From the NCBI GenBank assembly GCA_028280405.1, contig JANQLW010000054.1:1-64000 (forward strand): 64,000 nt of DNA, read 5' to 3'. The stretch comes from Bacteroidales bacterium. Its GTDB lineage: Bacteria > Bacteroidota > Bacteroidia > Bacteroidales > GCA-2711565. Made by a program: the position numbers and the translations under genes. The notes beneath the pieces are model-generated. The model saw nothing but the letters and a program-made list of their open reading frames with translations. It searched no databases and had not been told where the DNA came from. Within the stretch, counting starts at the first letter, position 1. Each line of letters starts with the position of its first letter. Positions 1 through 64,000 of the stretch are shown here, in pieces.

Positions 1-251
1 ATTTTTGGTCTAAAAAAATCCTCCATATAAGCACAGTTGCGTAAATTATAAGAAGTAAAACCTTGATCAGCCCTCTGAGAAAGCTTAGGTTCAAAACTAT
101 CTAAATGCGATTTAATAGCAGGATAATCCTTTATATTTATGGGATTTATACCGTTCCCCTTAATACCATTATGAGTATTAATTAACCATAAATCAGCAAA
201 ATCTACTTTATATCTTTTTATATCCCTGCCGCGTAAAATCGGTCTTTTTTT
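1..251 (-). pseudogene. Start-less fragment of an Eco57I/PglX-like DNA methyltransferase / type IIG restriction enzyme (target-recognition region); continues beyond the left edge
   Basis: Minus-strand translation is open from just after a TAA at 252-254 to the window edge: KKRPILRGRDIKRYKVDFADLWLINTHNGIKGNGINPINIKDYPAIKSHLDSFEPKLSQRADQGFTSYNLRNCAYMEDFFRPK. The PILRGRDI(K)RY ... DYPAIKxHL ... RxDxG.T.YNLRNCAYxEDF pattern is typical of the TaqI_C/Eco57I specificity region. No ATG/GTG/TTG start is appropriately placed, so the ORF is not in the supplied track. Confidence 0.75.
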
Positions 252-258
252 TTATACT

Positions 259-885
259 ATGCTTTTACAAAAACAACAAAATATGATTTACGGATATATT
301 AGAGTAAGTACAGACAAACAAACAGTAGAAAACCAAAGGTTTGAAGTGGTAGAATTTTGCAAGCAAAAAGAAATTATTGTTGATAAATGGATAGAAGAAA
401 CTATTTCCGGCACAAAAGAGCTAAATCACAGGCGTTTGGGGAAATTGGTAAGAAAAATGAAATCAGGTGATATCCTTATTTGCACCGAACTTTCGCGCCT
501 TGGCAGAAATTTACTAATGATAATGAGTATATTAAATGATTGCATGCAAAAGGACGTGCGCATTTGGACAATCAAAGATAATTTTCGTCTGGGTGATGAT
601 ATAAGCTCAAAAGTTTTGGCTTTTGCATTTGGTTTAGCTGCAGAAATTGAACGTAACCTAATTTCGCAAAGAACAAAAGAAGCATTGGCAAGAAAAAAAG
701 CAGAAGGTGTAATTTTAGGAAGACCAAAAGGTAAAAAATCGTCAAAGAAAAAACTTACCGGAAAAGAAAAACAAATAAAAGAAATGTTGGAAGCAGGCAT
801 TTCATACAGTGCAATTGCCCGGTATTTAAAGGTACACCGTTTAACGGTATCAAATTTTGTACATGAACAAAAACTGAAAGAATAA
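259..885 (+). CDS. Serine recombinase (resolvase/invertase family) with C-terminal HTH; start probably at 283 (MIYGYIRVS)
   Basis: YIRVSTDKQTVENQ catalytic N-terminus, ELSRLGRN, AEIERNLISQRTKEALARKKAEG.LGRPKG motifs, C-terminal HTH. Confidence 0.93.
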   Translation: MLLQKQQNMIYGYIRVSTDKQTVENQRFEVVEFCKQKEIIVDKWIEETISGTKELNHRRLGKLVRKMKSGDILICTELSRLGRNLLMIMSILNDCMQKDVRIWTIKDNFRLGDDISSKVLAFAFGLAAEIERNLISQRTKEALARKKAEGVILGRPKGKKSSKKKLTGKEKQIKEMLEAGISYSAIARYLKVHRLTVSNFVHEQKLKE

Positions 886-1347
886 TGAATCTATTTGTGC
901 ATTATGACTTAACTAGACCAACATTCAAAGCGGAATGGATTGTAACAATCGGTTTGGTAAAACAACTAAAAACAGCTTTATCTTAATGAAAGCCCACCCT
1001 TCGCATCCATACACATTGGCAAGTCGCACAAGCCAAAGCGCAATCCAAAACTTGCCAAAGAGTATGCCTGCCCCATCGCACGGACTGACAGAGGAAAACA
1101 AAGCACGGGCATACAACAATGTGTATAAGTCATTGGGCAAAAAGTGGTTAATTAAAAAATTGTACTTTTAACGAACATATCTACGGTTTGACAGTGAAGT
1201 GTGTTGAAATGCCCAACGCCTCATACACAAACCGTTAAGAATCTCAAGCTAATCATCCCCAGTTTTTATTAGAATTTCTTAACTTAGCGAAAGTTTTTTT
1301 GCGAGCTATTTTACCATTGTTATACTTGCTAGAATTATTATTCAATT

Positions 1348-4014
1348 ATGGACGGAATTGACGAAAAGGACGACTTAGTATTAAACCCTGAAGAGGATTT
1401 ATTAACGCATAAAACAGTGCACCTATCCGGAATGTATGAAAACTGGTTTCTGGACTATGCTTCATATGTGATACTTGAACGTGCTGTTCCGGATATCTCA
1501 GACGGATTTAAACCCGTTCAGAAAAGAATTCTTCATGCGATGAAAGAATTGGATGATGGCAGGTATAATAAGGTCGCAAATATTATAGGCCATACCATGA
1601 AGTATCATCCACATGGGGATGCTTCAATTGGGGATGCTTTGGTGCAGCTTGGACAAAAAGATTTATTGATTGATATGCAGGGAAACTGGGGTAACATTCT
1701 TACCGGCGATAGCGCTGCAGCTCCACGTTATATTGAAGCACGTCTTTCAAAATTTGCCCTTGAGGTTGTATTTAATCCCAAAACAACAGAATGGAAACTT
1801 TCTTATGATGGAAGAAATAAAGAGCCAATTGCACTGCCTGTTAAATTTCCAATGTTATTGGTTCAGGGAGTAGAAGGGATTGCTGTAGGACTGGCCTCAA
1901 AAATTCTTCCGCATAACTTTGTAGAACTTATTGATGCTTCCATTGCCTATCTTCAAAATAAGAAGTTTAAAATCTACCCTGATTTCATTACTGGCGGATT
2001 AGCCGATTTTTCAAAATATAATGATGGCTTAAGAGGCGGGAAAATAAGAATTCGTTCCAAAATTTCACAAGTTGATAAAAAAACCTTGGCTATTACTGAA
2101 ATTCCATACGGAACTACTACCTCTAATTTGATAGATTCCATTATTGCCGCCAATGATAAAGGGAAGATCAAAATTAAAAAGATTGATGATAATACTGCCG
2201 AGAATGTAGAAATATTAATCCATTTGGCTGCAGGAATATCTCCGGATCAAACTATAGATGCCTTATATGCATTTACAAATTGCGAAATGTCCATTTCTCC
2301 GAATTCATGTGTAATTGAAGATGGAAAACCTCAATTTATTGGTATTTCTGATATCCTGAAGAAAGCTACTGAGCATACTGTTGAACTCCTTAAAAAAGAA
2401 CTGGAGATCCGTAAAAGTGAATTAAGAGAACAATGGCATTTTTCTTCATTAGAAAAAATATTTATTGAAGAACGTATATACCGGAATATTGAAAAATGTA
2501 CAACCTGGGAAAGTGTTATTAAAACGATTGATAAAGGCTTAAGTCCGTTCAAAGATCAATTCTTTAGAGAAATTACTGAAGATGATATTGTGCGCTTAAC
2601 TGAGATCAAAATAAAAAGAATTTCCAAGTATAGTACACATAAAGCAGATGAAATTATAAAAGGGATTGAAGCTGAGCTGGAAGAAGTTCAAAATCACCTG
2701 GATAATCTGGTAGATTATGCTATTAATTACTTCCGTCAGATTAAAAAGAAATATGGCAAAGGTAAAGAGCGTAAAACCGAAATCCGAAATTTTGATACTA
2801 TTCAGGCTACAATGGTGGCAGCCGCTACACAAAAGCTTTATATCAACAGAGAAGAAGGTTTTGCCGGAACTTCTTTAAAAAGGGATGAGTTTGTTTGTGA
2901 ATGTTCTGATATAGATGATATCATCGTTTTCAGAGCCGATGGAACTTTTATGGTTACTAAAGTAGCATCTAAGGTATTTATCGGAAACGATGTAATACAT
3001 ATTGATGTCTTTAAGAAGAATGATGACCGTACCATTTATAATATGGTTTATCGTGATGGCCGTAAAGGAAGTGTTATGGTTAAACGATTTGCCGTTCTTG
3101 GTGTAACACGTGATAAGGATTATGATTTAACCAAAGGTACCGATCATTCTAAAGTGATGTACTTCTCCGCAAATCCAAATGGGGAAGCAGAAGTACTAAA
3201 AGTATACCTTCGTCCAAAACCACGACTAAAAAAACTTTCGTTCGATTATGATTTTAGTGAACTGACCATTAAAGGAAGAACTTCAAAAGGTAATACACTT
3301 ACAAAACATAGTGTAAAACAAATTGTGAAGCGGGAAGATGGTGTCTCTACTCTGGGAGCTCGTGATATTTGGTATGATGATACTGTTCGAAGATTGAACA
3401 GTGAGGAAAGAGGAAATTATTTGGGAGCTTTTAAAGGTGAAGATAAAATATTGGTAATTAATGAATCCGGAGCATACCGTTTAATGAATTATGATTTATC
3501 TAATCATTTTGATGAAGATATGATTCATATCGAAAAGTTTGATCCTAGAAAAATAATTTCCGTTGTATATTATGATGGCGAAATTGAGAAATCTTACATC
3601 AAACGTTTTCAGATCGATGCGAATGGAAATGGGAATAAAAAAGTTGATTTTATAGGAGAACATCCGGGATCTAAATTAATTGTGTTCAGTCTTGATTATT
3701 TACCCATGCTTGAGGTAGTTTTTGATACCAAAGCCAATGGAAAAGAAATAGAGAATGAAATCATTAATATTGATGAATTTATTGGAGTAAAAAGTTATAA
3801 AGCTAAAGGAAAAAGAGTTTCCAATTATGTAATTAAAAAAGTGAATTGGTTAGAACCTCTTCCGTTTGAAGTTCCTGAAGAGGAAGTGGCCGAAGAATTA
3901 AATGGAGAAACAGAAAATGATGCTACTCCTGATCCCGAAGAAAAAGAATCTGGCGAATCAAAAGAAAATAAAATAGCTGATGATGAAAGTCAGCAAATGA
4001 CCCTTGAATTATAA
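1348..4014 (+). CDS. parC: DNA topoisomerase IV subunit A (DNA gyrase/topoisomerase IV subunit A family)
   Basis: [70 protein letters not shown] catalytic region; C-terminal beta-pinwheel-like repeats and acidic tail. Confidence 0.93.
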
Positions 4015-4049
4015 TAAACACAAAAACTATAAAAATACTTATTAAACGA

Positions 4050-5258
4050 ATGAAAGACACAAAGGTTTTAGAGGTTTCGAAGGATGTGCAATGGATTGGT
4101 GTGCTTGACCGTGATATTGTTACATTTGATGTGGTGATGGAAACAAAATACGGGACAACCTATAATTCTTATTTTATTAATGCTGAGAAGAAGGCCATTG
4201 TTGAAACTTCAAAAGAGAAGTTTTGGAATGTATATTATGAAAAAATCAAACAAGTTGTAAATCCCGAAGAGATTGAATATATCATTGTTGATCATACAGA
4301 ACCTGATCATTCAGGAAACTTAAAGAATCTATTGGAAGTAGCTCCTAATGCAAAAGTAGTTGGGAGCGGAAATGCAATTCGTTATTTAAAAGATTTATTA
4401 GGACAAGAATTTCCTCATATCATTGTAAAAGATGGTCATACGCTGGATTTGGGAAATAAAACCTTACAGTTTATCGGTGCTCCGAATTTACATTGGCCGG
4501 ATTCTATCTATACTTATTTGGTTGAAGATAAATTATTATTTACCTGTGATTCATTCGGTGCACATTTTTGTCATGAAGAAATGTATGATGATAAGGTTGG
4601 TGATTTTGACGATGCATTCAGATATTATTTTGATGTAATTTTAAAGCCTTTCAGTAAGTTTATGCTAAAAGCTATTGACAAAATTCGCCCTTTGGAGATT
4701 AATGTAATTTGTACAGGTCATGGTCCGATTTTACGTTCAAATTGGAAAAAATATGTTGACCTTTCTGAAGAATATGCAAAGAATGCCATAAAACTTCCGG
4801 AAGCCCAAAGAGTATTTATTCCTTATGTTTCAGCTTATCAAAAAACCGGATTAATTGCAGAGAGTATCGCAAAAGGTATTCGCCAGGCCGGAGATATTGA
4901 AGTTGATGTCATGGATATTGAAACAACTCCCATTGGTGAGTTAGATGCTAAAGTTGCAAATAGTACGGGTGTGATTATTGGGTGCCCAACTATAAACCAA
5001 AATATATTATTGCCGGTTTATAAGTTATTTGCCGTAATTAGTCCAATCAGAGATAAAGGGAAAATTGCCGGTGGATTTGGCTCTTATGGATGGAGTGGAG
5101 AAGGTAAAGATCATATCAAAACAAACCTGACAAATCTTAAGCTTAAGTATTTTGAGGAAGGTGTATTTGTGAAATTTTCCCCGAATGAAGAAGAACTGGA
5201 AAATGCTTTAAATTATGGCATAGCATTTGGTGAAAAATTGCTATCCAAAGAATCTTAA
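4050..5258 (+). CDS. fprA: FprA-family A-type flavoprotein (flavodiiron protein)
   Basis: Metallo-beta-lactamase-like [24 protein letters not shown]-terminal flavodoxin domain with [15 protein letters not shown]. Confidence 0.9.
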
Positions 5259-5302
5259 GATCCTGTATTGAAGCAATAAAGGATCTTGCAAAACAGCTCT
5301 AT

Positions 5303-6181
5303 ATGTTAAAATTAAAAAGTATTTTACCATCACTCGTTTTAGGATTGATCATTATTACTTCATGCTCATTAGAAAGAAAAATTGCATTGGATTATGCAAA
5401 TAAAAAAAATAAAGGGGCCGTATTGATTATTGCCCCCGATTTTATTTATAAAGATGCTGTTGAGGATTATTTTATAAATAAGGACGATACCATTCCTCAT
5501 TATGAAGTCCGTGAAAATCAGGTCAAGCATTTGAATATTCAGGATTCGCTTAAATTAGATTCTGTTCTTTTAAAAAATGCACTTTACTTGAATTATGTTA
5601 AAGATAAACCATACCTGGATACATGTTTTTTATACTTTAGAAAAAGATTGGAATCCTTCGGATATAATGTATATACCTACGATCAATTAGATGATTTTAT
5701 GAAGCTTAAAGATACTTCCTATATCATTAAGCTGGCACAAATTCAGATAGAACAAAAGGTAATAAATTCTCCTGATGCAGTTTATGAAATATATGGCAGA
5801 GTTCACGATTTTGAAGTAAAAATAAATTCATTGGATGTAAATGCCTGGTTTGAACTTGAACGTACCAATGTTAAAGATGAAAGCTTTCCGGTACTTTATA
5901 CCAGCCATTCCATTTCTGATTTTATTAATGGAGAGGTAATCGGTGATAATCTTGCTTATAGCAGGGATTCAATTTCTGCTCAGGATATTGCTAATTTACC
6001 TAAAGTTCTTGGTGGACTTTATGCTGTTCTTTTCCAGGATTATTTCCTGAATCTTTATGTGATGGAAAAAATGCCGAAAGGGAATCCTCCGCTAAATTAC
6101 TACAACTACATTAAGGAGAAGCGTATGTTGATCAGGGCGGCACAGGGCCACCATTTTGTAGAACTTGATCAGGAACTGTAA
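5303..6181 (+). CDS. Hypothetical lipoprotein
   Basis: N-terminal lipoprotein signal (LVLGLIIITSCS); no family recognised. Confidence 0.6.
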   Translation: MLKLKSILPSLVLGLIIITSCSLERKIALDYANKKNKGAVLIIAPDFIYKDAVEDYFINKDDTIPHYEVRENQVKHLNIQDSLKLDSVLLKNALYLNYVKDKPYLDTCFLYFRKRLESFGYNVYTYDQLDDFMKLKDTSYIIKLAQIQIEQKVINSPDAVYEIYGRVHDFEVKINSLDVNAWFELERTNVKDESFPVLYTSHSISDFINGEVIGDNLAYSRDSISAQDIANLPKVLGGLYAVLFQDYFLNLYVMEKMPKGNPPLNYYNYIKEKRMLIRAAQGHHFVELDQEL

Positions 6182-6190
6182 AAGTGACCC

Positions 6191-6271
6191 GGGAACGTAT
6201 CCTCAGTTTTGCAAACACACACACAAATTTAAATATAAGGGAATATCAACTAATTAGGAGGATGCGTTCCC
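6191..6271. repeat. 81-nt inverted-repeat element, 14-bp arms and 53-nt loop
   Basis: GGGAACGTATCCTC (6191-6204) and GAGGATGCGTTCCC (6258-6271). Confidence 0.7.
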
Positions 6272-6579
6272 TATTTCTGATGTGCCATACATCAAATATC
6301 ATCACCATTCAGGCCAATGGCCATGTATTCGCTGGTTTCGGGAGTGCCGGGATTTGCTAGGGGCTGATGGTCATCGTAAGGGTTGCACCAATTCAGTCTT
6401 TACATCTTCCTCTCTTTTCGTCTTCAAAAGGAAGGGAATCCCGAATACTTCGGGATCATCCTGGAGAACTCTGGAATCCTGCCAAGGGAGTTCACACTTT
6501 TTTTACATGTCTATCGTCATTTGCTATAGTTTTTTTTAATGTTTATTTATAGACAGGCAGAGCCTCAGTTGAACGGAAT

Positions 6580-7995
6580 TCATTTAGAATCCCTAATCAC
6601 TATAACTTTCATTTTTGTATCCCCTTTTTCCAGATAAAGGCCAAACTCTTTCAAGGCTTCATTAACAGCATTTAAATCGGATAAATCGACCATCATATTC
6701 ATATCAATCTCATAATCAATGCCGGTTGCATCAACAAAAGGATCTTCAGTCTGATTTGCCCAGAATAGTTTATTACAAATCCACTCGGGAGTGATGTTTG
6801 TGTAGTTAATTCCTAAACTGTTTCCTATTTCTTCCTTACTTAAATAACATTTCCAAGGCTTTCCGGGTGTTTTGGTTTTTAGCTTTTTCCCAGCATCTTT
6901 AGTAGCTTTAAGCTTCCAGCAAGGCATATCACGTTTTTCAATGCTAACCTCATAACCGAAATAGGATTTCAAATCATTTTGCATACATTCTTGCAAAAGC
7001 TTTGCACTTGCTTTTTCTTTCGGTACAATTAGATTGTAGTTATAACGTCCATCTTTTGATTTCCAGGTTCCCATAAAATCTGTTGAGTCTTTTAATTCTA
7101 AGAATACTTGTGGCCACATTTTGCCATACGAAGTTTCTCCGATCTTTGGCCAGGTAGGGACAGTATCATTGTAAGCCAGGTAATATAAATTTATCAAGGG
7201 TCTGCCTATTGCAATTATACGGTGACTCATTTTTTCTTTTAACTCCGGATTCCCTATTCGTCTGTAAGTCCCTATGTAATCAAAATTATTAGCCTGGATA
7301 TTATGTTTGTATGTAGTGAGAATAGACCGAAATATAAAGTCATCATCATTGCCTCCATTGCCCTCGCTTAGTAAGGGTTTCAATGCATCAAAAGGTATCT
7401 TCTGAACAGTGGTTTCTTTCAATTCTTTAATAGCAGCCTTCAAATCATATGAATGATCCAGTACTTTTTTAATGACTGTCTCTAACTCCGGATCATTAGG
7501 ACTGCCCACCCATGTAATAATTCCGTTTTGATCTACAATTACTGACCATGGGATACCCATCTTCCCTAAGGCTACTAACCAATTCTTATTCAGGTTTTGA
7601 TCAGGATCATCTACCCCCACACTATAGGTAATTACCTTTGATTTCTTTTGAACATAATTTCTAACTTTCTGTACATAACTCGTATCTGTTTTTTGTAAGT
7701 TATTGTTCTCCTTTACAAAAAGACTTATCACTTCCAGTTTGCCCGCATATTTTTTTGAGAGGGCACTAAGGCGGGGTTTTGCGTGCGCACAACCTATGCA
7801 CCAAGTAGCTCCAAAATCTATCAAATAGATTTTGTTTCTATCGTAATTTGTAAGTTTATTCCCTTTTATCCAGACAAAAGCGTTGATTTTCGGTGCTTTA
7901 TCTCCTAAGGTTAGCATTTTACTTTGTCCTTGTATCAAAAGGCTGAGCTTTATAAAAAATATCAGGCTTACTATTTTAATTTTTGTATACATCAT
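6580..7995 (-). CDS. TlpA-like thioredoxin-fold protein with C-terminal DUF3738/TIGR03435-like region
   Basis: Signal peptide; LIDFGATWCIGCAHAKPRLSAL (CxxC) thioredoxin motif; C-terminal half resembles the TIGR03435/DUF3738 type. Confidence 0.75.
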   Translation of the reverse strand: MMYTKIKIVSLIFFIKLSLLIQGQSKMLTLGDKAPKINAFVWIKGNKLTNYDRNKIYLIDFGATWCIGCAHAKPRLSALSKKYAGKLEVISLFVKENNNLQKTDTSYVQKVRNYVQKKSKVITYSVGVDDPDQNLNKNWLVALGKMGIPWSVIVDQNGIITWVGSPNDPELETVIKKVLDHSYDLKAAIKELKETTVQKIPFDALKPLLSEGNGGNDDDFIFRSILTTYKHNIQANNFDYIGTYRRIGNPELKEKMSHRIIAIGRPLINLYYLAYNDTVPTWPKIGETSYGKMWPQVFLELKDSTDFMGTWKSKDGRYNYNLIVPKEKASAKLLQECMQNDLKSYFGYEVSIEKRDMPCWKLKATKDAGKKLKTKTPGKPWKCYLSKEEIGNSLGINYTNITPEWICNKLFWANQTEDPFVDATGIDYEIDMNMMVDLSDLNAVNEALKEFGLYLEKGDTKMKVIVIRDSK

Positions 7996-8088
7996 TTGTA
8001 TTTATTTTTATGAATTCTAAAAATGTAAGTCATTAAGAGTCGTTAGGTGATCTTAAGAGGCCATTTTATTTGTAAAATATCATCTTAT

Positions 8089-8195
8089 AAGCATGAGGTT
8101 TTTCAAAAGTCAAGCTTATATCCCGAAGCGTTCGATAATTGTGAAACTTTAAGGATAGTTCCCAATGATGAAAGCCTTTTGATAACCTCATGCTT
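8089..8195. repeat. Large inverted repeat between SusD and TlpA genes
   Basis: AAGCATGAGGTTTTTCAAAAG (8089-8109) and CTTTTGATAACCTCATGCTT (8176-8195). Confidence 0.7.
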
Positions 8196-8255
8196 TTTTT
8201 AATTAGATGTGTCTTATATATTTAGGAGACACTGCCATTGTCGCCGGCCAGGACT

Positions 8256-9683
8256 TTAATAACCCGGGTTCTGAGTAAGATTCGGATTTCGTTCTAGGTC
8301 CTGAGCCGGAATAGGATACAATACATCTGTTGCCTGCCAGCCTTCTTTTAAAGACTCGAGCACCACATCCACTCTTCCTGTGCGTTTAAGGTCTAACCAC
8401 CGATGCCCCCATTCAGTAAATAACTCGACTCTTCTTTCTTGTTCGATGGCTAATAATAAATCAGATTGATTAATTAAGGGGTTTGTATTGCTTATTAAGG
8501 GCAATCCTGCTCTATATCGGATTATATCAAGATCATCAATAGCTTCGTTCAACTGTCCAAGCTGGGCACGGGCCTCTGCCCGGATCAAGTATTGCTCTGC
8601 TAATCTTAACACCATGGAATATTCTGTACCCGGAGTTCCGAATTGTATTTTATATTTAAATGGATAATATATGGAGGAGTCTCCAACGGTTCCCATGGCA
8701 GTCCAGCTTGCTAATCGCTTATCTTCATCTTCAAATGATTTGATGAATTCATTTGTTAAAGAACCACTAATTGAAAAATTAATATATGTAAATCCCTCAT
8801 TGGTATTCAAATAAGTACTTACCGGAAATATTTGCCAAATTGTTTCATCGCTATTTGCCAAAAATACTTCATTTAAATTAGATTCTAATAAATAGGTTTG
8901 ATTAGCAATTACCTCAGAAGCTTTTTCTTCGGCTTTACTCCAATCTTCCCAAAATAAATATACCCTTGCTAATAAGGCCTTAGCAGCCGCTTTATTGGGT
9001 CTTACTCTTTCACTCTTAGAATATGAATAGTCCTCTGCCAAAGATGCTTCAGCGCTTTCCAGGTCACTAAGGATTTGCGTATATACTTCGTTTGTGTTAT
9101 TTCGGGGGAGCAATTTATTTTCCTGAAAATCCGGCTTAAGAATTAGGGGCACATCACCGAAAAGGTTGATCAGGTAAAAATAGCTGAATCCCCTTACAAA
9201 CCTTGCTTCAGCAAGTAGTTGTTTCTTCAATTCATCAGATACCCCCGTACTATTTTCGAGACCGTCAATTGCAGCATTTGTCAGAAAGATGACTTCATAG
9301 ATACTACTCCACAGATTAAAGAGCTCGAAGTTATTTGCCAGCAATTCATTTTCTTCAAATTGTAGGTTGTTAACATCTACTAAAGGGTTTAAATTTGCTA
9401 TATAATTGTCAGCGGATAATCCAGATAAGTAAGTAACGCTTCTCCGTCCCCCTGATGCAAAGCCGGTATTGCTCATCTCAATATATATTCCCCTAATAGC
9501 AGATTCTGCCAGTACATCATCTGTGAAAACCATTTCACTCAAAGTTTCAGAGGAAGGAGTACCTATTTCTATAAAATCCTCACATGAAGAAAAAAACAGG
9601 ATAAAGGTCAAAACATTTATTATTAAAAATAAATTCCCTGCCTTTTTACGTTTATTTATTGTTGTATTATTTCTTGTTTTCAT
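8256..9683 (-). CDS. RagB/SusD family nutrient uptake outer membrane lipoprotein
   Basis: Lipoprotein signal FFSSCEDFIE; AEARFVRGFSYFYLINLFGDVPL, PNKAAAKALLARVYL, EQYLIRAEARAQLGQ, ERRVELFTEWGHRWLDLKRTGR. Confidence 0.95.
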   Translation of the reverse strand: MKTRNNTTINKRKKAGNLFLIINVLTFILFFSSCEDFIEIGTPSSETLSEMVFTDDVLAESAIRGIYIEMSNTGFASGGRRSVTYLSGLSADNYIANLNPLVDVNNLQFEENELLANNFELFNLWSSIYEVIFLTNAAIDGLENSTGVSDELKKQLLAEARFVRGFSYFYLINLFGDVPLILKPDFQENKLLPRNNTNEVYTQILSDLESAEASLAEDYSYSKSERVRPNKAAAKALLARVYLFWEDWSKAEEKASEVIANQTYLLESNLNEVFLANSDETIWQIFPVSTYLNTNEGFTYINFSISGSLTNEFIKSFEDEDKRLASWTAMGTVGDSSIYYPFKYKIQFGTPGTEYSMVLRLAEQYLIRAEARAQLGQLNEAIDDLDIIRYRAGLPLISNTNPLINQSDLLLAIEQERRVELFTEWGHRWLDLKRTGRVDVVLESLKEGWQATDVLYPIPAQDLERNPNLTQNPGY

Positions 9684-9695
9684 TGTTACAATTTT

Positions 9696-12600
9696 TTAAA
9701 AGGTTATCTCTAATCCCATACTTATTACCCTTAAAGGTGGAAGCGATATTGAACTTTGCGTCTCAGGGTCTAATCCGGTATAATTGGTGATCGTAAATAA
9801 GTTTTGGCCTTGTATGTAAACCCTAAGATGATTTATAGATTTGATTTTCATGTTTTTACCAGATAATCGGTAGGACAACGAAAGATTGCTCAAACGTATA
9901 AAGGAAGCATCACTGATAGAGGCATCACTATTCGAGAAATAAGCATAATTAGTCCAATTCTGAAAAGATTGAGAAAATTTTTGGTTTTTACTTTTATCTC
10001 CGGGTTTTTGCCAGCGATCCATAACCAGCGTTGGTTGGTTGGTTCTCCTGCCCGGAGGGCTAGGAAAGGAAACTAAATAATTAAAGCCTGTCTGCTTTAC
10101 AAACTGAAAAAGAAAATCCAGTTCAAAACCTTTATAGCGTATACTGTTTTGAATACCACCATAATAATCTCTGGCAACCTCTTTGACTAACTGTTTATCC
10201 CCTCCATTATTTTCGAATGAAATTATTCCGTTTTCGTTTACGTCTTCCACAGTATGCACACCGGTTTCAGGATCAACCCCTGTATAAACAAGTGTATTTC
10301 GAACAAACAAAGACTTACCGACTTCATTTGTGAAAGCAAAGGGGGAATCTTCAATATTTGGATATGCAATCAGTTCGTTTCGAGGGACAGACAGATTAAA
10401 GTTTGTATTCCATTCAAAATCAGTAGTTTTTATGTTAGTGGTATGTAGTTCAATTTCCCAACCCCGGTTTTCGACTGTTGCTGGCCAATTGAATTGCACT
10501 GTTGTTTTACCTGTTATAGATGGCAATGGAAGTCCTATTAACTGATTTGAAGATCGATTTTGGTACCAGCTAATCTCCATTTGAATCCGATCCTCGAAAA
10601 AGCCAAGGTCCAAACTAACTTCCAGCTTTTTAACTGTTTCCCATGAATAATCGGGGTTAGCAAAGCGGGAGGGTACCAGCCCATTTCCTCCAAGATATTG
10701 ATAAAAGGATGAAGAGTAAGAACTTAAAAAACCATAATTTCCAATTTGATCACTTCCGGTAGTACCATAACTTGCCTTTAGCTTGCCAAAACTAATAAAG
10801 GATAAATGGTTCTTTATAAAATCTTCGTTTGAAAAAGTCCAGGCCATACCAATCGCACCGAAACTCCCGAACTGTCTGCCTGGGCCAAATCGGCTGGAAC
10901 CATCTCTTCGTGCTGTAAGGTTAAGAATATATTTATTATGATAGTTATAATTTATTCTACCGAAAATAGCATAATATCTGTATCTTGCATCGTCTACTAA
11001 AATTGTGGAAATTCTTGATGCTGCCTGAATACTTCTAAGCAATGCATCACTCGTAATCCCTGATGCACTTAATGATTGAAATTCCTGAGTATCCTCTTGA
11101 AAAGTTGCACCCACAAGGGCACTTAATTGGCCATTAAAAAGCTTTTTTCTGAATTCTATTTGCGGTTCTATAATCCAGGTACTGCTCCTAGAATCAGAGA
11201 AAATAGATCGGGTTTCTGTCGTATTATATCTTGGGTTATAGGAACTCAAAGGGGATGTCTCAAATTCATCAGATAGATAAAGGGTATATCCAAAGTTAGA
11301 TTTAATGCTTAGTTCCGGTATTATTTGATATTTTAGGGTTGTATTTGCAATAAGATTATTAATCTTGGATTCATAGATTTTTCCAAGAACCGAAGCAATA
11401 GGGTTAATAAATGTATCATCCTCCCAATTAAAATTCCCTTCATCATCATACAAAGCTGGGGCATTAGGTTGCAATGTGACAGCAGTTCTTGTTAAATCTT
11501 CTGTAGGCAAGCCATTGTTAATTAATGAATAGTTTGCACTAAATGAAATACCAAATTTTTGGTTTCTTGAAGTATGATTAATGGAAATCCTGCCCGAAAC
11601 TCTTTTAAAATCAAAACTTTCCGGATATACTGTTCCTTCACGATAAAAACCACCTCCAATGGAAAATTGAGTATTCTCATTGCCGCCATTTATTGATAAT
11701 TGAAGGTCTGTTCTTTCTGATGTTCCCCCAATAAGTTCTTTTTGCCAATCAGTATATCGATTCTCATCCCAGGTACCATTAATATCATAGTCAAAAGTAC
11801 GTGGTGTAGCATTATCATTACTGAAAGCTTCTCTTCTCATTTCCAGGTATTGCTCTGTATTAAGTAAATCCATCATGTAGGCAACTTTACCAAAGCCCTG
11901 TTTCAAATTAACATTGACTTGTGTTTTACCTATCTTGCCTCTTTTTGTAGTAATTAAAACCACTCCATTGGCACCTCTGGATCCGTATATGGCAGTAGCA
12001 TCCGCATCTTTCAAGATTTCAATACTCTCAATATCTGAAGGGTTAATTGAGTTTAAAGCACTATTATGTGCTCCTCCTAAAATGCCTAAATAGTTTCCTC
12101 TAACGGATAATGAATTAGAGGAGTAAGGGACACCATCAATAATGTAAAGTGGTGCATTTCCATCTCTTCTTAAACTATTCTGCCCTCTTATACGCAGGTT
12201 TATACCACTTCCGGGCAAACCACTGGTTTGCTGAATTTCAACTCCTGCCATTCTTCCTTGTAAGGCTTGTAAAGGATTTGTAATAGATTGTTTTTCAATT
12301 TGTTTGGCATCTATTCTGGATATATTTCCGGTTTTTTCTCTTTCTTTTACCGTATAATACCCTGCATTAATGGTCACTCCCTCCAGCTCCGTAGCAGCCT
12401 GTTCCAACGTAACATTAATCGTGGTTTTGTTGCCCACTACAATTTCCTGTTTGGCAAAACCAATATAAGAAAATACCAATACAGTTTTTGAATCAGGAAC
12501 TGTAATTGAATACTCGCCATCTATATTAGTGGTTATTCCTTTAAAAGTTCCCTTTATCATTACAGTAGCATTAGGCAAGGGTTTACCATCTGAGTCAGTT

Positions 12601-13052
12601 ACTTTACCGGTTATGGTAATGGGCTGCGGTTCCTCTGTGAGGGGGACGGATTTTACCACAATGGTATTATCTACAATGGCATAGGTGATGTCCAGCTCCT
12701 TGAAACACTCTTCCAGTACTTCTTCAATGGAGGCGTTTTTTACTTCTACACTTACCCTGGTTTTTTGATCAAGCCAGGCATCGTTATACAAAAAGTTATA
12801 ACCGCTTTGCTTCCGTATTTCCTGGAATATTTTTTGTAAAGTGACATTTTTTGCTGAAAGGGTAATTTGTTGGGAATACCCCGCGGCACTTGCCTGCAAG
12901 CAGGCAACAATGAGTAAAACAATGGTAAGTTTCATAATTCGTCCTGTTTTGATGTAACACGATCTTCCGCCCGAAGAGAGGAATCCCGTAAACATCCTGG
13001 ATGTTGTACGTTCTTTTTGTTTTTTCATACCTTTGTATGGGTTAAGGTTCAT
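9696..13052 (-). CDS. SusC/RagA family TonB-linked outer membrane protein with N-terminal STN domain
   Basis: STN domain (ITLSAKNVTLQKIFQEIRKQSGYNFLY), CarboxypepD_reg-like (GKVTDSDGKPLPNATVMIKGT), plug (LQGRMAGVEIQQTSGLPGSGINLRIRG, IYGSRGANGVVLITTK). Confidence 0.95.
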   Translation of the reverse strand: MNLNPYKGMKKQKERTTSRMFTGFLSSGGRSCYIKTGRIMKLTIVLLIVACLQASAAGYSQQITLSAKNVTLQKIFQEIRKQSGYNFLYNDAWLDQKTRVSVEVKNASIEEVLEECFKELDITYAIVDNTIVVKSVPLTEEPQPITITGKVTDSDGKPLPNATVMIKGTFKGITTNIDGEYSITVPDSKTVLVFSYIGFAKQEIVVGNKTTINVTLEQAATELEGVTINAGYYTVKEREKTGNISRIDAKQIEKQSITNPLQALQGRMAGVEIQQTSGLPGSGINLRIRGQNSLRRDGNAPLYIIDGVPYSSNSLSVRGNYLGILGGAHNSALNSINPSDIESIEILKDADATAIYGSRGANGVVLITTKRGKIGKTQVNVNLKQGFGKVAYMMDLLNTEQYLEMRREAFSNDNATPRTFDYDINGTWDENRYTDWQKELIGGTSERTDLQLSINGGNENTQFSIGGGFYREGTVYPESFDFKRVSGRISINHTSRNQKFGISFSANYSLINNGLPTEDLTRTAVTLQPNAPALYDDEGNFNWEDDTFINPIASVLGKIYESKINNLIANTTLKYQIIPELSIKSNFGYTLYLSDEFETSPLSSYNPRYNTTETRSIFSDSRSSTWIIEPQIEFRKKLFNGQLSALVGATFQEDTQEFQSLSASGITSDALLRSIQAASRISTILVDDARYRYYAIFGRINYNYHNKYILNLTARRDGSSRFGPGRQFGSFGAIGMAWTFSNEDFIKNHLSFISFGKLKASYGTTGSDQIGNYGFLSSYSSSFYQYLGGNGLVPSRFANPDYSWETVKKLEVSLDLGFFEDRIQMEISWYQNRSSNQLIGLPLPSITGKTTVQFNWPATVENRGWEIELHTTNIKTTDFEWNTNFNLSVPRNELIAYPNIEDSPFAFTNEVGKSLFVRNTLVYTGVDPETGVHTVEDVNENGIISFENNGGDKQLVKEVARDYYGGIQNSIRYKGFELDFLFQFVKQTGFNYLVSFPSPPGRRTNQPTLVMDRWQKPGDKSKNQKFSQSFQNWTNYAYFSNSDASISDASFIRLSNLSLSYRLSGKNMKIKSINHLRVYIQGQNLFTITNYTGLDPETQSSISLPPLRVISMGLEITF

Positions 13053-13223
13053 AAATAAAGTGATGTTTCGATAGTTTCTTTATTTGCTTAACCTAAACAG
13101 TACGGGTTTCCCGGACTGATGCCGGATTCCGATGGTGGTCGGAGTCCGGTTTTTTGTGGTTAAGACTTTTTTATTGATTATTGATTATTTTTTATTGATA
13201 ATTGCTTTCCTCCTTTCTGTTAG

Positions 13224-13287
13224 TTTGTTGCTGGTTGCTGGTTACTGGTTCTGAACTAGCAACCAGCAACCAGTAACCAGCAACAAA
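13224..13287. repeat. Inverted CTGGTT(G/A)CTGGTT repeats (27-nt arms, 25/27 complementary)
   Basis: TTTGTTGCTGGTTGCTGGTTACTGGTT (13224-13250) and AACCAGCAACCAGTAACCAGCAACAAA (13261-13287). Confidence 0.85.
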
Positions 13288-13288
13288 T

Positions 13289-14572
13289 TTATTTCTCTTT
13301 AATAATTACTTTTCGGCCTTCAATTGTAAACTCTACTCCGCTCAATTCAAACATTTTTAGCACATTTGAGGCATTTACATTCCGGCTAATGATCCCGGAT
13401 AAACGGATGTCGGGTTTACCACCTTCATAAACGATTTCCACATCGTACCAGCGTGCAATTTTTTTCATAATGGATCCAATATCCTCACTGTCAAACTTAA
13501 ATAATCCATGCTTCCAGGCCAGGGTTTTCGTAGTATCTGCTTTTGTCACGCTGAGCTTACCTTGTGTATCAATGATCGCTCGTTGGCCGGGAATTAAAGA
13601 CTGAGGGAGTGAGGGACTGAGAGACGAAGAGACCTGTACGCTTCCTTCCAACAGTGTGGTTTTGATGATCGCTTCGTCATCATAGGCATTAATATTGAAA
13701 TGAGTACCAAGTACTTTTATTTCTGCCTTTTTATTCACGTTAACGATAAAAGGCATTGCATCATTTTTTGCTACTTCGAAGTAGGCTTCTCCTGTAATTT
13801 TTACCCTGCGTTCCTTTCCTGTAAAAGCAGGAGGGAAGATGATAGATGAGGCGGCATTGAGCCATACGCCGGTTCCATCCGGAAGCCTAAGCTGATATTG
13901 CCCACCACGGGGTGTCCTTAAGGTATTCGTTTGATCCCGATAGTTATTGGGACGAAATTCCCCCTTCTTAAGGGGGTTAGGGGGATTTGAATTAATGTCT
14001 TGAGTTAATGAAATCGAATCACTATATAATAGTTCCCCGTTATCCAATTTAATGATTTTTGTATTTCCTTGTTGCGCAAGCTTTCCGTTTTGGACACTGT
14101 CCAATAGGATGTTCGAGCCGTCAGCCAGGGTGAGGATGGCTTTGTTCCCGCCGGGGCTAATATCATGATGAACATGGTTTTTGAGGGTACCGGCAAGTTC
14201 AGGAAGCTGCTTTTCGCGGATCAGCCAGAACAGGCTGCCTGCGATAGCAAAGATCAGAATGGCTGCGGCAACTTTAGCCCACGAAGAGAAGAAGGAAGTC
14301 CGGCGACGATTTTGCCGTGATGAAGTTTCTGAAAGCCAGGTATTGGTTTCATAGATCAGGCGGTTCATTTTATGATCCCAGGTAGCATCCTCAAGTGAAA
14401 ATTGTGCTGCACGGGCTTCTTCCCAAAGTGAACGGAGTTCGTCCGATAAACCATGTTGTTCCGTTGCTTCCAATAAAGTCCAGAATTCCCTGAGCTCATC
14501 CTTTGTGATCCGACCCTCTGTGTAGCTTTTAAATAATTGCCTGAAACGTGTGCTGCTATTTTTCATTTTCAT
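13289..14572 (-). CDS. FecR-family anti-sigma factor
   Basis: TM segment, LRTPRGGQYQLRLPDGTGVWLNAASSIIFPPAF, VTGEAYFEV-type motif, C-terminal DUF4974-like region. Contains an in-frame palindromic repeat insertion. Confidence 0.93.
   Translation of the reverse strand: MKMKNSSTRFRQLFKSYTEGRITKDELREFWTLLEATEQHGLSDELRSLWEEARAAQFSLEDATWDHKMNRLIYETNTWLSETSSRQNRRRTSFFSSWAKVAAAILIFAIAGSLFWLIREKQLPELAGTLKNHVHHDISPGGNKAILTLADGSNILLDSVQNGKLAQQGNTKIIKLDNGELLYSDSISLTQDINSNPPNPLKKGEFRPNNYRDQTNTLRTPRGGQYQLRLPDGTGVWLNAASSIIFPPAFTGKERRVKITGEAYFEVAKNDAMPFIVNVNKKAEIKVLGTHFNINAYDDEAIIKTTLLEGSVQVSSSLSPSLPQSLIPGQRAIIDTQGKLSVTKADTTKTLAWKHGLFKFDSEDIGSIMKKIARWYDVEIVYEGGKPDIRLSGIISRNVNASNVLKMFELSGVEFTIEGRKVIIKEK
13931..13990. 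repeat. Two adjacent palindromic repeats inserted in frame in the FecR gene
   Basis: CCCCCTT-ctt-AAGGGGG at 13960-13976 within AAATTCCCCCTTCTTAAGGGGGTTAGGGGGATTT, and TCCCGATA-gt-TATTGGGA at 13935-13952. Confidence 0.8.
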
Positions 14573-14805
14573 CGTTTTATGTGCATCTATTTAAAGAGAC
14601 GTAAAGAAAAAGGGGGAGTACTAATGGGAGGGGAAAAAAGATTGAGCGATTGAACGATTGAAGATTTTAAATGTCCGATTTATGGAAGATGTTTTGCAGA
14701 CCTGCCTTGCCGCAGGCAGGGAAAAACGCAAACCTGCCCGCAGCAGTTAACGTGTATCCACATCTTTACAAAGTATTAAAAATGAATGGCAAATACTGAA
14801 TGAAT

Positions 14806-14888
14806 TAGGGAAGCAATCCTATTATTTCTATGAATGCCTAAAATATTAATACTTAGAGGCCTTGAATGAAGAAAGGATTGCTTCCCTA
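14806..14888. repeat. 83-nt inverted-repeat element, 15-bp perfect arms and 53-nt loop
   Basis: TAGGGAAGCAATCCT (14806-14820) and AGGATTGCTTCCCTA (14874-14888). Confidence 0.75.
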
Positions 14889-14894
14889 GGGCCT

Positions 14895-15626
14895 TTATGC
14901 CGTAAAGTGACAGAAGCTAAACCAGCATCTAGCAACCAGTAACCAGTAACCAGCAAACAACATTTCCATATTTATAAACCGGCGGATAAAGGCGAGGGAA
15001 GCCGAAAGATGATTTCGTACTGTATTGCGGGATAACTGAAGGCGTTGGGCGATTTCTTCGTAACTCAGGCCTTCTTCGCGGCTAAGCCGGAAAACCTGTT
15101 GACGTTGGGGTGATAAGCGGCTGATGGCCGATTTTATTTTCTTTTTCATATCCTGCCGGAGGATGTGCTCGTCGGGGGATTTATCAGAAATAAGCCCCAG
15201 GGCGGTTTCTATTTCCTCTTGCATCTCCGGCTTGTTTTGTACACTACGCAAAAAATCCAGCGCTTTATAATAGGCAACTTTAAACAGGAAAGCCTCAAAG
15301 TTTTTTATTTCCAAAGCAATGTTCCGGGCTGTCCATATTTTCAAAAAAACATCCAATACAATCTCTTCCGCATTTTCTCTTGAACGGGTAATTTTATACA
15401 GGTAAGTAAACAATTGGTTTCTGTATCGTTTAAACAAGGTGTTAAACGCATCTTCATTTCCTTCGGCCAGTTGTATGAGCAACTTTTGTTCGTCAGCATG
15501 AAAATGATTGGATGTGGTCATAAGCCAAATGTTCTCATTAGATCTAGATCTGCCGTAAAGATAAGACTTCTGAAAAAATGAAACATGCTTTCCTGTAATG
15601 GAATGAAAATTAGCGTTTAAGACCAT
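14895..15626 (-). CDS. RNA polymerase ECF-type sigma-70 factor (FecI-like)
   Basis: Sigma-70 region 2 (FNTLFKRYRNQLFTYLYKI...AEEIVLDVFLKIW) and region 4 (LSPQRQQVFRLSREEGLSYEEIAQRLQLSRNTVRNHL). N-terminus before MTTSNHFHADEQ is probably over-extended. Confidence 0.92.
   Translation of the reverse strand: MVLNANFHSITGKHVSFFQKSYLYGRSRSNENIWLMTTSNHFHADEQKLLIQLAEGNEDAFNTLFKRYRNQLFTYLYKITRSRENAEEIVLDVFLKIWTARNIALEIKNFEAFLFKVAYYKALDFLRSVQNKPEMQEEIETALGLISDKSPDEHILRQDMKKKIKSAISRLSPQRQQVFRLSREEGLSYEEIAQRLQLSRNTVRNHLSASLAFIRRFINMEMLFAGYWLLVARCWFSFCHFTA
14920..14961. repeat. Second copy of the AACCAG(C/T)AACCAG repeat, overlapping the 3' end of the sigma-factor ORF
   Basis: ACCAGCATCTAGCAACCAGTAACCAGTAACCAGCAAACAAC. 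Confidence 0.8.
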
Positions 15627-15754
15627 AAAGGATGGGATAATGAATACATAGGGACCCGGTCATTGAGCGCAGCGAAGCAAAGTCGAAATGCCCTTCGACA
15701 GGCTCAGGGATCCTTTTGGATGGTGCGTCGAGCGGAGAGAGACGTACCAGCTTT

Positions 15755-16774
15755 TTATTTCGAAGTAGATCGCGCGTAAGGAGTCACTTTTTGATCTGTA
15801 AATTCTTTCTTTATATATTTTAATTGTCCTGTAATTGCTATCATTGCCGCATTATCAGTCGTATATTCAAATTTCGGAATAAAAACTTTCCAGCCATGTG
15901 ATCCCTCCATAGACATTAATGTTTCTCTAAGCTCTGAGTTTGCTGAAACACCGCCGGCCACTGCAACAGTCTTAATTCCGGTTTCTTCAGACGCCTTAAT
16001 TAACTTCCGCATTAATTCCTGGATGATCGTTCGTTGAATAGATGCGCATAAGTCGTTAACATTTTTTTCAATGAATTGTTTATCTTGTTTTAAATGATCT
16101 CTGATTAAATACAGAAACGAGGTTTTTAATCCACTGAAACTATAATTTAAGCCCGGAATTTTAGGTCTTGGAAATTTAAAGGCATTTGGATTTCCAAGTT
16201 TTGAATTCTTGTCGATGAGAGGCCCTCCGGGATAGGGTAGGCCTAATATTTTAGCTGCTTTATCAAAAGCTTCTCCGGCCGCATCATCTATTGTATTGCC
16301 TATTATTTCCATATCAAAATGATCTTTTACCAAAACAATTTGAGTATGTCCGCCTGAAACTGTTAAACAAAGGAACGGAAAATCCGGTACTTGGTCACCG
16401 GATTCGTCTTGTATGAAGTGAGCTAAAATATGAGCTTGCATATGGTCAACTTCAATAAGTGGAATATCTAATCCCAGAGCAAATGTTTTTGCAAATGAAG
16501 TTCCTACCAATAAAGAACCTAATAAGCCCGGCCCTCTTGTAAAAGCAATAGCATGAAGCTGATTTTTATTTATATTTGCTTTACGTAGCGCACTCTCAAT
16601 TACTGGGATGATATTTTGCTGATGTGCCCGGGATGCCAATTCCGGAACAACTCCTCCGTAATCTTTGTGAACTGATTGGTTTGCAATTATATTGGAAAGT
16701 ACTTTTGTTCCTTGAATTACCGCAGCTGATGTGTCGTCACAACTTGATTCTATCCCCAGTATGTATGAGCTCAT
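15755..16774 (-). CDS. tsaD: tRNA N6-adenosine threonylcarbamoyltransferase
   Basis: ILGIESSCDDTSAAV, VPELASRAHQQNI, VDHMQAHILAHF, GGVSANSELRE. Confidence 0.96.
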   Translation of the reverse strand: MSSYILGIESSCDDTSAAVIQGTKVLSNIIANQSVHKDYGGVVPELASRAHQQNIIPVIESALRKANINKNQLHAIAFTRGPGLLGSLLVGTSFAKTFALGLDIPLIEVDHMQAHILAHFIQDESGDQVPDFPFLCLTVSGGHTQIVLVKDHFDMEIIGNTIDDAAGEAFDKAAKILGLPYPGGPLIDKNSKLGNPNAFKFPRPKIPGLNYSFSGLKTSFLYLIRDHLKQDKQFIEKNVNDLCASIQRTIIQELMRKLIKASEETGIKTVAVAGGVSANSELRETLMSMEGSHGWKVFIPKFEYTTDNAAMIAITGQLKYIKKEFTDQKVTPYARSTSK

Positions 16775-16852
16775 ATTCGTAAGTATGATTGGTTAACAAA
16801 ATAAAAAAGCAAAGTTATCAAAAAAAGATTAGTTCACATAGTAGTTTATCTG

Positions 16853-19800
16853 ATGGTAGTATTGTTTTCAGTATTACTTAGCTGCTTTGTTATTTTACAG
16901 GATCATACTGTACAAACAATTCTTGGAAGAATTGTTGCTGAAGAGTTTTCCAAAAAGTTTAATACCAAAATAAAAATTAAAGAGTTAACTGTAAATGCCT
17001 ATTTTGATCTGATATTGAAGGGGGTGGAAGTATTAGATTTGAATCATAATGAACTCATCAACTCAGAAAGAATCCAATTAAGCTTTGAAAAGGCCGGATT
17101 GTATAGCAGAGATGTGATTCTTAATAAAGTAAAAATTGATAATAGTAATATTGATCTTAGAGTATATAAAAATACTTCCCGCTCCAATGTGCACTTTTTG
17201 TTAGCTGAGGCTATTTTTAAACAGGATAGTATTGCATCCCTGGATACCCTTGATATTGAAAAAGCCAAATGGTTAATTAATTGTAAAAAAGTTGAAATCT
17301 CAAATTCATCTTTCAGTTTTATTAATGAAAACATGGAAGTAAATGAAGGAGTAGATTTTGATCATATTGAAATCAGTAGCTTTAATATGAATATGGATAA
17401 CCTTTTTTTACAAGGTGATTCATTGGCTTTTAGAATTAATGAATTAAGTTTAAAAGAAGAAAAAAGTGGCTTTGGAATTCAAAAGTTTTCAGGAGATTTT
17501 ATTTTGTCAGCAAGGCTTTTGGATGCTAAGAACCTGAAAGTAGAAGCAATGACTTCAAAACTTGACCTTGATTTTAACTTTAGGTATAATAGCTTTAAGG
17601 ATTTTAACCGATTTGAACAGAAAATAAAAATTGAAACCAATATAAGGCCGACCAGGCTTAATTTGGCTGATATTGGATATTTTGCTCCGGACATTCGGGT
17701 TATGGAGAATACTTTTAATTTTTCCCTGAAGGCACAAGGAACGGTTAGCAATTTTAAAAGTAGAAACATCAGGTTTGATTATGGCGAAATTACCCGCTTT
17801 GAAGGAGATCTTGCAATGAGGGGCTTACCGGATATTTTAACTACACATAATACGATTAAAATAAAAAAATTGATAACTTCTGCCGACGACCTAAATAATT
17901 TTGCAATACCTGGGGCGCTTACTTATTTAGGCTTACCCGGAGAATTTTCAAAGCTGGGTAAATGTGAAATTATTGGAAACCTGAAAGGCGTTTATAATGA
18001 ATTTGATGCCAATGTAACCGTACGCTCGGATGCAGGAAATTTTTCGACAGTAATGACCATGAATACCAATGAAACCGGTGACTCTACAATTTATAGGGGA
18101 ACCCTGAAATCACTTCATTTTGATTTAGGTAAAGTATTCGATATCCAAAATTATTTTGGGAAACATAATCTTGATGTCAGTTTTGTAGGTAATGGTATAG
18201 ATAGGGAAGGAGCTACCCTTAAGCTCGAAGGAGTTGTAGATTCACTCGACTTTAAAGGAAATAATTATAACCATATCAAAGTTGATGGCCTGTTTGCCGA
18301 GAATAAGTTTAATGGCCATCTGAACATAAACGATGAAGATCTTGATTTGAAATTTGATGGGCTTATCAATTTTGGTAAAAAAAATCCGGTGTACAATTTT
18401 AAAGCTAAGATTGATAATGCACATATATTTGATTTAGGTTTATATAAAAGAGATTCAACCGCTGTATTGTCAACAGATTTAGACATTAACTTCACTGGTT
18501 CGAATATTGATGATTATATAGGATCAATTTCTTTGGATAGTACGCACTTTATTCAGGGTGGCATGACATATTTCTTGGAAAAAGCAGTATTTGATGCCCG
18601 TAATTTGACCGGCAATATGAAGCGTATGACTTTAAAATCGGATTATGTAGATGCCCTGGTTAGCGGAGAAATTAGTTTTAGGGACCTGATTCAATCTATT
18701 AATCATCAGTTGGCTGTTTATATGCCTTCTGTATTTTCTGATAGTACCGTTAATGTTGATTCTATTCGTGTCCAGAATTTTGAATTTAAAATTGATCTAA
18801 AAAATACCCATGATATAACCAAAGTTTTATTACCTGAATTAAGATTGTCTCCAAATGCAGAAGTTAATGGTATTTATTATTCTGATAAAAATAGAATTCA
18901 GGTTGAAGCTAAAGCGGATGAAATTATATACAAAGGAATTCATTTTAAAGATGGGTACTTAAAAACCAATAATGATGAGGAATCATTTATGGTTTTGGCT
19001 GGCAGTAATGATATGATTTTTAAACAAGCTACTGAAAAGGATTCAACTGCCTTAGGATTGGAAAATCTGAATGTATTGGCTACTATTCAGAATGATAGCC
19101 TTGATTACCGGTTCAGATGGGATGATTATACCACAGAAGATAATAATACAGGGTATCTGGCCGGTTACTTAAAAACACAGGCTCCTAATAGATCTCAGCT
19201 TAAAATTTACCGTACTGATTTTATGGTGAACAATAGCAACTGGACCATTGACCCGTCAAATCTGATTTTATTGGATTCTTCCAGATTAGAAATTGTTGAC
19301 TTATTAGTAAAGAGTAATCATCAGAAGTTTAGTATGAAAGGAGTGATCTCTAATAATGCAAGCGATACATTAAGTATGAACTTTGAAGATTGGGAGCTTT
19401 CAAATTTTGATATTCTAATCAATAATCCGCAAATAGATGTGGATGGAGTACTTAACGGCTTTCTATCACTAACTTCTTTGTATCAGGCTCCGAATATTGA
19501 TGCCGACCTTTCTATCAGTAACCTGATATTTAATAATGAGTTTCTTGGAAAAGCTAAATTTGAAACATTTTGGAATCCTTTTGAAAAAAGTTTGTATTCT
19601 GAAGTGGAAATAGCTTCATCTTATGATCCGAATAAAAAGGTCTTTGTAGGCAAAGGCACTTATTACCCAAGAAGGAATTTTAATCAACTGGACTTTGATT
19701 TGAGTTTAAATAGTTTCAGCTTGCATACTATGGAGCCTTTTGTAGAGGATTTTATTACTGACATTAAGGGAAGTACAAGTGGAGAATTTAAAATTACAGG

Positions 19801-21346
19801 AACCCGAAATAAGCCTGTATTGAGTGGCGAATTGTCTATGAATAATGCAACGGCAAAAGTTGATTATTTAAACGTGAACTATCATATTGCCAATTCAATT
19901 CAATTTCTGGAAAATGAAATTAAGCTGGATAATATTGTTTTGTCCGATTCGCTGGGTAATATAGCGACGACATCTGGGAGTATAAAACATAATTATTTAA
20001 CTGATTTTAACCTGGATTTTCATTTTTATCCTGAATACATAAATTGCCTTAATACTGAAGAAATACATAATAGTGTGTTTTATGGACAAGCTAATGCCAG
20101 TGGAGATGTACATATTCATGGCCCTGTTAATTTTATTACGATGGATATTACACTTGAATCAGAAACCGGCACTGAAGTTAATATCCCGTTGGATTATAAT
20201 GTAGAAGTAACAGATACCGATTATATCGTATTTGTAAATAAAACCGATACCGTTGAAGAAAAAGAGGAAATTGATTATACCGTTGATTTTTCGGGCGTAA
20301 ATATTAATATGAACCTTAGTATCACTGATAATGCCAGATTTAACCTGTTTCTGCCGTATGGAATGGGAGGTCTGAATGTGGATGGACGTAGTGATATGAA
20401 CCTGAATGTAGACCATCGGGGTAAATTTGAAATCATTGGAGATTATATTATTTCAAACGGAAATTTTAACCTGAGTATGCAAAATCTTCTTAAAAGGAAG
20501 TTTAGTATTATAGAAGGTGGTAAAATTTCCTGGAACGGTGATCCATATGATGCTTTGATTAATGTAAAAGCATTATATAAGACTAAAGCAACACCTCCAA
20601 ATATTCAAGGTTTGTATAGTGCGCAGGATGAAGTTAAACGTAAACTTAATGTAGATTGTTATTTGAGTTTAAAAGATCAGTTATTTGACCCTGAAATGAA
20701 ATTCAGCTTTGAATTGCCAAATGTTAATAAAGAAACTGAGCGGGATATCTATACTTTAATTGATACCACTAATGAGGCTGTTATGAACCAGCAGCTGATT
20801 TATTTGTTGGTATTAGGGGCCTTTAATACCGATCAATTTGCTCAGGCAGGCTTGGGACAATCTTCTTTTAAATTAATATCCAACCAATTAAGTAATTTGA
20901 TTACTCAAATTAGTAAAGATGTTGATATTGGTATTAATTATCGTCCCGGAGATGATTTAACCAGTGAAGAATTGGAATTAGCTCTATCAACGCAACTTTG
21001 GGATAATCGTGTAACCATTGACGGTAATTTTGGGGTAGTAGGAGGGCTCCAGCATTCCAGCACCACAGCATCCAATATTGTTGGTGATGTGAATATAGAA
21101 GTGAAATTGACTAAAGATGGGCGTTTCAGGATCAGAGCCTTTAATCGCTCCAATGTAAATGCTATACAGAGTGTGAATACTTACGATAATATTTCTCCTT
21201 ATACCCAGGGGGTTGGTATATTTTATCGGAAAGAATTTGACAAGTTCAGTGATATCTTTAAAAAGCAAAAAGTCAGAAATCGTAAAAAAAAGAAAAAAGA
21301 GAACTTTAAAAATATAAATACAGGTATTAAACAGAATAAAAAGTAA
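16853..21346 (+). CDS. TamB-family translocation/assembly module protein (DUF490)
   Basis: N-terminal hydrophobic segment, long beta-rich repeats, conserved C-terminus ending LSTQLWDNRVTIDGNFGVVGG...VEVKLTKDGRFRIRAFNRSN. Confidence 0.88.
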   Translation: MVVLFSVLLSCFVILQDHTVQTILGRIVAEEFSKKFNTKIKIKELTVNAYFDLILKGVEVLDLNHNELINSERIQLSFEKAGLYSRDVILNKVKIDNSNIDLRVYKNTSRSNVHFLLAEAIFKQDSIASLDTLDIEKAKWLINCKKVEISNSSFSFINENMEVNEGVDFDHIEISSFNMNMDNLFLQGDSLAFRINELSLKEEKSGFGIQKFSGDFILSARLLDAKNLKVEAMTSKLDLDFNFRYNSFKDFNRFEQKIKIETNIRPTRLNLADIGYFAPDIRVMENTFNFSLKAQGTVSNFKSRNIRFDYGEITRFEGDLAMRGLPDILTTHNTIKIKKLITSADDLNNFAIPGALTYLGLPGEFSKLGKCEIIGNLKGVYNEFDANVTVRSDAGNFSTVMTMNTNETGDSTIYRGTLKSLHFDLGKVFDIQNYFGKHNLDVSFVGNGIDREGATLKLEGVVDSLDFKGNNYNHIKVDGLFAENKFNGHLNINDEDLDLKFDGLINFGKKNPVYNFKAKIDNAHIFDLGLYKRDSTAVLSTDLDINFTGSNIDDYIGSISLDSTHFIQGGMTYFLEKAVFDARNLTGNMKRMTLKSDYVDALVSGEISFRDLIQSINHQLAVYMPSVFSDSTVNVDSIRVQNFEFKIDLKNTHDITKVLLPELRLSPNAEVNGIYYSDKNRIQVEAKADEIIYKGIHFKDGYLKTNNDEESFMVLAGSNDMIFKQATEKDSTALGLENLNVLATIQNDSLDYRFRWDDYTTEDNNTGYLAGYLKTQAPNRSQLKIYRTDFMVNNSNWTIDPSNLILLDSSRLEIVDLLVKSNHQKFSMKGVISNNASDTLSMNFEDWELSNFDILINNPQIDVDGVLNGFLSLTSLYQAPNIDADLSISNLIFNNEFLGKAKFETFWNPFEKSLYSEVEIASSYDPNKKVFVGKGTYYPRRNFNQLDFDLSLNSFSLHTMEPFVEDFITDIKGSTSGEFKITGTRNKPVLSGELSMNNATAKVDYLNVNYHIANSIQFLENEIKLDNIVLSDSLGNIATTSGSIKHNYLTDFNLDFHFYPEYINCLNTEEIHNSVFYGQANASGDVHIHGPVNFITMDITLESETGTEVNIPLDYNVEVTDTDYIVFVNKTDTVEEKEEIDYTVDFSGVNINMNLSITDNARFNLFLPYGMGGLNVDGRSDMNLNVDHRGKFEIIGDYIISNGNFNLSMQNLLKRKFSIIEGGKISWNGDPYDALINVKALYKTKATPPNIQGLYSAQDEVKRKLNVDCYLSLKDQLFDPEMKFSFELPNVNKETERDIYTLIDTTNEAVMNQQLIYLLVLGAFNTDQFAQAGLGQSSFKLISNQLSNLITQISKDVDIGINYRPGDDLTSEELELALSTQLWDNRVTIDGNFGVVGGLQHSSTTASNIVGDVNIEVKLTKDGRFRIRAFNRSNVNAIQSVNTYDNISPYTQGVGIFYRKEFDKFSDIFKKQKVRNRKKKKKENFKNINTGIKQNKK

Positions 21347-21369
21347 TTAACTTTCTCAAAAAAAACTTC

Positions 21370-24300
21370 ATGAGTTTTACAGTCTATAAATCATCAGCAG
21401 GATCAGGGAAAACCTATACTTTGGTAAAAGAATATCTTAAAATAATTCTTGTTCAGCCTGAAGATTTCAGATCTGTTTTAGCCATTACATTTACCAATAA
21501 GGCAGCCAATGAGATGAAGGAAAGAGTTATTTCTAATTTGCGAATTTTAAGTAATGATGAAATGGATGATGCTCACCCTGTTGTAAAATTTTTACTTCCC
21601 GAATTACTTAAAGAAACAAACTTAGATAGAGATTCATTAATAAAGAATGCCAAAAAGGCCCTTTTACTTATACTTCATAATTATTCTGATTTTGCGATCA
21701 GTACCATTGATAGCTTTGTCCATAAAATTGTTAAAACTTTTGCTTATGATTTAAAACTCTCATTTAATTTTGAGGTGGAACTGGATGCTGAAAAGCTTCT
21801 TAAACAGGCCATTGATGTTTTGATAAACCGTGTTGGCATCGAAGATGAATTAACAGATTTATTATGTACATACACCGAATCAAAAGCTGATGATGAAACC
21901 AGCTGGCATATAGAAAATGACTTACTAAATTTAGCTAAAACTTTAACTGATGAGAATGGCCAGGATTACCTGAATTTACTGAAATGTCTCGACTATTCCG
22001 ATTTCAAAAAGATAGCTAAATCATTAAACAAGTTTAATAGATCATTCATAAAAGAAATAAATGATAAAGCAAGAATTGCAACAGATCTTATTAATAAGCA
22101 TCAAATTGATTTAAAATCTTTTTATTTCGGAAAAAGTGGAATAGGAAGCTACTTTAACAAACTCTCTGATACTAATGTGGTTGAGTTTTTACCTAACTCA
22201 AGAGTGTTGGCTACTATTGAGAAAGATATCTGGTATGGAAAAAGCCTTAATGAAACTGAAAAGGATAAAATAGATGGGATCAAGAATAGCCTGAGAGATA
22301 TTTATGATTCAATTCAATTGACTTTGGAAGACAGCTTGCAAAAGTATAATCTCTATTCTATTTTATATAAACAAATATATCCCCTGGCTGTACTTAGCGA
22401 AGTTGAAAAGATACTGGAAGATATTAAATCACAACACAATCTGATTCATATCAGTGAATTTAATAAGAAAATATCTGAAATTGTTTTTTCGGAACCGGTT
22501 CCATTTATTTATGAAAGATTGGGTGAACGCTATAAACATTTTCTTATTGATGAATTTCAGGATACTTCTTTGTTACAATGGCAAAATTTGATTCCTTTAG
22601 TCGAGAATTCACTGGCTGAAGGCTACTTCAATATGTTGGTTGGTGATGGTAAACAAGCTATATATCGATGGCGCAATGGAGAAGTGGAGCAGTTTGCCAA
22701 TTTACCTAATATATTTAAGAAAGATGCTTTACCCTTTGCTGAAGAGAAAGAGCAAAGTTTTAAGAGAAATTATAATGAACGGTATCTAAGAAATAATTTC
22801 AGATCAAAAAAGGAAATTATCTCTTTTAATAATAGGTTTTTCGAAGCAGTATCATCATTACTTGAAGTTCATTTCTCCGGAATTTATCAGGGAGGGAGCC
22901 AATTGTTTGATAATAGCGATACCGGAGGTTATGTGCAATTGGAATTTGTGGAGAAAAATAATGGAGATGAATCCCCAATGCTTGCTAAATTGCTTGATGC
23001 TGTCCAAGATGTATTGAAAAGAGGCAAGCAAAAGAAAGACATTGCTATTTTATGCCGTACCAAAAATGAAGCAAAAAACTGTTCTCAGTATTTAATGGAA
23101 CACAATATTGAGATCTTATCTTCTGAATCCCTGCTATTATCAGCTTCTCCTGAAATAAATTTTATCATATCCTTTTTCAAATGTCTCTTAAATACCGAAG
23201 ATTCAGTAAATACTGCTTACATACTGCAATATTTTATCAATCGTAATCTTATTAAGGAGAATAATTTATCTGAAGTCTTTTCAAATAATCAGGAGTTTTT
23301 TAATCTGAATAAATATTTAAATACCAGGGGAATTGCCTATAATTCGAATTCATTATTATCTCTGCCTTTATACGACCTATTAGAAGAAACGATCCGGTTA
23401 TTTCATTTTGATGAAAAGATGGATGCCTATCTGCAGTTTTTTATGGATGCAACGCTTCAATACAGTTTGAGCCAAAATTCGAATTTAACTGATTATCTCG
23501 AATGGTGGGATGAAGTAAAATCCAAGGAATCTGTCATCGTTCCGGAAGGAGTGAATGCTGTTCAGGTTATGACAATACATAAAGCGAAAGGATTGGAATT
23601 CCCGGTTGTTATTTATCCTTTTGCCACTGCTCATAATAGAAATGGATTGGATTATTTTTGGAGTAATTATAAAGATGAAACCATTCCAGAATTAAAAGTT
23701 GTTAATTTGCCCTATAAGAAAGCCCTCTTAAATACTTCTTTTGAAAAAGTTTATGAGAAAGAGCATGAAAAAAGGTTATTGGATCTGATAAACTTGGTTT
23801 ATGTAGCTTTCACGAGGCCAGCGGAGGAACTCTATGTGTTTACAAATCCTCCTGCAAAGTCAAATAGTGATACTGTTGATGTGTCCAGACTTATTCAATA
23901 TTATTTACAGCAAAATGGAGAATGGGACGAAAATAAATTGGTTTATAACTACGGTATAAAAGAAGTTTTTTTGACAAAAGAAGCTAAAGATCATAGTGCC
24001 CCTGTCCTGAAAAAACTTCACTCCGTTAATTGGCGAAAAAGTTTAAGTTTAAGCACTGAGGCTCCTGACACCTGGGATGTGGACGATCCTGATAAGCATG
24101 TACAGAAAGGGAAATTGGTTCACTATTTATTATCTCAGGTATATACAGAAGAGGATGTGGAAGATGTTGTAAGTGCTGGTGTATATGATGGTATAATTGA
24201 AGCAGATCAGACTTCCGATCTGAAAGCTTATTTGTTGAAAATTATTAACCATCCTGATATTTCAGTATATTTTAAAAAAGGCCTGAAGGTGAAGAATGAG

Positions 24301-24519
24301 GCTGATATATTATTGAGCAATGGGCAAACACTTCGGCCTGACAGGTTAATTTTAAATGATGATGAAGTGATCATCATCGACTACAAAACAGGCAAGCCAA
24401 TACCTTCCCACGAAACTCAGCTATTAAATTATGAAAAGGCATTGCGGGAACTTGACTTCCCCAATATTAAAAAGATTTTGATCTATCTTTCATCGTCTGT
24501 TAGTGTGAAAATACTTTGA
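21370..24519 (+). CDS. UvrD-type helicase / AddA-like exonuclease subunit with C-terminal PD-(D/E)XK nuclease domain
   Basis: YKSSAGSGKTYTLVKEYL Walker A, ITFTNKAANEMKERV, LIDEFQDTS, VMTIHKAKGLEFPVV, LVYVAFTRP; C-terminal LRPDRLILNDDEVIIIDYKTGK. Confidence 0.92.
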   Translation: MSFTVYKSSAGSGKTYTLVKEYLKIILVQPEDFRSVLAITFTNKAANEMKERVISNLRILSNDEMDDAHPVVKFLLPELLKETNLDRDSLIKNAKKALLLILHNYSDFAISTIDSFVHKIVKTFAYDLKLSFNFEVELDAEKLLKQAIDVLINRVGIEDELTDLLCTYTESKADDETSWHIENDLLNLAKTLTDENGQDYLNLLKCLDYSDFKKIAKSLNKFNRSFIKEINDKARIATDLINKHQIDLKSFYFGKSGIGSYFNKLSDTNVVEFLPNSRVLATIEKDIWYGKSLNETEKDKIDGIKNSLRDIYDSIQLTLEDSLQKYNLYSILYKQIYPLAVLSEVEKILEDIKSQHNLIHISEFNKKISEIVFSEPVPFIYERLGERYKHFLIDEFQDTSLLQWQNLIPLVENSLAEGYFNMLVGDGKQAIYRWRNGEVEQFANLPNIFKKDALPFAEEKEQSFKRNYNERYLRNNFRSKKEIISFNNRFFEAVSSLLEVHFSGIYQGGSQLFDNSDTGGYVQLEFVEKNNGDESPMLAKLLDAVQDVLKRGKQKKDIAILCRTKNEAKNCSQYLMEHNIEILSSESLLLSASPEINFIISFFKCLLNTEDSVNTAYILQYFINRNLIKENNLSEVFSNNQEFFNLNKYLNTRGIAYNSNSLLSLPLYDLLEETIRLFHFDEKMDAYLQFFMDATLQYSLSQNSNLTDYLEWWDEVKSKESVIVPEGVNAVQVMTIHKAKGLEFPVVIYPFATAHNRNGLDYFWSNYKDETIPELKVVNLPYKKALLNTSFEKVYEKEHEKRLLDLINLVYVAFTRPAEELYVFTNPPAKSNSDTVDVSRLIQYYLQQNGEWDENKLVYNYGIKEVFLTKEAKDHSAPVLKKLHSVNWRKSLSLSTEAPDTWDVDDPDKHVQKGKLVHYLLSQVYTEEDVEDVVSAGVYDGIIEADQTSDLKAYLLKIINHPDISVYFKKGLKVKNEADILLSNGQTLRPDRLILNDDEVIIIDYKTGKPIPSHETQLLNYEKALRELDFPNIKKILIYLSSSVSVKIL

Positions 24520-24646
24520 TGTAAGTCAGAATTGAATTAGTCTGTTTTCTTTAATAATTATTTATTATCAATTGATTCAATAAAAGTATTAGTGTTACAG
24601 TCGTTTAACTGGAGAATTTCTTATTTTCGTTCCCTAAATTTATCCT

Positions 24647-25897
24647 ATGAGTATCATAATTAAGAATATAAAAGAGCTTGTTCAGGTTGAAGAGAATCCT
24701 GTATCCTTTGTTTCAGGTAAAGATATGTCGAAGCTTGAAACCATTAAAGATGCATGGTTATATATCAAAGATGGATTCATTGCAGATTTCGGACGAATGA
24801 AGGATTTTAAAGAAGATGAATGGGTAGAGGAAACACATATTGTGGAGTTTGATGCAACAGGCTGTATGGTTTTTCCTTCTTTTTGTGATTCTCATACTCA
24901 TTTGGTTTATCCGGCCAGCCGTGAAATCGAATATATCGATAAGATCAAAGGGTTATCCTATGAAGAAATTGCTGCCAGGGGTGGAGGTATTTTAAACTCA
25001 GCTAAGAAGATGCAGGAAATTTCTGAAGATGAGCTTTATGAATCAGCGATGAAGCGTCTGGATGAGATCATGTATATGGGAACCGGTGCTGTAGAGATTA
25101 AAAGTGGTTATGGCTTAACAGCTGAAACAGAGCTAAAGATGCTCAGGGTAATTAAGCGTTTAAAAGAAAATCATCCTTTAACGATTAAATCTACTTTTTT
25201 GGGAGCCCATTCAATCCCTGCTGAATACAGAGGAAGGCAGGAAGAGTATGTAGATATTGTAATCAATGAAATGTTACCACAGGTAGCTGCTGATGATTTA
25301 GCCGACTATGTAGATGTGTTTTGTGATAAAGGTTTCTTTACGGTAGAAGATACCGACCGGATCCTAAATGCTGCAATGAAATACGGAATGCGCCCTAAAA
25401 TTCACGCCAATGAATTGGATTATTCCGGAGGAATTCAGGTTGGTGTAAAGTATGATGCCTTATCGGTTGATCATTTGGAGTATACCGGAAAAGAAGAAAT
25501 AGAATGTTTGAAAGGTTCTGATACAATGCCTACGGTACTTCCGGGAGCTGCTTTTTTCCTTGGAATGATCTATGCTCCGGTCAGAGATATGATAGATGCC
25601 GGGCTTCCTGTTGCTTTAGCCAGTGATTTTAACCCCGGATCATCCCCTTCAGGTAATATGCAGTTTATTCAGTCGATGGGATGCATTTGCTATAAAATGT
25701 TACCGGAAGAAGCCATTCATGCTACTACTATTAATTCGGCCTATGCTATGGGCATTAGCGAGGAATTAGGTAGTATCGCTAAAGGGAAAAAAGCAAACAT
25801 ATATATTACGGAAGAAATTCCTACTTACGAATACATGCCATATTACTATGGTTCCAATAAAGTAGATCAAGTCATTATTAACGGAGAAATTTATTAA
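24647..25897 (+). CDS. hutI: Imidazolonepropionase
   Basis: FCDSHTHLVYPASRE, EIKSGYGLTAETELKML, KIHANELDYSGG, ASDFNPGSSPSGNMQF. Confidence 0.93.
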   Translation: MSIIIKNIKELVQVEENPVSFVSGKDMSKLETIKDAWLYIKDGFIADFGRMKDFKEDEWVEETHIVEFDATGCMVFPSFCDSHTHLVYPASREIEYIDKIKGLSYEEIAARGGGILNSAKKMQEISEDELYESAMKRLDEIMYMGTGAVEIKSGYGLTAETELKMLRVIKRLKENHPLTIKSTFLGAHSIPAEYRGRQEEYVDIVINEMLPQVAADDLADYVDVFCDKGFFTVEDTDRILNAAMKYGMRPKIHANELDYSGGIQVGVKYDALSVDHLEYTGKEEIECLKGSDTMPTVLPGAAFFLGMIYAPVRDMIDAGLPVALASDFNPGSSPSGNMQFIQSMGCICYKMLPEEAIHATTINSAYAMGISEELGSIAKGKKANIYITEEIPTYEYMPYYYGSNKVDQVIINGEIY

Positions 25898-25909
25898 AAT
25901 ATTCATACC

Positions 25910-27598
25910 ATGAAGCAATTAATCGAATGTGTTCCTAATTTCAGTGAAGGACGTGACACGAATGTCATCAAACAGATTACTGATGAGATTGAAAAATCAG
26001 AAGGTGTAAAATTATTGGATGTTGACCCGGGAGCTGCTACCAACCGTACTGTGGTTACTTTTGTGGGAACTCCTGATGAAGTAATTGAAGCTGCAGTGGC
26101 TGCTGTAAAAAAAGCCTCTGAATTAATCGACATGAGCAAACATAAAGGTGAGCATCCTCGTATGGGAGCTACGGATGTTTGTCCCTTGGTACCTATTGCT
26201 GGTATTACAATGGAAGAAACTGTTGAGTATGCACGTAAACTTGCTAAGCGTATCGGTGAAGAATTAGGTATTTCTGTTTATTGTTATGAAAATGCTGCCT
26301 TTAAAGAAGAAAGAAGAAATCTTGCAACTTGTCGTTCTGGTGAATATGAAGGTATGGCCAAAAAATTGAAAGATCCTAAGTGGACTCCTGATTTTGGGCC
26401 ATCTGAATTAAATGTTGGTGCTGGTGTAACAGCTGTTGGTGCCCGTGATTTCCTTGTGGCTTACAATGTTAATTTAAATACAACTTCAACACGTCGTGCT
26501 AACTCTGTAGCCTTCGACGTTCGAGAGCGTGGCCGTGTAAAACGGGAAGGCGACCCTATTACCGGCAAAATTGTTCTTGATGAAAATGGGAACAAGGTTT
26601 GGGAACCGGGATTATTAAAATCAGTTAAAGCTATTGGCTGGTTTATTGAAGAATATGGGATTGCTCAAATTTCTATGAACCTTACCAATATCAGCATTTG
26701 TTCTGTACATGAAGCTTTTGATGCTGTTGATCAAAGAGCAACTGCAAGAGGAATGCGTGTTACAGGTTCTGAACTTGTAGGATTAATTCCATTACAAGCT
26801 ATGTTGGATGCAGGAAAGTTTTTCCTAAAGAAACAAAACATATCTACTGGTGTTAGTAATGATGAATTAATTCGTATAGCTATCAAATCAATGGGATTGG
26901 ATGAATTAAAACCGTTCAACCCTAAAGAAAGAATCATTGAATATCTATTGGATGCAGATAAAGGCACAAAATTAGTAGATATGAACCTTGTTGAATTTGC
27001 TGATGAAACAGCTTCGGAATCTCCTGCTCCCGGCGGAGGTAGTATTTCTGCCTATGCTGGTGCTATGGGAATTTCATTGGCAACTATGGTAGCTAATTTG
27101 TCGTCTCACAAACGCGGTTGGGATCACCGTTGTGAAGAATTCTCCGTATGGGCTGAAAAAGGACAGGCTTTGAAAGATGAACTTCTTTTCTTAGTAGATG
27201 AAGATACCAATGCATTCAATAAGATCATGGATGCTTTTGGGTTGCCAAAAGGAAGTGATGTAGAAAAAGCTATACGTAAGCAAGCGATAGAAGATGCTTC
27301 CAAATATGCGATTGAAATTCCATTTAAAGTGATGCAAAAATCTTTTGAAGCGATGGAAGTCATTAAAGCAATGGCAGAAATAGGAAACCCAAATTCTGTT
27401 TCAGATGCAGGTGTTGGTGCTTTATGTGCACGTACTGCTGTAATGGGAGCTTTCTTAAATGTGAAAATCAATGCAGCAGGTATTGATGATAAAGCTTATG
27501 CTGAAGCAAAAATTAAGGCTGGCGCTGAAATTGAAAAACAAACCATTGCGCTTGAAGCTGAAATCCTGAAAGTGGTTAACGAAAAAATTGATGCTTAA
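25910..27598 (+). CDS. ftcD: Bifunctional glutamate formimidoyltransferase / formimidoyltetrahydrofolate cyclodeaminase
   Basis: N-terminal ECVPNFSEGRD, HKGEHPRMGATDVCPLVPI; C-terminal cyclodeaminase ETASESPAPGGGSISAYAGAMG. Confidence 0.93.
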   Translation: MKQLIECVPNFSEGRDTNVIKQITDEIEKSEGVKLLDVDPGAATNRTVVTFVGTPDEVIEAAVAAVKKASELIDMSKHKGEHPRMGATDVCPLVPIAGITMEETVEYARKLAKRIGEELGISVYCYENAAFKEERRNLATCRSGEYEGMAKKLKDPKWTPDFGPSELNVGAGVTAVGARDFLVAYNVNLNTTSTRRANSVAFDVRERGRVKREGDPITGKIVLDENGNKVWEPGLLKSVKAIGWFIEEYGIAQISMNLTNISICSVHEAFDAVDQRATARGMRVTGSELVGLIPLQAMLDAGKFFLKKQNISTGVSNDELIRIAIKSMGLDELKPFNPKERIIEYLLDADKGTKLVDMNLVEFADETASESPAPGGGSISAYAGAMGISLATMVANLSSHKRGWDHRCEEFSVWAEKGQALKDELLFLVDEDTNAFNKIMDAFGLPKGSDVEKAIRKQAIEDASKYAIEIPFKVMQKSFEAMEVIKAMAEIGNPNSVSDAGVGALCARTAVMGAFLNVKINAAGIDDKAYAEAKIKAGAEIEKQTIALEAEILKVVNEKIDA

Positions 27599-27603
27599 AC
27601 GTT

Positions 27604-27631
27604 TGAGGTGTCACCTTAAGGTGACACCTCA
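27604..27631. terminator. Perfect 28-nt palindrome downstream of ftcD (probable terminator or REP-like element)
   Basis: TGAGGTGTCACCTTAAGGTGACACCTCA, self-complementary. Confidence 0.7.
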
Positions 27632-27667
27632 TTCCTGCATTAATTATTTATGAATATTTGTTTATAG

Positions 27668-27693
27668 GAGGTGACACCTTAAGGTGTCACCTC
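27668..27693. terminator. Perfect 26-nt palindrome directly after the ADH stop (probable terminator or REP-like element)
   Basis: GAGGTGACACCTTAAGGTGTCACCTC, self-complementary; related to the 27604 element. Confidence 0.7.
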
Positions 27694-27694
27694 A

Positions 27695-28801
27695 CTAATT
27701 CATCGATTTTAAATAAATATCTTTAATCGCATCTTCTGTAATATTTCCGGGCGTAATATCAACATCCCCTTTAACTATTGTTTTGTCCACAAAAGTTTTG
27801 ATTTTCGATTCTTTAACTCCATAATCAGATAGATTGGTAGAAATACCAAAGCTTTTGATAAATTCCTTAATTCCACCTTTAGATTTAAATAATTCATCTA
27901 AGGTGTTTACTTTTTCGGATTCAAGTTTATTATTGTTTAAATAATCAAGGAATGCTGGAAGTAGTACAATACAAGCTTTACCATGTTCAACACCATGGTA
28001 GATGGTTAACGGATATCCCATAATATGAGGAAGAATGGTACCTGCATGTGTAATCACGATTCCTCCTATCATGGCTGCATAAGAAAGCTGGTTCATTGCA
28101 CTTTGATTTTTATGAGTAGCAGCTTTAAGGTTATCAATGATAATTTTTATGGCTTCTAAGGCAAGCTGATTATTTAAGGCAAAACTCTCCGTCGATAAAT
28201 AAGCTTCAATACAATGAGCCAGTGCATCTAGTCCTGTATTAACTACAACGTGTTTAGGCATTGAATATGTCAATTCAGGATCAATAATTGATGTCTTAGG
28301 AAAGATAAGCTTATGTTCATAGCCATTTTTAGTTTGAGCAATAGGATCACTAAATACAGCAAATGGAGTTGTTTCACTTCCGGTACCGGATGAAGTTGGT
28401 ATACATATTAATGGCAATACATCATTAACCGGTTTTTTATTTTCCACTATATCCTTAATCTTATCAGGGTTCTTAGCCCTTAAGGCAATTCCTTTTGCAG
28501 CATCCATACTTGATCCGCCTCCAACACCTAAGATCAGATCAACTTCATTTACCTTAGCAAACCTTGCACCAGCCTCAACAGTATGGTAAGTAGGGTTTTC
28601 TTCCACATTATCAAAAATCAGTACTTGTTTATTGTAGAGTATAGTATAAATTTGAGTAATAATATTTGTTTTACGATGAATAGCTTTATCAGTAATAATC
28701 ATGATTTTCTTTTGGTCGGGACTTAAGCAAGTTCTCAGGGCTTTGATTTTTCCCGGACCGAAAATGATTTCTGTAGGTATATAAAACTTGAATCCTTGCA
28801 T
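27695..28801 (-). CDS. Iron-containing alcohol dehydrogenase
   Basis: GVGGGSSMDAAKGIAL, PTSSGTGSETTPFAVF, DALAHCIEAYLS, GVEHGKACIVLLP. Confidence 0.93.
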   Translation of the reverse strand: MQGFKFYIPTEIIFGPGKIKALRTCLSPDQKKIMIITDKAIHRKTNIITQIYTILYNKQVLIFDNVEENPTYHTVEAGARFAKVNEVDLILGVGGGSSMDAAKGIALRAKNPDKIKDIVENKKPVNDVLPLICIPTSSGTGSETTPFAVFSDPIAQTKNGYEHKLIFPKTSIIDPELTYSMPKHVVVNTGLDALAHCIEAYLSTESFALNNQLALEAIKIIIDNLKAATHKNQSAMNQLSYAAMIGGIVITHAGTILPHIMGYPLTIYHGVEHGKACIVLLPAFLDYLNNNKLESEKVNTLDELFKSKGGIKEFIKSFGISTNLSDYGVKESKIKTFVDKTIVKGDVDITPGNITEDAIKDIYLKSMN

Positions 28802-28830
28802 AATATGATCGTTTAATAGGCCTTTCCAGC

Positions 28831-29664
28831 CTAAGTTTTATCTTTTATATGTACATCCCTTTGAGGGAATGGAATCTCAATCTTATGATCTTTGAATTGC
28901 TGATTGATTTCAAATCTTAAATCACTTTTCAGGTTTTCTACAGTAAAAGTATTTTTTACCCAAAAGAAAAGCTGGAAGTCTAATGATGATTCCCCGAAAT
29001 CAAGAAATCTGACAAATGGTTCAGGGTTGTTATAAATATCTTTATTGGATGTAGCACATGATAATAGTATTTTTTCTACTAATTTAACATCAGACCCGTA
29101 TGCTACACCAATATTAACATGAAAACGGGTTTTCTTATCCAAATGGCTCCAATTGATAATATTATCATTCACTAATTTGGAGTTAGGAACAATAATAATC
29201 ACATCATCACGTGTTTTGAGTTTGGATGTCCTGATACCTAATAATATTACTTTGCCTACCGTTTGATCATCAAGTTCTATTACATCATTTAACTTAATAC
29301 TCCCTTCAAATAATAATACGATTCCAGAGGCAATATCATTAAACAATTGCTGTAATCCTAAACCAATACCAACCAGTAATGCAGCCGCACTGGCCATTAA
29401 GATTGAAATTTCCAGACCAATGGAATCAAGGCAAAGTATAATGATTAAAACCCAAACCACATATTTTATGATCAGGAAGATGGAATGCACAGAACCCGTG
29501 TCCAGTTTTTTTCTTTCCGTGATTTTATTGATGAGTTTTTTGATGATTTTTAAAATGAAATAGGTAGCCAGCAATATGACTACAATCATCAAAATAGAAT
29601 AAACACTGATATCAATTTTTTCGGTATCAATTAGTTTATAGTTCAGAATATCTTTGAAAGTCAT
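28831..29664 (-). CDS. MscS-family mechanosensitive ion channel
   Basis: TM helices then ALLVGIGLGLQQLFNDIASGIVLLFEGSIKLNDVIELDD and IIVPNSKLVNDNIINWS. Confidence 0.92.
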   Translation of the reverse strand: MTFKDILNYKLIDTEKIDISVYSILMIVVILLATYFILKIIKKLINKITERKKLDTGSVHSIFLIIKYVVWVLIIILCLDSIGLEISILMASAAALLVGIGLGLQQLFNDIASGIVLLFEGSIKLNDVIELDDQTVGKVILLGIRTSKLKTRDDVIIIVPNSKLVNDNIINWSHLDKKTRFHVNIGVAYGSDVKLVEKILLSCATSNKDIYNNPEPFVRFLDFGESSLDFQLFFWVKNTFTVENLKSDLRFEINQQFKDHKIEIPFPQRDVHIKDKT

Positions 29665-29782
29665 GTGTATATTAAAGTATCAACGTTACTTTACTAATAT
29701 ACAATTTTCTGATCTTGAATCAAAAAAAGTTTAAAGTTTGATATCCGGGAGATATCTGGAATACCCAGACATTACATCGCTT

Positions 29783-30109
29783 TTATTCAGGAATATAAAT
29801 GATCTCCCCATTTTCTAACTGGTAAGCAATACCAACTCGTTTACCTTTGTTTCCATTGGATTTTTCTTCATTGGAAGCTTTATAGGTTTCTATTTTTTCT
29901 CCTTTTTTGGTAATGATCTCCATATTGGTTTTTCCCGGGTTTTTTACCATGGTAAAATCTTCTTTGGAAAACATTTCAGTCATATTGTATCGTGCGACCA
30001 ATGCAACCATTAAAGCCAATGCAAATACCATTGCAATATCAAACAGATTGGAAACAGTTGCCATCGGATCAATATCTTCAGATTGTAATATTCTTTTCGA
30101 CCTTCTCAT
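29783..30109 (-). CDS. DUF2149 family protein (HmuV-like)
   Basis: Short single-TM protein (DPMATVSNLFDIAMVFALALMVALV), 3' member of a TonB-receptor/HmuY/CobN/MotA-TolQ operon. Confidence 0.75.
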   Translation of the reverse strand: MRRSKRILQSEDIDPMATVSNLFDIAMVFALALMVALVARYNMTEMFSKEDFTMVKNPGKTNMEIITKKGEKIETYKASNEEKSNGNKGKRVGIAYQLENGEIIYIPE

Positions 30110-30112
30110 ATC

Positions 30113-30724
30113 CTAGACGTTTTGATCTATTTTGTTTGATTTTTTAAGTAACTCGACTACAAATTCCAGGTTATTTATATCCGCAGCAAACCATCGTCTT
30201 TTAATTTGTAGTACAATAAAGCCTACAGCGCCTATTAATAAACCTATTACTGTTGTAGCAAAGGCTACCTGCATATTGCTGGCCATGGAAGCAATATCAC
30301 CGGAAGCAAGTCCGACTAATGCAGGCCCCATTGGAATTAAGGTTCCCATTAAACCTAAAATAGGCCCCAGTTTTGCCAGGGTCTGGCTACTGGCTAAATC
30401 CTTTTGATAGCTGATTTCAAAATCATTTAAGAGTTTATCATAGTGAATCTCATCAGGAGTTGATAAAAGTACTTTGTTCAGATGAAGGCTCATGTGTAAT
30501 TTATTGGTTTTCGGAGCTTTTAAAAGCTCTTCCTTAATGTTATTTACATTCAAACTATCAAAAACCGGCTTCATTTGTTTGTTGAACTTAAGTTTTTGAA
30601 CATAGGTACTATAGAATGTTCCGGTCAATATGAGGGCTCTTCCAAAAAATATAAGTAATAATACAATAACAGGTAAAAGTAAACCAGTAGAGATCCAATA
30701 CAGTACTTTAGTTATTTCTTCCAT
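30113..30724 (-). CDS. MotA/TolQ/ExbB proton channel family protein (HmuU-like)
   Basis: LAKLGPILGLMGTLIPMGPALVGLASGDIASMASNMQVAFATTVIGLLIGAVGFIV. Confidence 0.88.
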   Translation of the reverse strand: MEEITKVLYWISTGLLLPVIVLLLIFFGRALILTGTFYSTYVQKLKFNKQMKPVFDSLNVNNIKEELLKAPKTNKLHMSLHLNKVLLSTPDEIHYDKLLNDFEISYQKDLASSQTLAKLGPILGLMGTLIPMGPALVGLASGDIASMASNMQVAFATTVIGLLIGAVGFIVLQIKRRWFAADINNLEFVVELLKKSNKIDQNV

Positions 30725-31430
30725 CTTTTAATGATTTATTTAGTAGTCTTTTTATTTTAACCTGATTCCATATATATCCTGATATGAAACCGGTTAATAT
30801 TAGAACCAATATTAATAATGGCCCTTTGTATAATATTCCGTTTTCTATCTCATAGCCTGAGTTTACAGGTAATTTAAAAAGCTGTACAGATAGAATGATT
30901 GCTGCAATTAATTGAAAGATATGCAGTAGAAATTTTAATTCAATACGTAAGTCAAATTCGGGAATCAGGTACTTGAGGCCATACTTTAAAACCAAAAGAA
31001 TAAAAGGCAATAATAGTGCAATAGCTAAAGCCAGGGTTTTAAATGCAATATTGTGAATTTGTAAAAAAATGAAACTTTCAAAATAGAAAAGAGCCGGAAA
31101 AACCATGATTCCCGGAATATAAATTAAAAACTTAAAACCTTTTTTAACCTTTTCACCATAATGATTCCGAATCATAAAAATTGCAAGTAATACCCCGGCA
31201 ATTGCTTCGATTACAATTAAAACTACAAAATCAGTCATTAGCTGTATATCCATTAATCTGTCTTTAAACAGGGCGTAGCTTTGTTCTATGGCATAGGTAT
31301 GCATAAGAAATATAAATAAAGCACTAATTAAATACCACGCACCTGAAACTCTCCAATTATTGGTAAATCCTAATTGAACAGAAAACGAAATCATGGCTAA
31401 TATGAATATGATAATGATAAGACTTTCCAT
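30708..31430 (-). CDS. Multi-pass membrane protein of the hmu-like operon (HmuT-like)
   Basis: Multiple predicted TM segments; overlaps both neighbours' ends in the operon; assignment from position. Confidence 0.6.
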   Translation of the reverse strand: MESLIIIIFILAMISFSVQLGFTNNWRVSGAWYLISALFIFLMHTYAIEQSYALFKDRLMDIQLMTDFVVLIVIEAIAGVLLAIFMIRNHYGEKVKKGFKFLIYIPGIMVFPALFYFESFIFLQIHNIAFKTLALAIALLLPFILLVLKYGLKYLIPEFDLRIELKFLLHIFQLIAAIILSVQLFKLPVNSGYEIENGILYKGPLLILVLILTGFISGYIWNQVKIKRLLNKSLKDGRNN

Positions 31431-34400
31431 TATGCCTTTTTTCTTCTCCTGATAAACATTACGATTATGAAAAAAACAGCGATTGCTACAATCGCCAATA
31501 ACTTATAATTTGTCTTAAGATTTATATTTTCATTATTATCAACCTTTTCATTCTTCTCCTGTTTTAATACTACATTTTCCTTTTTCTTCTCTTTTGGAGC
31601 TTCCCTGACAGAGGTTATTTCTTTATTATATGATTGAGCTATTTCTTTGTTAAGGTTTTGACTTATAAAGTCTCTTAACTTGGCATTATCGCAAACAAAA
31701 CCGCTACATCCGGCTTCATGTTTCTTTACAAGCTCAGCGTGGAGTTTACTCATTTCTTTAATTTGTTCCTGACTAGCTTTCCAGAATCCTTTTCTGACCG
31801 TTTCGAGCATTACAGCTGTCATTTCCTGCAAGGCATAAGGGTTTTCCTTTTCAAAAAAGGAATGAACATCTAGCTGAAGTTTATCTTCTACATAAACATC
31901 ATAAAGGTCATTCCATAATTTATTTTCAATGACAGAAGGTTTCATGACATTCCATCCAAACGTATTTCTGAAAGTTTCTGCAAAACTCTCTGCTGAAGTA
32001 GCCCCACCTTTCATATATTCTTTAATATATCTTGGATTTAGTAAAGTTGTTTTGCTTTCAATACCTATCGCTTCTTTAAGGCTTTGAATCCTTGGATTTG
32101 AGGAATTCCGGAAATCGTTGAAATAAGATTCGGCATCCTTACCCGTAACTTCTTTTACAGCTAGGTTTAATCCTCCCATAAATTCATAGACATGATCGAG
32201 ACTCAAGGCTCCCCAATTATTTCCATGCCGGGGTTGAACAACCGCTTCAGTATTTAATAAAGCGGCTTCAAAAATACCTTTGCTAAAAGCTCCCCAATTA
32301 TCTTCCTGTCCGTAAACAGCTCCCATATTATTTATATAGGTTCTGGCTACTGATTGGGTACTATCCCAACGATCACTGTTTTCTACCATACCCATAATTG
32401 CTGCGCCATAGTTTCCATTGACTCCGCCAAATACCCGTTGAACAGATAATTCACGGGCTTCTTTAGGTGAAAGCCCCTTTTCAATTAAAAACTTTTCTGC
32501 ATCCGCTTTGCCTTTTGCAACAAAGTTTTTATTGTTTTTTGAAGAAGCTTCGGCTGCCATAGCTATGGCTCGGTTTATCATAAATAATCGGGATGCTGCC
32601 AAGTCGCGGGCTTGACCGGAAGTTTGTACAACTACATCAATTCTTGGCCGGCCCAATTCTTCTTCAGGTATTAATCTGATATCATTAACTTTTCCTCTTG
32701 GGGTCCAAATGGGTTCTACACCTAGCATATAAAGAATCTGAGCTATGGTCGTTCCTTCTGATTCGATAAAACTACCACCCCATAAGGTGAAACTGATTTT
32801 TTGCGGATATTCGCCATTGTGCTTGGATTGATAATCATTTAATAAAGAATGTGTAAGCTTTTTAGCAACCTTCCAGGCTTCCTTGGTTGGAGTTTGTTCT
32901 GCATTAATAGAATACAGATTTCTACCGGTTGGTACACTTTCCGGGTTTCCAACCGGATCACCTCCGGAAGAAGGGTGAACATAGCCTCCATTCAATACAT
33001 TGGAAATATTCTGCATTTCGAATGAAGGGCTGTTTTCAAGCTCGCCTTTTTTCTTTAGAATTGATTTTAAGGCCTGATCAAGGTTCAGGATAGCCTGCAT
33101 CAACTGCTCCTGTTTTTGATCTTTGTTCTTTCCCTTTTCAACTTTGGCATCTTTATTTATTGAATGAGAGTGTCCCGTAGCATGTGCTTTTGCTTTGGAA
33201 GTCGGATGGTTGACTTTAGCATATTTCCCTTTCTCCTTTTTAGAATCAGCAGAGGCTCTCATGGCAGCCATACGGCGTTTACGTGCTTCCATCTTAGCCT
33301 TTATTTGAGCAGCTTGCCACTCTTTTGCCTGTTTTAGTTCATTAGCCACTATGAGCGTATTGTGAACATTCTTTATGTTATTCTTACGAAGAATCTCTTT
33401 TATATAAGCCCGACTGACAGATAAATACTTATTTCTGAAAAATGGTTTGTCATCTAATTGAGACCTCTTTATTTTTCCTTTTAGGATATCTATTTCTGCG
33501 ATATTATATGCCAAAGCATCAATATGCATCATTAGCGTGGTTTCCTTAAGTTTATCCTTCGAGTAAGGGATACCCATGGTATACAATCCTCCTGTTATTT
33601 TTTCATGTTCCAATTCTGCCAGATAATTAGCCACCTTATCCATTTCTTCTTTAGAATATGGTTGATCCATTATACTATCCAAACCTAAATCCAGATGTAT
33701 TCCATTTTTAACAATTAATTCCTTAGCTGAAATGGCATATTGATTTTTGATAGCTCCCTTAACCCCATAGTATTTATTCAATTTATTTTGGAGTACCTGA
33801 TGATTTTGAGATGCTTTGGCTTCGATAAATGGTGGAGTTAAATAGGTAACTGTAGCTGCATAACTTCTGCGTTTCGCAATCATTGCTTCACCAATATTGC
33901 TAATGGTGTAAATATAGCTGTGGGGTGTCACCCCGATTAATGGATCTGTCCAGTCGTAGTCCGACAACGCAATCTGTTTTCCCGGAGTAAATTCGAGGCT
34001 TCCATGCGTTCCAAAGTGGAAGATGGCATCTGCTTTAAAGCCTTTTTGAATCCAAAGGTATGGTGCAATATAAGTGTGTGGAGGAGCTACTTTTGCTCCG
34101 TGTACCAGTTTAAAGTGATCATTCCCCAAACCGGGTAATGGCTGAGGAAGCAGAACGATATTCCCGAAACGTACTCTTGTTACAGCAATATGCTCCTTTT
34201 GATTTTTATAAACGGCCATATATGAACCGGGAGCCTTGCCATATCTGTTTTCTACATCTTTTATCAGAGATTCTGGCAGTATTTCTTTACACCAATTATT
34301 ATAAATAGAAATTTCTACTAATTCCGGATTTCCGGTTTTCAGGTATTGATCAAATGCCCCTTCGGCATAAGGGCCTAAAACAGGGCCTTCTTTCAATACA

Positions 34401-35674
34401 ATCTTTTCAAAAGAAGGGTAATCTTCGGGTAGGTTGCCCAAATCATACCCTTCTTTTTTTAAGCTAAGCAGCATATTGTGAAGTGATGGTAGGACTTCCA
34501 TATTTGCGGCAACCATGGCATTTTTACCTGGGCCTTTGAAGTATACAACAGCCAATTTTTTTTGGCTGTTATCCATCTTTTTCAGTTTTAAATAGTTTTC
34601 AGTTATTTCACCAAACTTCTTTAATCGATTGGGAATGGCTTTAAATAACAAATATCCTTTTTCATCTTCATATTGAGCAAATACGGCATAAGGTACAATC
34701 CCTCCGTCAAATTCAGGCATAGTTACACTTTGACTTAACAAACCTCCATGCATCCCCTGTTTATCGGTAAGCCATTCATTATACCTTTGGTGGACGGTCA
34801 CAGGACATAAAACCGGAACGTTTAATTTTTTTAAATAGGAAGTAATGGCCTTGGATGAGCCTCCCATTGTCAATCTACCGTGGGGCATGTAAATAATCAG
34901 GTCAGGATTGATTTCTTTCATATAATTTAAACGCCCCCTGAAACCCGAAACAGGATATAGATTAATATTCCTGCTTTCAAGTTCATCGATTAAGCTGTTA
35001 AGGTGTTCACGGTTTGCATTAAAGGGCCCGGGAATGCTGGTAAAAAGAATAACTTTATTATTCCCTTTTTTATGTATGTTTTTTTCAAGACAGTAATTCT
35101 CGAAATCTTTGACTTTTTCAAAAGCGATATGCTCATCTTTATGGAACAGAACATTTGAAGCAATTTCCAAAGGCTTGGCTGCCGTGTCTGTAAATGCAGT
35201 TTTATTATCTATTTTAGTTCTTATATAATGAAGAAGGTTTTTGTAGTTTTTTTTGCCGGCATTATCCAGATAAGCTTTAATTATTTCTTTTTGCTCATCA
35301 TTTACATTGGTTAGCTTTAAGGCCTTATTTGTGGAAGATTGTAAATAGATCGGAACTCCCTTTTCTCCAACCTCTTTTATATAAGTTTCCTGATCAGCGG
35401 TTAACTTTAGGCCCATCCCAAAAATGAGCAGCATATCATATTTTTTTAAATTGCTCAATTTTTTTGGATCAAGTGATTTTGTCTGAATGAAATAATGATC
35501 GCTTGAACGTGCAATTTTTGTATACAAGAACTCCGGATAGTTGACCAAGGCTATTTTAGTAGGAGAGATGTATTTAAAATAAATGGTTGCACTTGAGATT
35601 AAAAATAGTGAGATCAGTAGGATGAGTAAATATTTCTTTTTCATAATTAATAACAATTTAAAGATTGCCGGCAA
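31430..35674 (-). CDS. hmuS: CobN/magnesium-chelatase H-like protein (HmuS-like), N- and C-terminal TM segments; start probably at 35644 (MKKKYLLILL)
   Basis: VYFKGPGKNAMVAANMEVLPSLHNML, DAIFHFGTHGSLEFTPGKQ, ISFTLWGGSFIESEGTTIAQILYMLGVEPIWTPRGKV, QVFGGVNGNYGAAIM-type motifs; located in an HmuY/HmuR operon. Confidence 0.85.
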   Translation of the reverse strand: MPAIFKLLLIMKKKYLLILLISLFLISSATIYFKYISPTKIALVNYPEFLYTKIARSSDHYFIQTKSLDPKKLSNLKKYDMLLIFGMGLKLTADQETYIKEVGEKGVPIYLQSSTNKALKLTNVNDEQKEIIKAYLDNAGKKNYKNLLHYIRTKIDNKTAFTDTAAKPLEIASNVLFHKDEHIAFEKVKDFENYCLEKNIHKKGNNKVILFTSIPGPFNANREHLNSLIDELESRNINLYPVSGFRGRLNYMKEINPDLIIYMPHGRLTMGGSSKAITSYLKKLNVPVLCPVTVHQRYNEWLTDKQGMHGGLLSQSVTMPEFDGGIVPYAVFAQYEDEKGYLLFKAIPNRLKKFGEITENYLKLKKMDNSQKKLAVVYFKGPGKNAMVAANMEVLPSLHNMLLSLKKEGYDLGNLPEDYPSFEKIVLKEGPVLGPYAEGAFDQYLKTGNPELVEISIYNNWCKEILPESLIKDVENRYGKAPGSYMAVYKNQKEHIAVTRVRFGNIVLLPQPLPGLGNDHFKLVHGAKVAPPHTYIAPYLWIQKGFKADAIFHFGTHGSLEFTPGKQIALSDYDWTDPLIGVTPHSYIYTISNIGEAMIAKRRSYAATVTYLTPPFIEAKASQNHQVLQNKLNKYYGVKGAIKNQYAISAKELIVKNGIHLDLGLDSIMDQPYSKEEMDKVANYLAELEHEKITGGLYTMGIPYSKDKLKETTLMMHIDALAYNIAEIDILKGKIKRSQLDDKPFFRNKYLSVSRAYIKEILRKNNIKNVHNTLIVANELKQAKEWQAAQIKAKMEARKRRMAAMRASADSKKEKGKYAKVNHPTSKAKAHATGHSHSINKDAKVEKGKNKDQKQEQLMQAILNLDQALKSILKKKGELENSPSFEMQNISNVLNGGYVHPSSGGDPVGNPESVPTGRNLYSINAEQTPTKEAWKVAKKLTHSLLNDYQSKHNGEYPQKISFTLWGGSFIESEGTTIAQILYMLGVEPIWTPRGKVNDIRLIPEEELGRPRIDVVVQTSGQARDLAASRLFMINRAIAMAAEASSKNNKNFVAKGKADAEKFLIEKGLSPKEARELSVQRVFGGVNGNYGAAIMGMVENSDRWDSTQSVARTYINNMGAVYGQEDNWGAFSKGIFEAALLNTEAVVQPRHGNNWGALSLDHVYEFMGGLNLAVKEVTGKDAESYFNDFRNSSNPRIQSLKEAIGIESKTTLLNPRYIKEYMKGGATSAESFAETFRNTFGWNVMKPSVIENKLWNDLYDVYVEDKLQLDVHSFFEKENPYALQEMTAVMLETVRKGFWKASQEQIKEMSKLHAELVKKHEAGCSGFVCDNAKLRDFISQNLNKEIAQSYNKEITSVREAPKEKKKENVVLKQEKNEKVDNNENINLKTNYKLLAIVAIAVFFIIVMFIRRRKKA

Positions 35675-35734
35675 GTGCTATGGCTTGTGACTTACCCGGC
35701 AATCTATCAATTCAAATCTGGTACTTAATAGACT

Positions 35735-36421
35735 TTATTTCATTAAAGCATATTCTATTTTTATAATTCGCTCACTTTTAGTGCTGCCATAGAAGCTAAT
35801 AAATCTTAACTTATAAATATCTCCATTATTAAGTTTTACAATGTAGAAGTAATTTGTATTAACAGTATATGTAGGAGGCATTCCATTTATGTTTTTCCAT
35901 TCGTTATCTGCAATAGCATCAATAGCTCCACTATATTCATTTACACTTGTTATATCGGAAAGAGTGAGCTTAGCAAAGCTTTCGCTAATTGTATTTGCAT
36001 CATCACTTTCTGTATATTTGAATAAGCCAACTTTTATACTTTCTTTGGTATTTATAAGCGGTCCAGTTACTCCATATGCATCAGAGGCTCTATTGTATTT
36101 GGTAAATAAAAGATCCCAACCCGTCATATTCGTTTGGTCATTATATTTACTCATATCATCTTTGTTCAAATAGAATTGAGTCCATGAATCAGTATCGTAC
36201 ACCCCTGTTGCCACAGCATTTTCTTCTCCAAATTTGAAATAGATCTGGTGTTTATAAACTGTTTGTCCCATACCACCCCCTGGATCAGGGATATATTCAT
36301 AAAGCATATTAGCTTCAAAAGTTTTCATGCCATAATCTTTTGGGATTACCTGCTCGTCATCTTTGCTACAAGCAGTTAATATTCCTGTGATTACCACTAA
36401 AGATAAAATGATTCTTTTCAT
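35735..36421 (-). CDS. hmuY: HmuY family lipoprotein
   Basis: Lipoprotein signal (ITGILTACSKDD), WDLLFTKYN region, location between TonB receptor and CobN-like gene. Confidence 0.83.
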   Translation of the reverse strand: MKRIILSLVVITGILTACSKDDEQVIPKDYGMKTFEANMLYEYIPDPGGGMGQTVYKHQIYFKFGEENAVATGVYDTDSWTQFYLNKDDMSKYNDQTNMTGWDLLFTKYNRASDAYGVTGPLINTKESIKVGLFKYTESDDANTISESFAKLTLSDITSVNEYSGAIDAIADNEWKNINGMPPTYTVNTNYFYIVKLNNGDIYKLRFISFYGSTKSERIIKIEYALMK

Positions 36422-36439
36422 GATTTTATTGATTTATTG

Positions 36440-38674
36440 TTATTTAATTATTTTATAGCTTAAGTTTAGAAAGAAAGAACGGCCATAAGATACCGGTACA
36501 CCTGAACTGCTGCTGTGGGCACTTCCTCCGATATTTCTGTTTTGCTTTATTGTCTTTTCATTGAATAAGTTCTTTACTCCAAGAGTGGCATTTAAACGGT
36601 GTTTCAGAAACCTTTTTGATAATGAAATATTCATGATATGGAAAGGATCCTGAGAACCTTCCTTGATTTTTGAATCTGTATCCGTATAGAAAAATGGAAT
36701 CTTACCATTGTATTTATAATCTATATTGAGATTTGCTCCGCTACCTGTTTCTTTGATTTTTAAGCCGGCAAAGAAATCATGGGTCAAATTAAATCTTTCT
36801 GATCCGTTTTCTTTCGTATATGAGTTTAATCGGCCGGTCAATCCGTAGCCACCCCGAAGCTGGAAAAGTGTCTTATAAGTGTAAACTATTTCTAAATCCC
36901 CCCCAATAGATTCAAATTCAACAATGTTGTTATATTGATATCCTGTACTACCTTCCTTTTGAATCAGGGTAATCATATTCTTGATATCATTGTAATACAG
37001 TGATCCGCTTATTTTCCAAGCATGGTTTTTCTTTTTCGTATTGTACTCAAATGTGGTATTGTAATTATAGGAGCTTTCAGCTTTTAAGTCTTTATTACCG
37101 TATATTTCATGATTACTGTTAACAAATTCATAAAAAAGCTCTTTAATGCTTGGAGCTCTAAATCCTTTGGCAAATGAAGCCCTCCAGATAAAGTTCTCCG
37201 AAATATCCCATTTGGTATTAAATGAATAAACCAGAGGTGCATCGTATTTTGTATTATGAGCTAAACGCATACCCGGCTGAAATTCGAATGAACTAAAAGG
37301 CTTGTATTTTATATTTATAAACCCTGCATAATCCCCTAAAGACTGCTCATTGTCTTTAATTCTTGGCCCTTCCATTTCTTCAATATTGATATCTATCCCA
37401 CTTTGAAGAACAAGTTTATTTGGAACAAACGTATGTGTGAAAATGCCCCTAAACATAATCTGTGAAGCAACTTGAGATGTGATTTTATCGTCCCAGGTTT
37501 TTTCAAGGGTTCTTAAATCCTTGAAATAATCTTGTGATGAACGTTTATAATAATTATAAGCAGTTACAACATTCAAGTGGTTTTTTTCTGACCAGCTTCC
37601 GGTAATCCCTCCACTGAGGTCATAACGGTCGGTATAATAATAAGCATCAAATATTTTATACTCTTCCAAAATATTGCCTTTAAAAAAGAGTTTGTCTTTA
37701 TAGTATCCGGCTTTTGTATAAAGCCTCCAATCCTTTTTAGAATACGCATAGGTGAGCTTTGCCCGGTGAAGATCCTTTGGCTTCCAGTCCATCGACCTGG
37801 TTTGTTTATCAAAATCAACACCGCTAAAATGCTCATAACCTCCATCTATAGCCAAGCTATGATTACCCATTTTTTTTGAAACCTGTAAATCTCCGTTATA
37901 TCTGCCAACACTTTCCACGTAAGTTGAAAGCTGAGCCTCCAGAGCATGATATTTGTTTTGTTTTGTGATGAGGTTGATCGTGCCAGCCAATGCATTGTTC
38001 CCGTAAATTACGGACATTGGCCCTTCAATAACTTCAACTTGTGCAATATTTTCAAGCTTAACCTGACTTAAATCGATATTTCCGTTTAATCTTCCTATTA
38101 CCGGAACTCCGTCTATCATTACCTTCACATTTTGCCCGTTCATTCCCATCATTTCTATGCGGGAACCCAGAACCAAGTCGGTCGACATACGAATGTTGGC
38201 TTCAGAGATCAAAAGCTCACTTAAATTAGCTGCTCCTGATTGCCTGATCTTTTCTTTGGAAATCAGTTTTACTTTATATATTGAACTATCTACAGGCGTT
38301 GGTTTGTTAATCCCGTAAACTGTTACCTGATCCAGGTTGAAAGGACATTCTTTTATAATAAATGTATGGACTCCGGAATTTTTAGATTTGATATCGATCG
38401 TAAACACCTGCTCTTTATAACCAATCGCAGAAATAACTAAAGTCCCTTTTCCATTGACAAATTTATCTTCAAAGGTGAAATTTCCATCTGCATCAGCAAT
38501 GGTACCCTGCTTACTCTCTTTATGATAAATTGTTGCAAAGGATACGGCTTTCTTATCATCTGTAATTATTTTTCCTTTGATTTTTCCCGAAAGCAATGGC
38601 TGATTTGCAGAAGCAATTGCAGATAAGCAAATAAGTATAATTGTTAATAGTGATTTTTTCATTGATTGAAACAA
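36440..38674 (-). CDS. hmuR: TonB-dependent receptor (HmuR-like)
   Basis: CarboxypepD_reg-like N-terminus, plug (VKVMIDGVPVIGRLNGNIDLSQVKLENIAQVEVIEGPMSVIYGNNALAGTINLITK), C-terminal beta-barrel. Confidence 0.88.
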   Translation of the reverse strand: MFQSMKKSLLTIILICLSAIASANQPLLSGKIKGKIITDDKKAVSFATIYHKESKQGTIADADGNFTFEDKFVNGKGTLVISAIGYKEQVFTIDIKSKNSGVHTFIIKECPFNLDQVTVYGINKPTPVDSSIYKVKLISKEKIRQSGAANLSELLISEANIRMSTDLVLGSRIEMMGMNGQNVKVMIDGVPVIGRLNGNIDLSQVKLENIAQVEVIEGPMSVIYGNNALAGTINLITKQNKYHALEAQLSTYVESVGRYNGDLQVSKKMGNHSLAIDGGYEHFSGVDFDKQTRSMDWKPKDLHRAKLTYAYSKKDWRLYTKAGYYKDKLFFKGNILEEYKIFDAYYYTDRYDLSGGITGSWSEKNHLNVVTAYNYYKRSSQDYFKDLRTLEKTWDDKITSQVASQIMFRGIFTHTFVPNKLVLQSGIDINIEEMEGPRIKDNEQSLGDYAGFINIKYKPFSSFEFQPGMRLAHNTKYDAPLVYSFNTKWDISENFIWRASFAKGFRAPSIKELFYEFVNSNHEIYGNKDLKAESSYNYNTTFEYNTKKKNHAWKISGSLYYNDIKNMITLIQKEGSTGYQYNNIVEFESIGGDLEIVYTYKTLFQLRGGYGLTGRLNSYTKENGSERFNLTHDFFAGLKIKETGSGANLNIDYKYNGKIPFFYTDTDSKIKEGSQDPFHIMNISLSKRFLKHRLNATLGVKNLFNEKTIKQNRNIGGSAHSSSSGVPVSYGRSFFLNLSYKIIK

Positions 38675-38724
38675 TTGTAATTGTTAAAATTTTCTTTATT
38701 GTAGATTATGGTTTATGATCAATG

Positions 38725-38771
38725 CAAAATTAAAAACAGGCAGGCTGTCTTACAATCCCTAAAAAATGGGA
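38725..38771 (-). promoter_or_regulatory. hmuR promoter: regulatory box (38753-38771) plus -7 element TAATTTTG (38725-38732)
   Basis: Minus strand TCCCATTTTTTAGGGATTG - 20 nt - TAATTTTG; matches Bacteroidetes TTG/TAnnTTTG promoter architecture. Confidence 0.7.
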
Positions 38772-38888
38772 AAATAGGGCATTGGAAAAAATCTAATTTA
38801 TTTATTTGTAATTAGTCTAAACTAAAATAATTACTAGCTTTGCAGTTATAAAACAATACATCATTTAATTTTGGCTTGAATATCCCTA

Positions 38889-38907
38889 TCCCTATAAATG
38901 GGGATTG
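38889..38907 (+). promoter_or_regulatory. Same regulatory box upstream of the hemerythrin/LuxR pair
   Basis: TCCCTATAAATGGGGATTG; matches consensus TCCC-N7-R-GGGATTG. Confidence 0.6.
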
Positions 38908-38968
38908 GAGGTTAAGGATTAAAATGGTTTTGTTTATTTAATATGTAATTATGTTTGTATACCTATAA

Positions 38969-39688
38969 ATGAAAATGATCAATCGCAAATTCATTACAGC
39001 CGATATGAAAATGGCTGATATTATTCTGAGAAATGAGAAACTTGTATTGGTGATCCGTCGCTTTGGGATAAATTTGGGTTTCCGGAACAAAACTATTGAA
39101 GAACTTAGCAAAGAATACGATATTCATCTGGATTTGCTATTGCTGGTTGTAAACCTGTTTAATGATGATTCTTTAAGATATGCCAGTGTGAATGATGTTA
39201 CAATGATCCCTGGCCTGATAGATTATCTAAAAGCAGGACATCGGTATTATGTGCACGAAAAATTGCCTTATATTCAATCCCTGATCGGGAAGTTTGTTGA
39301 AGAAAGTAAGAATAGTAAGTCTTCTATGTTACTTGATTTCTTTAATGAGTATCGTGATGAAGTTATCGAGCATATTAATTATGAGGATACTGAAGTATAT
39401 CCATATATTGGAGCCTTATATGATAAACACCGGAACCAGGAATATAATAATGACTTTACAATAAAAGAGTATACAGAGCATCATTCCGATATTGAAGAAA
39501 AACTAACAGAGCTTAAATTGTTACTGATCAAATATTTCCCACATACTGAAAATGGAAATTTTTATCGTGACTTGATTTTACAGGAACTTTTTGATCTGGA
39601 GTATGATTTGAATGATCATGCCAATCTAGAAGATGATATTTTGGTTTCATTAGTTAAAAAAGTGGAAGAGGCTTATGAAACCCAATAA
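38969..39688 (+). CDS. Hemerythrin domain-containing protein with DUF542/ScdA-like N-terminus
   Basis: MADIILRNEKLVLVIRRFGINLGF (ScdA_N-like), H/E-rich HYVHEKLP, HINYEDTEVYPYI, EHHSDIEEKL, DHANLEDDILV. Confidence 0.8.
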   Translation: MKMINRKFITADMKMADIILRNEKLVLVIRRFGINLGFRNKTIEELSKEYDIHLDLLLLVVNLFNDDSLRYASVNDVTMIPGLIDYLKAGHRYYVHEKLPYIQSLIGKFVEESKNSKSSMLLDFFNEYRDEVIEHINYEDTEVYPYIGALYDKHRNQEYNNDFTIKEYTEHHSDIEEKLTELKLLLIKYFPHTENGNFYRDLILQELFDLEYDLNDHANLEDDILVSLVKKVEEAYETQ

Positions 39689-40289
39689 ACTTATCCTGAT
39701 AGTTGAGCGATCTACAATTATTTGCAAAGGTTTGAAAGAAATCCTTCTTAAAGCGATTCCCGGAATCCGGGTAAATGATATTGATATTTATGAAAATATT
39801 TGTGATCGTATTGAAACTGATAAGCCTAAAGCAATTATTTTAAACTCTATACTGCTAACTTCTATAGGGAATGAAAAGTTCAAGGAAATTTTGAATTGTT
39901 GTAAATCCAATCAGGTTGCAATTCTTGGCCTGATACATAGTTATTTTGATAATGCGATCGTGAAGCAATTCGACGCAATTATTTCAATTAATGACTCTAT
40001 AAAAACAGTTGTCGGAACAGTAAACAGAGAGTTAGCCAAAGACAGAAAAAGCAGTCAGGATCATTTTAATATTGATATTTCTCAAAGGGAAGAAGAAGTC
40101 ATTCGTTATATAGCCCTTGGATTTAGCAATAAAGAAATAGCGGATAAAATGTACATCAGTACGCATACTGTTATCTCCCACCGGAAAAACATAACCCGTA
40201 AGTTAGGAGTAAAATCTACCTCTGCGATTACCATTTATGCTGTTATTAATAAAATCATTGATGAAAATGATTTTAATGTTACGGTATAA
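39675..40289 (+). CDS. LuxR/NarL-family transcriptional regulator with degenerate receiver-like N-terminus
   Basis: C-terminal HTH: ISQREEEVIRYIALGFSNKEIADKMYISTHTVISHRKNITRKLGVKS; overlaps the hemerythrin gene by 14 nt. Confidence 0.9.
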   Translation: MKPNKLILIVERSTIICKGLKEILLKAIPGIRVNDIDIYENICDRIETDKPKAIILNSILLTSIGNEKFKEILNCCKSNQVAILGLIHSYFDNAIVKQFDAIISINDSIKTVVGTVNRELAKDRKSSQDHFNIDISQREEEVIRYIALGFSNKEIADKMYISTHTVISHRKNITRKLGVKSTSAITIYAVINKIIDENDFNVTV

Positions 40290-40391
40290 ATGTATTTGTA
40301 AAGAATAGATTATAAGAAACTTATAGCCTGAAACCAAGGGCCTGTAACATTAATTCGAAGTCATTACTTTTAATCACTTACCTTCCAAATA

Positions 40392-40438
40392 TCCCAACTT
40401 TTAGGGATTGTCAGGCTTGTTTAAGCTTGATAATTTTG
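40392..40438 (+). promoter_or_regulatory. Flavodoxin promoter: regulatory box (40392-40410) plus -7 element TAATTTTG (40431-40438)
   Basis: TCCCAACTTTTAGGGATTG - 20 nt - TAATTTTG; same spacing as hmuR promoter. Confidence 0.7.
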
Positions 40439-40466
40439 CTTTGTATCTAATCTTAATAAAAATAAT

Positions 40467-40973
40467 ATGCAAAGTATAGGAATATTTTATGGCTCAACCA
40501 CCGGAAATACGGAAGCAGCCGCAAAAATGATTCAAAAAGAATTTGGAGAAGACTTAGCAAAGGTTTTTGATGTGGCCGATGCAAATTCATCCGACCTTGA
40601 AGGATTCTCAAATTTGGTATTTGGAGCCTCTACATGGGGGATAGGTGATATGCAGGATGATTTTGCCGACTTTTTGTCGGAAGTTTCCTCTGCTAATTTG
40701 GAAGGGAAAAAAGTAGCCATTTTTGGTTATGGCGATCAAGATGCTTACGAGGATTCTTTTGTAGATGCCATTGGTGAAATCTATGAAACCCTTGATGGAA
40801 AATCTTGTGAAGTTGTAGGAACAGTTTCTACTGATGGATACAGACATGTTGAATCCAGAGGGGAAGTTGATGGAAAATTTGTAGGGCTTCCTTTGGATGA
40901 AGAAAACCAATCCAATCTTTCGGATGAAAGGATTAAAACATGGGTTGCTGAATTGAAAAAACAGTTTAATTAG
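40467..40973 (+). CDS. fldA: Flavodoxin
   Basis: IGIFYGSTTGNTEAAAKMI FMN phosphate loop; LVFGASTWGIGDMQDDFADFL. Confidence 0.95.
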   Translation: MQSIGIFYGSTTGNTEAAAKMIQKEFGEDLAKVFDVADANSSDLEGFSNLVFGASTWGIGDMQDDFADFLSEVSSANLEGKKVAIFGYGDQDAYEDSFVDAIGEIYETLDGKSCEVVGTVSTDGYRHVESRGEVDGKFVGLPLDEENQSNLSDERIKTWVAELKKQFN

Positions 40974-41012
40974 AATAATCACCACAATTTACTCATTAAT
41001 AATGATTAGTAA

Positions 41013-41096
41013 CCTCCTTAGCTTTGGAGGAATTTTAAATTTTATCTAGTAGTCTCAAAAGGAGGATTTACAATTTTTATTGGACGATCCTCCTTT
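41013..41096 (+). ncRNA. Two tandem hairpins with alternative pairing between flavodoxin and DUF2023 genes (terminator/attenuator-like)
   Basis: CCTCC(41013)-GGAGG(41026) and AAAGGAGGAT(41058)-ATCCTCCTTT(41087). Confidence 0.45.
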
Positions 41097-41116
41097 AACT
41101 CAAAAAAACTAAGCTT

Positions 41117-41512
41117 ATGATTATTAAATGTACAGATTATAAATCCCCGGAAATGCAGGTTTTAATGCATCATATTTATGAATATAAAAAAGGGCTGAGA
41201 AGTTTGGTTTTACACACAATGAGTATAAAAGAACAATTGATGGCTGAGTACCTTCTTAGAAGAAAGGGGATTGATTTTGCTGTGCAGAAAGTGAATGAAC
41301 GTAAAATTAATGTCTTTTTCGGGAATGAACAATGTGTAAGAATTGTCAGGTCATTTGATAAGCAATCATTATCGGAGTTTACGGATGAACAGGATTTTAT
41401 TCTGGGTGTCATGTTGGGTTATGATCGGAATCAGCAATGTGATCGCTACATTAAACGTAAAGGCATTCAAATGAATAATGATAACATTAATAATTACGCA
41501 CTATCCTGTTAA
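41117..41512 (+). CDS. DUF2023 family protein (flavodoxin neighbour)
   Basis: MQVLMHHIYEYKKGLRSLVLHTM...EQDFILGVMLGYDRNQQCDRYIKRK; conserved position next to flavodoxin. Confidence 0.75.
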   Translation: MIIKCTDYKSPEMQVLMHHIYEYKKGLRSLVLHTMSIKEQLMAEYLLRRKGIDFAVQKVNERKINVFFGNEQCVRIVRSFDKQSLSEFTDEQDFILGVMLGYDRNQQCDRYIKRKGIQMNNDNINNYALSC

Positions 41513-41524
41513 TTTGGTTGAAAT

Positions 41525-41860
41525 ATGACTGTTATAAATGAAACGGAAAACGGTATTTTATTTAGATGTTCAAATTGTAATAAAATACATTTTGAATATA
41601 AAAACCTGAATATAAATTTTAATGATAAAGAGTTCAAATCTTTTTCAGCTTATTTCAAAAAGTTGGATGGGCAGTATTGGGAAAAACTTAACAAAAATAA
41701 TCCTTATAAAAGAAAGATCATTGTTCCTTTAGGAGACAAAACAGTGAATTTTTTACTTAATAATAATGAATTAATAGAGGTTAAGCGGTTAATTTCCAAA
41801 CCTCTGTTATGTAATTTTAAAATGGTAAAGCAATTTTCGTTTAGTATTTGTGAAAATTAG
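41525..41860 (+). CDS. Small hypothetical protein with CxxC (DUF6686-like)
   Basis: NGILFRCSNCNKIHFEYKNLNINF motif. Confidence 0.55.
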   Translation: MTVINETENGILFRCSNCNKIHFEYKNLNINFNDKEFKSFSAYFKKLDGQYWEKLNKNNPYKRKIIVPLGDKTVNFLLNNNELIEVKRLISKPLLCNFKMVKQFSFSICEN

Positions 41861-41930
41861 AAGTCTGCTTTTTCAGATTAGGACAGCAGTTTTATTTGCT
41901 GAACGGAAATTTTGCATAAAAAGATAAAAA

Positions 41931-42752
41931 ATGAAAATTTCCAATCCCATAAAAGATTCAATAGGTGAGACTTTATTTATTACCCTTTATATGAAATCCC
42001 TTGAATCTAAAAAGAAAAATCCGATAATAAATGACCCTAAAGCCTGTGATCTGGTTTCGTATATTAACTATGACTTTTCAAAATATAAAGATGCTATCAG
42101 AAGTTCGGTTGGTGTAGCAGTCAGAACAAAGCATTTCGACGGAATTGTAAAATCATATATTGAAGATCATTATGATCCTATTGTGGTTAGTATAGGTTGT
42201 GGATTGGATACCAGATATTATCGGATCGGTTCCTTAGCCAAAAAAGCAATCTTCTATGACCTGGATATTGATGAAGTCATCAAACTCAGAAGGCAGTTAA
42301 TTACTCCCGCAGAGAATAATTACTATATTTCTTCATCCATGCTGGATCCAAAGTGGATGGATAAGTTGAAAGAAAAGCACCCTAGCGGAGATTTTATTTT
42401 TATTATTGAAGGGATCCTAATGTATTTTGAAGAGGAAGAGGTTAAAAGTGTTTTTCAGAATTTGGCCTCTAAATTTTCCAAAAGCGAAATTCATTTCGAT
42501 ATCGTCAATGAATGGTTAAGCAAAAATTCCCATATTCATGATAGCGTGAAACATACAAATGCCAAATTTAAATTCGGAACCAATGATGATAAACTTTTTG
42601 AAAAATATTCGCGTTTTTTAGTACATACAAAAAGCTATTTGTATTCTGATTTTAAAGAATGGAAAAGAGTGGGCCTTCTCAAAAATTTCCTGATGCAAGT
42701 CATTCCCCGGTATAAATATGCGGGTAGAATGTTAAGCTATATAATTAAGTAA
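41931..42752 (+). CDS. Class I SAM-dependent methyltransferase, leucine carboxyl methyltransferase-like (PF04072 type)
   Basis: SVGVAVRTKHFDGIVKSYI, VVSIGCGLDTRYYRIG, FIIEGILMYFEEEEV. Confidence 0.85.
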   Translation: MKISNPIKDSIGETLFITLYMKSLESKKKNPIINDPKACDLVSYINYDFSKYKDAIRSSVGVAVRTKHFDGIVKSYIEDHYDPIVVSIGCGLDTRYYRIGSLAKKAIFYDLDIDEVIKLRRQLITPAENNYYISSSMLDPKWMDKLKEKHPSGDFIFIIEGILMYFEEEEVKSVFQNLASKFSKSEIHFDIVNEWLSKNSHIHDSVKHTNAKFKFGTNDDKLFEKYSRFLVHTKSYLYSDFKEWKRVGLLKNFLMQVIPRYKYAGRMLSYIIK

Positions 42753-42896
42753 AGTATTCTGTAAACTTTTTCTATTCATATACTATTAGCTCGTTTTATT
42801 ACTGCAATCAGAAAAGTCGCCCTGTTGAATCTATAATTTTGCGACCCCAAGCTTGAACAGATAAAATAAAACTATTAATCTGGTCATTAAATATTT

Positions 42897-43451
42897 TTAT
42901 TGAAAATTATTGTAAATGGTTCCATTGCTTTCAGGGCAGTTTTCAATTTTTACTTCTCCATGATGGGCATCAATAATGAGCTTTACAGCAGCTAAACCTA
43001 AACCAAATCCTTCAGAATGATGCATTACTTCGTCAGCACCAAAGTAATCAAATAGTTTTTGCTTTGCCTCTTCTGATAAACCGGGCCCTGAATCGTTTAT
43101 TGAACAAATGATTCTATCCGGTTCATTTTTACATCTAATATTAATCATTCCTCCCTGCGGTGTATATCTGATTGCATTATCTAATATGTTTTCAAAACAT
43201 ATTTTAATTAAATCAGGAACCAGTTTTATTTGGACATTTTCATCATCAACTTCCTTATTTAATTGTTCTCTTAAAAGTTTGCTATAGGTTTCAGCAGATC
43301 TCTTATTTAGTTTAAATTGTTGTTCAATATAATCTGATTCTATTTTTTTGATAAATTGATGAACGGCAAAAAAAACTATTAAGATGATAATGAGAGAGAT
43401 TGAAAGAAAGTTATAAATATATAAACGGGATTTTTTAGTAATAGGCGGCAT
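42897..43451 (-). CDS. Membrane-anchored HATPase_c protein (histidine-kinase-like, lacks recognisable H-box)
   Basis: N-terminal TM; IKICFENILDNAIRYTPQGG (N box), NDSGPGLS (G1), EGFGLGLAAVKLIIDAHHGEV (G2). Confidence 0.8.
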   Translation of the reverse strand: MPPITKKSRLYIYNFLSISLIIILIVFFAVHQFIKKIESDYIEQQFKLNKRSAETYSKLLREQLNKEVDDENVQIKLVPDLIKICFENILDNAIRYTPQGGMINIRCKNEPDRIICSINDSGPGLSEEAKQKLFDYFGADEVMHHSEGFGLGLAAVKLIIDAHHGEVKIENCPESNGTIYNNFQ

Positions 43452-43517
43452 AACTAAAGCTTTGGTTAGTTAATCCAAATATAATCAATCCAAATTATTT
43501 TTCCCAAAAAGATGATG

Positions 43518-44369
43518 TTATTCTGTGGTATTTTGCCTAGTTGTTTCCTGAATTTTTTCTTCACTATTTTCCTTATTAACATTCCCAAATTCTTCTTCCA
43601 GCAAGACTTTTAATTTGGCCGGTTGAACAGCAACGCGCTCTCCTTCTTTACAGTAAGATAATTTCCCGCTTTGCTCCGAAACTACAATAGCAACAGCATC
43701 CGATTGTTCTGTAATTCCAATAGCTGCTCTATGTCTTAAACCTAATCGAGGAGGTAAATTGGGATTGTTAGATACAGGTAAAATACAACCGGCAGCTTTA
43801 ATTTTATTGTTCCAGATGATCATCGCACCATCATGCAAAGGGCTGTTTTTGAAAAATAAATTTTCAATTAAGGGAGCTGAAATTTGAGCATCAATCCATT
43901 CTCCACTTTCAGTAATATTCCGAAGTTCATTTTTCTGAGCCAGTACGATTAATGCTCCTTCTTTAGCATCTGCCATACGTTGACAAGCCAGAATGATTGT
44001 ATCTATATCTAAATCGACTTCATATTTCATGTTGAAATTCCAAAATAAGAACTTCCCTTTTTTCTTCTTTAAGAAATTAGGTGTTCCAAGAGCTAATAAG
44101 AATTGACGAATTTCAGGCTGGAAGATAATGATCAATGCAATAAACCCTACACTGATAAATGCTCCCAGAATTTGTGTGAGAAGTTCCATTTCGAGAGCAC
44201 CTACAACTTTCCAAATTAGGAATAAAGCAACAATCCCAAGGAAAATATTGATAGCCACAGTACCTCTTAGTAAACGGTAGAGTTCAAATAATAAAACTGC
44301 TACTAATAAAATATCAATAACATCCAGTAAACGAATGTCTATAAATCCTGTGATGAGTAAATTCAGCAT
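43518..44369 (-). CDS. cdaA: Diadenylate cyclase CdaA
   Basis: N-terminal TM segments, DAC domain SPLHDGAMII and LGLRHRAAIGITEQSDAVAIVVSEQSG. Confidence 0.94.
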   Translation of the reverse strand: MLNLLITGFIDIRLLDVIDILLVAVLLFELYRLLRGTVAINIFLGIVALFLIWKVVGALEMELLTQILGAFISVGFIALIIIFQPEIRQFLLALGTPNFLKKKKGKFLFWNFNMKYEVDLDIDTIILACQRMADAKEGALIVLAQKNELRNITESGEWIDAQISAPLIENLFFKNSPLHDGAMIIWNNKIKAAGCILPVSNNPNLPPRLGLRHRAAIGITEQSDAVAIVVSEQSGKLSYCKEGERVAVQPAKLKVLLEEEFGNVNKENSEEKIQETTRQNTTE

Positions 44370-44384
44370 AAAACAAAGTTAATA

Positions 44385-44424
44385 AAAAAAGGGGCGACGC
44401 CCTTAAGGGCGTCGCCCCTTTTTT
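44385..44424. terminator. Perfect 40-nt palindrome with A/T-run flanks (bidirectional intrinsic terminator), downstream of folP
   Basis: AAAAAAGGGGCGACGCCCTTAAGGGCGTCGCCCCTTTTTT. Confidence 0.85.
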
Positions 44425-44434
44425 ATGTAGTGAT

Positions 44435-45307
44435 TTAAACGTATTTGTATTTTTCTACGATAGTAATAGCTTCAAAAGCTTCCTTCACATCATGTACCCT
44501 TAGAATACCGGCTCCATTTAAAAGGGCAAGGGTATGAATAATGGTCGTGCCGTTTAAGGCTTCCTCAGGTTTTATGTTAAGAAGTTTATTGATCATCGAT
44601 TTTCGGGAGATCCCTACTAAAACAGGATAGCCTAATTCACAAAATCTTTTCGAGTTTTTCAATAACTCATAATTGTGATCCAGCGTTTTTCCAAAACCAT
44701 AACCCGGATCAATAATTAATTGTGAGGCACCGGCATTTACAAACTTTTGTGTTTGTGATTTGAAAAATGAATAAATATCTTTAGTAACTTCTTGATAAGT
44801 TGGATTGTCCTGCATATTTTGAGGACTTCCCTGTATATGCATCATTACATAAGGTGTATTGTTTGCAGCTATTAAAGGAAGCATCGCCTCATCAAATGTG
44901 CCTCCTGAAATGTCGTTGATTATATTTGCGCCTTCATTCAAACATGCTTTAGCTATTTCTGCTCGCCAGGTATCTATCGAAATCCAGCATTCAGGAAATG
45001 TGTTTCTCAATATCTGTAAACTGGAAATGATTCTTTCCAATTCTTTTTCCTGGCTAATTTCCTTAGCTCCCGGACGGGTACTGATTGCCCCTATATCCAA
45101 AATACTGGCACCTTCACTTAAATGTTTATTTGCTCTTTCAAGTAGCTCATTTATTCCATTATTTCTGCTACCCGCATAAAAAGAATCAGGAGTGAGATTT
45201 AAAATCCCCATTACCAAAGGCTTAGATAAATCAAGAGTTTTGCTCCCGGAACTTATTGAATATGGTGTTGAAAACTTACGAATATTATTTCCTGAATTGT
45301 TGGGCAT
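44435..45307 (-). CDS. folP: Dihydropteroate synthase
   Basis: VMGILNLTPDSFYAGSR, GASILDIGAISTRPGA, IIDPGYGFGKTLDHNYELL, VGISRKSMI. Confidence 0.95.
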   Translation of the reverse strand: MPNNSGNNIRKFSTPYSISSGSKTLDLSKPLVMGILNLTPDSFYAGSRNNGINELLERANKHLSEGASILDIGAISTRPGAKEISQEKELERIISSLQILRNTFPECWISIDTWRAEIAKACLNEGANIINDISGGTFDEAMLPLIAANNTPYVMMHIQGSPQNMQDNPTYQEVTKDIYSFFKSQTQKFVNAGASQLIIDPGYGFGKTLDHNYELLKNSKRFCELGYPVLVGISRKSMINKLLNIKPEEALNGTTIIHTLALLNGAGILRVHDVKEAFEAITIVEKYKYV

Positions 45308-45351
45308 CCGAGCAAGTTTTTATAATTTAGTCTGCTAAATTATTAAATTCT

Positions 45352-45909
45352 ATGGATAATATTACTTCAAAACAATTTGATTCAGTGACGGCAGAGTGTA
45401 AACAGATTTTTATGACAAAGATGAAGGATTATGGTACGGCCTGGCGTATCCTCAGAACACCTTCTCTTACGGATCAGATCTATATAAAAGCGAATCGAAT
45501 TCGTTCTATTGAAGAAAAGGGAACCGCAAAAGTTGATGAAGGGGTAAAGCCTGAATTTATTGGAATCATAAATTATTCAGTAATGGCTTTAATTCAATTG
45601 GAATTAGGAGTTGCTGAGAAAGAAAAAATGGAAAGTGAGATTGTAGAAAAATTATATGATAAATACGTAAAAGAAGCTAAGGACCTTATGGAAAATAAAA
45701 ACCATGATTATGGTGAAGCCTGGAGGAATATGCGTATTAGCTCCCTTACCGATATTATTCTAATGAAATTACTTCGGGTAAAGCAGATTGAAGATAATGA
45801 CGGGAAAACCTTTATCTCTGAAGGTCTGGATGCAAATTATTTTGATATCTTCAATTATGCTGCTTTTGCTTTAATTAAACTTGAGGGAACTAAAAAAATA
45901 AATAGCTAA
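45352..45909 (+). CDS. DUF1599 domain-containing protein
   Basis: Two internal repeats KMKDYGTAWRILRTPSLTDQIYIKANRIRSIE / KNHDYGEAWRNMRISSLTDIILMKLLRVKQIE. Confidence 0.85.
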   Translation: MDNITSKQFDSVTAECKQIFMTKMKDYGTAWRILRTPSLTDQIYIKANRIRSIEEKGTAKVDEGVKPEFIGIINYSVMALIQLELGVAEKEKMESEIVEKLYDKYVKEAKDLMENKNHDYGEAWRNMRISSLTDIILMKLLRVKQIEDNDGKTFISEGLDANYFDIFNYAAFALIKLEGTKKINS

Positions 45910-45951
45910 AGTTATTCGTTTTAATCAAAATTCTGAACTAAAACTATTATA

Positions 45952-47070
45952 ATGGATCGTCTTAAAACTTTCAGTCGGTTATTTGTTGGTATAGTATTTA
46001 TCTTCTCCGGATTTGTAAAAGGAGTCGATCCGCTTGGAACCACTTACCGTATAGAAGATTATTTTATGGCATATGGAGCTTTATGGGCAATGCCTTTGGC
46101 TTTCTATGCATCTGTTTTTTTATGTACACTGGAATTTGTATTGGGCGTGGCACTTGTAATGAATGCCAGAATTAAGATACTTAGCTGGATACTGTTCCCT
46201 TTGATGATCTTCTTCACCATTCTTACTTTTTATGATGCCCTGTTTAATCCGGTACCTGATTGTGGCTGTTTTGGCGATTTTATTAAAATGACCAACTGGC
46301 AAACATTTTTTAAAAATGTCGTCTTAATTGTTTTTGTGTACATTGTATTTAAGTCCAGGAAAAAGTATAAATCATTACTTGGTCCGAAGTTTCAGACCTT
46401 CGTAATCATCCTTTTTACAATAGGCTTTACTTATTTCTCGTATTATCAGTATCAGCATTTACCAATGCTTGATTTCAGAGACTGGAAAATAGGAAAAGAT
46501 ATGAAGACCGATGAAACTTCTGAACCCATAACTTATCTTATTTACCAAAATAAAGAAACAAAAGAGAAAAAAGAATATGTATCACCAAACTTTCCATGGA
46601 ACGATAGTGTTTGGATGAGTAAATGGGAGTTTGTAGATCAACGCATTGACGATTCACATGTTAAAATTAAGCATGAGTTGGTTATCCAAACCAGGGGAGC
46701 TGTCGATATTACTAAAAGCATCGTTGAGAATCCTGAATATCAATTTATCTTTGTTTCAGATGATTTGACGAAAGTTTCAAAGGAGTCATTTAAGAAGATC
46801 AATAAGATTTATAGCTACCTTGATGAAAAAGGTATTTCATTAGTTGGGGTTAGTAGCAGCAGTGGTTTCATGATTGATAAATATTGCCTTGATCATGATG
46901 TGGAATTTAATATTTTCTTTGGAGATGATATTGTATTGAAAGCAATGATCCGCTCAAATCCCGGATTAATTATGCTTAAAGATGGAGTCGTTATCGATAA
47001 ATGGCATTATAATGATTTTCCTGAATTAAGTGAGCTTGATGAATTAATTACAGAAAATTTTTCTGACTAA
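45952..47070 (+). CDS. DoxX-like membrane protein (BT_3928-type)
   Basis: FSRLFVGIVFIFSGFVKGVDPLGTTYRIEDYF, CGCFGDFIKMTNWQTFFKNV. Confidence 0.8.
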   Translation: MDRLKTFSRLFVGIVFIFSGFVKGVDPLGTTYRIEDYFMAYGALWAMPLAFYASVFLCTLEFVLGVALVMNARIKILSWILFPLMIFFTILTFYDALFNPVPDCGCFGDFIKMTNWQTFFKNVVLIVFVYIVFKSRKKYKSLLGPKFQTFVIILFTIGFTYFSYYQYQHLPMLDFRDWKIGKDMKTDETSEPITYLIYQNKETKEKKEYVSPNFPWNDSVWMSKWEFVDQRIDDSHVKIKHELVIQTRGAVDITKSIVENPEYQFIFVSDDLTKVSKESFKKINKIYSYLDEKGISLVGVSSSSGFMIDKYCLDHDVEFNIFFGDDIVLKAMIRSNPGLIMLKDGVVIDKWHYNDFPELSELDELITENFSD

Positions 47071-47079
47071 TATAAATGC

Positions 47080-48156
47080 ATGCTGAGTTTTATAATAAAA
47101 AGATTATTCTATGGTTTGTTAGTCCTGTTAGGGGTAATCACCGTAGTATTCTTTTTATTTAGCGTTTTACCGGGCGATCCTGCCCGAATGATGCTTGGAC
47201 AGCGCGCTGATATTGCTTCTGTTGAAGCTATAAATAGAGATTTAGGGCTCGATCAGCCTCTCTCAAAACAATACATCGGGTTTTTAAATGATTTATCGCC
47301 CATATCTGTACATAATCATGTTAATCAAAAGTCATTCTGGTATTTGGATAAGTCCAAATATGATTATGTGAAGCTTTTCAGTGTTGATCAGCAGACCTAT
47401 GTATTTAAGAAACCATATCTGAGAAGATCTTATCAATCTAAGCGAAAGGTTTCAGATATTCTACTGGAAGCATTTCCTAAAACTATGTTGCTGGCTTCTG
47501 TTTCTATATTATTTGCTACTTTATTAGGTATACTTATAGGAATATTTGTAGCTATAAAGAAGAATAAATTTATTGAGAAGCTTACTTTGGTATTTTCTGT
47601 ATTAGGAATGTCAATTCCTTCATTTTTTGCCGCTATATTGTTTGCCTGGGTTTTTGCTTTTGTGTTGGTTGAATATACCGGTTTGAATATGTTTGGTAGT
47701 TTATATACGGTGGATGATTTTGGAGAAGGAGAATTTCTTAGCCTTAAAAATTTAATTCTTCCTGCAGTTACACTTGGTATCAGGCCGCTTGCCATAGTAG
47801 TAGAATTAACCAGAAGTTCACTTATCGAGGTAATGTCGCAAGATTATATCAGAACAGCTAAAGCTAAAGGCCTTAGCAAATACCGTATCGTTTTTGGACA
47901 TGCATTGAAAAATGCACTCAATCCGGTACTTACTGCAATATCCGGCTGGTTTGCGAGTTTAATGGCCGGAGCTGTTTTTGTGGAATATGTATTCGATTGG
48001 AAAGGTGTGGGAATTGTAATTGTAGATGCTTTGGAGAAGTATGATTTCCCGGTAATTATGGGAGCTGTGCTGATGATTTCTATCCTTTTGGTTATTATTA
48101 ATATTTTAGTGGATATTATTTATGCTTTTCTGGATCCAAGGATTCGCTTAACTTAG
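47080..48156 (+). CDS. ABC transporter permease (dipeptide/oligopeptide DppB-like)
   Basis: VLPGDPARMMLGQRAD, EVMSQDYIRTAKAKGLSKYRIVFGHALKNALNPVLTAI. Confidence 0.9.
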   Translation: MLSFIIKRLFYGLLVLLGVITVVFFLFSVLPGDPARMMLGQRADIASVEAINRDLGLDQPLSKQYIGFLNDLSPISVHNHVNQKSFWYLDKSKYDYVKLFSVDQQTYVFKKPYLRRSYQSKRKVSDILLEAFPKTMLLASVSILFATLLGILIGIFVAIKKNKFIEKLTLVFSVLGMSIPSFFAAILFAWVFAFVLVEYTGLNMFGSLYTVDDFGEGEFLSLKNLILPAVTLGIRPLAIVVELTRSSLIEVMSQDYIRTAKAKGLSKYRIVFGHALKNALNPVLTAISGWFASLMAGAVFVEYVFDWKGVGIVIVDALEKYDFPVIMGAVLMISILLVIINILVDIIYAFLDPRIRLT

Positions 48157-48157
48157 T

Positions 48158-48937
48158 TTGAAATTAATAAAAATGAATATGAGAAAGAAAATTGTTGCAG
48201 GAAACTGGAAAATGAATAAAAGCTTTCAGGAAGCTGAAGAATTAATAGAAGACTTATTGGATTTAATGGAAGATAATGCTTTGGAAAACCCTGAAATGGT
48301 TATTTGCACACCTTTTCCTTACCTTGAACTTGCTACTGATATGACAGATGAATCTTTAATTTCTGTAGGAGCGCAAAATGTCAGTGAACATGAATCGGGT
48401 GCTTATACCGGTGAGGTTTCTGCATCAATGCTAAATTCAATAGGATTAAATTATTGTATTGTAGGACATAGTGAAAGACGGAAATATTTCAATGAGTCTT
48501 CTCAATTGCTTAAAGAAAAAGTAGATGTTCTCTTAAATCACAATATTCAACCTATCTTTTGTTGTGGTGAGCTAATTGAGGAAAGAGAAAAAGAAATTCA
48601 TTTCGATATTGTTAAAACTCAAATTACTGAAAGCTTATTTCATTTAAATAAAGAAGCATTTGAGAATGTCGTAATTGCCTATGAGCCGGTTTGGGCAATC
48701 GGGACAGGTGTTACAGCTACTGCCGGGCAAGCTCAGGAAATGCATGCTTTTATTCGTAATTTAATAAAAGAACAATATGGTGAAGAAACCGCAAATAATA
48801 TAAGCATCCTTTATGGTGGTAGTTGTAATGCAAAAAATGCAAGAGAGTTATTTGCCAATCCTGATGTGGATGGTGGATTGATCGGTGGCGCATCTTTAAA
48901 AGCTGACGATTTTTACCATATTTATAAAAGCTTTTAA
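48158..48937 (+). CDS. tpiA: Triose-phosphate isomerase (true start probably 48173 or 48179)
   Basis: MRKKIVAGNWKMNKSF, YCIVGHSERR, AYEPVWAIGTG, ILYGGSCNAKNA. Confidence 0.96.
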   Translation: MKLIKMNMRKKIVAGNWKMNKSFQEAEELIEDLLDLMEDNALENPEMVICTPFPYLELATDMTDESLISVGAQNVSEHESGAYTGEVSASMLNSIGLNYCIVGHSERRKYFNESSQLLKEKVDVLLNHNIQPIFCCGELIEEREKEIHFDIVKTQITESLFHLNKEAFENVVIAYEPVWAIGTGVTATAGQAQEMHAFIRNLIKEQYGEETANNISILYGGSCNAKNARELFANPDVDGGLIGGASLKADDFYHIYKSF

Positions 48938-48948
48938 TTAAAAGATAT

Positions 48949-49779
48949 ATGGGATATGTCGGAGTTAAATTCGTATTTAATTCAGGAGAAGCTCAAAATG
49001 AAATTCTGATGGCTCTTTTGGGTGAGCTTGAATATGAAAGTTTTGAAGAATTGGATAATGGCCTGTTAGCTTATATTCAGGAAACTTTTTTTAATGAGGA
49101 GTCATTGAATGATTTAACCGAACAATTAGTTGCTATGGACTTTTCCTATTCTTTTGAAAAAATAGAAGATAAGAACTGGAATGAGGTTTGGGAAAGCAAT
49201 TATCCGGCTGTAACCATTGGTGGAGACTGCCATGTTAGGGCTCCGTTTCATGAACCAAATACTGAAGTGAAGTATGAGATCGTCATTGAACCTCAAATGT
49301 CTTTTGGAACTGCACATCATGAAACAACCGCTATGATACTGGAATACATTCTTAAGCATGAATTTGTTGATGAAGCAGTTTTGGATATGGGATGTGGAAC
49401 CGGAGTACTTTCTATTTTAGCTGCAATGAAAGGTGCAAAAACTATAGAAGCCATTGATATTGATGAGTGGGCTTATAAAAACAGCCTTGAAAATGTGAAG
49501 AGAAATGGTTTCCCTGATATCAAAGTAATTCAAGGTAGTGCATTTGATTTGGATGGAAAGTCTTTCAGTGTGGTATTTGCCAATATTAATCGTAACATCC
49601 TGCTGAAAGATATGAAAGCATATGTGGATTGTATGACCCTCAATTCCAGAATTTATTTTAGTGGTTTTTATGAATCTGATTTGGCAGTAATTCGGGAAGA
49701 AGCTGAGAACTTAGGCCTTTCTTTTATAAGTCATAAAGTAAAGAATAACTGGACTGCTGCTTATTTTGAGAAAAAATAA
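48949..49779 (+). CDS. prmA: Ribosomal protein L11 methyltransferase
   Basis: MSFGTAHHETTAMILE, VLDMGCGTGVLSILAAMKGA, VFANINRNILLKDM. Confidence 0.93.
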   Translation: MGYVGVKFVFNSGEAQNEILMALLGELEYESFEELDNGLLAYIQETFFNEESLNDLTEQLVAMDFSYSFEKIEDKNWNEVWESNYPAVTIGGDCHVRAPFHEPNTEVKYEIVIEPQMSFGTAHHETTAMILEYILKHEFVDEAVLDMGCGTGVLSILAAMKGAKTIEAIDIDEWAYKNSLENVKRNGFPDIKVIQGSAFDLDGKSFSVVFANINRNILLKDMKAYVDCMTLNSRIYFSGFYESDLAVIREEAENLGLSFISHKVKNNWTAAYFEKK

Positions 49780-49789
49780 AAAGATATAT

Positions 49790-52700
49790 ATGAGTAAGCT
49801 TAAAGCCATAATAATTGTATTATGTATACAGTTGATTGTGGCTTTTTCTTTTTCTCAGGAGAATCCAATAAAGTCTGACTTTATTGAAAGCTTAAAAGCT
49901 CAATACACTAATCCGAAGGGTAAAACTTTAAACCCTGCTGTTGCCGAATTTGAGAAATTATGGAGTCAAGGGTTTCTGGATTCCATACAAAAAAACAGGA
50001 TCCAATTTATTTTAACCAAAATTAAACAAAAAGGGCTGCATCGTAATCAAATAAAATTTATAAGAACAATCAATCTCTTTAAATCGGGAAGTCAGCCTTC
50101 AACTTCACTCAATGCTTTTCTTAAAGAGGCTTTGGAACATAGTAAACAGAAGGTTTCGCGTAATTTTAAAAAGCTCCTTGATAAATGCTATTTGTTATTG
50201 AAAATGCAGCAACTCAATAAAATGGCTTCTATGGGATGGTATTATAGAGGTGGTAGTTTTGAACTGTTTCACGATGGCCAGTTAAAGATCAAATTTAAAG
50301 ATGGAGACCTGGTATGCAAAAGCCGGAATGATAGTTCTGAAATTTTTCATACAAATGGTGTTTTTATTCCTTCTGATTTCAAATGGACCGGAACCGGAGG
50401 AGTACTAAGATGGAAAAGGTTGAATATGGATAAGTTCAGGAAAGCTGAGTTTAAGAAGTATGAAATTCATTTAAATTCATCTCAATATACGATTGATTCT
50501 GCTGAATTCTTGGATCATAAGTATTTAAAAGTTCCAATGTTTGGCCGGCTAAAAGAAAAAGTACTGGCCAGTAAACCTAATAAAAGGACTTCATACCCCA
50601 GGTTTAATTCTTATCGAAAAGATTATAATATTAACAGTTTATTGGGTGTAATTAACTTTAAAGGTGGTGTTAATATACTTGGCCGGACTATTATTTGCAT
50701 GGCTGATGAGAATGCCCTTGTTCAAATTGATTTTAAGAGGGATACTATTCCTTTTGTTCGCCTAGGCTCTACTGAATTTATAGTGAATGGTGACCAGATT
50801 AACTCCAAGCGAGCAAAAGCAATTATATTTTTGGACAAAGATTCGATTTATCATCCATCTGTACAGTTCAGATATAATCAGAAATCCAAAGAATTGATCC
50901 TTAACAGAAAAGCAATTGAAATTGCGCCTACGCCTTTTTATAATTCCTACCATAAAATCAATATGTATTGTGAGGTTATCAGCTGGAACCTGGATAGTTT
51001 GAAATTGGAATTAAGAAACAGAAGAAATACTGCAAAGCGCTCGGAAGCTATTTATGAATCGGTTAATTTCTTTTCGGAATATGAATATTACAGATTACAG
51101 GGGATGGATTTGGTAAATCCTTTAATTCTGATAAAAAAATATTCGGAAAAATATAATACCAAAGAAATTCATATTAGTTTACTGGCTGAATATATGAAAA
51201 AGCCTGAAGATCAGGCCTCCAATCTTCTCTTTAATCTTGCTGAAAAAGGATTTGTTGCTTATGATGTAAAGAACAGAAAAGCCATTATTCAAAACAGGCT
51301 TTATGATTTCTTAAAAGCAAAAGCCGGTTTGAAGGATCACGATGTGATTCAATATAAAAGTGAAACAAAAGGAAAAAGCAGTGCAAGCCTGGATTTAAAA
51401 GATTTTAATTTATATATACGTGGTGTAAAGGAGATTTTTTTAAGCGATTCACAGAAGGTACAGATTATGCCTTATAAGAATGAAATCATAATGAAAAAAA
51501 ACAGGGATTTTCTGTTTAGCGGTAATGTTAAAGGAGGGCTCTTTGATTTTGGTGCAGGCGATTGTGAGTTTCAATATGATCAGTTTAAATTGAATATGCC
51601 TGAAATCGATTCTATGAGTTTTTTTGTAAAGAATCCTAAACCCGATAAAAAGAATCCGGATAAACTGATCAAAGTAAAAAGTGTATTGGCTAATCTAAGT
51701 GGGGATGTAAGAATAGATAATCCGGAAAACAAATCCGGAAATATATCTTATCCGGAATACCCAATTTTTAGAAATATTAATGAAGCTTATGTTTATTATG
51801 AAGATTCGCTAATCATGAATAATACATTGAAGAAAAAAGGCTTCTATTATTTTGTACAGCCATTTACGATTGATAGTCTGGATAATTTCTCAACAGATGG
51901 ATTGGGCTTTAATGGATATATGGTTACAGATAGTATTTTTCCCGTAATTCACAAAGATCTGCAGGTAATGCCGGATTATTCATTGGGGTTTAGATATGAT
52001 CGTAGCCGTAATGGGATTCCTGTTTACCGGAATAAAGGGAAATTATATGCAATCATAAATCTGAGTCATGAAGGCTTCTTTGCAAATGGGAAATTGGATT
52101 GGATAAGTAGTACAAGCCAGGCAGAAAAGTTCTCAATATATCCGGATTCTCTTATCGCTACTTTGAATCATTTTAATATTCAGGTTTTGGAGAATGATAC
52201 TATTTATCCGAATGCTAAAGGAACTAAGCTGGATTTTAAATGGGAACCTTATCAGAATAAGTTAAGGGTAAAGTCTATTGATAGTGCTTTTGTTTTATAT
52301 GAGGAAGCTAAACTGAATGGTAGCCTTACGCTAACTCCCCACTCCTTATTGGGAACAGGAGAGTTTCAACTGGAAAATTTTAAACTGAAATCAGATAAAT
52401 TTAACTTTTCTTTGAATAAGGTATATTCAGATACGACTGATTTTAATTTATTTACAGAAGATGAACAGTTGGCATTCAGTAGTAAGAATTATAAGGTTGA
52501 TATTCACTTAAAGAACAGAAAGGGCTATTTTAAATCGAATGGAGCTAATGCAGTAACAGCATTTCCTTTAAATAACTTTATAACTACTATGGATGAAATA
52601 ATTTGGGAAATGGATAGTGCTCAATTGTATCTGAATAACAATATAGCTGCAAAAATACCAGGAATCAATAAAATGTCTCATGAAGAACTACTAGATGTGG

Positions 52701-54226
52701 ATTTGTCAGGCTCCTACTTTTTAAGCCTGAAGCCAGAGCAGGATTCTTTAAGCTTCTATACCCTGAAGGCCAGATATGCAATGGATTCAAATATTCTGTA
52801 TGCAGAAGATGTAAAATATATTAATGTGGCTAATGCAGCCGTATTTCCATCCGATGGAAAAATCGTAATTAAAGAAAATGCAGTCATTCCAACCATTAAG
52901 AATGCAACGATCATTTCCGATCTAAATAAGCAATACCATAAAGTATATAATGCGGATGTAAATATTTTTTCTAAGAATAATTTTATTGCTAAAGGTTCTT
53001 ATGATTACCTGGATGCGAATAAAAATCTGCAGGAGATCAAGTTGAATACAGTGGCTGTTGATAGCTTAAACAGAACGTATGCGCTCGGAAATATTCCCGA
53101 AGATGAATTGTTCTTTTTAAGTCCCCATTTTTTTTATCAGGGAGATATAAAATGGACTTCAGATAACCCACTTGTCAGGTTTTATGGAGGCTTTCGAATA
53201 AATCAGGATTGTATTTTCAATGATTCGGTATGGGTTAAATTTGATACTATTATCAACCCTGATGAATTAAAGATTCCTTTAAAAGAGAAAATAGTTGATC
53301 TAAAAAATAGGAGGTTGGATATTGGGCTTTTCTATTCTCCTACGGAAGGAGTAATGTATTCCAGGTTTTTAACCAGTAAATCAAATATAAAGGACAGGGA
53401 TATATTTAAAGCGAGAGGAGTTATTCGTTTTAATCAGGAAGACGAATTATTTGAAGTTGCTCCAAACAGAATCCTGGAAGGAAAGAGTAAATATGGGAAT
53501 AAAATAAGCCTGAACCCCCAAAGCTGTATAATCAAAGGGCAGGGGGGCTTTGAATTAAATGATCCGATAAGGGAATTATACATTAGATCCTTTGGAGAAT
53601 TTAGTCACTCGATTACTGAAGATACTACCGCATTCAGATTAATATTGAGCCTGGATTTTTTATTTGATAAAACAACATTAAATGTAATGTTTGATTCTAT
53701 TAATGCAATTAAGTTACCTAAAATAAGTATGCGGGATGAATTTATTCAAAGAGCCTTTGTGAACGCAGCAAATTCGGAATCTGAAAAAGACATTCTTTAT
53801 GATCTTGAATGGTATGGCGAAATCAGAAAACAGATAGATCAATTTAAAGAAACACTTATCTTCGATGATATCAGGTTTAAATGGGATAAAGAGAAGAGAA
53901 TTTATATCTCCAGGGGGAAAATAGGATTGGGCATGATTAATAATAAGCAAATTCATCGTTATGTGGATGGGATCATAGTCATTGACCGGAAAAAATCCAA
54001 TAATTCTATTGAAATTTATTTGGAACCTGAAGCAGGACATTGGTATTACTTTTCAATGAAAAACAAACTGATGCAGGCCATTTCTTCTGATAAAGTATTT
54101 AATGCAAAATTATCAGAAGTGGAGCAATCAAAACGAATGATTAAAAAAGATGACATAATTCAATATGAATTTGTAATTTCGGATCGCAAAAAGAAAATCG
54201 ATTTTTTGAGGAAGTATAAAAGGTAA
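49790..54226 (+). CDS. Large secreted/periplasmic beta-rich hypothetical protein (ORF track start 49766; start more likely 49790)
   Basis: Signal peptide MSKLKAIIIVLCIQLIVAFSFSQE; long ORF, no domain recognised. Confidence 0.7.
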   Translation: MSKLKAIIIVLCIQLIVAFSFSQENPIKSDFIESLKAQYTNPKGKTLNPAVAEFEKLWSQGFLDSIQKNRIQFILTKIKQKGLHRNQIKFIRTINLFKSGSQPSTSLNAFLKEALEHSKQKVSRNFKKLLDKCYLLLKMQQLNKMASMGWYYRGGSFELFHDGQLKIKFKDGDLVCKSRNDSSEIFHTNGVFIPSDFKWTGTGGVLRWKRLNMDKFRKAEFKKYEIHLNSSQYTIDSAEFLDHKYLKVPMFGRLKEKVLASKPNKRTSYPRFNSYRKDYNINSLLGVINFKGGVNILGRTIICMADENALVQIDFKRDTIPFVRLGSTEFIVNGDQINSKRAKAIIFLDKDSIYHPSVQFRYNQKSKELILNRKAIEIAPTPFYNSYHKINMYCEVISWNLDSLKLELRNRRNTAKRSEAIYESVNFFSEYEYYRLQGMDLVNPLILIKKYSEKYNTKEIHISLLAEYMKKPEDQASNLLFNLAEKGFVAYDVKNRKAIIQNRLYDFLKAKAGLKDHDVIQYKSETKGKSSASLDLKDFNLYIRGVKEIFLSDSQKVQIMPYKNEIIMKKNRDFLFSGNVKGGLFDFGAGDCEFQYDQFKLNMPEIDSMSFFVKNPKPDKKNPDKLIKVKSVLANLSGDVRIDNPENKSGNISYPEYPIFRNINEAYVYYEDSLIMNNTLKKKGFYYFVQPFTIDSLDNFSTDGLGFNGYMVTDSIFPVIHKDLQVMPDYSLGFRYDRSRNGIPVYRNKGKLYAIINLSHEGFFANGKLDWISSTSQAEKFSIYPDSLIATLNHFNIQVLENDTIYPNAKGTKLDFKWEPYQNKLRVKSIDSAFVLYEEAKLNGSLTLTPHSLLGTGEFQLENFKLKSDKFNFSLNKVYSDTTDFNLFTEDEQLAFSSKNYKVDIHLKNRKGYFKSNGANAVTAFPLNNFITTMDEIIWEMDSAQLYLNNNIAAKIPGINKMSHEELLDVDLSGSYFLSLKPEQDSLSFYTLKARYAMDSNILYAEDVKYINVANAAVFPSDGKIVIKENAVIPTIKNATIISDLNKQYHKVYNADVNIFSKNNFIAKGSYDYLDANKNLQEIKLNTVAVDSLNRTYALGNIPEDELFFLSPHFFYQGDIKWTSDNPLVRFYGGFRINQDCIFNDSVWVKFDTIINPDELKIPLKEKIVDLKNRRLDIGLFYSPTEGVMYSRFLTSKSNIKDRDIFKARGVIRFNQEDELFEVAPNRILEGKSKYGNKISLNPQSCIIKGQGGFELNDPIRELYIRSFGEFSHSITEDTTAFRLILSLDFLFDKTTLNVMFDSINAIKLPKISMRDEFIQRAFVNAANSESEKDILYDLEWYGEIRKQIDQFKETLIFDDIRFKWDKEKRIYISRGKIGLGMINNKQIHRYVDGIIVIDRKKSNNSIEIYLEPEAGHWYYFSMKNKLMQAISSDKVFNAKLSEVEQSKRMIKKDDIIQYEFVISDRKKKIDFLRKYKR

Positions 54227-54865
54227 GTGATGATTGAATTCGATATGTTAATAGTTGTTCCTGTAATAGTTGCCTATTTAATTGGGTCTGTTCCGGCTTC
54301 TGTTTGGGTAGGCAGGATTTTTTATAATGTTGATGTTAGAAAAGAAGGAAGTGGAAATGCGGGAGCTACCAATACCATCCGGGTTTTAGGATTAAAAGCC
54401 GGTATTCCGGTTTTGCTATTTGATATTTTTAAGGGGTGGTTTGCCGTATTCAGTTTGTCGTTTTTTTCTATTACATCATTATCTGAATTACAAATTGTTT
54501 ATTTAGAGATGACTATGGCTATTGCTGCTGTATGTGGCCATATATTTCCTGTATATGTTGGATTTAAAGGAGGAAAGGGTGTTGCAACGATAGCTGGTGT
54601 TGGGATTGCTCTTTATCCGGTGGCATTTTTAATTATAGCAGGTATCTTTACCGTTTCATTTATCATTAGCAGAATAGTTTCTATATCTTCTATAATGGCT
54701 GCTATCAGTTTTCCGGTTATCGTAATCTTTATATTAAATAATCCATATTTGCCATTAGTAATTTTAGCTATTTGCGTGGGTGTTTTTGTTCCTGTAACTC
54801 ACCATAAAAATATAAGACGCCTGTTAAAAGGGAAAGAATCAAGAATTCAATTCAAAAAGAAATAG
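54227..54865 (+). CDS. plsY: Glycerol-3-phosphate acyltransferase PlsY
   Basis: AYLIGSVPASVWVGRIFYNVDVRKEGSGNAGATNTIRVLG, GFKGGKGVATIAGV, VTHHKNIRRLLKGKESR. Confidence 0.94.
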   Translation: MMIEFDMLIVVPVIVAYLIGSVPASVWVGRIFYNVDVRKEGSGNAGATNTIRVLGLKAGIPVLLFDIFKGWFAVFSLSFFSITSLSELQIVYLEMTMAIAAVCGHIFPVYVGFKGGKGVATIAGVGIALYPVAFLIIAGIFTVSFIISRIVSISSIMAAISFPVIVIFILNNPYLPLVILAICVGVFVPVTHHKNIRRLLKGKESRIQFKKK

Positions 54866-55040
54866 ACAAGGTTTTTTTAGAAACTCTATTTTGTTTTTTT
54901 TATATTTAATTGCTGGCAAGTACTATAATTTTGCTGTGGAAAAATTGTTGAGAAAGAATTCTGTATTCAGTCATTTTGACCAATATATTTAATATATTTA
55001 CTGTTGATTAAAATCGTAAATCCATTAAAAATTTAATTAT

Positions 55041-56162
55041 ATGAAGTTTATTGTTTCCAGTTATTTACTGTTGAAAAATGTTCAGGCATTGAGCGGTGTT
55101 TTAAACTCAAGTAATACTTTGCCTATACTTGACGACTTCCTGTTTGAATTAAGAGAAGATACTCTGTTTATAACTGCTTCTGATCTTGAAACTACAATGA
55201 CAGTATCTTTGGAGCCAACGAAGTCAGAAGAACCCGGAATGGTAGCTATTCCTGCTAAAATATTATTAGATACTTTAAAAACCTTTGCTGATATACCTAT
55301 AACATTTAATATTAATAATGATACTTTAGGTATAGAAATTTCTGCTGGAGATGGTAAATACCGTTTAACCGGGCATCGTAGTGATGAGTATCCGCAAACA
55401 CCTTCAGCTGAGGATATAACTTCATTGGAAATTAATTCTGATGTATTGAATAAAGCAGTTAATAAAACACTCTTTGCAACAGGAAATGATGAGCTTCGTC
55501 CGGTTATGTCAGGTGTGTTTTGCGAACTTACTCCGGATGATATCACTTTTGTTGCTACCGATGCTCATAAATTAGTTCGTTACAGAAGAAGCGATGCAAA
55601 AGCAGATGTTTCTGCATCTTTTATTTTGCCTAAAAAACCTTTAAATCAACTAAAAAATATTCTTGCTAGCGAAATACCTGTGAAAATTGATTATAACCAA
55701 ACCAATGCATTTTTTAGCTTTGAAAATGTTAATATGGTTTGTCGTTTAATTGATGGCAGATATCCTAATTATGAAGCGGTTATTCCTACAAATAATCCGA
55801 ATGTTCTTACCATTGATCGTTTATCTTTACTTAACTCAATCAGGCGTGTTGCATTATTTGCCAACCAGTCGACACATCAGGTAAGATTTAAGATTTCAGG
55901 AAAGGAGTTAACCCTTTCTGCTGAGGATGTTGATTACTCAAATGAAGCAAAAGAAAGACTGACCTGTAATTATGAAGGTGAAGATATTGAAATCGGATTT
56001 AATTCCCGTTTTCTACAGGAAATGCTTACCAACTTAGATTGTGATGAGGTTAAATTTGAAATGTCAGCACCGAACCGTGCAGGTTTAATTTTACCTCTTG
56101 AAGAAGAGGTTGAAGGAGAGGATATATTAATGCTTGTAATGCCTGTAATGTTGAATCAATAA
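55041..56162 (+). CDS. dnaN: DNA polymerase III subunit beta
   Basis: Sliding-clamp fold motifs; TDAHKLVRYRR, RLIDGRYPNYEAVIP, C-terminal VMPVMLNQ. Confidence 0.95.
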   Translation: MKFIVSSYLLLKNVQALSGVLNSSNTLPILDDFLFELREDTLFITASDLETTMTVSLEPTKSEEPGMVAIPAKILLDTLKTFADIPITFNINNDTLGIEISAGDGKYRLTGHRSDEYPQTPSAEDITSLEINSDVLNKAVNKTLFATGNDELRPVMSGVFCELTPDDITFVATDAHKLVRYRRSDAKADVSASFILPKKPLNQLKNILASEIPVKIDYNQTNAFFSFENVNMVCRLIDGRYPNYEAVIPTNNPNVLTIDRLSLLNSIRRVALFANQSTHQVRFKISGKELTLSAEDVDYSNEAKERLTCNYEGEDIEIGFNSRFLQEMLTNLDCDEVKFEMSAPNRAGLILPLEEEVEGEDILMLVMPVMLNQ

Positions 56163-56183
56163 GATTAATTAAATAAATTTAAG

Positions 56184-56212
56184 AAAGCAAGGTTTTTAGC
56201 CTTGCTTTTTTT
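56184..56212 (+). terminator. Intrinsic terminator downstream of dnaN
   Basis: AAAGCAAGG-TTTTTAG-CCTTGCTTT followed by T-run. Confidence 0.85.
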
Positions 56213-56236
56213 GTTTAATGAACTTAAATTAGATGT

Positions 56237-57178
56237 TTGGCTTCACTTATGGATAAAAAAGGAATATTAATTATAGGGGCTACCGGTTTCATTGGAAAAG
56301 CAATCATCCAAAAGCTTGATTCTTCTGTATACGATATTTACATTGCTTCCAGGAATCTTGAAAATGCCAGAAAGATATTTCCTGAGAACAAGTATAATTT
56401 CATTTCATTGACAGATTCAAGTGAGCAACAGTTAGTTGAAGCTTTGATTAATTGTAGCATTATTATCAATTTGGCCGGTGAAAACATTGGAAATAAACGG
56501 TGGACTGATCGTCAAAAAGAAAAAATTTTTGATAGCAGACTCATCGTTGGCTCAATACTAAATGCCTTATTGGCTAAACATGGAATCAGGCCGGAAGTAT
56601 ATATTCAGGCATCTGCAATTGGTTATTACGGAAATCAGGGAGAAAAAAGACTTACTGAGATGAATGAAGTTGGCAAAGGTTTTTTAGCAGAAGTATGTGA
56701 TGCCTGGGAATCGTCGGCATGTGTAGCAAGGTCTACATCAAAAACTGATTATATTCTTAGAATCGGATTGGTAATTGGAAAAGAAGCTCTTATCGTAAAA
56801 AAATTGAAATTAGCCTTTAAATGGGCAGGAGGGGTGAAGATAGGACGAAAGAATCAAATGATAAGTTGGATACATATTGATGATTTGGCTGAAATCGTAT
56901 TATTAATGATAAACCAGAAACTGGAAAAAGGAGAATATAATCTGGTTGCTCCTAATGCGGAATATGCGCATGATTTTTACAGATTGTTTGCAAAATCCCT
57001 GAATCGTTTTACCTGGTTTGTTATTCCGCCTAAAATATTACAAATAATATTTGGGCAAATGGCAGAGGAGGTTTTGTTATCCGGACAAAACGCTTTCCCA
57101 GAAAAACTATTAATGAATAATTATAAATTTAAATACCCTTCCCTGAAAGAAGCGTTTGAGAATATATTGAGAAATTAA
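56237..57178 (+). CDS. TIGR01777-family NAD-dependent epimerase (SDR39U1-like)
   Basis: ILIIGATGFIGKAIIQKL, IINLAGENIGNKRWTDRQKEKIFDSR, IQASAIGYYGNQGEK. Confidence 0.9.
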   Translation: MASLMDKKGILIIGATGFIGKAIIQKLDSSVYDIYIASRNLENARKIFPENKYNFISLTDSSEQQLVEALINCSIIINLAGENIGNKRWTDRQKEKIFDSRLIVGSILNALLAKHGIRPEVYIQASAIGYYGNQGEKRLTEMNEVGKGFLAEVCDAWESSACVARSTSKTDYILRIGLVIGKEALIVKKLKLAFKWAGGVKIGRKNQMISWIHIDDLAEIVLLMINQKLEKGEYNLVAPNAEYAHDFYRLFAKSLNRFTWFVIPPKILQIIFGQMAEEVLLSGQNAFPEKLLMNNYKFKYPSLKEAFENILRN

Positions 57179-57182
57179 TTTT

Positions 57183-59573
57183 ATGAAGAAATATTGTACC
57201 CTAATTTTATTGTTGCTGACAGTATTTAATTTAAATGCTGAAGGGCTTATCAGAGGCAGAGTGCATAATGCTAAAAATAATGAACCTATTCCTTTTGCTA
57301 ATATTGTAATTAAAGGTACAAACATAGGTACCAGCTCGGATGAAAACGGGAATTTTATGCTAAAGAATGTAAAACCCGGCTTTACTCAATTAATAGTTAG
57401 TGTGGTAGGTTTTGAAGACTATGTCTCCGAAGATTTTATGATTACTAAAGCTAAAAGTGTGTATATTGATATTCCTTTGGAAGAAACTTCTATAGAAATC
57501 AGTGGGGTAGAGATAAGGGCAAATGCATTCAGGCGACTTATCGAAAGCCCCCTGTCATTGAGAACTTTAAATATTTCTGAAATTGAACAAAGCCCGGGAG
57601 GAAACAGGGATATTTCAAAAATAATTACAGTACTTCCGGGAGTTGCGTCAACTGTTGCTTATCGAAATGATGTAATTGTTAGGGGAGGAGGATCCAATGA
57701 AAACAAGTTTTATTTGGATGACATTGAAATTCCAATGATTAATCACTTTGCAACTCAGGGAGCTTCAGGTGGATCTAATGGAATTCTGAATGTTGATTTT
57801 CTTCGGGAGGTTGATTTTTATTCAGCGGCATTTCCTATACATGCCGGAAATGCCCTGAGCTCTGTGTTGAATTTTAAAATGATAGAGGCTAATGAAGACC
57901 AAACCAATATGAAATTTACCATTGGTGCTTCCGATATTGCTTTTGCAATTAATACCCCGCTTACCGGTCGTTCATCTTTATTGTTTTCAGTAAGGAGATC
58001 TTATTTACAATATATATTTAGCGCTATTGGATTGCCTTTTTTACCAACCTATAATGATCTACAGTTTAAATATAAACTTAAGTTGAATCAAAATAATGAG
58101 ATCAGCATTATTGGCATTGGAGCCTTAGATGATTTAAAATTGAATCTGGATATAAAAGACCCGGATGAGTCACAAAGATATATACTTGGATACTTGCCGG
58201 TAAATAAGCAAAAAAGTTATACACTGGGAGTGAAATACAGAAACTATAAGAAGTATGGTTATAATCAGCTGATATTAAGCAATAGTTATTTTAAAATTCA
58301 GGCAATTAAATTTCAGGATAATATAGAAATTCCCCCAAATTTAATTCTTGATTATTCATCAGCAGAGGCAGAGACTAAGTTTAGGTTTGAACATGTTAGT
58401 GAAAGAAATAGGATCAAACTAAAATATGGTTTTGGAATTGAGAGTGGGCGTTATACCAATGAAACTTATGCCAAGAAGTTTGTTAATAATAGTTCTGAAC
58501 TGGACGAATATGAAACAAGCTTAAATATATTTAAGTGGAATATTTTTGCTCAATTTAGTCAGTCTGTGAATAATAAAAAATTTACCTATTCATTAGGTTT
58601 AAGAATGGATGCAAATAGTTATGCTACAACTATGAACAAGCTTTATAAACAGTTTTCTCCCAGAATAGCTTTTAATTATAGATTAGCAAAAGATGTCTTT
58701 GCCAACTTCAGTGCAGGTTTATATTATCAGCAGCCTTCCTATACTATTTTAGGATATAAAGGCTCTTTCGACGATTATGTAAATAAAGATAATGGGATGA
58801 AATACATCAGAAACAAACAAGTTGTAGCTGGCTTTGAATATCTCCCGGATTTAGATTCTAAATTTACTATTGAGGGATTTTATAAACAGTACAGTAATTA
58901 TCCCTTTTCTGTTCAGGATTCTATCTCATTAGCGAACAAAGGTGGAGATTATGGAGTGGTTGGTACGGAAGAGGTATTGTCAACAGGAAAAGGAAGAGCG
59001 TACGGCTTTGAAATATATTACAGGAATAAGAACTTAATTGGGTTTAATATAAGCTGCTCCTATACCTATGTTAGGAGTGAATTTCAGAGAAGTTTAAGAA
59101 AATACATTCCTTCTGCATGGGATAACCGGCATTTACTGAATATCGTACTTCTTAAAAAACTTAATAGAAACTGGGATATAGGAATTAAGTGGAGGTATGC
59201 GGGGGGAGCTCCTTATACTCCATATGACCTTGAAACTTCATCTAAAAGACCTGCCTGGGATGTGCTGAACCAGGGATACCTTGATTATTCCAGGTTTAAT
59301 TCTTTACGCTTTAATGATTTTCATCAATTAGATTTAAGGGTGGATAAAAAGTATTTCTTCAACAAGTGGACTTTAATGTTTTATTTGGATATTCAGAATA
59401 TTTACAATAAGAAAGCAGATCAGCAGGATTTTTTGACTAACCTGGATGAAAATGGAGTCCCTCAAATTGTGGATCCCAATTTGCCATATGATGAGCAAAA
59501 ATATCTTTTGAGAGCTATTCGTCGGGAAAGTGCTTCAATTTTTCCAACAATAGGTATTATTGTGGAATTTTAA
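57183..59573 (+). CDS. TonB-dependent receptor with N-terminal carboxypeptidase-regulatory-like domain
   Basis: IRGRVHNAKNNEPIPFANIVIKGTNIGTSSDENGNFML; plug SPGGNRDISKIITVLPGVASTVAYRNDVIVRGGGSNENKFYLDDIEIP. Confidence 0.92.
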   Translation: MKKYCTLILLLLTVFNLNAEGLIRGRVHNAKNNEPIPFANIVIKGTNIGTSSDENGNFMLKNVKPGFTQLIVSVVGFEDYVSEDFMITKAKSVYIDIPLEETSIEISGVEIRANAFRRLIESPLSLRTLNISEIEQSPGGNRDISKIITVLPGVASTVAYRNDVIVRGGGSNENKFYLDDIEIPMINHFATQGASGGSNGILNVDFLREVDFYSAAFPIHAGNALSSVLNFKMIEANEDQTNMKFTIGASDIAFAINTPLTGRSSLLFSVRRSYLQYIFSAIGLPFLPTYNDLQFKYKLKLNQNNEISIIGIGALDDLKLNLDIKDPDESQRYILGYLPVNKQKSYTLGVKYRNYKKYGYNQLILSNSYFKIQAIKFQDNIEIPPNLILDYSSAEAETKFRFEHVSERNRIKLKYGFGIESGRYTNETYAKKFVNNSSELDEYETSLNIFKWNIFAQFSQSVNNKKFTYSLGLRMDANSYATTMNKLYKQFSPRIAFNYRLAKDVFANFSAGLYYQQPSYTILGYKGSFDDYVNKDNGMKYIRNKQVVAGFEYLPDLDSKFTIEGFYKQYSNYPFSVQDSISLANKGGDYGVVGTEEVLSTGKGRAYGFEIYYRNKNLIGFNISCSYTYVRSEFQRSLRKYIPSAWDNRHLLNIVLLKKLNRNWDIGIKWRYAGGAPYTPYDLETSSKRPAWDVLNQGYLDYSRFNSLRFNDFHQLDLRVDKKYFFNKWTLMFYLDIQNIYNKKADQQDFLTNLDENGVPQIVDPNLPYDEQKYLLRAIRRESASIFPTIGIIVEF

Positions 59574-59578
59574 ATAAA

Positions 59579-59606
59579 AAACTCTCCCATTAATTTGAGA
59601 GAGTTT
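59579..59606 (-). terminator. Hairpin between the converging TonB-receptor and cold-shock genes; T-run on minus strand
   Basis: AAACTCTC ... GAGAGTTT; minus strand continues TTTTTTATTT. Confidence 0.65.
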
Positions 59607-59631
59607 GAACTTAGTTGATCAAGAAAATTTC

Positions 59632-59826
59632 TTATTCGGTTTTCTTCACGTTAATCGCTTTTTTGCCCCTGTTATCTTCGGTGATCTCAAAAGTTACTTT
59701 GTCAGCTTCGGCAATACGATCAATTAACCCTGTGGCATGAACAAAAATGTCTTGTTGCAGTTCGTCATCAATAATAAAACCAAAACCTTTTCTTTCATTG
59801 AAAAATTTAACAACTCCGGTAGGCAT
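59632..59826 (-). CDS. Cold-shock domain protein (CspA family)
   Basis: GVVKFFNERKGFGFIIDDELQQDIFVHATGL. Confidence 0.95.
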   Translation of the reverse strand: MPTGVVKFFNERKGFGFIIDDELQQDIFVHATGLIDRIAEADKVTFEITEDNRGKKAINVKKTE

Positions 59827-59960
59827 AATAGTAAAAAATTAGTTAATAATATAACAAAGATACACTTATTTGTAAGAAAAGCAAGTTTTGTGGTGATTAT
59901 TAGGCAGTTGTGAAATAATTAACTATGGGATGGCTTCCCTTTCTGTCCTTATTGCAAAAA

Positions 59961-60015
59961 AATCATTAATCCCTAATCTTAAATAATAATTTCATTTAAG
60001 ATTAGGGATTAATGA
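59961..60015 (-). terminator. Perfect 23-bp stem, 9-nt loop hairpin downstream of pckA
   Basis: ATCATTAATCCCTAATCTTAAAT / ATTTAAGATTAGGGATTAATGAT; minus strand continues with TTTTTT. Confidence 0.8.
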
Positions 60016-60035
60016 TATAAGATTTCAGATGTTTT

Positions 60036-61682
60036 TTAGATCAACTGTCTTAGCTTCGGACCTGCTTCCACAAGCCTTTTCCCTTCTTCATTATCTGTAA
60101 AACTTTCAAAATTGTATATAAATTTTTCTGCTAAACTAAGTGCAGCTTCATCCCATGCATGAGCATCTCTCCAAAGATTTCTTGGATTCAGGATTGCACT
60201 GTTTACACCTTTTACAGATTTAGGAATATTCAGTCCAAAGATTGGCAAAGTTTCAAATTCTGCTTTATCAATACTACTGTCAAGAATTGCATCTATTATT
60301 GTACGGGTTGATTTAAGGTCGATTCTTTTTCCTATACCATAAGCACCGCCAATCCATCCGGTATTTACTAAATAAGCTTCTGCACCGTGTGCCTCCATTT
60401 TATGTGTAAGCTCTTCAGCATATTTGGTAGGATGAAGCAATAAAAATGCTGCACCAAAACAAGCAGAAAAGCTAGGCTTAGGTTCTGTAATTCCTCTTTC
60501 GGTTCCGGCTACTTTGGCAGTATAACCACTTAAAAAGTGATATTTAGTTTGATCTTTTGTAAGTTTCGCAACTGGTGGTAAAACCCCAAAAGCATCAGCA
60601 GTTAAGAAGATGACTTTTTTAGCATGTCCTGCTTTTGATACAGGTTTTACAATATTTTCAATATGGTAGATGGGATATGAAACCCTGGTATTTTCAGTTT
60701 TAGAGCTGTCTGAAAAATCAAGAGCTCCAGTGTTTTTATCATATACACAATTTTCCAATAATGCATCACGTTTGATTGCGTGGAAAATATCCGGTTCTTT
60801 CTCTTCACTAAGGTCTATGCATTTTGCATAACAACCTCCTTCAAAATTAAAGATGCCATCGTCATCCCAGCCGTGTTCGTCATCACCAATTAAAGCACGT
60901 TTTGGATCTGCCGATAAAGTTGTTTTTCCGGTACCAGACAACCCAAAAAAGATTGCAGTATCGCCGTCTTTTCCAACATTTGCCGAGCAATGCATTGCAG
61001 CAATGTTATTCAAAGGCAAATAATAGTTCATAATTGAGAAGATGCCTTTTTTCATTTCTCCTCCGTACCATGTACCTCCAATTACAGCCATTTTATGTCG
61101 TACATTAAATACGGCATATACCTCACTGTTTAATCCCATATCTTTCCAGTAAGGATTTGTTGTTTTTGAGGCATTCATTACCACGAAATCAGGGATAAAG
61201 TCTTTTAATTCTTCATCGCTAGGGCGGATAAACATATTTTTTACAAAGTGTGCCTGCCATGCAACTTCCATAATGAAACGAACTTTCATACGGCTGTTTT
61301 CATTGGCACCAGCATAAGCATCCATTACATAAAGTTTCTTATTGGAAAGCTGTTTTGCACTATGTTTTTTTAGAATTTCCCAATTTGCAGGAGATACAGG
61401 TTTATTATCAGAAGACTTTCTTTCAGGATTTGTCCACCAGATATTTCCCCTTGAATCAGGGTGTTTAACGATGTATTTATCTTTAGGTGAACGGCCTGTA
61501 AAGATTCCGGTATCTACGTTTACTGCACCGGTATTGGTTACAAATCCTTTTTCATATCCTTTAAGATCAGGATTTGTTTCATGTTTGTATAGTTCTTCAT
61601 AGGATAGATTGTGATAGATGTCTCGAATATCAGTTATCCCATAAGAGCTAAGCTCTGAGTAAAGTTTGTGTGATTGATCCAT
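60036..61682 (-). CDS. pckA: Phosphoenolpyruvate carboxykinase (ATP)
   Basis: [54 protein letters not shown]. Confidence 0.96.
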
Positions 61683-61787
61683 GCGGCTAAGTTTTGAGCG
61701 TATATAATAATGTTATATATGTTGATGTTTATATCAAAGTTATTAAATAATGATTTAGAAACCAATCTAAACAGCGGAAAATGAAAA

Positions 61788-61812
61788 AAGTAGCTCATTT
61801 GAGAGCTACTTT
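61788..61812 (-). terminator. Intrinsic terminator downstream of ppdK
   Basis: AAAGTAGCTC-atttga... stem with GAGCTACTTT; minus strand ends TTTTTT. Confidence 0.8.
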
Positions 61813-61838
61813 CTCAAATCATGTTTAAATGATAATAA

Positions 61839-64000
61839 TTATGCCTGTTTAATGGCAGCCTGGGCTGCAGCTAATCTTGCAATTGGTACACGATATGGGC
61901 TACAACTTACATAGTTAAATCCAACTGAGTGACAGAATTCAACTGATGATGGCTCTCCGCCATGCTCACCACAAATGCCTATTTTAATATCCGGACGGGT
62001 TTTTCTTCCTTTTTCGGCAGCAACTTGTAGTAATTGTCCAACACCTTCCTGATCCAATATTTCAAATGGGTCATGTTCAAGGATACCCTTGTCTATATAG
62101 ATAGGTAAGAATTTACCGGCATCATCTCTTGAGTAACCAAAAGTCATTTGAGTAAGGTCATTTGTACCAAATGAGAAGAATTCGGCAGATTCTGCAATTT
62201 GATCAGCTGTTAATGCTGCACGAGGAATCTCAATCATTGTACCAACTAAGTAGTCAATTTTTTCTCCTCTTTCCTCAAATACTTTTTCTGCAATTGTTCT
62301 TACAATATCTTCCTGCATCTTTAGCTCTTTTTTAGTACCAGTTAATGGAACCATAATTTCAGGTTTTGCAACGATACCTTTAGCTTTTAAGTTCAGCGCT
62401 GCTTCAATAATAGCACGAGCCTGCATTTCAGTAATTTCAGGATAAGTGTTCCCTAAACGACATCCACGGTGACCAAGCATAGGATTAAATTCAGCTAAAT
62501 CTTCAACTTTTTTCTTAACCTCTGCTACAGTGATTCCCATTTGATCAGCCATTTCTTTTTGGTTCTCATTTTCGTGAGGAACAAATTCGTGTAATGGAGG
62601 ATCCAGTAAACGAACTGTAACAGGAAGATCCTGCATGGCTTCGAAAATACCTTCGAAATCTTCTCTCTGAATATTTAATAATTTTTTAAGAGCTTCTCTT
62701 CTTCCTGCTTCATCATCGGCAAGGATCATTTCACGCATTGCAATAATACGATCTCCTTCAAAGAACATATGTTCTGTACGGCATAAACCAATACCTTGGG
62801 CTCCGAAATTACGTGCTACCGTTGAATCTTTTGGAGTGTCAGCATTCGTTCTGACTAACATTGTAGAATATTTATCAGCTAATTCCATTAATTCTCCAAA
62901 GTCACCACTAAGTTCAGGTTCAATCGTTTTGATTTTACCGTCATATACTTCACCGGTTGATCCGTTAAGAGAAATCCATTCTCCTTCTTTGAATACTCTT
63001 CCGTCAACAGTTAAAGTTCTTTCTTTATAGTTTATCTCCAAACTGCCAGCACCGGAAACACAACATTTACCCATACCACGGGCAACAACAGCAGCGTGAG
63101 AAGTCATTCCTCCACGAGCAGTTAAAATACCTTTAGCTACATTCATACCTTTAAGATCTTCAGGAGAAGTTTCGATACGAACCAAGATTGTATCTTTGCC
63201 CTGAGCTGCCCATTCTTCTGCTTCGTCAGCGTGGAAAACAATTTGTCCGGTTGAAGCACCTGGAGAAGCAGGAAGCCCTTTAGCCACTACATTTGCATCT
63301 TTAATTGCTTGTGTATCAAATACAGGGTGTAATAATTCATCTAATTTATTAGGATCAACACGTAATAACGCATCTTTTTCAGAAATCTTACCTTCTTTAA
63401 GCATATCCATAGCTATTTTTACCATAGCTGCTCCGGTACGTTTTCCATTACGAGTTTGTAATAACCATAGTTTACCATCCTGAATAGTGAACTCAAGGTC
63501 TTGCATATCAGAATAGTGGTCTTCTAATTTTTGTTGAGTTGCATCTAATTCTTTGTAAATTTCTGGCATTGCTTCTTCTAATGAAGGGAATTTAGCAGCT
63601 CTTTCTTCTTCAGAAATATTAGCCAGTTTTGCCCATCTTTTAGAGCCTTCCAATGTAATTTGTTGCGGTGTACGAATACCTGCAACAACGTCTTCACCTT
63701 GTGCATCAATTAAGTATTCTCCATTGAAAATATCTTCACCGGTACCAGCATCACGGGTAAAAGCAACTCCGGTTCCAGAGTTTTTACCCATATTCCCAAA
63801 TACCATTGCTTGTACGTTCACAGCAGTTCCCCATTCAGCAGGAATATTTTCTAAACGACGATAAAGAATAGCTCTTTCATTCATCCAGCTATTGAAAACA
63901 GCCATTACTGAGCCCCAAAGTTGTTCCCATGGATCAGTAGGAAAATCCTGACCTGTTTGCGTTTTTACTGCAGCTTTAAATTCAGCTACCATTTCTTTAA
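61839..64000 (-). CDS. ppdK: Pyruvate, phosphate dikinase (5' end beyond window)
   Basis: ILTARGGMTSHAAVVARGMGKCCVSG, GIGLCRTEHMFF, FSFGTNDLTQMTFGYSRDDAGKFL, KIGICGEHGGEPSSVEFCH; reading frame continues to the window edge. Confidence 0.95.
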   Translation of the reverse strand, partial: KEMVAEFKAAVKTQTGQDFPTDPWEQLWGSVMAVFNSWMNERAILYRRLENIPAEWGTAVNVQAMVFGNMGKNSGTGVAFTRDAGTGEDIFNGEYLIDAQGEDVVAGIRTPQQITLEGSKRWAKLANISEEERAAKFPSLEEAMPEIYKELDATQQKLEDHYSDMQDLEFTIQDGKLWLLQTRNGKRTGAAMVKIAMDMLKEGKISEKDALLRVDPNKLDELLHPVFDTQAIKDANVVAKGLPASPGASTGQIVFHADEAEEWAAQGKDTILVRIETSPEDLKGMNVAKGILTARGGMTSHAAVVARGMGKCCVSGAGSLEINYKERTLTVDGRVFKEGEWISLNGSTGEVYDGKIKTIEPELSGDFGELMELADKYSTMLVRTNADTPKDSTVARNFGAQGIGLCRTEHMFFEGDRIIAMREMILADDEAGRREALKKLLNIQREDFEGIFEAMQDLPVTVRLLDPPLHEFVPHENENQKEMADQMGITVAEVKKKVEDLAEFNPMLGHRGCRLGNTYPEITEMQARAIIEAALNLKAKGIVAKPEIMVPLTGTKKELKMQEDIVRTIAEKVFEERGEKIDYLVGTMIEIPRAALTADQIAESAEFFSFGTNDLTQMTFGYSRDDAGKFLPIYIDKGILEHDPFEILDQEGVGQLLQVAAEKGRKTRPDIKIGICGEHGGEPSSVEFCHSVGFNYVSCSPYRVPIARLAAAQAAIKQA

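What the first reader, a model, noticed from the sequence alone, without database searches (positions are those of the whole stretch)
1..885. Silent methylase specificity cassette beside a serine recombinase: candidate invertible (phase-variable) restriction or BREX-like locus
Seen directly: minus-strand 251-1 is open and starts right after a stop (TAA at 252-254) and an A9 tract, with no start codon. It translates as KKRPILRGRDIKRY...YNLRNCAYMEDFFRPK. Established: this resembles the specificity region of Eco57I/PglX-type methylases, and invertases next to start-less TRD cassettes are known to shuffle RM and BREX pglX specificity. The cassette begins exactly at the conserved PILRGRDI block, where a shared inverted repeat with an expressed gene would be expected. 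The recombinase lies within 35 nt, divergently oriented. The expressed partner gene would lie left of position 1.
Basis: partly seen in the sequence, partly recalled or inferred. Interest (0 to 1): 0.8.

Follow-up and report, generated by a model that had tools for sequence, protein, structure and literature searches.

The report
Invertible specificity cassette of restriction methylase
At the edge of this contig lies half of a DNA-shuffling switch: a recombinase beside a spare, silent piece of a restriction-type methylase that can be flipped into the working gene to change which DNA sequence it recognises, and the same switch recurs in dozens of other bacteria.

Summary
The start-less minus-strand frame (251-3) is the N-terminal half of an Eco57I/type IIG-like target-recognition domain (TRD), directly beside an Mpi-family DNA invertase (259-885). 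Window base 1 is a contig end. The predicted partner is on contig C82 of the same genome: PLD-helicase, YhcG nuclease, and a 947+ aa methylase running off that contig's end. Both contigs stop at the same base of an inverted 24-bp block, GGAGGATTTTTTTAGACCAAAAAT. Repeat-caused breaks in this assembly share 99 bp (its k-mer), so a shared 24 bp points to a fork: each N-half joined to more than one C-half in the reads. That is indirect evidence of inversion in the sample. Of 80 invertase relatives, 45 have a TRD cassette beside them (43 in the window's arrangement) and 26 a facing methylase. TRD halves reassort at this block. A sibling genome carries the same invertase (99%) joined to another gene exactly at window 241. 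It is not BREX. Phase-variable RM by inversion is a known kind; the two-register single-chain version is a variant. Direct read evidence is lacking.

The parts
1..24 (-). IR2: 24-bp inverted site GGAGGATTTTTTTAGACCAAAAAT at the junction of TRD-N and TRD-C halves (protein EDFFRPK(I)); also the contig end
   Evidence: Exact copy in inverted orientation at the end of contig C82 and nowhere else in the genome, 3 mismatches allowed. Same site conserved in relatives: median 24 bp identical within a locus vs 11 bp between loci.
3..251 (-). Silent, start-less TRD-N half cassette (83 aa, 'NTHNG...YNLRNCAYM' allele) of a type IIG-like methylase
   Evidence: PADLOC REase_MTase_IIG 1.6e-28; 55% identical to the expressed methylase on C82; same allele expressed in L060, L075, L091, L143.
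232..245 (-). Site B: AGACCGATTTTACG (codes RPILR), 5' junction of the cassette, inferred recombination site
   Evidence: 14 bp exact in C82 methylase. Homology to L073 stops at 241. Cassettes start at the same motif in L075, L078, L085, L143, L146 and L115. L063 shows a recombinase-tail/RGRDI fusion here.
241..986 (+). Recombinase block, 99% identical to L073 (another Prolixibacteraceae MAG) but in a different genomic context
   Evidence: blastn 746 bp, 99.06%; confirmed against the own genome.
259..885 (+). Mpi-family serine DNA invertase, 208 aa; conserved relatives start at the in-frame ATG at 283 (MIYGYIRV)
   Evidence: Pfam Resolvase 1.3e-34; NCBIfam NF009949 337 bits vs cut-off 272; alignment A1.

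Best explanation
The window edge is the right-hand half of an invertible specificity locus of a type IIG-like restriction-modification operon. Order (C82 to C83): PLD-helicase, YhcG nuclease, methylase with TRD-N1 and IR2, then [TRD-C1, short spacer, TRD-C2 reversed; missing, about 0.75 kb by analogy], then IR2 reversed, TRD-N2 reversed (window 251-3), and the invertase (259-885). The Mpi-family invertase recombines inverted sites inside the gene. At IR2 it swaps the C-terminal TRD halves (indirect evidence in this sample). At site B, the cassette start, it can swap the N-half too (inferred from homology breakpoints). Only the copy fused to the methylase N-terminus is translated as a full enzyme; the other set is a silent store. 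Switching changes the recognition sequence. Shown by sequence: gene order, sites, modular reassortment and breakpoints. Inferred: that C82 and C83 are adjacent, that the assembly fork reflects inversion, that this invertase is the catalyst, and that specificity changes.
For: (1) Facing methylase in the same genome, both contigs ending at the same base of a 24-bp inverted block found nowhere else. (2) Assembly k-mer is 99: eleven pairs of sampled contig ends share exactly 99 bp; C82/C83 share 24 bp and then unrelated sequence. This is expected if each N-half was followed by alternative C-halves in the reads. (3) 45 of 80 invertase relatives have a TRD cassette beside the invertase, 43 in the window's arrangement and 26 with a methylase copy facing it in the same contig. 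Complete examples in cultured strains include Albibacterium (L077), Chryseobacterium (L091, L092, L100) and Pedobacter (L110). (4) In L059 and L060 the inverted arms at IR2 are 750 and 766 nt apart; IR1 arms are 314 nt at 95% and 142 nt at 100%. (5) TRD-N and TRD-C alleles reassort at IR2 and occur in both expressed and silent positions. (6) The same recombinase block is joined to a different gene exactly at window 241 in L073.
Against: No reads were available; the fork argument is indirect. The C82-C83 link and the missing middle segment are not sequenced. No fork is seen at site B, so N-half switching in this sample is unsupported or rare. Twenty-three of 80 invertase relatives have no recognisable TRD cassette although the 5' flank is available, so the recombinase is not exclusive to this job. 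Site B matches the A/IR2 motif only moderately (rank 56 of 5646 in C82).
Confidence: 0.85

Rival explanations
1. Truncated pseudogene: the fragment is a dead remnant of a second methylase gene left beside an unrelated resolvase, and the contig simply ends there.
For: No start codon; the other half is not visible. L063 shows that decayed cassettes of this kind do exist. No read evidence.
Against: Exact 24-bp inverted block at both contig ends; frame intact over 83 codons; same start-less cassette at the same codon beside the invertase in several distant genomes; modules reassort.
Confidence: 0.08
2. Strain mixture: two co-assembled strains carry different fixed arrangements, giving the fork without active switching in one clone.
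For: The genome is a fragmented assembly (91 contigs, 1.87% contamination estimate) and appears to be a metagenome bin; a mixture would also make the graph fork at IR2.
Against: The fork lies exactly at the site that recombines in relatives; upstream and downstream sequence is unforked. Even so the strains would differ by the same inversion.
Confidence: 0.2
3. The recombinase is a small mobile element (IS607-like or cassette) that landed next to a TRD by chance.
For: 746-bp block 99% identical in two contexts with sharp ends; weak IS607 similarity.
Against: Best named family is Mpi invertase, above cut-off. In L073 the flanking hydrolase halves are inverted relative to each other, as inversion would leave them, not as an insertion would (own reading of the sequence). 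TRD adjacency in 45 of 80 relatives.
Confidence: 0.07

Closest known systems
Type I RM hsdS inversion systems (pneumococcal SpnIII, PMC4948785; Bacteroides fragilis system of Ben-Assa et al. 2020, cited in PMC10939037)
   Same: Specificity changed by DNA inversion between an expressed gene and silent TRD copies; two half-TRDs that can be exchanged
   Different: There the target is a separate S subunit. Here the TRD is the C-terminal part of a single methylase chain, the operon has PLD-helicase and YhcG, and the invertase is of the serine Mpi family
Gene-altering programmed inversions in type II RM (Milman et al. 2023 NAR, PMC9881135; not held here, content from own memory)
   Same: As I recall, predicted and long-read-validated gene/pseudogene inversions in type II RM genes; this locus probably belongs to that class
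   Different: I could not check whether that paper describes this operon, the Mpi-family invertase, or the independent N-half and C-half exchange
Mpi master invertase of Bacteroides fragilis (NF009949)
   Same: Recombinase family met above the curated cut-off
   Different: Mpi flips promoters of capsule loci at a distance (own knowledge); here the sites lie inside a coding sequence next to the recombinase
BREX pglX / type IIG enzymes
   Same: Eco57I-type methylase fold; best PADLOC hits are REase_MTase_IIG
   Different: BREX PglX models far below cut-off; no other BREX gene among the ORFs read on the last 11.7 kb of C82

Membership tests
Mpi-family serine invertase | Score above curated NF009949 cut-off; resolvase catalytic domain plus C-terminal HTH | tested here: met
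   337 vs 272 bits; Resolvase and HTH_38 in Pfam
Type IIG-like methylase with TRD | Eco57I methylase domain followed by TRD | tested here: met
   Eco57I 4.9e-37; REase_MTase_IIG 2.4e-283 for the C82 partner; fragment 1.6e-28
Type IIG restriction enzyme | Nuclease activity in the same chain | not tested
   No nuclease domain found by Pfam in the N-terminus; YhcG PDDEXK nuclease is a separate gene
Invertible (phase-variable) specificity locus | Expressed and silent copies in opposite orientation with inverted repeats | tested here: met
   contiguous examples L059, L060. In the window's own genome the two copies are on separate contigs
Invertible (phase-variable) specificity locus | Both orientations present in one population | tested here: inconclusive
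   Assembly fork at IR2 (24 bp shared vs k of 99); no reads available
Invertible (phase-variable) specificity locus | Recombinase required for switching; methylation motif changes | not testable with these tools
   Needs bench work
BREX | PglX above cut-off with BrxZ/BrxC partners | tested here: not met
   83.7 vs 500 bits; neighbours are PLD-helicase and YhcG
DISARM | DrmD above cut-off with DrmABC | tested here: not met
   DrmD 139 vs 610 bits; no DrmABC genes among the ORFs read on C82

The most novel reading that the evidence does not exclude
A widespread combinatorial specificity shufflon in which an Mpi-family invertase exchanges N-terminal and C-terminal TRD halves of a single-chain methylase independently, at sites sharing a common DNA motif, giving several specificities from two cassettes; the same enzyme occasionally captures unrelated genes at those sites (hydrolase in L073, GLUG-repeat gene in L063).
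Probability: 0.5. Interest if true: 0.72.

Novelty: new variant of a known kind. Interest (0 to 1): 0.58.

Why it matters
It extends inversion-driven switching of restriction specificity from three-subunit type I systems to single-chain type IIG-like enzymes across Bacteroidota and beyond, with two exchange points per gene. It also shows that contig ends sharing an inverted suffix shorter than the assembly k-mer can point to active inversions in short-read genomes without reads.

Tried and rejected
Truncated-pseudogene reading rejected because of the shared 24-bp block and the recurrence of the arrangement. BREX and DISARM filing rejected on scores. Fixed long repeat as the cause of the contig breaks rejected because repeat breaks share 99 bp. 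A second possible inverton (C18/C77 ends, 40-bp shared suffix) was checked and looks like a diverged repeat with a 2-nt indel. Literature: Milman 2023 not held; no held paper found for an invertible type IIG/PglX TRD.

Full report
Observation. The minus-strand frame at 251-3 has no start codon, follows TAA (254-252) and an A9 tract, and encodes 83 aa beginning KKRPILRGRDIKRY. The ORF at 259-885 is a serine recombinase, assigned by NCBIfam to the 'master DNA invertase Mpi family' above its cut-off. The fragment matches type IIG TRDs (PADLOC 1.6e-28).

The partner. Searching the same genome with the fragment finds C82:21465-21713, 55% identical, inside an open frame that runs off the end of C82. 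The last 11.7 kb of C82 carries, towards its end, a 1070-aa PLD-helicase (PLDc_2, SNF2, Helicase_C), a 362-aa YhcG nuclease and a 947+ aa Eco57I methylase. The methylase matches REase_MTase_IIG (2.4e-283) up to position 1009 of a 1148-position profile, so about 140 aa are missing beyond the contig end. C82's last 24 bases equal the reverse complement of window 1-24. The block occurs nowhere else in the genome, 3 mismatches allowed. At the cassette start the two copies share AGACCGATTTTACG (14 bp).

Assembly evidence for inversion. I sampled both ends of 40 of the 91 contigs. Eleven pairs of ends share exactly 99 bp as a common suffix, as expected from a de Bruijn assembly with k = 99. C82-end and C83-start share 24 bp and are unrelated further in. 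A fixed repeat continuing beyond the ends would have left about 99 shared bases. Two unique contigs ending at the same last base of a 24-bp inverted block is what a graph shows when each is followed by more than one sequence in the reads. In a fixed arrangement each N-half would have a single continuation. No comparable break occurs at site B. This is inference from assembly structure; no reads were examined. A strain mixture would give the same picture, but the strains would then differ by this inversion.

Complete relatives. In G064 (L059) and G065 (L060) the locus is contiguous: a methylase facing a silent cassette next to a 66%-identical recombinase. Inverted arms are 314 nt (95%) and 142 nt (100%) ahead of the TRD, plus a second block at IR2 (29 nt, 100%; 30 nt, 93%) with 750 and 766 nt between the IR2 arms. 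A missing segment of that size in our genome would be shorter than any of the 40 contigs sampled (smallest 3.8 kb), so a minimum-length filter could have removed it.

Census. A scan of GTDB species genomes with the recombinase alignment returned 80 loci. In 43 a TRD lies on the opposite strand just 5' of the recombinase, as in the window; in 2 it lies 3' and co-directional; in 26 a methylase TRD faces the cassette on the same contig. Of the 35 others, 12 have a contig end within 400 bp 5' of the recombinase and cannot be judged. Hosts include cultured Albibacterium, Chryseobacterium, Pedobacter and Capnocytophaga strains, and bins assigned to Clostridia, Dojkabacteria and Melainabacteria. Cassettes begin either at a motif coding SVFVRQ (site A) or, as in the window, at RPILRGRDI (site B: L075, L078, L085, L115, L143, L146).

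Modules. TRD-N halves fall into recurring alleles (NTHNG...YNLRNCAYM; ATFPS...DSISYW; IPWHFP...RWGANYW), each found both in expressed and in silent position (the automatic clustering merged the first and third). TRD-C halves cluster separately, and the same C allele is joined to different N alleles: 'WGNLNL' to N0 in L100 and L102 and to N1 in L080, L081, L088, L116; 'IFQEMVQ/YSEIVQ' to N0 in L113 and N1 in L075, L143. Within a locus the two IR2 copies share a median of 24 identical bp, against 11 between loci.

Breakpoints. Window 241-986 is 99% identical to L073, from another Prolixibacteraceae bin, but homology stops exactly at 241, the cassette junction. There the neighbour is the C-terminal half of an alpha/beta hydrolase, whose N-terminal half lies about 2 kb away in the opposite orientation. 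In L063 the recombinase's 3' end is joined to ILRGRDI, with the TRD-N half ending near the IR2 position and running into a GLUG-like gene (my reading of the translation). These are independent traces of recombination at the same places.

Verdict. The locus works like the inversion-switched hsdS loci of type I systems (PMC4948785), but on a single-chain methylase. It is not BREX or DISARM. Switching of type II RM by programmed inversion has, as I remember it, been reported by Milman et al. 2023, which is not held here, so I claim a variant rather than a new kind. Unproven: contig adjacency, live inversion, catalysis by this invertase, and the effect on specificity.

Noticed in passing
L073 7400-10175: An alpha/beta hydrolase gene is split into two inverted halves around a recombinase 99% identical to the window's; inverting about 7988-10142 would rejoin them. 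A group II intron-type reverse transcriptase ORF abuts the N-half.
   Followed up: partly
L063 6640-7373: Recombinase tail joined to a TRD-N half that runs into a GLUG-like repeat gene: a decayed or mis-recombined cassette.
   Followed up: partly
L074-L152, 5' of recombinase: Many loci carry a short palindrome such as TGTCTAAAATAAAACAGAC and a TTTAAATTAAACC motif between recombinase and cassette; possibly the recombinase's own binding or control site.
   Followed up: no
window 987-1171: Non-coding stretch with diverged copies elsewhere in the genome (C68:99655-99746, 79%; C35:13454-13518, 77%); a dispersed repeat of unknown kind next to the recombinase block.
   Followed up: no
L059, L060, L062, L063, L113, L150: In these the cassette is co-directional with and directly 3' of the recombinase; in L059, L060 and L062 the ORFs abut with an in-frame ATG, so the silent TRD could be translated alone, unlike in the window.
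   Followed up: partly
G000 C18 start and C77 end: Contig ends share a 40-bp suffix and about 96 bp allowing a 2-nt indel; looks like a diverged repeat, not an inversion.
   Followed up: yes

Follow-up and report, generated by a model that had tools for sequence, protein, structure and literature searches.

A conserved, promoter-locked box at iron and haem genes of Bacteroidota, a probable operator of a hemerythrin-linked LuxR regulator of CdhR type

The window analysed here, a whole stretch of 64,000 nucleotides from a Bacteroidales bacterium, contains a haem uptake and flavodoxin locus with three copies of an inverted-repeat box. The combination of this box, 20 nt after its trailing TTG and a TAnnTTTG −7 element is a real, promoter-locked element and not a local curiosity. 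Judged from sequence comparison, the box is very probably the operator of a CdhR-type LuxR regulator that would activate hmuR(YS) and fldA at low iron, on a signal from a hemerythrin. The locus is divergent: genes for HmuR, HmuY and an HmuS-like CobN protein are read one way, and those for the hemerythrin, the LuxR protein, flavodoxin, DUF2023 and DUF6686 the other way. Its features are as follows.

31430..35674, minus strand: HmuS-like CobN/Mg-chelatase family protein, in the putative target operon
35735..36421, minus strand: HmuY-like haemophore, in the putative target operon
36440..38674, minus strand: HmuR-like TonB-dependent receptor, putative target
38725..38732, minus strand: −7 element TAATTTTG of the hmuR promoter
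38753..38771, minus strand: box TCCCATTTTTTAGGGATTG at the promoter of hmuR (TonB-dependent receptor)
38889..38907, plus strand: box TCCCTATAAATGGGGATTG, 5′ of the hemerythrin-LuxR operon
38969..39688, plus strand: RIC-like hemerythrin (HHE) protein, proposed diiron sensor partner (Pfam Hemerythrin; ScdA/YtfE homology)
39675..40289, plus strand: CdhR-type NarL/FixJ-family LuxR regulator, proposed box binder (GerE domain, profile, PDB matches, model)
40392..40410, plus strand: box TCCCAACTTTTAGGGATTG at the fldA promoter
40431..40438, plus strand: −7 element TAATTTTG of the fldA promoter
40467..40973, plus strand: flavodoxin FldA, putative target
41117..41512, plus strand: DUF2023 protein, 3′ of fldA

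A 184-aa open reading frame at 42897-43451 (minus strand) resembles the ATPase portion at the C-terminus of histidine kinases and is possibly truncated. Five genomes of the same genus (G001–G005), of which two are essentially complete, gave no CdhR match at E ≤ 1e-15, so that the locus may be patchy within the genus.

The three 19-mers named by the original prediction were confirmed in position and strand, as was its claim that, at both hmuR and fldA, exactly 20 nt separate the TTG of the box from TAATTTTG. The core, TCCC-N8-GGGA, is indeed a 16-bp inverted repeat, with a 7-2-7 arrangement; the ‘R’ written into the predicted motif (TCCC-N7-R) is merely one position of the variable N8. In the 3.87-Mb genome, TCCC-N8-GGGATTG has four matches (two in the reversed control), three of which lie within 1.66 kb; the Poisson probability of at least three matches in a segment of that size is about 8e-10, and base composition predicts 0.008 matches in the window. 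When the TTG is not required, the box followed by 23 nt and TAnnTTTG occurs at two sites genome-wide, those of hmuR and fldA, and nowhere in the control. Both promoters have the Bacteroidota primary-sigma pattern, a TAnnTTTG −7 element with TTG 20 nt upstream. In this genome the box is restricted to the hmuR/hemerythrin/fldA locus, and feoB has no box, also when the TACC-type form is sought.

A generalised pattern in which base 2 and the position opposite it in the repeat are free, T-N-CC-N8-GG-N-ATTG-N20-TAnnTTTG, gave 112 matches in 295 Bacteroidales genomes and three in the reversed control, and the matches precede iron and haem genes. The enrichment in relatives that the original prediction called for was thus found: the box exceeds background frequency and is present at related promoters. 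The exact form, TCCC..GGGATTG, gave few boxes at the hemerythrin promoters of relatives, because most of them carry a TACC..GGTA form; an initial search with the LuxR protein among named genomes had returned few relevant loci and many unrelated LuxR proteins. Scanned at spacings of N16 to N24, the TACC form had 87 matches (75 at N20, six at N19, five at N21 and one at N22), with one in the reversed control. Only six of 110 analysed sites fall within long open reading frames, and 104 (about 94%) lie outside. The commonest first gene behind the box encodes FeoB/FeoAB (30/102); other recurring first genes encode TonB receptors, including HmuR-like ones, Fer4_13/DUF1858 (ferredoxin-like) proteins, TetR, the hemerythrin (or hemerythrin-LuxR), FldA and DUF6686.

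Two further protein families recur directly behind the box, one of about 120 aa and one of 394–442 aa in complete cases (loci L159, L187 and L227, and L121, L156 and L207). Pfam and NCBIfam gave no name for these two target clusters (about 120 aa; 400–440 aa), which are probably new iron-regulated proteins.

The pattern extends beyond the order, occurring in 121 of 395 genomes of the class with one match in the control. The non-Bacteroidales sites sampled precede genes for TonB receptors, HmuY-family and related secreted proteins, DUF4856, CbiX-like proteins and methyltransferases. In 13 genomes outside Bacteroidales (G303, G317, G320, G363, G368, G395, G398, G427, G430, G431, G513, G522 and G538), a CdhR-like LuxR gene lies at most about 1.1 kb from a box and mostly within less than 150 bp; with genomes of about 3.5 Mb, chance adjacency is estimated to account for a small fraction of one case. 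CdhR-like proteins (profile E ≤ 1e-28) are also commoner in box genomes outside the order (33/77 v 11/60, P = 0.003). At some sites outside Bacteroidales (L366, G464, G607, G646, G665 and G634), the interval from box to −7 element holds a Fur-like palindrome, TTTAGAATGATTCTAAA, which suggests that Fur and the box activator converge there in apparent dual control.

Aligned sites read TACC[T/A]A-N4-T[A/T]GGTA-TTG, with the general half-sites T[A/C]CC-N8-GG[T/G]A; columns 2 and 15 and columns 6 and 11 covary as inverted-repeat partners. The two inverted heptamers stand 2 bp apart, which is the 7-2-7 arrangement of NarL-type sites. NarL heptamers have the consensus TACYYMT; the half-sites of the window agree with it at four to six of seven positions, and agreement is better for the TACC-type sites in relatives. 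The box of one relative, TACCCCTAAAGTGGTA, is nearly identical to an engineered NarL 7-2-7 site, TACCCCTAAAGGGGTA (PMC4549865), beside which TACCCCTAAAGTGGTATTG, carried by one genome, can also be set. Activating 7-2-7 sites lie at about −40 to −49 at napF and about −38 to −47 at yeaR (PMC4549865), and a box ending at a −33 TTG would sit similarly. As proposed, the system shares with the NarL/NarP sites of E. coli the inverted heptamers, the 2-bp spacer, a GerE-domain dimer and a position near −40. It differs in its iron and haem targets, in the −33 TTG fused to the site and in the Bacteroidota TAnnTTTG promoter; in the window it differs also in having a hemerythrin partner instead of NarX/NarQ and a protein without the phospho-acceptor Asp.

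The LuxR protein has a GerE helix–turn–helix domain scoring well above the Pfam cut-off (PF00196, 63.3 v 23.5 bits), with a receiver-like fold fused N-terminally; in PDB matches, its profile spans the full length of VraR and NarL. The AlphaFold model (pLDDT 82.6) has alternating strands and helices, and the best Foldseek matches are LiaR, VraR and NarL. The phospho-acceptor position is occupied by N57 instead of Asp, so the protein is NarL-like in fold and DNA site and is not a canonical phospho-response regulator. Asp is found at this position in 16 of 105 hemerythrin-linked proteins; outside the order, 32 of 36 relatives have it. The gene forms a two-gene operon with the hemerythrin gene, as is characteristic of the CdhR family; this architecture and published synteny suggest a CdhR-type protein orthologous to PG1237.

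The hemerythrin resembles ScdA/YtfE and shares with RIC/YtfE/ScdA proteins a four-helix diiron hemerythrin-like domain and an N-terminal ScdA-type region. Its six diiron ligands (H91, H135, E139, H172, H217 and E221) are invariant in all 29 aligned sequences. In the examined loci, proteins of the window type differ from RIC/YtfE/ScdA in that they always occur as a pair with, or fused to, a LuxR regulator, and the window protein scores far below the RIC cut-off (TIGR03652, 56.7 v 204.7 bits); from these two features, it is probably a signalling derivative. The two genes are adjacent in most inspected Bacteroidales loci and fused into a single protein in three Prevotellaceae/Bacteroidaceae loci (L010–L012). 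At L010, a near-box, TCACCACTTTTAGGGATTG, is followed by N20 and TAATTTTG upstream, on the opposite strand. The nearest precedent for a hemerythrin-domain iron sensor would be mammalian FBXL5, by analogy only, its output (ubiquitin ligase) being unrelated.

Among the 295 Bacteroidales genomes, the hemerythrin partner is enriched in box genomes (63/203 v 12/92, P = 0.0009). Twelve of the 75 box genomes have no detectable hemerythrin, some assemblies being incomplete and some sites being chance matches, and FeoAB boxes occur in G159 and G167 without a clear CdhR; given these 12 genomes, co-occurrence is an enrichment and not a rule. A stricter rule, that the box occurs only where CdhR is present, held for the initial set of 59 genomes (13 v 0, P = 0.002) and fails in the 295. 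The window protein has Ser at residue 168 of the recognition helix, as do the proteins of G172, G201 and G232, all with TCCC/GGGA boxes; where the boxes are TACC/GGTA, the residue is mostly Thr. The full TCCC/GGGA form accounts for three of six symmetric sites in genomes with S-type proteins only, against two of 57 in those with T-type only (P = 0.005, in a comparison that ignores phylogeny). In G229 the two protein types occur together, as do the two box types: its S-type CdhR gene directly adjoins a TCCC..GGGATTG box and DUF6686, and a TACC box lies at FeoAB. The residue switches between Ser and Thr about 18 times on the tree, so the association is not that of a single clade; together these few sites are suggestive of a TCCC specificity conferred by S168. 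The genome of the window holds a second hemerythrin-LuxR pair, of T168 type (L115, contig C58:100273-101605), with no recognisable box upstream, including the T-type form.

CdhR has been reported as an activator of hmu in P. gingivalis (PMC10101095). Another paper calls PG1237 a repressor, yet cites a reference that has ‘activator’ in its title (PMC2671838); of three published statements on the sign of CdhR in P. gingivalis, two conflict. Low iron induces the hmu genes BT0491-99, the flavodoxin-DUF2023 pair BT0516-17 and the hemerythrin-regulator (cdhR) pair BT0519-20 in B. thetaiotaomicron, hmu and fldA-DUF2023 in P. intermedia, and the flavodoxin PG1858 and PG1236-38 in P. gingivalis (PMC10434189). 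The fldA-DUF2023 pair is described as low-iron-induced in Bacteroidales, and the low-iron stimulons also include TetR-ABC operons and FeoB (PMC10434189). The gene set of the window matches the low-iron-induced sets of all three species. It has in common with CdhR (PG1237) and BT0519-0520 the hemerythrin-LuxR two-gene operon (PG1236-37) and, by prediction, hmu regulation and low-iron induction together with flavodoxin; the proposed hemerythrin-linked signalling and the reach of the box to feoAB and fldA go beyond the literature consulted on them. The 2023 transcriptomes of three Bacteroidota left iron control of hmuYR through CdhR unclear, since iron binding by CdhR had not been demonstrated (PMC10434189). 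No published CdhR operator was found in the open-access literature searched, which did not cover Wu 2009 and Chawla 2010.

According to the proposed mechanism, the GerE-domain dimer of the LuxR protein would bind the two heptamers; with the trailing TTG as −33 element, the dimer would lie at roughly −50 to −35 from the transcription start. Bound there, it is predicted to activate RNA polymerase at the TAnnTTTG promoters of hmuR(YS) and fldA, and it probably tunes its own hemerythrin-LuxR operon. Since the receiver lacks the phospho-acceptor Asp, the signal most likely comes from the co-encoded diiron hemerythrin and not from a kinase. The metal state of the hemerythrin would reflect cellular iron (or O2/redox) and be relayed by protein contact, and the regulon would be turned on at low iron. 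Signalling from hemerythrin to LuxR is suggested by the pairing, the fusion, the ligand conservation and the decay of the receiver. Binding of the LuxR protein at the boxes and the activating direction are predictions; the latter agrees with the reported activation of hmu by CdhR (PMC10101095) and with low-iron induction (PMC10434189). The original idea that one regulator serves haem uptake, flavodoxin and the hemerythrin/LuxR pair appears, from the DNA and protein sequences, well supported by the enrichment, the locked spacing, the iron and haem targets and the LuxR adjacency. The LuxR protein it put forward seems the best candidate: such a gene adjoins the box in the 13 genomes outside the order, and the geometry is that of the NarL family.

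A wider version of this mechanism, which we would place somewhat below even odds, holds that the two proteins form a split sensor of iron (or iron/O2), in which a RIC-derived diiron hemerythrin contacts a phospho-dead NarL-type regulator, throughout Bacteroidota. The pair would control an iron and haem regulon of feoAB, hmu, flavodoxin, ferredoxin-like and TetR-ABC genes by way of a 7-2-7 operator joined to the −33 element, the S168 pairs reading TCCC/GGGA boxes and the T168 pairs TACC/GGTA boxes. The window pair would then be a paralog specialised for haem and flavodoxin.

The box of the hemerythrin-LuxR operon may act differently. The original prediction saw a weaker −7 match there; in fact there is no TAnnTTTG 20 nt downstream of this box, and its architecture is unlike that of hmuR and fldA. 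Perfect −7 elements lie 5′ of it, at 38835 (TAGCTTTG) and 38866 (TAATTTTG), and farther 3′, at 38950 (TATGTTTG). The box lies about 16 nt downstream of the element at 38866-38873, so a bound regulator would block its own transcription. Auto-repression at this one box is therefore a serious possibility, though we consider it the less probable one: the hemerythrin gene of another locus (L127/G026) has the activating layout TACCTATATGTAGGTATTG-N20-TAATTTTG 17 nt before the gene, and low iron induces hemerythrin-cdhR as it does the targets (PMC10434189). An inverted repeat, TTAGTCTAAACTAA (38811-38824), adjoins TAGCTTTG upstream of the box; with the −7 elements at 38835 and 38866, it possibly forms a separate promoter, perhaps of Fur type, that serves the sensor and regulator genes.

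For the box as a whole, another NarL/FixJ regulator, controlled by a kinase and responsive, for example, to anaerobiosis or nitrite, could be the true reader, with the CdhR genes as mere neighbours or cousins. The site is a generic NarL 7-2-7 site (PMC4549865), the adjacent LuxR proteins outside Bacteroidales mostly keep the phospho-acceptor Asp, and some box genomes are without hemerythrin-CdhR. The targets, however, are iron and haem genes and not those of nitrate respiration, and a CdhR-type gene is linked to the box in the window and in the 13 genomes outside the order; in G229, moreover, where a T-type copy is also present and FeoAB has a TACC box, the S-type CdhR adjoins the TCCC box. 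This alternative is accordingly unlikely.

Still less likely is an operator of an iron-responsive repressor, Fur- or DtxR-like, that blocks the −33 element. Iron-regulated targets and the −33 overlap would suit such a repressor too, and several sites outside the order have the palindrome TTTAGAATGATTCTAAA between the box and the −7 element; where present, however, it is a separate element beside the box. The box itself has letters that partly agree with the NarL heptamer and 2-bp spacing and is by eye unlike a Fur box; Fur boxes are AT-rich, and the DtxR box is also unlike it. The earlier judgement that this is not a Fur or FNR site appears to hold for the box, the Fur-like palindromes being its neighbours outside the order. 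A fixed distance to the −7 element together with TTG is typical of polymerase-contacting activators, and CdhR is a reported hmu activator (PMC10101095). That the three boxes are a coincidence of one AT-rich locus is negligibly probable: the short bare 16-bp core reached three matches in three of 100 window shuffles, but the genome-wide clustering, the recurrence over hundreds of genomes with a near-zero reversed control (112 v 3), a spacing locked at 20 ± 1 and the enrichment in 395 class genomes refute it.

With an operator of fixed spacing, a list of targets and a diiron partner for the regulator, the question of how iron acts through CdhR is open to specific experiments. The box offers a prediction of iron regulons from sequence alone in Bacteroidota, a dominant group in gut, oral and environmental communities, and it points to an iron-control system that is independent of Fur and stands beside it.
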